This document shows, one piece after another, positions 1 through 38,718 of a DNA stretch of 38,718 nt; the stretch's first letter is position 1, and every line of letters begins with the position of its first letter. The notes below the pieces were generated by a model that was given only the letters and a program-made list of their open reading frames with translations, had not been told where the DNA came from and ran no database searches. Both the position numbers and the translations under genes were made by a program. Source of the DNA: Bacteroidia bacterium (GTDB lineage Bacteria > Bacteroidota > Bacteroidia > B-17B0 > Aurantibacillaceae); the NCBI GenBank assembly GCA_022842625.1, contig JALHPG010000022.1, forward strand, positions 1 to 38,718, read 5' to 3'.

Positions 1-623
1 TTTTGAAAAATATTGTTTTTATGGTTATCAACCGTTCTTGGACTAATGGAAAGAATATCACCAATTTCTTTATTTGTCTTTTGCTCACAGATCAGTTTCA
101 CGATCTCTATCTCCCTCTCTGTTAAAGATGCTTTTCTAAGCAAATCCGGTGCCTTTAACCCTCCACTATTTCCCTTTATTATAGCTTGCGTTATTTGATC
201 ATTGTAATAATAGCCCTTTTTCATTACACAATAAATTGCATCTACAACCGCATCCACACTTTTATCCTTGGGTAAAAATCCATTTGCACCCTTGCTCATT
301 AGATCAAAAATAAACTCCTCATCGGTATGCATTGTAAGAATAATGATCTTTATTCGCGGATATTGTTTTTTTAACAACAATGTGGCTTCGATGCCATTCA
401 TTTCTGGCATTTCAATATCCAACAACACAATGTGAGGTGTGTGGCGTTTTAATTGTGTAAGAAGCTCTTTACCGTTTGATGCCTCAAGAACCACCTGCAT
501 ATCGTCATAATCGCTTAATAAAGAAATAATACCGGCTCTAAACAATTTATGATCATCTACTATCGCAATTTTTATAGTAGCCGGCAGATCTGTCATCTTA
601 TTAGTTTTTAAATCTGATCTCAT
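1..623 (-). CDS. LuxR/NarL-family response regulator (C-terminus cut by window edge)
   Basis: This is the response regulator partner of the histidine kinase immediately upstream. The receiver domain shows the acidic pair D23-D24 and the phosphoacceptor D69 in a LLDIEMPEMNG context. A LuxR-type helix-turn-helix follows (LTEREIEIVKLICEQKTNKE, then SISPRTVDNHKNNIF), so it should bind DNA after phosphorylation. The frame runs off the left edge and only the last part of the recognition helix region is missing. I chose the ATG at 623-621 because it overlaps the kinase stop codon in an ATGA arrangement, which suggests translational coupling. A second in-frame ATG at 596 is possible and would remove nine residues. 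The target genes cannot be seen. Family assignment is firm; the specific role is unknown. Confidence 0.93.
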   Translation of the reverse strand, partial: MRSDLKTNKMTDLPATIKIAIVDDHKLFRAGIISLLSDYDDMQVVLEASNGKELLTQLKRHTPHIVLLDIEMPEMNGIEATLLLKKQYPRIKIIILTMHTDEEFIFDLMSKGANGFLPKDKSVDAVVDAIYCVMKKGYYYNDQITQAIIKGNSGGLKAPDLLRKASLTEREIEIVKLICEQKTNKEIGDILSISPRTVDNHKNNIFQ

Positions 624-1423
624 ATTGGAGTAATAATTAACACTTTTGCCATTTGGTTGTTTAATATAGAAAAATCGATGGTTGCATTTATTAATTGGGT
701 GCGTGTTAGTATGCTTTTTAATCCTAAACCTGTAGATTGTTCAGACAACTTTTTTATTGCCTCTGTTGTTATGCCAATGCCGTTATGCAAGATGGTCACT
801 ATTAGTTTATTGTCTTTAACTTCAATATTTAGCTCTATTAAGTTAGGCTTGCCATGTTTAACAGTATTGTTTAACACTTCTTTTACTAACCTGTATAATT
901 GCAATTCTATCTTTTTATCAAATTCCATATTTTCCTGCACAGTAGAAAATGTAATTTCGCTTGCGCCGGCATAATTTATTTGATTGCATAACTCTTTCAT
1001 ACCTTTTACAAAACCTAATTTCATAAGTGTTGGAGGCATTATATCATTGTAAATTGAACGAACGGTATCTAACGAATCATCAATATTTTTATTGCTGGCA
1101 GAAATTATCTCATCAAAAACCGATTGATTATTGATATTCTTTTTCGCTCTACTTAAATTTAATTTTAATACGCTCAGTGTAATACCAATATCATCATGCA
1201 AATTAGTTGCAATTTTTACTCGTTCTTGCTCGGCAATTTCAAGAGAGGCTTCTAACAATTTTTTTTGATGTTTATTTTCGGTATCTACTAATTCTGTTTT
1301 ATGCGCCAACATTCTTTTTTGATAGAGTGCAATAAAAAAAACAATAAAGAGTATCAATACCAATATACCCATTGATGACATGATCACTAAAGTAAAAATA
1401 TCTATTTGATCCTTGCTTTCCAA
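620..1423 (-). CDS. Sensor histidine kinase, HisKA_3 (NarX/DegS-like) type
   Basis: A 267-residue membrane-anchored kinase. One transmembrane helix spans about residues 11-33 and is followed by a coiled-coil-like linker. The H box ATNLHDDIG puts the phosphorylated histidine at H76, typical of the HisKA_3 group that pairs with LuxR-type regulators. The HATPase domain has an N box (LVKEVLNNTVKH) and a Gly-rich STGLGLKSI box. The G1 box reads HNGIG where many kinases have DNGIG; I believe this substitution occurs in related Bacteroidota kinases, so it need not mean loss of activity. There is no extracellular sensor domain, so the signal probably comes through the membrane protein encoded just upstream, with which it overlaps by 22 bases. 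The downstream regulator overlaps by four bases. Confidence 0.93.
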   Translation of the reverse strand: MESKDQIDIFTLVIMSSMGILVLILFIVFFIALYQKRMLAHKTELVDTENKHQKKLLEASLEIAEQERVKIATNLHDDIGITLSVLKLNLSRAKKNINNQSVFDEIISASNKNIDDSLDTVRSIYNDIMPPTLMKLGFVKGMKELCNQINYAGASEITFSTVQENMEFDKKIELQLYRLVKEVLNNTVKHGKPNLIELNIEVKDNKLIVTILHNGIGITTEAIKKLSEQSTGLGLKSILTRTQLINATIDFSILNNQMAKVLIITPI

Positions 1424-2040
1424 AACCCTAAACTTAAAAATACATTATATAATACATTAAAAAAAGCATGAATACTTGCGCGTAATATAATATATTTATT
1501 TAAATCGACTCTGGCCATATAATTACCAAAAACAAATAACACAAAATTACCTGAAAAGTAGAACAAAACCGCTGTACATATCCAAAACACAGGTTGCGCG
1601 AGTAGATCATCGAAAATTAAATTTTTTAAAACAAAATAAAAAAAGAAGAGTGTATAAACCACAAGTGTAAATGATTCTACAGAAAGCGAAAAATTATCCG
1701 TTGAGTTTAAACCGTTTATTTTATAATCTAAATAAGATAAAATACCAAAGAGCGGCATTAAACTATAAATGATAAGCGGGTTAAAATATTTTTTAAAAAA
1801 TAACGCAAAAAAACAGCTTAATAAACAAAACTCTACAATGGTAAAAACATGAAGGACCTCGTTGGCATTTCTTCCAATTTCAATATAAATATTAGTCAAT
1901 ACTTCAACACTTACATTTACAATAACTAATACAAAAACAGGAATTAAATACGCTTTAATTTTTTTAAAATAAATCAAAGCTACCAAAAATGGGAGCGCAG
2001 ATATATATGTAGAAATAAGATCTAATACCCAAGTATCCAT
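1402..2040 (-). CDS. Polytopic membrane protein of unknown function, first gene of a two-component operon
   Basis: I do not recognise a named family. The 212 residues are very hydrophobic, with about six or seven predicted membrane helices separated by short charged loops. The 3' end overlaps the histidine kinase gene by 22 bases, so the two are co-transcribed and probably translationally coupled. Because the kinase has a single helix and no sensor domain, this protein is a good candidate for the signal-sensing or kinase-controlling partner; that is inference from context. A strong hairpin with a T-tract ends directly at the start codon (see the terminator entry), so expression may depend on read-through or on an internal start of transcription. 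Confidence 0.8.
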   Translation of the reverse strand: MDTWVLDLISTYISALPFLVALIYFKKIKAYLIPVFVLVIVNVSVEVLTNIYIEIGRNANEVLHVFTIVEFCLLSCFFALFFKKYFNPLIIYSLMPLFGILSYLDYKINGLNSTDNFSLSVESFTLVVYTLFFFYFVLKNLIFDDLLAQPVFWICTAVLFYFSGNFVLFVFGNYMARVDLNKYIILRASIHAFFNVLYNVFLSLGFWKARIK

Positions 2041-2070
2041 AAATAAAAAAAGACGGCTATTGCCGTCTTT
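2041..2070 (-). terminator. Terminator-like hairpin abutting the start codon of the membrane-protein gene
   Basis: A perfect 9-bp stem (2049-2057 pairs with 2062-2070, core AAAGACGGC/GCCGTCTTT) encloses a 4-nt loop. Read on the minus strand it is followed by a run of T interrupted once by A, ending at the ATG at 2040. It lies 20 bases past the stop codon of the small protein gene and should terminate that transcript. Its position immediately before the next start codon also makes it a possible attenuator. Confidence 0.8.
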
Positions 2071-2091
2071 AAAAATACAAAAAAGAACTGT

Positions 2092-2406
2092 TTATAAACC
2101 ATTTAACGGATTACCACCTCCACAATTAGGAGGACAAGGCTTAGAGCGCTCCGCAAGTAAACCTTCAAAAAGGTCACTCTCATCAGACTTAGCACCAACA
2201 ATTATTAATTGTTTGTTGCCACTTGCATCTAATGCGTAGTAAATTCTAATTCCTACACAGTTAGTTTGGTTTAAAATTGCCTCAATGGCATTTTTACCAT
2301 AAAAATGTCCTAATGGCGCAGGAGGATCTGTAGCGCGAAAATTGGCGGTCCATTCTGCTGCGGTAGTAAGCGCAATCGTGTGATCTTCTTTTCCTGTAAA
2401 ACTCAT
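2092..2406 (-). CDS. Small protein with Cys-Pro-rich C-terminus (CPPNCGGGNPLN), function unknown
   Basis: A 104-residue soluble protein without signal peptide or membrane segment. The N-terminal half is helical (LTTAAEWTANFRA), the centre looks like a beta-rich core (VGIRIYYALDASGNKQLIIV), and the tail carries two cysteines in CPPNCGGG followed by NPLNGL. From memory, Bacteroidota encode many proteins of about this length with a GIRIYYA-like core and a CPPxC tail, but I know of no function for them. The two cysteines could bind metal or form a disulfide; neither is shown. The gene lies upstream of the membrane protein, kinase and regulator operon on the same strand, separated by a terminator hairpin, so partial co-transcription is plausible. 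The ATG at 2406 is the first in frame. Confidence 0.75.
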   Translation of the reverse strand: MSFTGKEDHTIALTTAAEWTANFRATDPPAPLGHFYGKNAIEAILNQTNCVGIRIYYALDASGNKQLIIVGAKSDESDLFEGLLAERSKPCPPNCGGGNPLNGL

Positions 2407-2550
2407 AAGTACATGTTTTTTTAGTTAATAATAATTTACGTTCACAATTTACTAAATCTGCTAAATATTCACGAAAAATCTGCAAACATGTGCGGAAATT
2501 AACTAGTTGATTATTATAACTTTAACCGTTTTTTAACAAATAAAAATGAG

Positions 2551-2600
2551 TATAATTACCTACCTTTTATAGGTAATTATACCTATAATAAAGTTAGGTA
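2551..2600. promoter_or_regulatory. Array of alternating TACCTA/TAGGTA half-sites
   Basis: The segment upstream of the DUF3606 gene has an 11-bp inverted repeat (TATAATTACCT at 2551-2561 with AGGTAATTATA at 2571-2581) and a second overlapping palindrome (TAGGTA, 4 nt, TACCTA, about 2569-2584). A further TTAGGTAG lies near 2594. Four half-sites of alternating orientation within 50 bases look like an operator for a dimeric regulator. The regulator is not identifiable here. Confidence 0.45.
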
Positions 2601-2645
2601 GAATTGCCGATTGCGCCAGATCTTTTAATGTTAGAACTTAGCATT

Positions 2646-2828
2646 ATGCAAAATGTACGTACAAAAGCAACCAAGATCAATTTAAATGATAAGGACTCAA
2701 TAAAAGTGTGGAGTCAGATCTTATGCTGCGAAGAAAAAGATCTCATTCACGCAATAATGGTAATTGGAAATTCTTTACAAATGGTTGACGACTTTTTGAT
2801 ACTGAACCGTAAGAAAAAAACACAATAG
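2646..2828 (+). CDS. DUF3606 family small protein
   Basis: About 60 residues. The segment INLNDKDSIKVWSQILCCEE, continuing as a short helical region to MVDDFL, matches the DUF3606 pattern: a conserved I-N-x-N/D-D start, then W, then a helix-turn-helix-like stretch. Members are small and uncharacterised. The frame is open further upstream: an in-frame ATG at 2628 adds six residues and a TTG at 2604 adds fourteen. I prefer 2646 because the conserved domain begins shortly after it. The tail NRKKKTQ is basic. The half-site array just upstream suggests that it is regulated on its own. Confidence 0.7.
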   Translation: MQNVRTKATKINLNDKDSIKVWSQILCCEEKDLIHAIMVIGNSLQMVDDFLILNRKKKTQ

Positions 2829-2944
2829 TTTTTTTTGTTCAAATAAAATATTTTTTGAGATAAGTAATGCAAGGACTTTTAGTCTTTGCATTTTTTTTGA
2901 TTCTAAAATTATCAGATCAGGATTTCATTGTTAACCAAATAACT

Positions 2945-3235
2945 TTAAAACAACAATTGGTTCACCGACCAAGCCTCCGGTTTAGCATTAAACAAAGCCT
3001 TTGTTGAAGTCCAAACACCGTTAAATAATTCAGAGTTACGATAATTATTTAAATGCTCCTCGCTTTGCCATAAACTGTAAGTAAAAAATATAGTTGGGTT
3101 ATTTACATCCTGTAATAATTCAACATGCTCGCAACCTTCAAAGCCTTTTATTTTTGTCCAATTCGTTTCAAAAATAGTTTTAAAAGCCTCAACATTCTCC
3201 GGCTTAAAACTCATTTTTACAATACGCTTAATCAT
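2945..3235 (-). CDS. Antibiotic biosynthesis monooxygenase (ABM) domain protein
   Basis: A 96-residue single-domain protein of the dimeric ferredoxin-like alpha/beta barrel fold. The features are the N-terminal strand IKRIVKMSFKPENVEAF, a central EGCEHVELLQDVNNPTIFF strand pair and WQSEEHLNNYRNSELF, which is the usual ABM W-x-S/D-x-E-x-x-x-x-Y/H pattern. The family includes quinol monooxygenases and haem-degrading enzymes, but many members have no known substrate, so no reaction is assigned. The start overlaps the stop of the adenosyltransferase-family gene by eight bases, so they form one operon. The partner gives no clear functional link. Confidence 0.85.
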   Translation of the reverse strand: MIKRIVKMSFKPENVEAFKTIFETNWTKIKGFEGCEHVELLQDVNNPTIFFTYSLWQSEEHLNNYRNSELFNGVWTSTKALFNAKPEAWSVNQLLF

Positions 3236-4046
3236 AAAATTCTATTATTAAATTAAAATCAAACTTAGTGCCAATATCTCTTGGACAAAGCATATTCAAA
3301 GCACTTTTACCATTTACCGCCACTTCTAAATTTCCAAAACTATTAAATAACACTAATGGTTGGCCTTGCTTTACCTCATCGTAAGTGTCTACAATTTTAT
3401 TAATGCGAGTGCCCGGTAAAGTGATACTAAAATTACGTTTGCCAACTACCTCATTAAATTGCTGCTCGGTAATGTTGGTAATAATGTTTCCAAAATCATC
3501 TACATAAATGCCTTTGCCGCGTAAAATATTTCCGGTTACAAAACTCTCAAACTGAAAGGCTTTGTAATAATCGGTTGTAAGCATTCCTATATCTTCCACT
3601 TTATTTGTTTTGGCAATATGAATTGCCACATCAACAAATATATCCTTCAAAAAAAAGTGATGCTTTGCTTTTCCATCGTAATACAATTGGTAAATAGGTT
3701 CGTTGTAATTAGAATCGATCAAAGAAAACAAACCGTTATCAGGACAAATAATATACTGCCCTTTGTATTTTGAAATTAAGTAGCGCGTATTATCAATGTT
3801 ATTTTGTTTATTGGAGTTGCCACTATCTACAATAAATTTTACAGCCATTAAATGAATGGTGTTTTCGGGAAAATAGGGTAAAGCATTTTTTAAAATAAAT
3901 GCTGCATCAGAAATAGTATTGTCTTTTATATCGCAACTCAGATCAATAATTTTTACATCAGATAATTGCGTAATAAGTTTAGCCTTAACAATTGCTAAGT
4001 AAGGGTCGCGATACCCCAGATCGGTTGTTAAAGTGACAATACTCAT
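3228..4046 (-). CDS. SAM hydroxide adenosyltransferase (DUF62) family protein
   Basis: The 272 residues fit the DUF62 family, whose characterised members hydrolyse S-adenosylmethionine to adenosine and methionine and which also contains fluorinase and chlorinase. Matching pieces are TLTTDLGYRDPYLAIVK at the N-terminus, CPDNGLFSLI in the middle and a C-terminal domain with FGNIITNI. Two expected active-site regions differ: the usual DPGVG reads DSGNS, and the segment equivalent to TFHGRDIF reads HFFLKDIF, so the catalytic-type histidine may be absent or displaced by one or two positions. Activity is therefore uncertain. It is first in a two-gene operon with the ABM protein and divergent from phoH. 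Confidence 0.85.
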   Translation of the reverse strand: MSIVTLTTDLGYRDPYLAIVKAKLITQLSDVKIIDLSCDIKDNTISDAAFILKNALPYFPENTIHLMAVKFIVDSGNSNKQNNIDNTRYLISKYKGQYIICPDNGLFSLIDSNYNEPIYQLYYDGKAKHHFFLKDIFVDVAIHIAKTNKVEDIGMLTTDYYKAFQFESFVTGNILRGKGIYVDDFGNIITNITEQQFNEVVGKRNFSITLPGTRINKIVDTYDEVKQGQPLVLFNSFGNLEVAVNGKSALNMLCPRDIGTKFDFNLIIEFYD

Positions 4047-4051
4047 TTGTT

Positions 4052-4059
4052 CAAAAGTA
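4052..4059 (-). promoter_or_regulatory. Candidate -7 element TACTTTTG
   Basis: Read on the minus strand, TACTTTTG matches the Bacteroidota primary-sigma -7 consensus TAnnTTTG and ends six bases before the ATG at 4046, implying a very short or absent leader. No convincing -33 TTTG is seen, so this is tentative. Confidence 0.35.
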
Positions 4060-4085
4060 ATTATTATTTAAAGGGCTAAATTTTT

Positions 4086-4113
4086 TAAACTTGAAGAGAG
4101 ATTAACAAGTTTA
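4086..4113. promoter_or_regulatory. Inverted repeat in the divergent promoter region
   Basis: TAAACTTG (4086-4093) and CAAGTTTA (4106-4113) form an 8-bp inverted repeat with a 12-nt spacer, between the SAM hydroxide adenosyltransferase family gene and phoH. It could be a shared operator or chance in AT-rich DNA. Confidence 0.25.
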
Positions 4114-4147
4114 TAAACAATATACGCACTTAAATGTATAGTACTAT

Positions 4148-5098
4148 ATGAATGAAAAAATTATAACCCTTGATAGCGTTGAGCCGGTTGAGATCTATGG
4201 GGTAAATGATGTGAAACTGAACATTATTAAAAAATATTTCCCGAAACTAAAATTAATTGCCCGCGGTTACTCATTAAAAGTTATGGGCGACAGCAATGAA
4301 ATTACCCGTTTTGAAAAAAAATTAGAGCTAATGGTAGATCATTACCATAAAAGCGGAATACTCACCGATACTGTAATCGAGCGTCTTTTAGGACAAACAG
4401 GAGATAATTTGGTAGAAGCAAAAGATGATGCTGCCAATAGCGATATTATTTTGTTTGGTAATAACGGTTTGGTGATAAAAGCTAAAACCGAAAACCAGCG
4501 CAAAATGATAAATGCCATTGTAAAAAACGACATGTTGTTTGCAATTGGGCCTGCAGGAACCGGAAAAACATATACAGCAGTGGCTTTAGCCATAAAAGCT
4601 TTAAAGAACAAAGAGGTAAAACGTATTATTTTAACGCGCCCCGCAGTGGAGGCCGGTGAAAACTTAGGTTTTTTGCCGGGAGACTTAAAAGAAAAACTAG
4701 ACCCCTACATGCAACCGCTATACGATGCCTTAACGGATATGGTGCCGGGCGATAAATTAAATCAATACATAGAGAACAGAATAATACAAATTGCACCTTT
4801 AGCATTTATGCGGGGAAGAACCTTAGATAACGCGTTTGTTATTTTAGATGAGGCACAAAATACTACCGAAAGCCAAATGAAAATGTTTTTAACGCGTATG
4901 GGCTCTAACGCCAAGTTTATTGTTACAGGCGATGTAACGCAAATAGACTTACCGAGCAAGCAACCCAGCGGCTTAGTGCAAGCGGTGCGTTATTTAAAAA
5001 AGGTTGAAGGAATAAGCATTATTGAATTGGATAATACAGATGTTATTCGCCATAAACTGGTAAAAGCAATTATAGAAAGCTACGAGAACAATAAATAG
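4148..5098 (+). CDS. phoH: PhoH family ATPase
   Basis: A 316-residue cytoplasmic PhoH-like P-loop protein. The Walker A motif GPAGTGKT lies at residues 134-141 and Walker B with VILDEAQN at about 231-238 (D234, E235), followed by the sensor segment FIVTGDVTQIDLP. The N-terminal 100 residues form the small KH-like domain (LKLIARGYSLKVMGD). Length and domain order are those of a complete family member. PhoH proteins are predicted RNA-acting ATPases that in many bacteria sit beside ybeY, but ybeY is not next to it here. The gene is monocistronic; a hairpin at 5376-5400 could end its transcript. Confidence 0.95.
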   Translation: MNEKIITLDSVEPVEIYGVNDVKLNIIKKYFPKLKLIARGYSLKVMGDSNEITRFEKKLELMVDHYHKSGILTDTVIERLLGQTGDNLVEAKDDAANSDIILFGNNGLVIKAKTENQRKMINAIVKNDMLFAIGPAGTGKTYTAVALAIKALKNKEVKRIILTRPAVEAGENLGFLPGDLKEKLDPYMQPLYDALTDMVPGDKLNQYIENRIIQIAPLAFMRGRTLDNAFVILDEAQNTTESQMKMFLTRMGSNAKFIVTGDVTQIDLPSKQPSGLVQAVRYLKKVEGISIIELDNTDVIRHKLVKAIIESYENNK

Positions 5099-5167
5099 GG
5101 TTCCCACAAAAAGGATAACAAACAGAGCAAGTTGTTTGGCTACGTCTAGGATGGTGCGGTGGTAAAT

Positions 5168-5252
5168 GACGATTTGGTGCGAACCCGAATTTTTCGTTAA
5201 ATGGGTAATGGGTTTAGGCATCGCAACGAAAAATTTAGGTTGGCAAATCGTC
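5168..5252. repeat. Nested inverted repeat downstream of phoH
   Basis: An outer stem (GACGATTTG at 5168-5176 with CAAATCGTC at 5244-5252) encloses a short GAACC/GGTT pairing and an inner 11-bp stem (AATTTTTCGTT at 5188-5198 with AACGAAAAATT at 5225-5235). This gives a long two-part hairpin about 85 nt in length. I see no protein here. It may be a dispersed repeat or a folded 3' UTR. Confidence 0.6.
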
Positions 5253-5267
5253 TTGATTTCTTTTGTT

Positions 5268-5293
5268 ACTTTTCTTCATCAAGGAAGAAAAGT
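5268..5293. repeat. Short palindrome ACTTTTCTTC / GAAGAAAAGT
   Basis: A perfect 10-bp inverted repeat (5268-5277 with 5284-5293) with a 6-nt loop, flanked by G-T-T and T-T-A. It resembles short palindromes common between Bacteroidota genes. The poly-A flank on the plus strand argues against a plus-strand terminator. Confidence 0.5.
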
Positions 5294-5375
5294 TAAAGAA
5301 AAAAAACCTCATCGAACTCATTTGAAAAACGAGATACTAATCATCTTTAACTGAACCCTAAATAAAATGCATAAA

Positions 5376-5400
5376 AAAAGGGACTTTAATAATCCCTTTT
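5376..5400. terminator. Bidirectional terminator-like hairpin
   Basis: AAAAGGGA (5376-5383) pairs with TCCCTTTT (5393-5400) around a 9-nt loop. Both strands have a T-rich run after the stem, so it could end phoH transcription on the plus strand and lolA read-through on the minus strand. Confidence 0.6.
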
Positions 5401-5422
5401 CTATTTTAAATCTAGAACATCA

Positions 5423-5671
5423 ATTTTTTTGTCACTTTTGGCGCAGGGCAAATGTGTTGTTCACATTTGAGCCAGCTTGTGTGAAGGATATTTAGTAATG
5501 CAGCGCGCAGGCTGGCTCAATGCTTTGCATTGCCCTCTTTCGCGACTTAGATGCAGCGAAAGAGAAACCGTTGCCTGTCTAAGCTCTTTTCTGCCTGCTA
5601 ATTACTCTAAACGCATTGCTTAGACAGCAACTATCTCTGCAAAAAATCAAAATAGCATTACGTTGAAAAAC
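5423..5671. repeat. Structured dispersed repeat, copy A
   Basis: This segment shares a scaffold with 37690-37890. The common parts are a TTTTTTTGTCACTTTTG entry, a hairpin with a 12-nt loop (stem 5535-5543 with 5556-5564, loop GACTTAGATGCA), an AAACCGTTG spacer, a second hairpin (5571-5584 with 5618-5630) and the exit block CAACTATCTCTGC followed by AAAAAATCAAAATA. Copy A also carries an extra palindromic cassette at 5445-5537. Stem sequences differ between copies but pairing is kept. No coding capacity is evident. Its nature (RNA, mobile palindromic repeat, or protein-binding DNA) is unknown. Confidence 0.75.
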
Positions 5672-5732
5672 TTAACCCTATAAAATTTATTTTATTATTT
5701 GGCTTTTTGGTATTCGACAAAAATCATTTCTC

Positions 5733-6383
5733 CTATCTTTCGTCGCTAATTTGATCGGGCTTAAAACCCTTGGTATCAAAAACAAACATTGGGTCTGCAA
5801 TTTCTAAATTTGGTTTTAATGTTTTAATATCATAAACATTTTGTCCACCATCTTTCATTAACATCACTAATTTTACTATCTGCTTTTTTGTTTTGTCAAC
5901 ATAAATTTTAGCAGTATGAAATTTTTTCTTTTCTGGTTTTACCGAAGGATAAAGATCAATTACATGACAAGTGGCAGTGCCAACTTTTTCTTCTTTATCA
6001 TATTTAAATTTATAACCCGTTTCGTAAATAGTAAAAATCTTACTTGGGTTTAACTGATCTTCGTTTTCGGCCTCAAAATTCTTAATAGTAACTTCTTTAG
6101 CATCTTTACTGTAATTCCACAATGTTTTACCATCGCAAACAATCGTATTTCCCGGAATGTCTAATTTAAATTTATTACCCTTAATTAAAACTTTACCCGC
6201 TTGTTTTTCAACCTGCTTTTTTTCTTTATTTAAAATTGTAAAAACATAATCTGCCGTAATGGTTTTATAGGCTTTAGTAGTTTTACTTAGATCGTCTAAA
6301 ATAGCTTTTGCTTTTGGATCCTGATCTTGAGCGCTTATTAAAAAAGAAACGCAAACAAATAATAAACTGAATAAATTCTTCAT
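5733..6383 (-). CDS. lolA: LolA-like outer-membrane lipoprotein carrier protein
   Basis: A 216-residue periplasmic protein with a clear signal peptide (MKNLFSLLFVCVSFLISAQ). The mature part follows the LolA pattern: the start YKTITADYVFTILNKEKK, the strand pair GKVLIKGNKFKLD, the IVCDGKTLWNYSKDAKEV segment and a C-terminal DLYPSVKPEKKKFHTAKIYVD strand. LolA takes lipoproteins from the LolCDE complex and carries them across the periplasm. It lies 66 bases downstream of ftsK on the same strand; ftsK-lolA adjacency is also found in Proteobacteria, which supports the call. Bacteroidota LolA proteins are divergent and some genomes carry paralogues. Confidence 0.88.
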   Translation of the reverse strand: MKNLFSLLFVCVSFLISAQDQDPKAKAILDDLSKTTKAYKTITADYVFTILNKEKKQVEKQAGKVLIKGNKFKLDIPGNTIVCDGKTLWNYSKDAKEVTIKNFEAENEDQLNPSKIFTIYETGYKFKYDKEEKVGTATCHVIDLYPSVKPEKKKFHTAKIYVDKTKKQIVKLVMLMKDGGQNVYDIKTLKPNLEIADPMFVFDTKGFKPDQISDER

Positions 6384-6449
6384 AATATAGGGTAGTGCAA
6401 ATTTAATACCAAATAGACATCAAAGATGCATAAAAGGTTTAAAATGGGA

Positions 6450-9119
6450 CTAACGATTTCTTAATTTTTGTAAAATTTCTTCTAATTGCGCCATGTCTTT
6501 TACCAGCACATCCCTTGCCTTACTGCCTTCAAAGCCTCCTATCACTCCGGCGGCTTCCAATTGGTCAACTATCCTTCCGGCCCGATTATAGCCCAATTTT
6601 AACTTTCTTTGTAAGAATGAGGCACTTCCCTGCTGAAACTGAACCACTAATTTAGCAGCCTCGTCAAACATTTTGTCGCGCTCACTCAGATCAACCTCTC
6701 CTACTCCATCTCCGCCATCTTCGCCCACATATTCCGGCAATAAAAAGGCACTTGGATAGGCACGCTGATTACCAATAAACTCGGTTATTTTCTCCACTTC
6801 AGGTGTATCTACAAACGCACATTGAATACGAATAAGGTCATTACCGGTGCTTAATAACATATCTCCGCGGCCAATTAATTGGTCTGCTCCACCGGAATCC
6901 AAAATGGTTCTACTGTCAATTTTACTAGTTACTCTAAAGGCGATACGCGCCGGGAAATTGGCTTTAATGGTACCGGTAATAATATTTACAGACGGACGCT
7001 GGGTGGCAATAATTAAATGTATACCAATTGCTCTGGCTAACTGTGCCAAACGCGCAATAGGAGTTTCTACTTCTTTGCCGGCTGTCATGATCAGATCGGC
7101 AAACTCATCCACAACTAAAACAATGTATGGTAAATATTTATGCCCGTCGTTTGGATTTAATTTACGATTAACAAACTTGGTGTTATACTCTTTTATGTTA
7201 CGCACCTGCGCATCTTGCAACAAGGCATAACGGTTATCCATTTCAATACACATGGAGTTAAGGGTATGGATAACCTTTGTATTATCAGTAATAATAGCAT
7301 CTTCAGAATTTGGAAGCTTTGCTAAAAAGTGACGTTCAATTTTATTGAATAAGGTTAGCTCCACTTTTTTAGGATCAACCAAAACAAATTTTACTTGCGC
7401 CGGATGTTTTTTGTAAAGTAAAGAAACCAACACAGCATTTAATCCAACCGATTTACCTTGCCCTGTAGCACCCGCCATTAAAAGGTGAGGCATTTTTGCA
7501 AGATCGGCAATAAAAATTTCGTTACTAATAGTTTTACCTAAAGCAATAGGCAATTCGAATTGTGAATTATGAAATTTTTCGGATGCCAAAATGTTTTTCA
7601 TTGGCACCATCTCGGGATTTAAATTTGGCACCTCAATACCAATTGTACCTTTACCCGGAATTGGCGCGATGATACGAATACCCAAGGCAGCTAAACTTAA
7701 AGCAATATCATCTTCTAAGTTTTTTATTTTACTGATACGAACGCCCGCAGCAGGAACAATTTCGTATAAGGTAACCGTTGGCCCAACAGTTGCAGTAATA
7801 GAAGCTATTTCTATTCCGTAATTTTTTAATGTGCTTAAAATTCTATTTTTATTTGCAACTAATTCCTCTTGATTGACTTTTGTTCCGGTATTTCCGTAAT
7901 CATTTAACAAGTCGAAACTCGGGAATTGATATGAGCCCAAATCTAAGGTTGGATCATACTCACCAAATTCTTCAACCAATTTAGCGGCTCTGTTCTCCTC
8001 TTCTTTTACAATTGGCTCCTCCACAATTTCCTTGATTTCAAATTCCGGTTCACCATTTTTTACAATTACTTCTGCAGTATTTATAATTGGCTCTTCAATT
8101 TCCTCTAACACCGGCTCCGGTAATATTTCCGCTACCGCTTCTTCCTTAATTGGCTCAATAACTTCAAAAATTACTTCTTCATTTGGCTTCTCTTCTTTAC
8201 CTTTTATTTCAAAATTTAAAAGCTCTGCCTCTTCTTCAGGAGATAGTTTTGGTTCTTTTATTTCATTAAAGGCTGAATTAAAATCTTTTGTTTCAGTTTT
8301 TATTTCCGTTTCTAATTCTGCCTGAATTTGTTCATCTTCATGTATTACAGGTTTTGTTGGTAGCTTAAACGAAAGATTGATGATCAATACTAAAAAGGTT
8401 AGCATCGAAAAAGCCAGCAATGCAATTAGACCAATACTTCCAACAAAATTTGAAATTTGACTATTGATAAAATATCCAAAACCGCCTCCCATGTAAAATA
8501 AACTTTCAGAAAAAACAAACGAAAGTACAAGCGAACTCCACACTATTAAAAAAAGCCATTTAGCATTAAAGGAACCAATGTTGATCAGTTTTTTTTGTAC
8601 CACTTTTTGTAAACCATACATAAAAAAAACCGGAACCAAAACGAAGGACGCCGCTCCAAAACCTTTATACATAAACCAATGCGAAACTAATGCGCCGGCT
8701 TTACCCAACCAATTTTTTACTTTTGTTTCTGGAGAAAAAAGATCATGAGAATTACCTAACACTTTATCTTGATCAACTTGCCAGCTAAAAAAATACGATA
8801 CAAATGCAATTGCTAAATAGGCCGAAAATAAAATTAAAATTAAACCAACAATTTTTTGAGTGCGCTCGTTAAAATAAAATGTTTGAAATTGTTGAACACG
8901 CTGCATTAAAGGTACTTTATCCTTATTTGCCTTTACAGACTCCTGCTTTTCCTTTTCGGTTGTTGTTTTTGGCGTTGCCTTTGGTTTGCTTTTTACGCTC
9001 TCGGTTTTTTTCTTTTCAATAACAGGCGCATAATCTTCAATAGCGTTATTACCTACCTCCTCTACTTCATTTTCAAGATTATTTTTTGGTCGAAATTTAT
9101 TCCGTTTTTCTGCGCTCAT
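6450..9119 (-). CDS. ftsK: DNA translocase FtsK/SpoIIIE
   Basis: An 889-residue septal DNA motor. The N-terminal 85 residues are charged and probably disordered. Four membrane helices follow (about residues 88-111, 145-170, 180-205 and 222-250). A long acidic linker rich in Glu, Pro and Ile spans about 258-385. The motor domain has Walker A GATGQGKS at 550-557, Walker B with VLVVDEFADLIM and the Gln-Arg segment IATQRPSVNIITG. The C-terminal winged-helix gamma domain (FLQRKLKLGYNRAGRIVDQL) recognises polar chromosome sequences and stimulates dimer resolution. Length and order are complete. It is followed by lolA, probably in one transcript. Confidence 0.97.
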   Translation of the reverse strand: MSAEKRNKFRPKNNLENEVEEVGNNAIEDYAPVIEKKKTESVKSKPKATPKTTTEKEKQESVKANKDKVPLMQRVQQFQTFYFNERTQKIVGLILILFSAYLAIAFVSYFFSWQVDQDKVLGNSHDLFSPETKVKNWLGKAGALVSHWFMYKGFGAASFVLVPVFFMYGLQKVVQKKLINIGSFNAKWLFLIVWSSLVLSFVFSESLFYMGGGFGYFINSQISNFVGSIGLIALLAFSMLTFLVLIINLSFKLPTKPVIHEDEQIQAELETEIKTETKDFNSAFNEIKEPKLSPEEEAELLNFEIKGKEEKPNEEVIFEVIEPIKEEAVAEILPEPVLEEIEEPIINTAEVIVKNGEPEFEIKEIVEEPIVKEEENRAAKLVEEFGEYDPTLDLGSYQFPSFDLLNDYGNTGTKVNQEELVANKNRILSTLKNYGIEIASITATVGPTVTLYEIVPAAGVRISKIKNLEDDIALSLAALGIRIIAPIPGKGTIGIEVPNLNPEMVPMKNILASEKFHNSQFELPIALGKTISNEIFIADLAKMPHLLMAGATGQGKSVGLNAVLVSLLYKKHPAQVKFVLVDPKKVELTLFNKIERHFLAKLPNSEDAIITDNTKVIHTLNSMCIEMDNRYALLQDAQVRNIKEYNTKFVNRKLNPNDGHKYLPYIVLVVDEFADLIMTAGKEVETPIARLAQLARAIGIHLIIATQRPSVNIITGTIKANFPARIAFRVTSKIDSRTILDSGGADQLIGRGDMLLSTGNDLIRIQCAFVDTPEVEKITEFIGNQRAYPSAFLLPEYVGEDGGDGVGEVDLSERDKMFDEAAKLVVQFQQGSASFLQRKLKLGYNRAGRIVDQLEAAGVIGGFEGSKARDVLVKDMAQLEEILQKLRNR

Positions 9120-9241
9120 TATCCTTTAAAAGTAAGTGAAAGCCTTATGACTTAAAGGGTTATATGGCCAATGTTTTTAACTATAAATTGTTAATCAAAT
9201 ATTAGACATTTTAGTGTTATTTATTTGTATAATTGATGTAA

Positions 9242-11125
9242 ATGAAGAAACTATTTACACTATTTTTTTTAGTCACTATTGGCCAAATATATTGCCAAAC
9301 GATAGACAGTGCTTGGGTAACAAAGAATTATACCAAGCTTGAAACTTTAATACCCATGCGTGATGGCACAAAACTATTTACTTGCATTTATGCCCCAAAA
9401 AATACAGGAACCGAAACTCATCCCATTTTAATGATGCGCACACCCTACTCTTGCTCACCATATGGTAAAGACCAGTTTTCTTCTAGGCTCTATGCTACAA
9501 ACTGGTCAAATTACATTAAAGAAAACTACATTATTGTAATGCAGGATGTACGCGGAAAATACATGAGCGAGGGTGAATTTATGGATGTTAGACCTTTTAT
9601 TGAGAACAAAAAAGGCAAACAATTTGATGAAGCAAGCGATTCATATGATGCAATTGACTGGTTGGTAAAGAATGTTCCAAAAAATAATGGCAATGTGGGC
9701 GTTTTTGGAATTTCATACCCCGGATTTTACAGTACCATGGCGGCATTAAGTAATCACCCGGCTTTAAAAGCGGTTAGTCCGCAGGCGCCGGTTACCGATT
9801 GGTTTATAGGCGATGATTTTCATCACAATGGTGCGTTTGCTTTAATGGATGGATTTAGTTTTTACTCTTCCTTTGGTAAACCTCGACCAAAACCTACAAC
9901 AAGAGGCGCAAAGGGATTTTCATTTCCCGAAAAAGATAATTACAGTTTTTATTTAAAACAAGGCGCATTAAAAAACTACAAAAAATTAATGGGTGACAGT
10001 ATTGCTTTTTGGAACGAAATGATGGATCACCCTAACTTGGATGATTGGTGGAAGGCAAGAAATGCAAGGGTTGGCTGTAAAGAGGTAAAACCTGCTATGC
10101 TAACAGTTGGAGGAACATTTGACGCTGAAGATTGTTACGGAGCTTGGAATTTATACAAAGCTATTGAAAAACAATCACCTAAAACAAACAACAAATTGGT
10201 GATGGGTCCTTGGGTGCATGGTGGCTGGCATCGCGGGGAAGGCACTCATTTAGGAAATGTTAGATTTGGAAGTAAAACAGCCGAGTATTATCAAAAAAAT
10301 ATTGAGCTGCCTTTTTTTGAATCACATTTAAGAAATAAAGGGTCTGATAAACAAATTGCAGAGGCAACCATCTTTTTTAGCGGCGAAAATAATTGGAAAA
10401 ATTTAGAAAGCTGGCCGCCCTCAAACACCGAGAACAAAACCGTTTATTTAGATCAAAATCAAAAATTATCTTTTGATAAACCAAATGCAAACAATTCTTT
10501 TTCAAAATACACAAGCGATCCAAACAAACCTGTGCCTTATACCGAAGATGTGCATTCGCATAGAACGCGAGAATACATGGATGACGACCAGCGTTTTGCA
10601 GCAAGAAGAACAGACGTTTTAGTTTTTGAAACAGGCAACTTAACAGAAGATATAACATTAGCAGGAACTGTAATCGCAGATCTTAAAGTAAGCCTTTCTA
10701 CAAGTGATGCTGACTTTGTAGTTAAGATCATTGATGTTTTTCCGGATAATTTCATTTACGATACAAACTACTGTTGCCAAGATAAAAATTGGAAGCAGGT
10801 GGAAATGGCCGGTTACCAGATGTTAGTGCGTGGCGAAATAATGAGAGCAAGATTTAGGAACAGTTTTGAAAAACCGGAAGCTTTTACACCAAATAAAATT
10901 GAAACTGTAAAACTTGAACTACCGGATGTTGCACATACTTTTAAAAAAGGGCATAAATTAATGATACAAATACAAAGCTCTTGGTTTCCGTTATTTGACA
11001 GAAACCCACAACAATTTGTGGACATTTATAAATGTGACGATAAAGATTTTATTTCGAGTGACATTAAGGTGTTTCATCAAGCTGATGCGGCCTCGGGTAT
11101 TGTTTTACCAATTCTAAAAAAATAG
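9242..11125 (+). CDS. Secreted CocE/NonD (peptidase S15) family hydrolase
   Basis: A 627-residue alpha/beta hydrolase with an N-terminal signal peptide ending near IYCQ. The S15 nucleophile motif GISYPG puts the catalytic serine at S158, the acid is D294 in GGTFDAED and the histidine is H326 in GPWVHGGWH. The C-terminal jelly-roll domain begins around residue 440 (VLVFETGNL) and ends with QIQSSWFPLFDRNP, typical of the X-Pro dipeptidyl-peptidase C-terminal domain. Relatives include cocaine esterase, alpha-amino acid ester hydrolase and glutaryl-7-ACA acylase, so the substrate is probably an ester or amide of a small acid or peptide. Export suggests a nutritional role. It is first in a plus-strand run with a small peptide gene and nnr. 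Confidence 0.92.
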   Translation: MKKLFTLFFLVTIGQIYCQTIDSAWVTKNYTKLETLIPMRDGTKLFTCIYAPKNTGTETHPILMMRTPYSCSPYGKDQFSSRLYATNWSNYIKENYIIVMQDVRGKYMSEGEFMDVRPFIENKKGKQFDEASDSYDAIDWLVKNVPKNNGNVGVFGISYPGFYSTMAALSNHPALKAVSPQAPVTDWFIGDDFHHNGAFALMDGFSFYSSFGKPRPKPTTRGAKGFSFPEKDNYSFYLKQGALKNYKKLMGDSIAFWNEMMDHPNLDDWWKARNARVGCKEVKPAMLTVGGTFDAEDCYGAWNLYKAIEKQSPKTNNKLVMGPWVHGGWHRGEGTHLGNVRFGSKTAEYYQKNIELPFFESHLRNKGSDKQIAEATIFFSGENNWKNLESWPPSNTENKTVYLDQNQKLSFDKPNANNSFSKYTSDPNKPVPYTEDVHSHRTREYMDDDQRFAARRTDVLVFETGNLTEDITLAGTVIADLKVSLSTSDADFVVKIIDVFPDNFIYDTNYCCQDKNWKQVEMAGYQMLVRGEIMRARFRNSFEKPEAFTPNKIETVKLELPDVAHTFKKGHKLMIQIQSSWFPLFDRNPQQFVDIYKCDDKDFISSDIKVFHQADAASGIVLPILKK

Positions 11126-11140
11126 CCGTAACTTTATTGT

Positions 11141-11254
11141 ATGGCTCAACAAATTGGTGTTTACGCTTTACTTGCAGTAGCAATTATTTTTTTAGGCTTT
11201 AAATTATTTAAGCCAAAAAAAGAGAATTGTGATAAAGATTGTAATTGTAAGTAA
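11141..11254 (+). CDS. 37-residue membrane peptide with Cys-rich tail
   Basis: A short gene of 38 codons including stop, easily missed by gene callers. It encodes an N-terminal membrane helix (about residues 5-23, IGVYALLAVAIIFLGFKLF), a basic patch KPKK and the tail ENCDKDCNCK with three cysteines. This architecture, one helix followed by a Cys-rich cytoplasmic tail, resembles the small FeoB-associated Cys-rich membrane proteins, but no feoB is present here. The start is 15 bases after the hydrolase stop and 36 bases separate it from nnr, which fits an operon. Metal or redox binding by the cysteines is a guess. Confidence 0.65.
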   Translation: MAQQIGVYALLAVAIIFLGFKLFKPKKENCDKDCNCK

Positions 11255-11290
11255 TTATAATTCTTAAAAATTTAAATTGATATTTAAATT

Positions 11291-12805
11291 ATGAAAATAT
11301 TTTCGGCAGAACAGCTCAAGCAAATAGATGAAGAAACAATTGCAACTGAACCTATAAGTTCAATAGACCTAATGGAACGCGCCGCAATGGCATGCACCAA
11401 ACGTATCATGAAACTGATACATATGGAAGATGAGCTGATCATTTTTTGCGGTAAAGGAAATAATGGTGGCGACGGTTTAGCGATCACACGTTTATTATTA
11501 GAGAGAGGGTTTATTTGCCACGCATACATCGTTAATTACACAGATAAATTTAGTGCGGATGCAGAAACTAATTACAATAAATTAAAAGCAGTTTATACAA
11601 CAAGTTATTCTGAAATAAATTCTTTAGCCGACCTAAAGGAAAAAATAACAAGTAAAAAATACATTGTAATAGATGCATTACTTGGAACCGGGTTAAACAA
11701 GCCTATTGACGGCCTTTTAAAGGAGGTTGTTACATTTATTAACGCCAACTTTATTAGAACAATTAGTATTGATGTACCAAGCGGATTATTTATAGATAAA
11801 TCGTGTAATGGAAATGAAAATATTGTTTGTTCAACATTAACCTTAACCTTTCAATTTCCTAAACTGGCATTTTTATTTCCGGAAAATAAAAAATACGTTC
11901 CTGAATTTGAGGTGTTAGATATTGGAATAAGTTTTGAAACCATAAGTAAACATTCTACCAATTATTATTATACCACTAAACAAGATGTTTCATCTTTTTT
12001 AAAACCACGCAATAAATTCTCGCATAAGGGAGATTACGGACACGCTTTGTTATTAGCCGGAAGCAAAGGAAAAAGTGGTGCAGCAATAATTAGCTCCAAA
12101 GCATGTTTACGAAGTGGCGCAGGATTATTAACACTGCATTCGAATAAAAGTACGGTTGATGCTTTACTGAATCACTTACCGGAAGCTATGTCGATAGAAG
12201 ATAGTAACAGTGATTATATTACAGAAATAGACAAGCCTGAAAAATATGATGCTATTGGTTTTGGCCCCGGAATTGGAACAGAAGAAGAGACGCAAACTGT
12301 ATTAAAAAAAATATGTCAGTACTATACCGGTAAATTAATTATTGATGCCGATGGTTTAAATATACTTTCTGAAAACAAAACTTGGTTAGATTTTTTACCG
12401 CCTGAAACAATACTGACGCCACACCCAAAAGAATTTGAAAGACTGGTTGGCAAACAGGATAATGATTTTGAAAAAATAAAAGCGCTAAAACAGTTTTGCT
12501 TAAAATATTTTTGCATTGTTGTTTTAAAAGGAGCTCACTCTGCAATTGCTTTCCCTGACGGCACTGTATTTTTTAATTCGAGCGGCAACCCCGGACTAGC
12601 AAAGGGTGGCAGTGGCGATGGTTTAACCGGTATTATTTTAGGATTGTTGGCTAGAGGCTATAGTGCTCCAAAAGCTGCTTTAATTGGCACATTTGTTCAT
12701 GGCTATGCCGCCGATCTTTGTTTAAAGAAAAAAAGCATGGAGAGTCTTTTAATTAGCGACGTGATAGAAGAATTACCAGAAGCCTTTAAAAAATTAGAGG
12801 AGTAA
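11291..12805 (+). CDS. nnr: Bifunctional NAD(P)HX epimerase / ADP-dependent dehydratase
   Basis: This 504-residue enzyme repairs hydrated NADH and NADPH. The N-terminal YjeF domain (about 1-215) epimerises the R and S hydrates and shows GKGNNGGDGL and a DALLGTGLNKPI segment. The C-terminal ribokinase-like domain (about 225-500) is the ADP- or ATP-dependent dehydratase, with GSKGKSGAAIIS, GFGPGIG, DADGLNIL, LTPHPKEFERL and the anion-hole and catalytic segment GNPGLAKGGSGDGLTGII. Both domains look intact and the length is as expected for the fused form. The protein is cytoplasmic. The preceding small membrane peptide and hydrolase are on the same strand, but no pathway link is evident. Confidence 0.96.
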   Translation: MKIFSAEQLKQIDEETIATEPISSIDLMERAAMACTKRIMKLIHMEDELIIFCGKGNNGGDGLAITRLLLERGFICHAYIVNYTDKFSADAETNYNKLKAVYTTSYSEINSLADLKEKITSKKYIVIDALLGTGLNKPIDGLLKEVVTFINANFIRTISIDVPSGLFIDKSCNGNENIVCSTLTLTFQFPKLAFLFPENKKYVPEFEVLDIGISFETISKHSTNYYYTTKQDVSSFLKPRNKFSHKGDYGHALLLAGSKGKSGAAIISSKACLRSGAGLLTLHSNKSTVDALLNHLPEAMSIEDSNSDYITEIDKPEKYDAIGFGPGIGTEEETQTVLKKICQYYTGKLIIDADGLNILSENKTWLDFLPPETILTPHPKEFERLVGKQDNDFEKIKALKQFCLKYFCIVVLKGAHSAIAFPDGTVFFNSSGNPGLAKGGSGDGLTGIILGLLARGYSAPKAALIGTFVHGYAADLCLKKKSMESLLISDVIEELPEAFKKLEE

Positions 12806-12902
12806 AGTATTTCAAATCTTTATGCATTGATTAACCAAACCAAATAGTGCTATCAAATCAAGTTTCAAGCAACCCAAAATTGTAAGATAATTCGAAGAAA
12901 AT

Positions 12903-13904
12903 TTATTTTAGAATGTAATAAATGTTAGTTAACCATTTTGCTGTGTCTTTTTGCAGCGTTGGATCTGTAACATATTCTTCTATAACGAATGAATAGGATA
13001 GATTATTCGCTTTCAAATATTCATCCATCGCATAGTGAGCATCAATACTTTTTTCAGGGGCTCCATAATACGGCACACTTAACACTTTTGTTGCCGGGAT
13101 AGAATATTTTTCCCAACCTTTTAACTCAAAACCTTTTGGAACACACATTGCAGCCACACATTCGGTTGCCATTGTTTTTTCATCCCACGAATATAAAATT
13201 CCACAGGGCGACATTGGTGATTTCACTTTCTCGTTCTCTAATTGAAGCCACATCTTAGGCCAGTTCTCTCCAAAAAAAGCGCCCAATTTAGAACCATCTA
13301 ATTTTGTGCGTTTGGTTCCATAAAACGTTTTTTCTTCCCAGGCAACTTCTTTAATTTCATAATTGGCACTAGCAACATCTTCTTTCATACTCTCTAACTT
13401 CACTTTCAACTTCGATAAACCTTTTTCATAATCAGCACCAAGCATTTTATCCATATTCATAAATAACATCATTGGTCGGCCAAAAAAACCAACTTCAAAT
13501 ATCATTCCCCAAGTTACATCTGTTGCAGTTGGTTGCTCTTTAATAATAAAATATGCTCTAGAATCACCCATTCCTTCAAAAGTTAAACGTTGCACCAAAC
13601 TATCTTCAGTTTTTGAAACAATTTCCATTTCACCACTTCCAACTTCTTTGTTTCCTTGCCAAGAATAGAAATGACCAATCTCTCCGGGATTACCTTTGTA
13701 TGTAGTTTTCATAGCAGAATCTTTTTCAGTCCAAGGACTCCACTCATCATGAAAATATTTAAAATCGCCTAAAATTGATTTAACTAAAATCGTTGGCTTT
13801 TTAATAGAAACGCTGCGTTCTACTTTTATCTCTTTAGGTCCAAACATTGCCAAAACAAGATAAACTAATAATAATGCGATAATAACGTATAAAATTTTTT
13901 TCAT
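12903..13904 (-). CDS. Membrane-anchored SRPBCC domain fused to a GyrI-like effector-binding domain
   Basis: A 333-residue two-domain protein. Residues 4-20 form a hydrophobic anchor. Residues about 25-170 resemble a START/SRPBCC ligand-binding fold (VERSVSIKKPTILVKSILGDF, then FHDEWSPWTEKDSAMK). Residues about 185-333 match the GyrI-like or AraC effector-binding domain (YEIKEVAWEEKTFYGTKR, then YSIPATKVLSVPYYGAPEK). Both folds bind small hydrophobic molecules and neither is enzymatic in most members, so a sensor or carrier role at the envelope is possible but unproven. A second GyrI-like protein, a lipoprotein, is encoded two genes away at 14834-15463, with the rhomboid gene between them. 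Confidence 0.8.
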   Translation of the reverse strand: MKKILYVIIALLLVYLVLAMFGPKEIKVERSVSIKKPTILVKSILGDFKYFHDEWSPWTEKDSAMKTTYKGNPGEIGHFYSWQGNKEVGSGEMEIVSKTEDSLVQRLTFEGMGDSRAYFIIKEQPTATDVTWGMIFEVGFFGRPMMLFMNMDKMLGADYEKGLSKLKVKLESMKEDVASANYEIKEVAWEEKTFYGTKRTKLDGSKLGAFFGENWPKMWLQLENEKVKSPMSPCGILYSWDEKTMATECVAAMCVPKGFELKGWEKYSIPATKVLSVPYYGAPEKSIDAHYAMDEYLKANNLSYSFVIEEYVTDPTLQKDTAKWLTNIYYILK

Positions 13905-13922
13905 GTTTTATTTTTTTCAGTA

Positions 13923-13952
13923 TAAAAATAAGACTTTTTAGATTACAACAAA
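13923..13952 (-). promoter_or_regulatory. Candidate promoter for the SRPBCC-GyrI gene
   Basis: On the minus strand, TTTG (13952-13949), 18 nt and TATTTTTA (13930-13923) fit the Bacteroidota -33 TTTG / -7 TAnnTTTG consensus with one mismatch. The ATG follows about 18 bases later, after an A-rich leader. Confidence 0.4.
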
Positions 13953-13971
13953 AACATTTGTTCGAATGAGA

Positions 13972-14703
13972 TTAATTCTCGTCTTTATTTTTTTCCTTAT
14001 AAATAAAATTGATCTTAATCTCGTTTGGAGGAGATATCAATCCTGCTTCATCATTTTCAACAAAGGTCTCAGGAAAAATTGTCTCCTCTTCGTCATCTTC
14101 ATCATCCCAATGGTAAACACGGCGTTGAGGCCCTTCTTTGCGATAATTAAATGCTACTAAAATACCGGCTAATGCACCAAATAAATGTCCTTCCCAACTT
14201 ATCTCTGTTTTTAAAGGAAAAATACCCCACATAATACTGCCATATAAAAAAACAACCAGTGCAGAAACCACCATTAAACGCAAATGTTTTCTAAAAACAC
14301 CACTAAAAAATAAAAAAGTTGCCAAGCCGTATATTAATGTGCTTGCACCAATGTGATAAACTGGATGCTGGTCTCCATTTCTCCCGCCTAACCAAAGCCA
14401 AATTCCACTAATAAGCCAGATCCAAATAAAAGTTGCTTTGGCAATTTTTTTATAAAAATAAAAAAGCATCATTCCCAAGATTAAAATAGGAAAAGAATTG
14501 GAGGTAATATGATCAAGATCGCTATGGATAAATACTGAAGTAACAACGCCAATCAAACCTTTAAAAGTGCGAGGAAGAATTCCGAATTGAACAAAATTTA
14601 GATCATAAACGCGTTCAATAATAAAAACGATCCAGATACCTATTAAAAAAAGTAATGGATAGAAGATGGAATTTATAATTTGTTTTGCTAAATAATTTTT
14701 CAT
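13972..14703 (-). CDS. Rhomboid family intramembrane serine protease
   Basis: A 243-residue membrane protein with about six helices. The catalytic serine is in HIGASTLIYG (S121) and the histidine in WEGHLFGALAG (H173). The upstream H-S-D-L-D-H-I-T-S-N motif is the conserved HxxxxHxxxN element of rhomboid helix 2. Rhomboids cut transmembrane segments of other proteins; the substrate here is unknown. The C-terminal 45 residues are acidic and cytoplasmic. The frame extends to a TTG seven codons upstream, but I prefer the ATG at 14703. It sits between two GyrI-like genes on the same strand, which hints at a joint role but proves none. Confidence 0.9.
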   Translation of the reverse strand: MKNYLAKQIINSIFYPLLFLIGIWIVFIIERVYDLNFVQFGILPRTFKGLIGVVTSVFIHSDLDHITSNSFPILILGMMLFYFYKKIAKATFIWIWLISGIWLWLGGRNGDQHPVYHIGASTLIYGLATFLFFSGVFRKHLRLMVVSALVVFLYGSIMWGIFPLKTEISWEGHLFGALAGILVAFNYRKEGPQRRVYHWDDEDDEEETIFPETFVENDEAGLISPPNEIKINFIYKEKNKDEN

Positions 14704-14833
14704 CCTTTTTTTACTAGTGTGCAAAGGGCACCTAGCTTATATATAAATAATTTATACAATTATATTACATATTAAAATTGCGAAAAATAAAACTAGAATA
14801 AGGTTAAAAAAAATTAAGAAGCAGAAATTAATA

Positions 14834-15463
14834 CTAAAATTTAACCACAGGTACTAAAATACGAGTTTGCCATTCTGCAGGATCTGCTTCAACTGTAGGG
14901 TCGGTAAGGTAAAATTCACGCATTGGTCCAATTTGCTTAAGACGATTTGCCGTACTATATTCTCTTATTTTAGTGTATGCCGAAAACAAGTTTTGATAGG
15001 GTCCGAAATAATTAAAGATCAACATTTCTGAAGTTTCTAATACAACTATTTTACAAACTTTAGGTTGCTTATTTGGTAGTTCTTTAATTGGTAAAACGCA
15101 TTCAAAAACAAAATTACTGGTATCGTTGGTGTAAGTGATCATTCCCGGAGAACCATTAAGCGTGGCACCAATTGCATTCATCTCTTCTTCAAGAACAGAA
15201 AAAGCTTTAGCAACCTTAAAAGAAACATCTTTCATGGGAGCTGAATCCATTTTGCAGATAGTTAGCATTTCGCCAATATTCACAACACCAACAAAACCGG
15301 GTTCATTGCTTACTTTACTAAGATCTATTGGGTTATTTTTAGTGTTTGGGATCGAATCGTTTTTCGGTTTATCAGACAATTGCGATTCATCGGAGTTACC
15401 GCAAGAAAAAAACACTGCAGTAACACTTACAAATAAAATAAATCTAAAAAAAGACGACTTCAT
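14834..15463 (-). CDS. Lipoprotein with GyrI-like effector-binding domain
   Basis: A 209-residue lipoprotein. The signal peptide ends in a Bacteroidota-type lipobox FFSC with lipidated C21, followed by about 35 Ser/Asn/Asp-rich linker residues. The domain from about 55 to 205 has the GyrI/AraC effector-binding pattern: KAFSVLEEEMNAIG, a central strand FVFECVLPI, FNYFGPYQNLFSAYTKIREY and the terminal REFYLTDPTVEADPAEWQTR. This last segment is close to the P-x-x-x-D-P-x-x-W-x-T pattern of bacterial GyrI-like proteins. It probably binds a small ligand at the outer membrane or in the periplasm. It ends 130 bases before the rhomboid start and lies eight bases downstream of the aminotransferase stop. 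Confidence 0.82.
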   Translation of the reverse strand: MKSSFFRFILFVSVTAVFFSCGNSDESQLSDKPKNDSIPNTKNNPIDLSKVSNEPGFVGVVNIGEMLTICKMDSAPMKDVSFKVAKAFSVLEEEMNAIGATLNGSPGMITYTNDTSNFVFECVLPIKELPNKQPKVCKIVVLETSEMLIFNYFGPYQNLFSAYTKIREYSTANRLKQIGPMREFYLTDPTVEADPAEWQTRILVPVVKF

Positions 15464-15470
15464 TTTAAAA

Positions 15471-16670
15471 TTAATTTGTTTTACCCGGATAAACTTTTAA
15501 CGCTGCCTCTAAACAAGCAATTGCATTTTTAAGATCTTCGATCTTTAACACATATGCTATGCGTACCTCATCAATTCCGGCACCGGCTGTTGAATAAAAA
15601 CCTGTAGCAGGAGCAAGCATCACTGTTTGTGAGTTTAAACTAAAATCTTCTAACAACCATTGGCAAAATTTATCTGCATTGTCAATTGGTAATTTGGCGA
15701 TACAATAAAAAGCACCACTAGGCTTAGGACAAAAAACACCGTTTATCTTATTTAGCGATTCAATAACAAAATCTCTTCTTGCAATGTATTCTGTTTTTAC
15801 TTCTGCGAAATAACTTTTTGGAGTATCTAATGCTGCTTCGGCACCAATTTGCCCGTAACTTGGCGGACTTAAACGCGCTTGTGCAAATTTTAATGCAGAA
15901 GCCATTACTTCTTTGTTTTTGGTTATCATGGCACCAATTCTTGCGCCACAAGCGCTATAACGCTTACTGATAGAATCTAATAATATTACATTGTTCTCGA
16001 TACCATCTAAGTGCATAACACTTATATACTCTTTATCATCGTAACAAAACTCACGGTAAACCTCATCACTTAACAAAAACAGATCATATTTTTTTACAAG
16101 ATCACGTAATGCCTCTAACTCTGCCTTTGTATACAAATAACCAGTTGGGTTACCCGGATTACAGATCATGATCCCTTTTGTTTTAGGAGTGATCACCTTT
16201 TCAAAATCTGCAATTTGAGGTAGAGCAAAACCGGTATCAATAAAACTTCTTACAGGTTTAACCACCACGTCTGCGGCACAGCTAAAACCGTTATAGTTTG
16301 CATAAAAAGGCTCTGGAATGATGATCTCATCGCCCGGGTTAAAACAGGTAAGCATGGCAATTTCAATTGCTTCGCTACCACCACAAGTGATAATGATTTC
16401 GTTATGATCAAGATCGATGTTATATTCTTTATAATAACCACAGAGCTTCTTACGATAACTTTCGTTTCCCGCACTGTGGCTATATTCTAATACTTTAATA
16501 TCTGCATTTTTAACTGCGCTTAAAAAAGATGGAGGTGTTTCAATATCGGGTTGACCGATATTTAAATGATAAATTTTTACACCTTTCTTTTTTGCGGCCT
16601 CTGCAAACGGCACCAATTTACGTATTGGTGATGCGGGCATAATAGTTGCTTTTGTAGAAATTTTCGGCAT
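15471..16670 (-). CDS. Pyridoxal-phosphate aminotransferase, class I/II (aspartate-type fold)
   Basis: A 399-residue cytosolic enzyme. The PLP lysine is K236 in DSISKRYSACGARIG. Other fold I landmarks are NIGQPDIETPP near the N-terminus, the cofactor-phosphate segment TCGGSEAIEIAM, NPGNPTGYLY with the ring-contacting Asn, and LSDEVYREF. The C-terminal AYVLKIEDLKNA segment has the expected length. The family covers aspartate, aromatic and branched-chain aminotransferases; the motifs fit the AspC/MalY-like subgroup but do not fix the substrate. It is eight bases upstream of the GyrI lipoprotein and 22 bases downstream of the helicase stop, so these may be co-transcribed. Confidence 0.93.
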   Translation of the reverse strand: MPKISTKATIMPASPIRKLVPFAEAAKKKGVKIYHLNIGQPDIETPPSFLSAVKNADIKVLEYSHSAGNESYRKKLCGYYKEYNIDLDHNEIIITCGGSEAIEIAMLTCFNPGDEIIIPEPFYANYNGFSCAADVVVKPVRSFIDTGFALPQIADFEKVITPKTKGIMICNPGNPTGYLYTKAELEALRDLVKKYDLFLLSDEVYREFCYDDKEYISVMHLDGIENNVILLDSISKRYSACGARIGAMITKNKEVMASALKFAQARLSPPSYGQIGAEAALDTPKSYFAEVKTEYIARRDFVIESLNKINGVFCPKPSGAFYCIAKLPIDNADKFCQWLLEDFSLNSQTVMLAPATGFYSTAGAGIDEVRIAYVLKIEDLKNAIACLEAALKVYPGKTN

Positions 16671-16692
16671 TTCTTAAAGAGTTATAGTTCTA

Positions 16693-18639
16693 TTAATCTC
16701 TGAATTTACTTTTTCCAAATGTTTTTTTCTTTTCTCCACTTCCGCTGCTTGAATCGCTGCTACGGTTAAAAGATCTTTTCTCTCCACCGCCACTGTTCGA
16801 ATCACTGCTGCGACCAAAAGATCTTTTCTCTCCACTTCCGCTGCTTTTTTCGCCACCGCGGCTAAAAGAACCTCTTTCTGAATTTCCGCCAAAGCTAGAT
16901 GAACTTCTTGGGCGTTTAAATCCGCCTTCGCGTCTTTCGCCACCCTTGTAGCCGCCACCGCCGCCGCCGCTTTTGTAGCCACCGCCACCACCACGTCTCT
17001 CACCACCACCGCGTCTTTCGCCATCTCCACCACCATCTTTCATTCTGCGGTTACTAACTTCAAAAGATACTTTACGGTTATTAAACTCAATATCTTTTGC
17101 GTTTAAAGCTAAAAACTCATCTACTAATTTACTTTCTGTTTCGAAGAAAGAAAAACTGCTTTTAACATCAATATTAAAGATCATTCTAGGTTGGGTTTTT
17201 ACACTGTCCGCCAAGAAATCCTTTAAACTATTTACATTAAAACCATCCATCATACCCATGTTAACAAAGAAACGGGTTGTACGACCACCACCAAAAGCAC
17301 CATCTACAGCACCTTTTACGATGTTAAGATCAGGAGCATTTTGATAATATTCATGGAAACGGTTAAACTCTTCACTGATAAAACGTTTTATTAATTCTTC
17401 TTTAGAAAGATCTTTTAACTCTTCATAAATAGCCGGTAAAAAGGTTTCTATCTCATCATCCTTAACTTCAACGTTGTGTAATTTGTGAACCAAATTAAAT
17501 AATTGTTTTTCGCAAACGTCCGAACCGTTAGGAACATCTTTTTTCTCAAACTTCTTTTTAATGATACGTTCAATATCTTTTATTTTACCGCTGTCTTTTG
17601 GTGTAATAATTGCGATCGCAATACCGGATTTTCCAGCACGGGCAGTACGACCGGTACGGTGAGTATAATTCTCAACATCCTCAGGTAAATTATAATTAAT
17701 AACGTGTGTAACGTCGCTTACATCAATACCACGAGCCGCCACATCTGTAGCAACCAACATTTGTAAAGTATGGCTACGGAAACGCTTCATAACAAAATCA
17801 CGTTGACTTTGAGAAAGATCGCCATGTAATGCATCAGCACTATAACCATCCTTAATTAATGAGTCGGCCACTTCTTGCGTTTCTGCCTTAGTACGACAAA
17901 AAACGATACCAAATATATCCGGATAAAAATCGGCAACACGTTTTAAAGCCAAATATCTATCGCGGCTTTGTACCTGATAATAAATATGCTCTAAATTATC
18001 TGCACCTTCATTCTTTTTACCGGTACTAATTTCTACCGGATTGGTCATGTAATTTTTAGAGATCCTTTCTACCTCTCTAGGCATTGTAGCACTAAATAAC
18101 CAAGTGTTTTTTTCTTTTGGCGTTTCTTTTAAGATAATATCCAAATCATCTTTAAAACCCATATTCAACATCTCATCAGCCTCGTCTAACACAACAAATC
18201 TAACGGTATTTAAATTGATCACTCTACGTTCGATCATGTCGATCAAACGACCCGGAGTTGCAACAACCACCTGAACGCCACGTTTAATATCTTTTATTTG
18301 TCCGTCAATTCTTGCGCCACCATAAATAGCAGTAGCTGCAAAACCTCTTAAATACTTACTGTAGTTTTTAATATCGTTTGTTATTTGAACACACAATTCG
18401 CGTGTTGGCGCTAAGATCAGAGCCTGAACTGTTTTATTATCACAATTTACTGCATTTAAAATAGGTAAACCAAATGCTGCAGTTTTACCTGTTCCGGTTT
18501 GCGCTAAGGCTACAAGATCTGTATCTTGCTTTGCTAATAATGGTATTGTTTGTTGTTGGATAGGAGTTGGGGTAGTAAACCCTAAATCGGTAACAGCTTT
18601 TAAAAGGTCGTCGTTAAGACCTATTTCTTGAAAAGTCAT
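16693..18639 (-). CDS. DEAD-box RNA helicase with DbpA-like RNA-binding domain and Gly/Arg-rich tail
   Basis: A 648-residue RNA helicase. The Q motif is at residues 22-30, Walker A AQTGTGKT at 46-53, DEAD at 152-155, then SAT, and HRTGRTARAG in domain 2. Residues about 460-545 form the DbpA-type RNA-recognition module found in CsdA and DbpA helicases. The last 100 residues are low-complexity: Gly-rich and Arg-rich repeats, then three copies of a Ser-Gly-Glu-Lys unit (GEKRSFGRSSDS, GEKRSFNRSSDS, GEKKKTFGKS). Such tails bind RNA and can drive condensates. The role is probably ribosome assembly or cold-shock RNA remodelling. The tail has a long open frame on another register that I consider a shadow. 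Confidence 0.94.
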   Translation of the reverse strand: MTFQEIGLNDDLLKAVTDLGFTTPTPIQQQTIPLLAKQDTDLVALAQTGTGKTAAFGLPILNAVNCDNKTVQALILAPTRELCVQITNDIKNYSKYLRGFAATAIYGGARIDGQIKDIKRGVQVVVATPGRLIDMIERRVINLNTVRFVVLDEADEMLNMGFKDDLDIILKETPKEKNTWLFSATMPREVERISKNYMTNPVEISTGKKNEGADNLEHIYYQVQSRDRYLALKRVADFYPDIFGIVFCRTKAETQEVADSLIKDGYSADALHGDLSQSQRDFVMKRFRSHTLQMLVATDVAARGIDVSDVTHVINYNLPEDVENYTHRTGRTARAGKSGIAIAIITPKDSGKIKDIERIIKKKFEKKDVPNGSDVCEKQLFNLVHKLHNVEVKDDEIETFLPAIYEELKDLSKEELIKRFISEEFNRFHEYYQNAPDLNIVKGAVDGAFGGGRTTRFFVNMGMMDGFNVNSLKDFLADSVKTQPRMIFNIDVKSSFSFFETESKLVDEFLALNAKDIEFNNRKVSFEVSNRRMKDGGGDGERRGGGERRGGGGGYKSGGGGGGYKGGERREGGFKRPRSSSSFGGNSERGSFSRGGEKSSGSGEKRSFGRSSDSNSGGGEKRSFNRSSDSSSGSGEKKKTFGKSKFRD

Positions 18640-18660
18640 TTTAATTGTTTTAATTTATAC

Positions 18661-18690
18661 ATTAACTGCTAAAAACACCCCGCAGTTAAT
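18661..18690. repeat. Inverted repeat in the helicase 5' region
   Basis: ATTAACTGC (18661-18669) and GCAGTTAAT (18682-18690) form a perfect 9-bp stem with a 12-nt loop, 22 bases upstream of the helicase start codon on the minus strand. It could fold in the helicase 5' leader, where cold-responsive RNA helicases are often controlled, or act as an operator between the divergent genes. Confidence 0.45.
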
Positions 18691-18804
18691 GCACCGTGCC
18701 AACAAAAATGGCGGGAGGATTTTTAAGACGGAGCGAAGGTAGGCTATTTTATCCTAATAAAAAAGTTATTACAACTTTTTAACCAAATAATCGACGGAAA
18801 TTCA

Positions 18805-18812
18805 TATTTTTG
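18805..18812 (+). promoter_or_regulatory. Candidate -7 promoter element TATTTTTG
   Basis: TATTTTTG matches TAnnTTTG and is followed by CGACGCAACTT and the ATG at 18824, so the leader would be about ten bases or less. No good -33 TTTG is visible. It is likely the start site for the guanylyltransferase gene. Confidence 0.5.
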
Positions 18813-18823
18813 CGACGCAACTT

Positions 18824-19912
18824 ATGAATCATCATTACGCAATAATAATGGCAGGCGGTGTAGGCACAAGATTTTGGCCTATGAGCACAACGCAGCATCC
18901 TAAACAATTTTTAGACATATTGGGTACCGGCAGTACTTTGCTGCAGGACACTTATAAACGTATGCTTAAGGTTTGTAAAAAAGAAAACATTTACATTGTA
19001 ACCAGCAATTCATATGAAGAATTGGTTGCTGAACAATTACCAAGTTTGCCAAAAGAAAACATTTTATGCGAACCATCGCGAAGAAATACAGCGCCATGCG
19101 TAGCTTATGCCTCATATAAAATACACAAGCGCGACCCAAAAGCAATTACTGTTGTTGCACCAAGTGATCATTTAATTAAAAAAGAAGAAACCTTTGTTAA
19201 AGCAATTAAATCGTGTTTTGAAAAAGCCGAAAAAGAAGATTGTTTAATTACATTAGGAATAAAACCTACAAGACCGGATACAGGTTACGGCTATATTCAA
19301 TTTATTGAAAGTGATGTTGTCGAAAAAGATAAACGTATTTATAAAGTAAAAACCTTTACAGAAAAACCCGACCACGATATGGCCGATTTTTTTCTTAAAA
19401 GCGGAGATTTTTTATGGAATTCGGGAATTTTTTCATGGAGTACAAAAAGCATCATTAACGCTTTAGAAAAACATGATCCTGAATTAGCGAATGTTTTTAA
19501 GGAGGGTTGGGATTTTTATAATACCGATAAAGAAAAATGGTTCATAAAAAACGCTTATAACGATTGCAAAAATATTTCTATTGATTATAGCGTTATGGAA
19601 AAAGCCAAGAATGTTTATGTACGATCTAGCATTTTTGGATGGAGCGATTTGGGCACCTGGGGCAGTTTATACACACACATTCCTAAAGACAAAAAACACA
19701 ACGCCTTAGTAGGCAAGAATATTATTACTTACGATTGCAACAATTGTATAGTACAAGTTCCAAAAGATAAACTTGTTGTGTTACAGGGATTAGAAGATTT
19801 TATTGTTGTTGAAAGCGAAGGGGTTTTAATGATCTGTAAAAAACAAGATGAACAGCAAATTCGCAACTTTGTGAACGACGTAAAAGTAAACAAAGGCGAA
19901 AAGTTTGTTTAA
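18824..19912 (+). CDS. manC: Mannose-1-phosphate guanylyltransferase
   Basis: A 362-residue nucleotidyltransferase making GDP-mannose for surface glycans. The GTP-binding signature GGVGTRFWPMS starts at residue 11, followed by PKQFLDI, the sugar-binding segment PSDHLI, the TLGIKPTRPDTGYGYIQF motif, FTEKPDHDMADFFLKSGDFLWNSG and ISIDYSVMEKAKNVYV. The C-terminal mannose-6-phosphate isomerase domain found in bifunctional ManC/AlgA is absent, which is the usual form in Bacteroidota. The gene ends 61 bases before the proposed start of the TPR-phosphatase gene. Confidence 0.95.
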   Translation: MNHHYAIIMAGGVGTRFWPMSTTQHPKQFLDILGTGSTLLQDTYKRMLKVCKKENIYIVTSNSYEELVAEQLPSLPKENILCEPSRRNTAPCVAYASYKIHKRDPKAITVVAPSDHLIKKEETFVKAIKSCFEKAEKEDCLITLGIKPTRPDTGYGYIQFIESDVVEKDKRIYKVKTFTEKPDHDMADFFLKSGDFLWNSGIFSWSTKSIINALEKHDPELANVFKEGWDFYNTDKEKWFIKNAYNDCKNISIDYSVMEKAKNVYVRSSIFGWSDLGTWGSLYTHIPKDKKHNALVGKNIITYDCNNCIVQVPKDKLVVLQGLEDFIVVESEGVLMICKKQDEQQIRNFVNDVKVNKGEKFV

Positions 19913-19973
19913 TCCTCTTATTTGTTCTATTTTTAATAGGCAATTATTTTTCTTAGAAACCATCAATTTTTTA

Positions 19974-21917
19974 ATAAAATATTTATTTTTCCTTTTTGTT
20001 TATTTAGGATTAAACTCCCTAACCGCGCAGATAAATTCTGATTCTTTACAAAAAGAATTTGCAAATATGCCTGCTGACACAATTACCCTTCAAAAAATAA
20101 CTGCTTTATACCACGATATTGCTCAAACAAATGCAAGCTCTGCTTTGGTTTGCGCTAAGCTTTTAAAAGAAAAATCTCTCCAACAAAAAAATAAATTATT
20201 CATTACCCAAGCTAATCTCATCTTAGGACAAGCATATAATAACACGTCCGATTTCGTTAATGCATCCTTATTCCTTGGCGAAGCAAAAAAAATAGCCGAA
20301 GAATTAAATAACAAAAAATTATTATTTTTTATTTACAACACAATTGGCACCATGTATGGCTATACCGACCTTAATGAAAAAGCTCTTGAGAATTTTAATA
20401 AGGCTTATGCATTAGGGATTGAATTAAAAATGGGAATCCAAAACGCAAATGTGCTTAATAATATTGGCAGTGTCATCTATCAAACCAGCAATCTCGAACC
20501 GGCAAAAGTAAAAAAAGCAAAAGGGTATATTTTAAATGCAATAGAAATCCTCAAATCTTATAATGAAGAAGAGGATATTGCTTCAAAATACACTAATGTT
20601 GCTACTATGTATTGTGACATCCACGATTACGATTCAGCCTTATATTATTTGAATCTTTCAAAAAAAATAATTGATCAAAAAAAGTTGCCTGATGATCTGA
20701 TCGTTTATTATTCTGTTAACGGAAGGATTTGTGCTGATAAAAAAGAAATAGACTCTGCCATAAAATATTACAATCTTTCGCTAATTGAAGCAAAAAAACT
20801 AAACAATTTAGAATGGCAATATGAAAATTACCTCAGCCTCTCTGATGCTTATGAAATTAAAGGTGATTTCAAAAACGCTCATGTTTTTTTTGGGAAATAT
20901 TATTACCTAAAAGATTCGGTTGTCAATCAGGAAAATGTTGCAATTGCTGCTGATCTGCAAAATAAATTTGAAAGAGAAAAAAAAGAAATACAAATTGAAA
21001 AACTTAAGGCAAATGAAGCGAGAAACAAAATTGTCAATTATGCTTTAATTATTGGTTCAGCGCTTATCTTTTTACTTTTACTGATGATCTTTAGCAGATA
21101 CAGGATCAAGAAAAAATCTGAGACACTTCTTCAAAAACAAAACATTTTGATCTCGCAAAAAAATAAAGACGTTTCGGATAGTATACATTATGCAAAAAAA
21201 ATACAAGATGCTATTTTACCGGGCGAGGACTTTGCAAAAAAAATATTTTTAAATAGTTTTATTTATTATCAGCCTAAAGATATTGTGAGTGGAGACTTTT
21301 ACTGGTGCGGAGAAAAAAACAATTTAAAATTTTTTGCAGTTGCTGATTGCACCGGTCACGGTGTTCCGGGAGCCTTAATGAGTATGCTTGGCGGAACGTT
21401 TTTAAATGAAATAATTATTACGCGTGGAATTAAAGAGCCTAATATAATATTGGACGAATTAAAAAGATCTATTGTTACATCCCTGAATAAAAATAACGAA
21501 ATGAATCAAACCGATGGGATGGACATTTCTTTGATAGTATTAGACCCTGCCAAAAACGAAATGGTATATGCCGGCGCAAACAACTCAATTTACATTATTA
21601 GAAATAATGAGTTAATTGAACTTAAACCAAACAAACAACCGGTAGGACTTTATTATAAAGACATTACTCCATTCACTTCTCAAAAATTCGCCCTTCAAAC
21701 AAATGACACTATTTATTTATTTACCGATGGCTTCGCCGATCAATTTGGTGGCGCAAAAGGAAAAAAATATAAATATTCCACTTTTAAATCGCTATTACTT
21801 AAAATAAATGGTTTAAGTATGGGTGATCAAAAAAATGAAATTCATAATGAAGCTGTTGTTTGGAAAGGCGATGTTGAACAAACAGATGATGTTTTGATTG
21901 TTGGAATAAAATTCTAA
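19974..21917 (+). CDS. TPR sensor with SpoIIE/PP2C-type serine phosphatase domain (probable ATA start)
   Basis: A regulatory phosphatase of 647 residues from the ATA, or 670 from a TTG at 19905. The N-terminal half is exported and contains about six TPR-like repeats (LAKAYNNT, ALENFNKAYALG and YDSALYYLNLSKK styles). A membrane helix follows (ALIIGSALIFLLLLMIF), then a coiled-coil linker and a SpoIIE domain with GDFYW, DCTGHGVPGALMSML, DGMDISLIVLD and TDGFADQFGG as metal-binding motifs. It probably dephosphorylates an anti-sigma-factor antagonist or similar partner, not seen here. No ATG occurs before the TPRs. An ATA at 19974-19976 gives MKYLFFLFVYLGLNSLTAQ, an ideal signal peptide; the TTG would add 23 unneeded residues. 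Confidence 0.88.
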   Translation: MKYLFFLFVYLGLNSLTAQINSDSLQKEFANMPADTITLQKITALYHDIAQTNASSALVCAKLLKEKSLQQKNKLFITQANLILGQAYNNTSDFVNASLFLGEAKKIAEELNNKKLLFFIYNTIGTMYGYTDLNEKALENFNKAYALGIELKMGIQNANVLNNIGSVIYQTSNLEPAKVKKAKGYILNAIEILKSYNEEEDIASKYTNVATMYCDIHDYDSALYYLNLSKKIIDQKKLPDDLIVYYSVNGRICADKKEIDSAIKYYNLSLIEAKKLNNLEWQYENYLSLSDAYEIKGDFKNAHVFFGKYYYLKDSVVNQENVAIAADLQNKFEREKKEIQIEKLKANEARNKIVNYALIIGSALIFLLLLMIFSRYRIKKKSETLLQKQNILISQKNKDVSDSIHYAKKIQDAILPGEDFAKKIFLNSFIYYQPKDIVSGDFYWCGEKNNLKFFAVADCTGHGVPGALMSMLGGTFLNEIIITRGIKEPNIILDELKRSIVTSLNKNNEMNQTDGMDISLIVLDPAKNEMVYAGANNSIYIIRNNELIELKPNKQPVGLYYKDITPFTSQKFALQTNDTIYLFTDGFADQFGGAKGKKYKYSTFKSLLLKINGLSMGDQKNEIHNEAVVWKGDVEQTDDVLIVGIKF

Positions 21918-22014
21918 ATTTACATTGCGATCCAAATTAACATAACTTAACCCTTTTGATTAAATTTGGCATTATGCTTGTTTAATTAAATTAAAATCTA
22001 AAAATAAAAAATAT

Positions 22015-22989
22015 ATGAAAACACGTTTATTAATTTTATCTAGCTTATTATTTTTAAGCTTAATTACTTTTGGTCAGAACAAAGTAAACTTAGTGGTCTT
22101 TGCAGAGGATGGTGATAAATTCTATGCTTATGTTAATGGCATAAAACAAAACAACACTCCCGAGAGTAATGTAAAAGTTACCGGTGTAACACCAAACATT
22201 AGTTTACGAATTGAATTTGAAGACAAGGCTTTGCCACAGCTTAAGCAAAACATGGCATTAGAGCCTGGATTTGAGCATACTGCAAAAATAAAACGCGATA
22301 TGAAAAAACAAATAAAATTACGCTATTTTGGGCAGGTTCCGCTAGAAGAAACTACTACAAGTAATGTACCAACTGTTGAATATCACACTGCAGAGACTAC
22401 AGATAACGGAACGTCAAATACTGTTAATACAGGTGGAAATAATACCACCGTTACTACTACTTCAACAACAACCCAAATAAATAATGGGTCAAATCCAAAC
22501 AACACTTCAATAAACGTAAATATGGCAGGTGTAGGTATTAATATGAATGTTAGCGGTATGGATAACGGTACTACAACAACTTCTCAAACTACTTCTTATA
22601 CTACAACTACCACCTCATCATCATCATCTTCCAATTCTCAACCGGTAAAAAACAACACCGCATCCAACCAACAAGTTGCAACAACAAATGCTGGTTGCAG
22701 AAGTGCGATGACACAAAGTAGTTTTGAAACAATGAAAAAATCGGTTGAGTCGAAACCATTTTCTGATACAAAAATGAGTACGGCTAAAATTGCAACAAAA
22801 AACAATTGCTTATCGGTTAATCAGGTAAAAGAAATTAGTAAATTGTTTAGCATGGATGAAGATAAATTAGCTTATGCTAAATACGCTTACGATTATTGTG
22901 TAGATAAAGGAAATTATTTTCAGGTAAGTGAAGTATTTTCTTTTAGCACTACAACTGATGAATTTAATGAATTCTTAGAAAAACACTAA
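22015..22989 (+). CDS. Secreted protein with DUF4476 domain
   Basis: A 324-residue exported protein. Its signal peptide ends near ITFGQ. Residues about 20-110 form a small beta domain (VNLVVFAEDGDKFYAYVNG) seen at the start of many Bacteroidota DUF4476 proteins. A Thr/Ser/Asn-rich low-complexity linker runs from about 120 to 225. The C-terminal DUF4476 domain (about 232-324) has SFETMKKSVESKPFSDTKMS, CLSVNQVKEISKLFSMDEDK and AKYAYDYCVDKGNYFQVSEV. Function is unknown. It is followed by a strong terminator, so it is probably transcribed alone. Confidence 0.88.
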   Translation: MKTRLLILSSLLFLSLITFGQNKVNLVVFAEDGDKFYAYVNGIKQNNTPESNVKVTGVTPNISLRIEFEDKALPQLKQNMALEPGFEHTAKIKRDMKKQIKLRYFGQVPLEETTTSNVPTVEYHTAETTDNGTSNTVNTGGNNTTVTTTSTTTQINNGSNPNNTSINVNMAGVGINMNVSGMDNGTTTTSQTTSYTTTTTSSSSSSNSQPVKNNTASNQQVATTNAGCRSAMTQSSFETMKKSVESKPFSDTKMSTAKIATKNNCLSVNQVKEISKLFSMDEDKLAYAKYAYDYCVDKGNYFQVSEVFSFSTTTDEFNEFLEKH

Positions 22990-23025
22990 ATATCATATTT
23001 ATACCAAAAAACAAATGATACCTTT

Positions 23026-23054
23026 AAAGCCTCCGAAATAACGGAGGCTTTTTT
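23026..23054 (+). terminator. Rho-independent terminator after the DUF4476 gene
   Basis: AAAGCCTCCG (23026-23035) pairs perfectly with CGGAGGCTTT (23042-23051) around a 6-nt loop, followed by more T. It ends only 14 bases before the start codon of the haem-binding gene. Confidence 0.9.
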
Positions 23055-23067
23055 ATAAAATAAGATC

Positions 23068-23556
23068 ATGCTAAAAAAAATAACTTTCAAAAAAATAGTA
23101 ATTATTGTAATTGGCTTACTATTAATTTTTCAATTATTTAGAATTGATAAAACTACTAAGCCTTTAGATACAAAAACCGATTTTATTTCTGTAACACAGG
23201 CTAACTCAGAAGTAGCCTCTATTTTAAAAACATCTTGTTACGACTGTCACTCCAATCAACCGGTTTACCCTTGGTACACAAATATTGCTCCTTTATCGTG
23301 GTGGATAAAACATCACATAAACGAAGGAAGCGAACATCTTAATTTTTCGGAATGGGGAACCTATAAACTAAAAAGAAAAGATCATAAATTAGAGGAATGT
23401 TTAGAGATGATAGAAGAAGGTGAAATGCCAATGACCTCTTACACTTTAATTCACGGTAATGCTAAACTAAACGATGCTCAAAAAACCTTACTAATAAACT
23501 GGTTTAAAAGTTCAAGAGATTCATTAAAAGTTCAAAATCCTGAAACAGAACACTAA
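23068..23556 (+). CDS. Membrane-anchored haem-binding domain protein
   Basis: A 162-residue protein with one N-terminal membrane helix (about 8-23) and a periplasmic domain. The CYDCH motif (C57, C60, H61) is a c-type haem attachment site, and the following SNQPVYPWYTNIAPLSWWI and HINEGSEHLNFSEW match the haem-binding (Haem_bd) family of Bacteroidota. A second conserved part is IEEGEMPMTSYTLIHGNAKLN, where the methionine could be the distal haem ligand. It may carry electrons or sense redox state. No cytochrome maturation genes are in the window. The terminator of the previous gene lies just upstream, so its own promoter must be at or before that hairpin. Confidence 0.9.
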   Translation: MLKKITFKKIVIIVIGLLLIFQLFRIDKTTKPLDTKTDFISVTQANSEVASILKTSCYDCHSNQPVYPWYTNIAPLSWWIKHHINEGSEHLNFSEWGTYKLKRKDHKLEECLEMIEEGEMPMTSYTLIHGNAKLNDAQKTLLINWFKSSRDSLKVQNPETEH

Positions 23557-23732
23557 AATGTCTTCTAAAGCCATTTTAGCTCAAAAACGTCATAATTTCA
23601 CCTTAAATATTTTGTGCTTCAAACAATATTCATTAATATTGTGTAAGTATTATTAACGTTGCATTTTCTTGCAACCTACAATCAATCAAAAAATTAAAAA
23701 AATTAAATTAAGTAATATCATTAATCCTATTT

Positions 23733-25304
23733 ATGTTTCAAGAAATTGATTTAAACGGTAAATCGTTACCGGAACTGAAAGAAATTGCAAAAACTTTATC
23801 CATTGATTCTAAAGGTTTAAGTAAAACCGACATCATATCTTCTATCCTCGAAACACAATCAAAATCTGATTCTGTTACCAAAATGAGACCAAGAATTTCA
23901 AAACCCGACCATAAGGAAATGAAAGAAAAAAGACCACGCAAAATTGTAAAACTTGATCCGATCATTGAAGAAACGCGACAAGAAACAATAAACGTTCCAA
24001 CTGAAGAGGAAGAAATTATTGTACAACCAATAATGGAAAAAACCGAAATCGAGTCTGACGAAAAAACGACTGATGAAAGTAGTTCAAATGAAGAAACTGC
24101 CATTGAGTCGGAACAAAGCGCTGCTTCGGCCATGCCGCAAGAAGAATTGGAGCCAATTAAAAAACACGAAAAAGTTTACTACAATTTTGACAATATTGTT
24201 TTTGCTACAGGCGTGTTAGAGATCATGCCTGATGGCTATGGTTTTTTACGCAGCTCTGATTATGATTATTTAAATTCGCCCGATGATGTTTATGTATCGC
24301 AATCACAAATAAAATTATTTGGTTTAAAAACCGGTGACGTTGTAAAAGGTGGTGTTCGTCCTCCTAAAGAAGGCGAAAAATATTTTCCATTAATTAAAGT
24401 TGAACAAATTAATGGCCGCGACCCGGGTTTTGTGCGTGACCGCGTGATCTTTGATTACTTAACACCATTATTCCCTAACGAAAAATTAAAACTTACAGGG
24501 CATCCTCAAGAAAATATGAGTATGCGTGTGATGGATATGTTTTCACCAATTGGTAAAGGACAGCGTGGTTTAATTGTTGCACAACCAAAAACAGGTAAAA
24601 CAGTTCTATTAAAAGATGTTGCAAATGCAATTGCCTACAATCACCCAGAAGTATATTTAATTATTTTATTAATTGATGAACGTCCGGAAGAGGTTACAGA
24701 TATGGCTCGCAGTGTAAAAGCAGAAGTTGTATCAAGCACCTTTGATGAACCGGCTGAAAAGCATGTTAAAATTGCCAACATTGTTTTAGAAAAAGCAAAA
24801 CGTATGGTTGAGTGCGGCCACGATGTGGTTATTTTATTAGATAGTATTACACGTTTAGCACGTGCATACAATACGGTTTCTCCTGCAAGTGGTAAAGTAT
24901 TAACCGGTGGTGTTGATGCAAATGCATTACACAAACCAAAACGCTTTTTTGGAGCCGCTCGTAAAATTGAAAATGGTGGATCATTAACTATTTTAGCAAC
25001 TGCCTTAACAGAAACAGGTTCTAAAATGGATGAAGTTATTTTTGAAGAATTTAAGGGTACCGGTAATATGGAATTACAGTTAGACAGAAAATTATCTAAC
25101 CGTCGTATCTATCCTGCTATTGATCTTTTATCATCATCAACAAGAAGAGATGATCTTTTAATGGATAAAGAAACCTTAACGCGTTTATGGGTGTTGCGTA
25201 AGCATTTGGGCGATATGAATCCACAAGAAGCAATGGAGTTTTTATTAGAAAGATTAAGACGCACTCAAAACAATGAAGAGTTTTTAGCCAGCATGAATGG
25301 GTAA
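23733..25304 (+). CDS. rho: Transcription termination factor Rho
   Basis: A 523-residue hexameric RNA helicase. The N-terminal SAP-like domain covers residues 1-45 ([17 protein letters not shown]). An insert from about 50 to 145 is basic, then strongly acidic and low-complexity; it is absent from E. coli Rho but usual in Bacteroidota. The cold-shock-like RNA-binding domain follows ([15 protein letters not shown]), and the RecA-like core has the P-loop PKTGKT around T287-T290, [10 protein letters not shown] and [12 protein letters not shown], then [22 protein letters not shown]. The gene looks complete and is followed 53 bases later by a DUF4199 gene. Confidence 0.97.
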
Positions 25305-25357
25305 TAAATTTTAAATTATAAATTCTAAATTTTAAATTTAAAAAGCACTGAATAAAC

Positions 25358-25876
25358 GTGAACAAAAAAGCTTTAATATATGGCTTGGCCTACAGTATAG
25401 TAGTTATAGCCTTTAAATTATTTATTTTATTAGGCGGTTATTCGCTAACCTCATTTGGTTTTTACTTTTCAAGTTTAACCAGTGTTTTAATGATCATTCC
25501 GTTTTATTATTTAGCCATAAAAAGTGTTAGAGATAAAGATAACAATGGCCTAATTGGCGGGAAAGAAGCCGTACGTATTTGCTTAACTATTTTTGCGGTT
25601 GGCGCTGTTATTATAAGTACATATAATTATTTTGAATTTGAAAACAGCGGTAAAGCCATGGCTATCGATTACTATAATAGCGATAAGTTTATGGCCTTTT
25701 TAAAATCGCAGGCAAAAATTAAAGCTGAAGATTATCAAAAAATTATTGCCGAACAAATTAAAGCTTCTGAAGTTTCGGGATTTAAAGCTACTACCGGAAA
25801 ATTATTCTCCTTTATGTTAATAGGCGGAATAAGTGCTTTTATTACTTCTGCAGCGATGAGAAAAGCCAGTAAATAA
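25358..25876 (+). CDS. DUF4199 family membrane protein
   Basis: A 172-residue membrane protein with about four helices (residues 5-25, 31-52, 72-92 and 148-165) and a central charged region (FENSGKAMAIDYYNSDKFM to KIIAEQIK), matching the DUF4199 family. Function is unknown. The start is a GTG at 25358, giving MNKKALIYGLAYS; no ATG fits. The short gap after rho is AT-rich and has no evident terminator, so read-through from rho is likely. Confidence 0.82.
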   Translation: MNKKALIYGLAYSIVVIAFKLFILLGGYSLTSFGFYFSSLTSVLMIIPFYYLAIKSVRDKDNNGLIGGKEAVRICLTIFAVGAVIISTYNYFEFENSGKAMAIDYYNSDKFMAFLKSQAKIKAEDYQKIIAEQIKASEVSGFKATTGKLFSFMLIGGISAFITSAAMRKASK

Positions 25877-25952
25877 TTGGTACTCGTTTATAAAAATTAC
25901 CCACTTTGTAACTATAAAAAAGTCGTTAACGATGTTATTAATTGACTTAATT

Positions 25953-27008
25953 CTAAGGTGAAACTAAGTTTAATGAGATATTAAAGTAATACGACCCGCC
26001 TAATTTATTATCCATAATCACCGGGTCCGCTTTATAGTCTACGTTATCAACATTAAACTTATAACCTATACGATAGCCTGCCTGAATACTCATCCAAATA
26101 AAATTGTAAATACTAAACTCGTAAGTAAAACGCGGACGTATTTCGCTACGGTGTAATTGCAAATTTTTAAATCCAAAATTATAATCAGTTACCATTGAAT
26201 TTATGTAATACGAATTACCCTCTAATTCAAAACCAAAAAACAACAAATTACGGGGATTAATTGCATAACGAACATTGGCCCTGGCAGGCAATAACATTTC
26301 TATACCCCATTTTTTACTTTTAAAAGTGTAATTATAGAGTATAACAGGAAAATAATTAAGCGCCCCGCCACGATAAGATTGTGTTACTCCAAAACCATAC
26401 TGCCTTCTATCATTTGGCTTACAACCAAAAATTATGGCTCCACTATATTTTAATCCATTTTCATGAAATTCGTCAATTTTCCCTGCGCTGTTATGGTCAG
26501 CAGCTAATTGCAAAATACCAAATAATTTAGAGTTAAATGGCTTATAAATTGTTCCGTTAATTCCATAAGAACGTAAGCCGTTTTTATTCAACACCTCTGA
26601 TAGCGGCACAAGTTCTTTATTAGAACTCGACTTCACGTATTTGAAGTCTAAATAATTAACACCTAAACTCAAAATCATTTTATTATTTGACACTACCGGA
26701 AAATTGGCTGAAAAACGAATTCCATTATTGTATTTTATATTAGCGGTATTTCCCGAAAAAGAACCAATTGTGTCCATTTCAATTGAATTGGCACCAACAA
26801 AATCAAAACCAAAAGAAATTAATTTAGACGGACTTAGACCTAAAATCTTTTGTGAGCAATAAATTTTTGATTTATTTGTGGAAGGCACTTCAACAACATC
26901 TGCATACATCGAAAAATCTTCTTCCTGCGTTTTTGTTGTATCCAATGTAGTTTGAGATAATCCAATTGAAGAAAAAAACAAAGCAAATAATAATAATCTG
27001 AATTTCAT
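25953..27008 (-). CDS. Outer-membrane beta-barrel protein (DUF6268-like)
   Basis: A 351-residue exported protein with signal peptide MKFRLLLFALFFSSIGLSQ. After a Thr/Ser-rich stretch, alternating hydrophobic strands with aromatic ends run to the C-terminus, ending YYFNISLNLVSP as a typical barrel end strand. I see twelve or so amphipathic strands, several with G-x-x-Y/F endings. The arrangement resembles DUF6268 proteins of Bacteroidota, but I am only moderately sure of this. No transport substrate is suggested. It is on the minus strand just below the DUF2147 gene, with an 86-base gap. Confidence 0.65.
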   Translation of the reverse strand: MKFRLLLFALFFSSIGLSQTTLDTTKTQEEDFSMYADVVEVPSTNKSKIYCSQKILGLSPSKLISFGFDFVGANSIEMDTIGSFSGNTANIKYNNGIRFSANFPVVSNNKMILSLGVNYLDFKYVKSSSNKELVPLSEVLNKNGLRSYGINGTIYKPFNSKLFGILQLAADHNSAGKIDEFHENGLKYSGAIIFGCKPNDRRQYGFGVTQSYRGGALNYFPVILYNYTFKSKKWGIEMLLPARANVRYAINPRNLLFFGFELEGNSYYINSMVTDYNFGFKNLQLHRSEIRPRFTYEFSIYNFIWMSIQAGYRIGYKFNVDNVDYKADPVIMDNKLGGSYYFNISLNLVSP

Positions 27009-27094
27009 ATCAATTAATATGTATAAGTATACTAAACTATCCCCCCATCAATTATACCTTACCTAGGGGAACAACAATCATAAAACAGGAAAAT

Positions 27095-27556
27095 CTATTT
27101 TTCTTTTAAGACTACTCTTTTCCAATTATCGGTTCTCCCAAATAACTGAACACCGATATATCCTCTAACCTCTAACAAATTATCATCTTTTAAAACAATA
27201 ACACAATTGTATGTGTTTCCGTTTTCAGGATCGTAAATTGTACCACCGGCATACTCAGCCTTACCTTTGTATGAAAATCCCAATAGATTATTGTAACCTA
27301 GCAATGGCACTTCTCTTTTTGTTTCGTCTGGATTATTTTTATCAACTTTTTTATTTCCATCCGGATAGGTTGGTTCTTTTAGCCAAACAATTTTACCGCC
27401 AAACTTATCGCCGTACTTGGTTATTTTTACGCGAGCTTTTCCACTACCAACCTCCCAAATACCAATAATTTTATCAGATTCTGCCACCTCGGCAGTTTGT
27501 GCGTTTAGTAAACTAAATATCAAAATACTCATTAGTAAAAAAAAGTTTTTTTTCAT
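27095..27556 (-). CDS. Exported DUF2147 domain protein
   Basis: A 153-residue secreted protein with a signal peptide ending near LLNAQ. The mature domain (about 28-150) fits DUF2147: IIGIWEVGSGKARVKI, KFGGKIVWLKEP, GTIYDPENGNTYNCVIVLKD and VRGYIGVQLFGRTDNWKRV. This is a small lipocalin-like barrel with unknown ligand. The gene is followed by the outer-membrane barrel gene on the same strand. The leader on the minus strand is AT-rich; I see no strong promoter match. Confidence 0.88.
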   Translation of the reverse strand: MKKNFFLLMSILIFSLLNAQTAEVAESDKIIGIWEVGSGKARVKITKYGDKFGGKIVWLKEPTYPDGNKKVDKNNPDETKREVPLLGYNNLLGFSYKGKAEYAGGTIYDPENGNTYNCVIVLKDDNLLEVRGYIGVQLFGRTDNWKRVVLKEK

Positions 27557-27717
27557 ATTAAATTTAGATTAGATATTGATAGAGTGAATATTTAATTTTT
27601 GTAAAGCCACTCAAAAAACTTTAACGTTAATTTCAAATATACAAAAAAGATGTGCAAATCTCAGAGCTAACTTATTTACAATTTAGGTCAGTTTTTCAAT
27701 TAATTTTTTCAAAAAAA

Positions 27718-28707
27718 TTACCTAAACAACGAGATCCTACCGCTTCTTACAACTTTTTTATCGTTGCCTTTTTCGATGCTTTCAATGCGGTAAACATACA
27801 TTTCTTCGGGACATAGATTGCCTTTAAAACGGCCATCCCACTTACCATTTACGCTGTTAGAAGTAAACACTGTGTTTTCCCATTTATCCATAATGGTAAT
27901 TTTAAAATAAGAATATTCACATTGTAATACCGGATAAAAATAATCGTTACGATTATCTTCATTAGGTGTAAAACTATTTGGTATGATCATTTCACAATCA
28001 CAGGCTTTTAACTTAACGCGCACAGTGTCTGTTTGCTCACCGCAAGCTTTACTCTCGGTTTTTATCCAATAAGTTCCTTCATTAGTAACTGTAATAGAGG
28101 GTGAAGTAGACCCTGTATTCCATTGTACTTTTGTGCCCGGACTAACTTTTACATTTAATATTTTATTTTCTTCGCTTAAGCAAAACGACACATCGCTATT
28201 AAAAGCAGTTATGGCCCCCGGTAAAATTTTAACGTTAACAGTGTCAATCATTGTGCAACCGAGATTAATAACTTTAACCCAATACCTTCCTGAGTTATCT
28301 ACTTTTATTTTTTGAGTAGTTTCATCAGTACTCCAAACATAGCGCATGCCGGGATTTTTGGCGTCCAATACCAACCCTTTTCCTTTACATAAAATCGTGT
28401 CGCGCAAATTTAATTTTGGTTTTAAATACATCTTAACCACGGTGCTATCAATATAAACGCTTTTTCCTGATACAACTTTTATGTAATATTTTTCGTTAAG
28501 GTTTTTTACTTTTATTTTTTTAGTATTATAAATAATACCAATACTTTTTGCTCTCCATTCGGTAGAAGCATTTTTTTCGAACGTTTGTTTTAGTTCAATA
28601 ATGGCACTATCGCCCATACAAAAACCGGTTGTATCGGGCAACAAGTTTTTTTGCGAGAATGCATTGATCGCGAAAAACAAAAATAAATATGTAATTAAAT
28701 TTTTAAT
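27718..28707 (-). CDS. T9SS-secreted protein with gliding-motility type B C-terminal domain (probable ATT start)
   Basis: A 329-residue surface protein. Three Ig-like repeats are visible, each with a YWVKV or YYIKV strand (YYIKVVSGKS, GRYWVKVINLG, GTYWIKTESKA). The C-terminal domain (about 235-329) starts IPNSFTPNEDNRNDYFYPV and ends YRIESIEKGNDKKVVRSGRISLFR, the type B sorting domain that directs export through the type IX system. The previous gene stops at 28709, and the frame has stops further upstream. With an ATT at 28707-28705 as start the peptide is MKNLITYLFLFFAINAFSQ, a good signal peptide. The only alternative, a TTG at 28680, removes the basic n-region. It overlaps nothing and lies one base after the sensor gene. 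Confidence 0.88.
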   Translation of the reverse strand: MKNLITYLFLFFAINAFSQKNLLPDTTGFCMGDSAIIELKQTFEKNASTEWRAKSIGIIYNTKKIKVKNLNEKYYIKVVSGKSVYIDSTVVKMYLKPKLNLRDTILCKGKGLVLDAKNPGMRYVWSTDETTQKIKVDNSGRYWVKVINLGCTMIDTVNVKILPGAITAFNSDVSFCLSEENKILNVKVSPGTKVQWNTGSTSPSITVTNEGTYWIKTESKACGEQTDTVRVKLKACDCEMIIPNSFTPNEDNRNDYFYPVLQCEYSYFKITIMDKWENTVFTSNSVNGKWDGRFKGNLCPEEMYVYRIESIEKGNDKKVVRSGRISLFR

Positions 28708-28708
28708 A

Positions 28709-31627
28709 TTATTGCTCCAGTTCTATTGTTATTTTAGTTCCGTTATCATTTGGATCTATGGTTGACTTATCTACCATAGTTACCTTTTGATCCTTGCCCG
28801 TTAATTTAGAATTTATCTCCAAAATAGTTTTGATCGTACTTGTGCCTAACGACTTATGTCCGGTTTTGGCGTGCTCTCTGGCTTTAATCATGCCAATGCC
28901 ATCATCCTCAATAGTAATTAATAATTTTGATTTCCCTTCTTTCTTAAATGTAACATGCAAAGTACCGTGTGATTGTTTTGGTAAAATACCATGTATGATA
29001 CAATTTTCTACGTGTGGTTGAATGATCATATTTGGGATCTTAATTTCCGCACCATTTAATTCCGGATCTAAGTTGATCACATAATCGAATTTATTTTTAA
29101 AACGTTCTTTCTCTAACTCTAAATAATAAGTGAGGCGAGCTATCTCATCGTTTAGGGTGATATCACTTTGCGAAGCTTTTTCGATGATCATGCGTATTAA
29201 TCGAGAGAATTTAGCGAGGTACTCACTGGCCTTTAAACTATTATTTGTATTGATGTAGTTTTGAATGGAGGTTAGTGAATTAAAAATAAAATGCGGACTT
29301 AATAATGCATTCATAGCCTGATGCTTTAAAAGATTAACCTGTTGTTCTTCTTGCAAACGTTTTGTAGCAATTAATTTCACACGTTTAATCCAAACAAAAC
29401 TTATGCCACTTATTAATAATAATGCGCCAATAGTGAACAACCAATACATCCATTGTGTTTCGCTTAATTTTACTTCCTTTTTAATTTGCACAATAGCGTT
29501 CCGGCTCCAAGAAATATTATCTGCGGAGGCAGATATCTCTATTGTATGCTTCCCTCCTTCAATAGAACCTAATTCAAAGGAGGTATTTTCTATTACTTTC
29601 CAATCGCCATTATCTCTTCTATAACGGTAATATTGTTTACTTGGCTTATTAAAGAACGGGCTGTAAAAATAAATGGAGATATCGCTTTGGTTTGAACTTA
29701 AAGTAATGGTGTCGCTGGTGGTATTTAAATTTTTTCCATCAACATAAATATAATTTATAACAACCGGTTTTAATACCGGGTCAAAATTTGTGATATCCGA
29801 TAAGTTGGCAATTGAAATTCCGCGCGCTGTTGAGATACAAACATTTTGTTCATTTAAAGTAATATCGTTTATTGAATTAGAAGGTAATCCGGTTGACTTA
29901 TTTAAAACTTTTAATGGCTGCAGATCTTTATCACAAATAAACACACCATCTAGGGTTCCTAACCAAATTTGATCGTTAAACATTTTAATTTTTTTAACGC
30001 CATTCAATCTCAAATTGCCAACTTGTTGAATTAATTTTTTTGCATGAACATCGGTTATTCCAGCTTCGTGTGCAGCATATAGCTTTCCGTTGATCAAAGC
30101 AATATCATTAATTTTATAATTTAACTCAGGGCTAACTACATTGTGATACTTTTTAGTTTTAAAATCATAAATAAAAAACCCGGTGCTGGTGGCAACAAAT
30201 AATGAATTATCATCTTTTAATAAGGCATTCACCGAAACGCGGTAATCAGGAAATGATATTAATGTATCCAACGTTTTAGAAGCATCGCCATTGCACAACA
30301 AAATATTTGCCTGCCAATCGGCCACAATACTTGTGTTGTTAGCTAATGGTAAAAATTGTTTTACAATAATGGGTTTAAAGCGATAAACTTTTTTTGAATC
30401 AGAAAAAATTGACGAACTCATATCAAACTGACTTCGTTTAAAATAATAAATAGTATTATTTATCTCGCTAATACCATTGATCGGCTCTGTAATAAATTCG
30501 TCGGGGTGCGATAAAATTTTTGTTTGATTACTATTAATATTTAAGCCAAACAAACCGTTGCTGGTTGCGGCAAACAATAAGTTTTGTTTAAAATAAACCT
30601 CATTAACATTTAATACTTTGCTTTTGTAATTAAAATTAATTGATTTAAAAAATGGATTTTGTATAAAATAAACGCCATCGCTATAAGTACCTACCCATAT
30701 GTTTTGCTGTTTATCTTTATAAATACAATTGATCAAAGTAGGCGGTATACCTAAAATATCAAAAACATCATAGGTAATTTCGTTTTGATACAAATACAAA
30801 TTCTCGTCTGGATAGGAAGTAAACCAAATACGTCCATAATCATCTGAAATGATCTTAGTGATGCTTTTCTCGCCACCTAACTGAAAAGTTATCCCTTTGT
30901 TTTTATACTTGGGGGTTATTTCGCTTTCAACTTTATTGTTATTTAAAATAAAAAATTTACCGGCACTGCCAATAATTAATTTACCGTCCTTTGATTGTGC
31001 TATAGAATTGATCTTTACATTTTTTAAAACCTCTAATCTTTTTTGGGTTCCGTCTGTAGCATCATATAAGCCATCCGATCTGCCAACCAAAATTTTATTA
31101 TCAAGAGTTTTAAAAACACAAAACGCTTGATTGATATCATTCTTCTTAGTTTTAAACTCATCCGGCATTTTTTTTCCGGTTGCAAGATCTATAATTACAA
31201 TTCTAATTTGTGTAGTTAATAAATAGGCGTATTTATCGGTAATAATAAAATTATCGGCTGCGCTCGGGTATTTTAAATTCTTCTCAAAATGATAGCTTTT
31301 ATTTTTAAGATTAAAATTGGCAATACCTTCATCTCGAATTGATAATTGCAACTCAGAGGCGTTTTTTAAAGAAACATTTAATAAGGCATTACTTTTTAAA
31401 CTGTCAATATTTAGCTTATCAAACTTATAACCATCATAAAAATAAATTCCGTTTTGAGTGGTAAAATACATTAAACCATTTTGGTGTTGCTCAATATTAA
31501 AAATATTAGAATTATTTAACCCTTCTTCACTTCCAAGTTTTTGAAAATTAAAAGAAGGTGTTTGCGCTTTGGCTAAAACCAAAGTTAATGCAAATAAAAA
31601 AAACAGATATTTTGTGGTTGATTTTAT
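28709..31627 (-). CDS. Beta-propeller hybrid sensor, LytS-type histidine kinase (probable ATA start)
   Basis: A 972-residue membrane kinase. A signal peptide leads into a two-component regulator propeller (about 20-640, with repeated IWVGT and IWLGT motifs such as QQNIWVGTYSDGV), a Y_Y_Y domain (about 655-725), a membrane helix (MYWLFTIGALLLISGISFVW), then a LytS/YehU-type kinase with H779 in SPHFIFNSL and HATPase motifs PHVENCIIHG and EDDGIGM. It likely senses an extracellular ligand in the propeller. The cognate regulator is the LytTR gene upstream. Starting at an ATA at 31627-31625 gives MKSTTKYLFFLFALTLVLA as signal peptide; a TTG at 31582 leaves only a truncated one. Confidence 0.9.
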   Translation of the reverse strand: MKSTTKYLFFLFALTLVLAKAQTPSFNFQKLGSEEGLNNSNIFNIEQHQNGLMYFTTQNGIYFYDGYKFDKLNIDSLKSNALLNVSLKNASELQLSIRDEGIANFNLKNKSYHFEKNLKYPSAADNFIITDKYAYLLTTQIRIVIIDLATGKKMPDEFKTKKNDINQAFCVFKTLDNKILVGRSDGLYDATDGTQKRLEVLKNVKINSIAQSKDGKLIIGSAGKFFILNNNKVESEITPKYKNKGITFQLGGEKSITKIISDDYGRIWFTSYPDENLYLYQNEITYDVFDILGIPPTLINCIYKDKQQNIWVGTYSDGVYFIQNPFFKSINFNYKSKVLNVNEVYFKQNLLFAATSNGLFGLNINSNQTKILSHPDEFITEPINGISEINNTIYYFKRSQFDMSSSIFSDSKKVYRFKPIIVKQFLPLANNTSIVADWQANILLCNGDASKTLDTLISFPDYRVSVNALLKDDNSLFVATSTGFFIYDFKTKKYHNVVSPELNYKINDIALINGKLYAAHEAGITDVHAKKLIQQVGNLRLNGVKKIKMFNDQIWLGTLDGVFICDKDLQPLKVLNKSTGLPSNSINDITLNEQNVCISTARGISIANLSDITNFDPVLKPVVINYIYVDGKNLNTTSDTITLSSNQSDISIYFYSPFFNKPSKQYYRYRRDNGDWKVIENTSFELGSIEGGKHTIEISASADNISWSRNAIVQIKKEVKLSETQWMYWLFTIGALLLISGISFVWIKRVKLIATKRLQEEQQVNLLKHQAMNALLSPHFIFNSLTSIQNYINTNNSLKASEYLAKFSRLIRMIIEKASQSDITLNDEIARLTYYLELEKERFKNKFDYVINLDPELNGAEIKIPNMIIQPHVENCIIHGILPKQSHGTLHVTFKKEGKSKLLITIEDDGIGMIKAREHAKTGHKSLGTSTIKTILEINSKLTGKDQKVTMVDKSTIDPNDNGTKITIELEQ

Positions 31628-31689
31628 ATTTTAAAATATTAAAGGCTTAATTAAAACTTAAATAGATCAATAAAGCATAAAAATACAAA

Positions 31690-31707
31690 AAGCCCATAAA
31701 TGGGCTT
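31690..31707 (-). terminator. Terminator between the LytTR and sensor genes
   Basis: AAGCCCA (31690-31696) pairs with TGGGCTT (31701-31707) around a 4-nt loop, with a T-rich run on the minus strand after the stem. It follows the LytTR stop by 23 bases. Confidence 0.75.
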
Positions 31708-31729
31708 AGTATTTGAAAGAAGTTTTAAA

Positions 31730-32476
31730 CTATTTGGGCGAAACAGATTTTGTTTTAATAAATTCAGAAAACTCCTGAATACGCGCTTTACTAACCTGAA
31801 CGTGAGTTCCGTCGCTTAAGATAACCTCGCCTCCTTCATTATTACTATATTCTTTTACATAGTTAACATTTATAAGAGCCGAACGGTGAATTCTAAAGAA
31901 ATCGTTTGTTGGCAAAATAGCTTCAAACTCTTTTAAGGTTTTACTGGCAACTATCTTTTTTTGACCATTTAAAAACAGGTTGGTATAGTTGTCGCTTGCC
32001 TCTAACCATACAATATCTTTAAAATCAACTAAAGTAAATCCTTTACTATGACTGATCAAAACAATATTTTTGTCGGTTTCGGTTTTATTAGTTGTAACAG
32101 CCGGTTTTGCGTCGTAATGCTGAACAACTTTACGAATTGCACCTTGCAGCTCGCTTAACATTAATGGTTTTAATAAATAATCGGTTGCACCTGCTTTAAC
32201 GGCAGTAATGCCATGCTCGCTGTATGCAGTTAAAAACACTACGCAAAAATCGCGATTGTAAATACCTTCCAGCATCTGAAAGCCATTCATCCCGGGCATA
32301 TTAATATCTAAAAAAACAACATGTGGCTTTAGTTCCTGAATTTTTAATTTTCCTTCGGGCCCACTGGCAGCTTCGCCAACTACTTCAATTTCGCTGCAAT
32401 AATTTTGAAGCATACTGCGTGTATTACTTCTGCTATCTTCCTCATCGTCTATTATAACTGCGGTGTATTTTTGCAT
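31730..32476 (-). CDS. LytTR-family response regulator
   Basis: A 248-residue regulator. The receiver domain (1-120) has the acidic pocket IIDDEEDS and the phosphoacceptor D57 in FLDINMPGMN. The LytTR DNA-binding domain (about 140-245) has the pattern FKDIVWLEASDNYTNLFL, KTLKEFEAILP and FFRIHRSALINVNYV. It pairs naturally with the LytS-type sensor kinase encoded just downstream. A terminator lies between the two genes, so their levels may differ. A 14-bp perfect palindrome lies 26 bases upstream. Confidence 0.94.
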   Translation of the reverse strand: MQKYTAVIIDDEEDSRSNTRSMLQNYCSEIEVVGEAASGPEGKLKIQELKPHVVFLDINMPGMNGFQMLEGIYNRDFCVVFLTAYSEHGITAVKAGATDYLLKPLMLSELQGAIRKVVQHYDAKPAVTTNKTETDKNIVLISHSKGFTLVDFKDIVWLEASDNYTNLFLNGQKKIVASKTLKEFEAILPTNDFFRIHRSALINVNYVKEYSNNEGGEVILSDGTHVQVSKARIQEFSEFIKTKSVSPK

Positions 32477-32501
32477 AAAACTAATTTTTTACTAATCTAA
32501 A

Positions 32502-32515
32502 CATTAATATTAATG
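32502..32515. promoter_or_regulatory. Perfect palindrome CATTAATATTAATG
   Basis: This 14-bp palindrome sits 26-39 bases upstream of the LytTR start codon and could be an operator for it. LytTR sites are usually direct repeats, so autoregulation by the encoded protein is not obvious. It may be chance in AT-rich DNA. Confidence 0.3.
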
Positions 32516-32573
32516 AAAATTTTTGACTTATTGAAACAGTGTTTTTAATGAGTGAACTGCTAATTTTAGACAT

Positions 32574-33533
32574 TTATACTAAAACTTCGTAGATCTTATA
32601 TTTATTAAAATAATTGTTTAATAGCGTATGAGCTTCCTTTAAAAGACTGTCTTCGGTATATTTTGCACCTAATTGTTTGCTGGCAAGAATGGCAGAATTT
32701 ATACCCGCTTCGGTATTAGTTTTCCGAATAGATTTTTCAAGAAAATACAAAGCAAAGGCTTTATCTTTTATGGTTCCAAGATTTGATATCATAAAACTTA
32801 AAGCATAAAACGCTTTTTTGTTTAACATTAGGTGTTGACTTAACTTTTTATTTTCCGGTAATTTATTAAAAGGATTTTTAATTTCTTTTTGTGTGATAAA
32901 GTTTTTTTCCCAAGGATATTTTTCTTTTGTTTCTTTTAAAACAATTAAGCCTTGAAAACTTTCGCCATAAATACTTATCCATCTTAATTTTCTGCGAAGC
33001 TCATGAACTTGTTTTTCCATATCGGTAAAACCCTTTGGAAATTGATTAAAAAACTCACAGGCATCAATTAATTCAGATCTAATTTCTTCGTGCAACTTTA
33101 AAACAATAGTTTTATCATTAAAATTAATTTTAAACTCCTTATTCATTTGGGCTAGTTCATCCAAATAAAAATCATTCTTCATTAATTTACTATTCAGTTT
33201 TTCAACTGCTTTATCTAATTTACCCGAAACGTATTCTAATTGTTGAACTTTTACTGTTTTTAATTTTGAAAAATCCGCAAGAACCTCAATGTAATTTTCT
33301 ATTTGACCTAAATAATCCTCCAATTTTTTAATGGTTGAATGCCATTCTTTTATTTGTTTATCTTCAAATAGTTTATTGGATACACGGAGAATTGATTCGG
33401 CCATAAATACGGGCACTCTCACTTTATTTTTGTAAAGAAATAAGGCCGGGTTAGTATTTGTTTTAGCTTTTTTAAACAGAGTAATTAATTGTCCGCAATA
33501 AAGTTGAAATGGGTAATGAGTAACGAGTGCCAT
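32574..33533 (-). CDS. Helical protein of unknown function
   Basis: A 319-residue protein that I do not recognise. It is almost all alpha-helical and rich in Lys, Glu and Leu, with no signal peptide or membrane segment. Helical stretches include WHSTIKKLEDYLGQIENYIE and EEIRSELIDACEFF. The segment VHELRRKLRWISIYGESFQG resembles the H-x-x-R-R-x-x-R-W motif of CHAD domains, which bind polyphosphate, but the rest does not give a clear repeat of that fold. It lies upstream of the LytTR gene on the same strand with a 97-base gap. Its length and composition suggest a compact helical bundle. No function is assigned. Confidence 0.7.
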   Translation of the reverse strand: MALVTHYPFQLYCGQLITLFKKAKTNTNPALFLYKNKVRVPVFMAESILRVSNKLFEDKQIKEWHSTIKKLEDYLGQIENYIEVLADFSKLKTVKVQQLEYVSGKLDKAVEKLNSKLMKNDFYLDELAQMNKEFKINFNDKTIVLKLHEEIRSELIDACEFFNQFPKGFTDMEKQVHELRRKLRWISIYGESFQGLIVLKETKEKYPWEKNFITQKEIKNPFNKLPENKKLSQHLMLNKKAFYALSFMISNLGTIKDKAFALYFLEKSIRKTNTEAGINSAILASKQLGAKYTEDSLLKEAHTLLNNYFNKYKIYEVLV

Positions 33534-33629
33534 AAGAGAGATTTAATTTATGTATATCAAATCTACCAAAAAAAATCCGGTTTTACTAGTTAATAAACAC
33601 TTAATTTAGGCTTGGGTTGAGGCAAAAAC

Positions 33630-34256
33630 CTACAATTTACTTATCGAATATTCGTAAACCTTTAATCCGGAATTTGGTAAGCCAATTTTTATCCAACCTA
33701 ATAAATTTTTATAGCGTACACCAATGTACTTATTATCTATATTTATCCAATAGCCATGTGAGCCACGATGTCCGCTGCCGCAAATAGTATTGCTGCCATA
33801 AGAATAGGCTATTTTTAATGTTCCACTACGCCACTTATCTTTAATATTTATAACATCATTTAAAGAAAGTACTTTAGGGAAAATTTCATTTACAGTTGTT
33901 TGAGTAAGAATATTTGATGAATCATAATCAGAAATAGTGTAAATAGAATCAGCTAATAAATAAGCATCGGCAGATAGCGATTCAATTTGTCTGGTAACAA
34001 AAAAACTTCCCCCGGCACAAGCATAACCAGTGGTTGTACTTAATTTAAAATCATTTAAATGATCATTATTAATATCGATCGAAAAAGATTCTGTTTGATT
34101 ATATAAATAAAGTAAAGTATCGGGATTAATATCTGTAATAGTAACTTTAGATGAAGAAGCGCTGGTTATAGTTATTTCATTAGGAACCATTCCTTCATCT
34201 TTTTTACAAGAAAAAATAAGCGTTATGATCGAAAATAGTAAAAGTTTGTTTTTCAT
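33630..34256 (-). CDS. Lipoprotein of unknown function
   Basis: A 208-residue lipoprotein: MKNKLLLFSIITLIFSC with lipidated C17 and a charged KKDEG start. The mature domain looks beta-rich and includes FSIDINNDHLNDFKLS, which looks like a short calcium-binding or Asp-rich loop (DINNDHLND), and a C-terminal GYWINIDNKYIGVRYKNLLGW segment. Similar YIGVRY-x-x-x-GW strands occur in many Bacteroidota surface proteins. Three cysteines in the mature part (at CAGG, ICGS and the lipid cysteine) may form a disulfide. No family was recognised. It stands alone on the minus strand below the ssb pair. Confidence 0.7.
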   Translation of the reverse strand: MKNKLLLFSIITLIFSCKKDEGMVPNEITITSASSSKVTITDINPDTLLYLYNQTESFSIDINNDHLNDFKLSTTTGYACAGGSFFVTRQIESLSADAYLLADSIYTISDYDSSNILTQTTVNEIFPKVLSLNDVINIKDKWRSGTLKIAYSYGSNTICGSGHRGSHGYWINIDNKYIGVRYKNLLGWIKIGLPNSGLKVYEYSISKL

Positions 34257-34316
34257 CAGTACATCAAATTTAATATAAAAAACGGTAATTAAAACAGATC
34301 TTGCCTAAAATAAAAA

Positions 34317-34342
34317 AGCCCGGAACCATGACGATCCGGGCT
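34317..34342 (-). terminator. Terminator downstream of the first ssb gene
   Basis: AGCCCGGA (34317-34324) pairs with TCCGGGCT (34335-34342) around a 10-nt loop; on the minus strand six T residues follow. It lies 21 bases after the ssb stop codon. Confidence 0.85.
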
Positions 34343-34362
34343 AAACTAACAAATCTCAGTTA

Positions 34363-34698
34363 TTAGTTTTCTTTTTGTTTTAAGGTTACTTCATTTGCAA
34401 CAATTTCGGTAACATATTTTTTCTGTCCGTTTTTATCTATATAGTTGCGAGTAGTTAAACGCCCTTCTACACTCACAAAACTTCCTTTTTTTAGTTCTGC
34501 CTCTATTTGTTCTGCCATTTTACCCCAGGCCGAAATAAAATGCCATTGCGTATCTTCTGCCTTTTCGCCTGTTCTGGTTTTATACTCATCTTTTGTAGCC
34601 ATAGAAAAACGTGCTACTTTACTTCCGTTCTCAAAAATTTTTACTTCCGGATTGTTACCTAAATTACCTGTTAATTGTACTTTGTTTGTTGTGCTCAT
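34363..34698 (-). CDS. ssb: Short single-stranded DNA-binding protein (first of two)
   Basis: A 111-residue OB-fold SSB: VQLTGNLGNNPEVKIFENGSK, FSMATKDEY, WHFISAWGKMAEQIEAELKKG and VSVEGRLTTRNY follow the family pattern. It stops right after the OB fold (EVTLKQKEN), so the disordered linker and acidic tip that recruit repair and replication proteins are missing. It could be an accessory SSB, for example in competence or a plasmid-like role. It is followed by a terminator and preceded by a palindromic repeat and a second ssb. Confidence 0.92.
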   Translation of the reverse strand: MSTTNKVQLTGNLGNNPEVKIFENGSKVARFSMATKDEYKTRTGEKAEDTQWHFISAWGKMAEQIEAELKKGSFVSVEGRLTTRNYIDKNGQKKYVTEIVANEVTLKQKEN

Positions 34699-34752
34699 GA
34701 TATTTTATTTTATAATTTTTAATTGATTTAATAGTTATGTTTTTAAATAGTT

Positions 34753-34820
34753 CAAATTTTCCTCCCCCTCCCGATGGCTATCGGGACTTCGCGACAACCC
34801 TTCTGAGAGGGGAAAATTTG
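34753..34820. repeat. Palindromic intergenic repeat between the two ssb genes
   Basis: Outer arms CAAATTTTCC (34753-34762) and GGGGAAAATTTG (34809-34820) enclose the hairpin CCCGATGGCTATCGGG (34770-34785), followed by ACTTCGCGACAACCC. Such CCCGATnnnnATCGGG-centred palindromes look like a known dispersed repeat type of Bacteroidota. Being more GC-rich than its surroundings, it is likely mobile or repetitive. Confidence 0.65.
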
Positions 34821-34823
34821 GAA

Positions 34824-35165
34824 TTACGCTGCTTTTTGAAATGAAACAAATAATTCGTTTGCAACAATTTCTGTGCTTACACGCTTAGAACCATCTTTAC
34901 TCGTGTAACTGCGGTTAACTAATTTACCGTCTATAGTAACCTGTGTGCCTTTGTATAAAATACGCTCGGCTACATTTGCCAGACTACCCCATGCGGTAAT
35001 GGTGTGCCATTGTGTGTTGGTTACTTTTTCTCCTTTTTTGTTAGTAAAGGTTTCGTTGATCGCAATTGCGAAACGTGCTAACTTACTTCCGTTGTCTAAA
35101 ATTTTAACTTCCGGATTTGCGCTTAAGCGCCCTACCAATTGTACGTGGTTTTGGATGTTCATCAT
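34824..35165 (-). CDS. ssb: Short single-stranded DNA-binding protein (second of two)
   Basis: A 113-residue OB-fold SSB: VQLVGRLSANPEVKILDNGSK, FAIAINETFTNKKGEK, WHTITAWGSLANVAERIL and VTIDGKLVNRSYTSKDG. It ends FVSFQKAA just after the OB fold, so like its neighbour it lacks the acidic protein-recruiting tail. The two proteins share most core residues, so they arose by duplication, but they are clearly diverged. Both genes are on the minus strand and 125 bases apart, with the palindromic repeat between them. A long inverted repeat at 35263-35332 lies upstream. Confidence 0.92.
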   Translation of the reverse strand: MMNIQNHVQLVGRLSANPEVKILDNGSKLARFAIAINETFTNKKGEKVTNTQWHTITAWGSLANVAERILYKGTQVTIDGKLVNRSYTSKDGSKRVSTEIVANELFVSFQKAA

Positions 35166-35262
35166 GTTTGTTTTTTTTTATTTGTTATTATTTATTTTTC
35201 GTTTTAAGTGTTTCATTGTTTAACTGTAAGGCGTTATTCAAATCGACAGGACAAAGGTGCGG

Positions 35263-35332
35263 CAACAACAAAAGTTTATTCGGTTATTACGCATTTACAT
35301 ACGAATAAAGTCGTTTACAAACGTTTGTTGTC
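35263..35332. repeat. Nested imperfect inverted repeat upstream of the ssb pair
   Basis: The left arm CAACAACAAAAGTTT (35263-35277) pairs with AAACGTTTGTTGTCG with two mismatches (about 35318-35332). Inside it, TTTATTCG (35275-35282) pairs with CGAATAAA (35302-35309). It sits about 100-170 bases upstream of the second ssb gene. The rest of 35166-35549 is AT-rich and I see no gene in it. Confidence 0.4.
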
Positions 35333-35549
35333 GGATAAAAATTTTAATAAAACACTGTTTTTCAATAGTTTATGGCTAATAATAAACTTTGAAGAAAATT
35401 GGAAGAAAAAATGAAAAAAATGTGATATAAACACATCTTTTGATGAGAAATATAAAAAAACAAGATCATGCCGTTTATTCCTTTCAATCGGATAATACAC
35501 TTTTTTTATGAGTCGCTCTTAACTATATTCGTATAACATTCTTAATACC

Positions 35550-36632
35550 ATGGAACCATTAAAAGAGCTATTTAATAAACCGTATTTTTTACATTTAGCA
35601 GATGAAATAAAAAAAGCATTTAAAAGTTTTGATTCAGTTAATTTTTTAAAAGATGTAACACAAAATTTAGATGCCTTATCGTTAAACGAACGGATGAGAA
35701 ACACATCTATAGTTTTAAAAAAATATTTGCCGCAGGATTATAAAAAAGCCATCGAACTATTATATAAAGTAATTCCCAATACGCAACGAGGTTACACCAA
35801 CCTCGTTTTTCCTGATTTTGTTGGCTTATACGGTCACGATCATTTTGATATTTCTTTAGAAGCCTTAAAATACTTCACTCAATTTGGCTCATCTGAATTT
35901 GCGATCAGAGAATTTTTAAAACGCGATTTTAATAAAACAATTAAGGTGATGAACCATTGGGCAAAGGATAAAAATCATCATGTTCGCCGCTTGGCTTCTG
36001 AAGGAAGCCGCCCACGCCTACCCTGGTCATTTAAACTCGATGAAGTAATTAAAAACCCAAAAAGCACTCAAGGCATTTTAGAAGCACTAAAAACAGATGA
36101 AGAATTATATGTGCGAAAATCAGTAGCCAATCATTTAAACGATCTTTCTAAAGACAATACAGCACATATGCTTGCGTTGGTTAAGGCTTGGGATAAAACC
36201 AACCATCATACAGCATGGATAGTGAAACATGCCAGCCGAACATTGATAAAAAAAGGAAATGCTGAATCGTTAGCTATTTTTGAATTTGAAAAAGATCCAA
36301 AAATAAAACTGGCAAATTTTAAAGTTATAACACCTAAACTAAAGCTTGGAGAACACCTGGCGTTTGAATTTGAGCTGATATCAGAAAAAAGAAAAGATCA
36401 AAAACTGGTGGTCGATTACATCCTTCACTATTGTAAAAAAGGCACTGAACTCACAAAAAAAGTGTTTAAACTTAAAGACCTCACTCTAAAACCCGGACAA
36501 AAAATAACTATTTCTAAAAAACAAATATTAAAAGATTTTTCAACGCGTAAACATTATACCGGAACCCATTTTATAGAGATACAGGTAAACGGAAAAGTTT
36601 TAGTAAAAGATTCTTTTCATTTAAAAAAATAA
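35550..36632 (+). CDS. AlkC-like DNA glycosylase (HEAT-repeat alkylation repair protein)
   Basis: A 360-residue HEAT-repeat DNA-repair protein. The family signature ASEGSRPRLPW is at residues 149-159, preceded by the HEAT pairs KVMNHWAKDKNHHVRRL and followed by ELYVRKSVANHLNDLSKD and WIVKHASRTLIKKGNAES. The last 100 residues (LANFKVITPKLKLGEHLAFEF to the end) form an Ig-like domain, the feature that separates AlkC from AlkD. AlkC enzymes excise cationic alkylated bases such as 3-methyladenine and 3-methylcytosine without flipping them out. I infer that activity from the family. It is divergent from ssb. Confidence 0.88.
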   Translation: MEPLKELFNKPYFLHLADEIKKAFKSFDSVNFLKDVTQNLDALSLNERMRNTSIVLKKYLPQDYKKAIELLYKVIPNTQRGYTNLVFPDFVGLYGHDHFDISLEALKYFTQFGSSEFAIREFLKRDFNKTIKVMNHWAKDKNHHVRRLASEGSRPRLPWSFKLDEVIKNPKSTQGILEALKTDEELYVRKSVANHLNDLSKDNTAHMLALVKAWDKTNHHTAWIVKHASRTLIKKGNAESLAIFEFEKDPKIKLANFKVITPKLKLGEHLAFEFELISEKRKDQKLVVDYILHYCKKGTELTKKVFKLKDLTLKPGQKITISKKQILKDFSTRKHYTGTHFIEIQVNGKVLVKDSFHLKK

Positions 36633-36859
36633 TCCCGGTCTAATTATTTATACTGGATGCTAGCGTTTATAGATCTGAAAATTCATAATTTGTAATATTT
36701 TACCTCTACAAATGGCCGCCTCTTTAGGAGAATTATTGAAAAAATGGCCTCTATTATAGAACAGAACTTAAGTTTTGGCTTAAATAAACTCATTTTATTA
36801 TAGCCAATTCTGTCATTCAATTCGTCGGTTTACCTTTAAAAAAACCCTAGTCCCTCTGT

Positions 36860-36896
36860 AAGCCTTTAAAATAAGCTGTTCAAAGGCTAAAGGCTT
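36860..36896 (+). terminator. Terminator-like hairpin
   Basis: AAGCCTTTA (36860-36868) can pair with TAAAGGCTT (36888-36896), followed by six T. A second AAAGGCT copy at 36882-36888 offers an alternative pairing, so two mutually exclusive hairpins are possible. It may end a transcript that starts in the gap or reads through from alkC. Confidence 0.55.
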
Positions 36897-37052
36897 TTTT
36901 TAATAATAAGATCGAATTACACGTTTAAGGTCCAAAATAGACTTAAACAAGAGTAAAAAAGCAACTAACCGCCAATTCACAATTAAAAATACATTGTTAA
37001 TTACTTCTTAAAGGATTTTAATTTGTAACTGCATACAATAAGAAAAATAATA

Positions 37053-37060
37053 TAGATTTG
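37053..37060 (+). promoter_or_regulatory. Candidate -7 promoter element TAGATTTG
   Basis: TAGATTTG matches TAnnTTTG and lies 26 bases before the ATG of the SWIB gene. The leader is A-rich, typical of Bacteroidota translation starts. No -33 TTTG at the right distance is seen. Confidence 0.45.
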
Positions 37061-37086
37061 TTAGTATAAATTAAAAAACTAAAACA

Positions 37087-37503
37087 ATGGCGAAAAAAGC
37101 AGTAAAAAAAGCAGCTCCTAAAAAAGCAGCTAAGAAAGCAGCTCCAAAAAAAGCAGCTAAGAAAGCAGCAAAAAAAGCAGCTCCTAAAAAAGCAGCTAAG
37201 AAAGCAGTAAAAAAAGTAGCTCCTAAAAAAGCAGCTAAGAAAAAAAGAACTGGTACCCCAGGCGTAGGTTTAAACAAGCCTTATACACCAAGTGCAGCTC
37301 TTGCTGAAATTGTTGGTAACAAAGCAATGCCTCGTACTGAAGTTGTAAAAAAATTATGGGTTTATATTAAAGCCAATAAATTACAAGATGCAAAAAACAA
37401 ACGTATGATCAATGCTGATGCTAAATTAAAACCGGTATTCAGTGGTAAAGGTCAAGTATCTATGTTTGAAATGGGTAAACACTTATCTAAACACTTAAGT
37501 TAA
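37087..37503 (+). CDS. Histone H1-like Lys/Ala-rich tail fused to a SWIB/MDM2 domain
   Basis: A 138-residue chromatin-type protein. The first 58 residues are a Lys/Ala/Pro tail made of five or six KKAAPKKAAKKA-type units, like the C-terminal tail of histone H1, with near-identical DNA repeats of about 33-48 bases. Residues about 60-138 form a SWIB/MDM2 domain (YTPSAALAEIVGNKAM, EVVKKLWVYIKANKLQDAKNKRMI, FEMGKHLSKHL). Such fusions occur in Bacteroidota and Chlamydia, and the tail should bind DNA or RNA without sequence preference. A nucleoid role is likely but not shown. The gene has its own promoter candidate and terminator, suggesting strong independent expression. Confidence 0.93.
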   Translation: MAKKAVKKAAPKKAAKKAAPKKAAKKAAKKAAPKKAAKKAVKKVAPKKAAKKKRTGTPGVGLNKPYTPSAALAEIVGNKAMPRTEVVKKLWVYIKANKLQDAKNKRMINADAKLKPVFSGKGQVSMFEMGKHLSKHLS

Positions 37504-37524
37504 TATTCATTCAATATAAATTTA

Positions 37525-37557
37525 AAAACCCTTGAGAACTTAGTTTTCAAGGGTTTT
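37525..37557 (+). terminator. Strong terminator after the SWIB gene
   Basis: A 15-bp stem (37525-37539 with 37543-37557, one G-T pair) with a 3-nt loop runs directly into a T-run. It lies 21 bases after the stop. Confidence 0.92.
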
Positions 37558-37689
37558 TTGTTTTAATACAATTAATACCGAAATAGTCGAATATCAAATT
37601 CACTGTAATACCTATCGCTATTGATTTAAATTTTAAATTACAGTATAAATCTCTACCGGAAATATCTACAGCGTCTTAAATTTTTGGTA

Positions 37690-37890
37690 TTTTTTTTGTC
37701 ACTTTTGACGCGCAAAAGTAACCAAAACGCTTTTGATTTTTTGTAGGAGATTTTTATTTTGACGATTTAGAGGCAGTCAAAATAAAACCGTTGTCTGTCT
37801 AAACTCTTGTCTTTATGCTGAATCAGCTAACCGCAGAGTTTAGACAGCAACTATCTCTGCAAAAAATCAAAATAACATCACGTAGAAAAG
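37690..37890. repeat. Structured dispersed repeat, copy B
   Basis: The second copy of the repeat at 5423-5671. It has a TTTTTTTGTCACTTTTG entry, an outer stem (37731-37750 with 37854-37872), a hairpin with a 12-bp stem and 12-nt loop GATTTAGAGGCA (37752-37763 with 37776-37787), a second hairpin of 17 bp with one bulge (37790-37807 with 37835-37851) and the exit AAAAAATCAAAATAACATCACGT. The two inner hairpins inside an outer stem make a three-way junction. It fills most of the gap between the SWIB and CHAT genes and has no coding capacity. Confidence 0.78.
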
Positions 37891-37981
37891 CTATGTGCCT
37901 ACAAAATCTGTTTTTAATTATTTTACTTTTTTAAGGACGACTAAATATCATTTATTTTTTTAAACGTTCTTTGTCCCAAAC

Positions 37982-38718
37982 TTACCTGCCATTTAAAACA
38001 AAGGCTCCCCAATAATAGGGCTCGGGGTATTTCTTTTTTACTTCAAGTTGCGCCTCTTTAAATGCTGTATAAAGATCTCCTGAAACTATCCACTTACTAT
38101 ATAACGCAACCATCAACTCCATAGTAGCATCGTCGCTTACCGACCATAATGACATGATGATAGATCTTGCTCCTGCTAGTTTAAATGCGCGTTGTAAACC
38201 AAACACTCCCTCTCCATTTTTAACCTTACCTAAACCTGTTTGACAAGCACTCAACACCACCAATTCTGTTTTATCAAGATCTAAGTTCATTGCTTCATAG
38301 GCCGTTAAAATACCATCTTCAAACTCCTTTAACTGACTGATATTTGTGGTGTTTAATGAATAGGTATTATTAGCGCCGCTAAAAATTATTCCCGAACGCA
38401 TCATCGGATTTTTATAATACGATTGCTCTGTTTTTGATAACTCAGCCAATGTTTCTTCGGCAAGATCTTCAAGAAAAAAACCATGTGTTGCAAAATGCAG
38501 TACATCGGGATCTTTAATTTTTTTCACATCGGCCTCGTTCGCTTTTTCTTCTGTTAAAAGCGTTGTGGCGAGTGCTCTTTTTTCGAGTTGTAGTTTAATC
38601 GTTTCAACTTCGGTTTTTGTACCGGGCAGCTCGTCTAATTTAAATCCGTAAGCTCCCCTAACAGCCAGATCGTTACCAAAGTTTTTTTTATTTTGTGGGA
38701 GCGTACTTAGATCATAAC
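37982..38718 (-). CDS. CHAT-domain protease, C-terminal part (start outside the window)
   Basis: The frame is open to the right edge, so the GTG at 38527 is not a real start; upstream codons encode YDLSTLP and GAYGFKLDELPG. The visible 245 residues are a CHAT (caspase-HetF-associated with TPRs) domain: the catalytic His is in HFATHGFF and the Cys in VLSACQTGLG, followed by GVFGLQRAFKLAGARSIIMSLWSV and YYWGAFVLNG at the end. CHAT proteins are caspase-like Cys proteases and usually carry TPR repeats on the N-terminal side, which would be beyond this window. Some act with gasdermin or CRISPR effectors, but nothing nearby shows such a partner. The gene has no terminator visible on this side except the repeat. 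Confidence 0.9.
   Translation of the reverse strand, partial: YDLSTLPQNKKNFGNDLAVRGAYGFKLDELPGTKTEVETIKLQLEKRALATTLLTEEKANEADVKKIKDPDVLHFATHGFFLEDLAEETLAELSKTEQSYYKNPMMRSGIIFSGANNTYSLNTTNISQLKEFEDGILTAYEAMNLDLDKTELVVLSACQTGLGKVKNGEGVFGLQRAFKLAGARSIIMSLWSVSDDATMELMVALYSKWIVSGDLYTAFKEAQLEVKKKYPEPYYWGAFVLNGR

Follow-up and report, generated by a model that had tools for sequence, protein, structure and literature searches.

The window analysed here, 38,718 nucleotides of contig JALHPG010000022.1 in the Bacteroidia bacterium assembly GCA_022842625.1, carries two copies of a structured repeat, copy A in the junction between a PhoH gene and the next gene and copy B at a SWIB locus. The start of the SWIB-domain gene (37069-37251) is made up of ten repeats of 12-15 nt that give a lysine/alanine-rich, histone-H1-like tail. 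The initial annotation had placed the repeat at both sites, which holds, and had given it narrower bounds, which are revised here to 37584-37943 for copy B and approximately 5413-5719 for copy A. Both hairpins described for the pair were recovered. Hairpin 1 is formed in copy A by CTCTTTCGC (5535-5543), the loop GACTTAGATGCA (5544-5555) and GCGAAAGAG (5556-5564), and in copy B by TTTTATTTTGAC (37752-37763), the loop GATTTAGAGGCA (37764-37775) and GTCAAAATAAAA (37776-37787), with the two loops identical at 10 of 12 letters, and hairpin 2 shows the reported replacement of a G-C pair by an A-T pair (TAAGC/GCTTA in copy A, TAAAC/GTTTA in copy B). The similarity of the two copies is not a matter of chance, as they share 79% identity over 135 nt (BLAST E 6e-27) and copy A scored 76 bits (E ~1e-14) against a covariance model whose alignment left out copy A. 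Folded as a single strand under DNA parameters, copy B reached -44.6 kcal/mol, against -18.9 +/- 3.4 for shuffled sequences (z -7.6). The features of the two copies are as follows:

37584-37943, plus strand: copy B, whole element of 360 bp with imperfect inverted ends TAGTCGAATATCAAATTCAC and TACTTTTTTAAGGACGACTA (flank alignment and inverted-end scan)
37698-37722, plus strand: copy B hairpin P0, GTCACTTTTG / CAAAAGTAAC, with one C-A mismatch (alignment, pair counts)
37710-37730, plus strand: copy B pseudoknot, P0 loop GCG (37710-37712) with linker CGC (37728-37730) (pair counts, swap test)
37732-37871, plus strand: copy B closing stem P1, 37732-37743 with 37860-37871 and 37746-37750 with 37854-37858, enclosing a three-way junction (pair counts)
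37752-37787, plus strand: copy B hairpin P2, the former hairpin 1, with a 12-bp variable stem and the 12-nt loop GATTTAGAGGCA
37790-37851, plus strand: copy B hairpin P3, the former hairpin 2 (folding, alignment, pair counts)
5413-5719, plus strand: copy A, decayed element with the 5' extension deleted and the P0 3' arm and P1 5' arm lost
5446-5535, no strand assigned: nested inverted pair of another, REP-like repeat in copy A, GGGCAAATGTG...TTGCCC (sequence)
5535-5564, plus strand: copy A hairpin P2 (sequence)
5570-5631, plus strand: copy A hairpin P3 (sequence, covariance model)
5633-5654, plus strand: copy A orphan P1 3' strand, ATCTCTGCAAAAAATCAAAATA, its partner lost (sequence, covariance model)

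In copy A, the inverted REP pair at 5446-5535 occupies the place of the P0 3' arm and the P1 5' arm. Read along the plus strand, the complete fold consists of a T-rich start, P0, a CAAAA linker, P1, P2, ACC, P3, CTATnnCT and the 3' strand of P1, with 12 + 5 pairs in P1 and, in this genus, GAnnTAGAnnCA as the P2 loop. The repeat is approximately 190-370 bases long, and its four-helix core measures 172-187 nt in intact copies. The constant unpaired bases of the common unit are CAAAA, AGGnnATT, ACC and CTATnnCT, and the positions constant across lineages include CAAAA, AGG, ATT, ACC and CTAT..CT.

The proposal, made from the first two copies, that selection acts on a fold rather than on sequence is supported by the further copies, in which the stems covary in every helix. 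RNAalifold alone gave 23 of 35 pairs changed on both sides, and under the five-helix structure 91.5% of cells within the genus were paired, with two-sided changes at 34 of the 55 pairs. When covariation was assessed statistically, the genus alignment held 175 two-sided cells against 39.5 after shuffling, a value that 0 of 500 shuffles reached, and the signal was destroyed when partners were slid by 1-3 columns. Class-wide, there were 464 two-sided cells against 130 shuffled (0 of 500 shuffles) and two-sided changes at 46 of 55 pairs, in an alignment fitted to the model and thereby favouring the covariation count, although slid versions still gave only 79-100. So much covariation is unusual for dispersed repeats, with most pairs recoded between lineages and the junction bases and pseudoknot kept.

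The pseudoknot joins the loop of the 5' hairpin P0 to a linker strand sitting behind CAAAA. These two segments were paired by RNAalifold in place of P0, and 95% of loop/linker cells, as counted on the alignment, are paired. Within the genus the combinations are GCG/CGC, GCT/AGC, GCA/TGC, GCC/GGC and GGC/GCC; in Mesonia the loop GTCTTGAC is exactly complementary to the linker GTCAAGAC, and in Allomuricauda the loop TCTTGAT is complementary to ATCAAGA. The pairing is not well seen in g8 and G384. Across 16 loop/linker types, summed complementarity was 60, against 39.4 +/- 3.8 with linkers swapped (0 of 20,000 permutations), in a test devised after the pattern had been spotted and with loops cut by hand. 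Since a simple DNA cruciform could do without loop-linker pairing, what folds is most likely a single strand rather than a mere DNA palindrome.

Further copies of the repeat exist both in the same genome and in its relatives. Neither outcome named in the initial annotation as refuting it, a lack of additional copies or additional copies with stems that fail to covary, was therefore obtained. A BLAST search with copy A of the genome itself (4.09 Mb, 229 contigs) returned four full copies, namely copies A and B of the window and those designated C34 and C39, together with several fragments, and a DNA match to the repeat was present in 16 of 100 relatives, nearly all of the same genus. A two-anchor pattern, the reversed control of which gave 0 matches, detected the repeat in 12 of 40 genus genomes (1-8 copies each); among named genomes it matched Bacteroidota MAGs and, in diverged form, Mesonia hippocampi and one isolate of Allomuricauda. 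Some pattern matches in genome contigs (L083, L086, L088, L089, L095, L098, L117 and L118) were judged to be chance and excluded, as were four matches in viral contigs that had no likeness to the element outside the anchors, and plasmid and phage collections searched for the repeat returned no match. A profile search of the fetched loci yielded approximately 67 distinct genus copies. A covariance model (R1) was based on 47 genus cores, with 184 positions and 55 pairs, and the search of related genomes that had been recommended with the initial annotation found the fold in 17 of 395 class genomes, spread over eight genera and reaching into further families of the class. E values were ~1e-13 in lineages absent from model building and marginal (0.003-0.009) in a few of the 17 genomes, and R1 scores reached 62 bits for the Mesonia copies and 48 bits for Allomuricauda. 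The early impression that no described family matches is borne out as far as the literature was searched and by the Rfam 15 covariance models, of which none exceeded its gathering threshold in the window, the best weak matches being at chance level (E 0.6 and above). The repeat is a real structured family of Bacteroidota that is missing from Rfam and from the searched literature.

All 67 genus copies are intergenic, as called by a simple script from ORFs of at least 90 codons. The neighbours of 65 copies were convergent in 30 cases, co-directional in 21 and 8, and divergent in 6, with the right-hand gene directed toward the element in 51 of the 65; co-directional neighbours favour one orientation (21 vs 8, p 0.024), and the corresponding figures for distant copies are 5 vs 3. 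In Mesonia hippocampi, copies form clusters of alternating orientation on several contigs (L070, L080, L069, L085), in units of approximately 430-540 bp without ORFs. The G000 junction occupied by copy A is element-free in eight relatives, at 39-198 bp, and the element is absent from 14 other SWIB loci examined, with G018 and G020 carrying a small gene between the SWIB and CHAT genes at the site matching copy B. These sites without the element suggest that it moves, and, among the three options originally offered (a non-coding RNA, a protein-binding target or a mobile palindromic repeat), the empty sites at both loci in the relatives compared favour the last.

Mismatches within the helices bear on which strand folds. 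In the plus reading, there were 34 A-C and 14 G-T events (p 0.006), G to A being the main change (23 vs 7 for C to T), and unpaired positions had no such bias (42 vs 45). As A-C on the plus strand is G-U on the minus strand, this bias points to the minus strand, and gene orientation does likewise; against it, a single basal pair of P1 is a plus-strand G-T in 39 of 41 sequences. The strand signals are mixed. The folded strand may be RNA or single-stranded DNA, and it is as single-stranded DNA that integron attC sites and the ends of IS200/IS605 elements are recognised.

Beyond the core, the extent of the element differs among subgroups. In G037, G000, G016 and G034, the flanks are conserved on both sides as far as imperfect inverted ends of 20 bp (e.g. 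TAGTCGAACATCAAATTCTC ... GACTTTTTGAGGGTCGACTA), mostly 353-426 bp apart. The ends are often flanked by TAAT (left) and ATTA (right), an inverted and not a direct arrangement, and no target duplication was found at the ends beyond a possible TA, which lies inside the inverted repeat. Aligned copies of g8, G248 and G403 have no such inverted ends, their unit opening abruptly with P0, and the 3' tail in G018/G020 is another repeat. As these groups lack the ends or differ in them, what the family has in common is the folded core, with the inverted ends a subgroup trait. A search around the matches in seven genomes, covering approximately 1.5 kb on each side, found no ORF-bearing pair of ends and so no parent insertion sequence. 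Ends of the form TAGTCG..C.TCAAA also bracket or begin other interiors, at L302 (G029:C97:7151-7557), L296 (G000:C19:27598) and L316 (G016:C50:4485), and the G018/G020-type tail module (CGTAAGCACACA...GGCCTCAAAGAAATTCCGTA) is also present without the core (L067 4391-4487, L198 8615-8713).

Several copies, copy A included, hold nested insertions of other palindromes. A REP-like family with the plan GGGCAA-variable stem-GAGCCAGC..TGTG..AAGG is inserted in the element at 5446-5535 of the window and at L202, L203, L208, L189, L191, L138, L146 and L181, with a junction before P2 that is exactly alike in copy A, L202, L203 and L208, and it also stands alone (L033, L034, L036). Single copies at L179, L180, L207 and L365 carry the palindrome CCCGATAGCTATCGGGA (or CCCCGATAGCAATCGGGG) as an insertion within the linker, P0 or P2. 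A third repeat of similar plan, at approximately 5150-5305 of the window on the minus strand, at L002 1250-1450 and at L032, comprises a hairpin GTTACTTTTCTTC..GAAGAAAAGTAAC, the loop CTTGAT of which is complementary to a linker ATCAAG, and then an GACGATTTG/CAAATCGTC stem. It is possibly a distant relative or an analogue, its R1 score being only 11 bits.

The covariation, the covarying pseudoknot, the intergenic spread, the element-free sites, the patchy occurrence and the inverted ends together argue for a non-coding, non-autonomous mobile repeat of Bacteroidota that is recognised as a folded single strand, an explanation held with slightly better than even confidence. The common unit would be one folded strand, composed of P0 with its loop-linker pseudoknot, P1 around the three-way junction, P2 and P3, and a putative trans-acting enzyme would recognise the shape and the constant bases of this strand and move or amplify the element, which would settle between genes, mostly downstream of them. 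As such an enzyme would read shape and constant bases, selection would keep the pairing while the letters of the stems drift. The recombinase that acts on integron attC sites reads a folded strand in this way, so that stems drift and the shape and unpaired bases stay. The element resembles attC in these respects, by analogy, but no cassette ORFs lie between neighbouring copies at the Mesonia and G384 loci read, and integron-like cassettes, considered for the Mesonia copies 430-540 bp apart, were rejected for want of a fitting ORF. Counting against a mobile repeat, no mobiliser was found among Y1, TnpB, reverse transcriptase or an ORF between the ends, target duplication is limited to the possible TA, and the aligned g8, G248 and G403 copies lack the inverted ends. 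TnpB (PF07282) was detected in 0 of 12 carriers, at odds with a TnpB-type guide RNA (omega RNA), and reverse transcriptase (PF00078) had no match in 10 of 12 and a match in two, at odds with a group II intron, retron or DGR. A wider form of the proposal, in which the element represents a class- or phylum-wide kind of mobile element recognised by its pseudoknotted three-way-junction strand and mobilised by an enzyme that belongs to none of the known Y1, TnpB or reverse-transcriptase systems, is tentative and at present rather doubtful.

Among known mobile repeats, REP/BIME sequences and REPtrons (TnpAREP/RAYT) are likewise palindromic, intergenic and multi-copy, fold as single strands and sometimes alternate in orientation, as the Mesonia arrays do, and TnpAREP genes of subclass 2.6 in Bacteroidetes are flanked by 'atypical secondary structures' (PMC6006769). 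However, mobilisation by a Y1 TnpAREP transposase is very improbable here. The element occurred at 0 of 40 Y1 loci of the genus in the profile search and, by covariance model, at 0 of 16 in other carriers, and the carriers G006, G384 and Mesonia G441 had no Y1 match, whereas Y1 is present in most other carriers. REPs are 20-40 nt long (PMC3733652), approximately one-tenth of the length of the element, which has a three-way junction and a pseudoknot, and the 172-187 nt core is not a short hairpin of 20-40 nt with a GTAG or CGTC foot. Bacterial MITEs (PMC10969869), such as that of Porphyromonas gingivalis (PMC4596501), share with the element the lack of an ORF, dispersed intergenic copies and, in part of the family, inverted ends. 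An ordinary MITE, derived from an insertion sequence by deletion, with an incidental fold and with inverted ends on which a DDE transposase acts to move it, would account for the spacing of those ends and for the other interiors bracketed by them, but is unlikely given that the internal fold is conserved and covaries far beyond ends that vary by subgroup, that the units of g8, G248 and G403 start at P0, and that the seven genomes held no parent insertion sequence.

A structured RNA that serves the host, such as a 3'-UTR element or a small RNA bound by an RNA-binding protein, and that spread through its usefulness downstream of genes, would fit the downstream position and the favoured co-directional orientation, the excess of mismatches that are G-U on the minus strand, and a pseudoknot and constant junction bases of the kind typical of functional RNAs. 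This explanation is possible but not the one preferred, since absence from most genus and class genomes and from the compared sites of relatives is not that of a fixed host function, the G-T pair at the base of P1 speaks against the minus strand, and the structured families of Rfam 15, which share a conserved multi-helix fold and constant loops, include no relative. An intrinsic terminator, a G+C-rich hairpin with a T run behind it on the transcribed strand, was rejected: the plus strand has Ts ahead of P0 and C(C)AAAA behind it, so that on the minus strand the hairpin is followed by As. It is also quite improbable that the covariation is purely mutational, with template switching between palindrome arms rewriting both and no selection on the fold. 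Two-sided changes do far exceed one-sided wobble intermediates, and differences between P2 stems come in blocks, as template switching would produce, but the pseudoknot, which is no palindrome, also covaries, the P1 pairing spans approximately 100 nt, the unpaired junction bases are constant, and 19% of P3 cells in the genus are unpaired, so that arms are not always corrected.

If the fold is what an enzyme recognises, as in the mobile repeat proposed here, the copies would constitute a naturally occurring collection of functional variants from which that enzyme and its recognition rules could be found. If the element is instead an RNA, it would represent a structured family of a major phylum that is missing from Rfam. 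Under either reading, formerly unannotated sequence can now be annotated with model R1.
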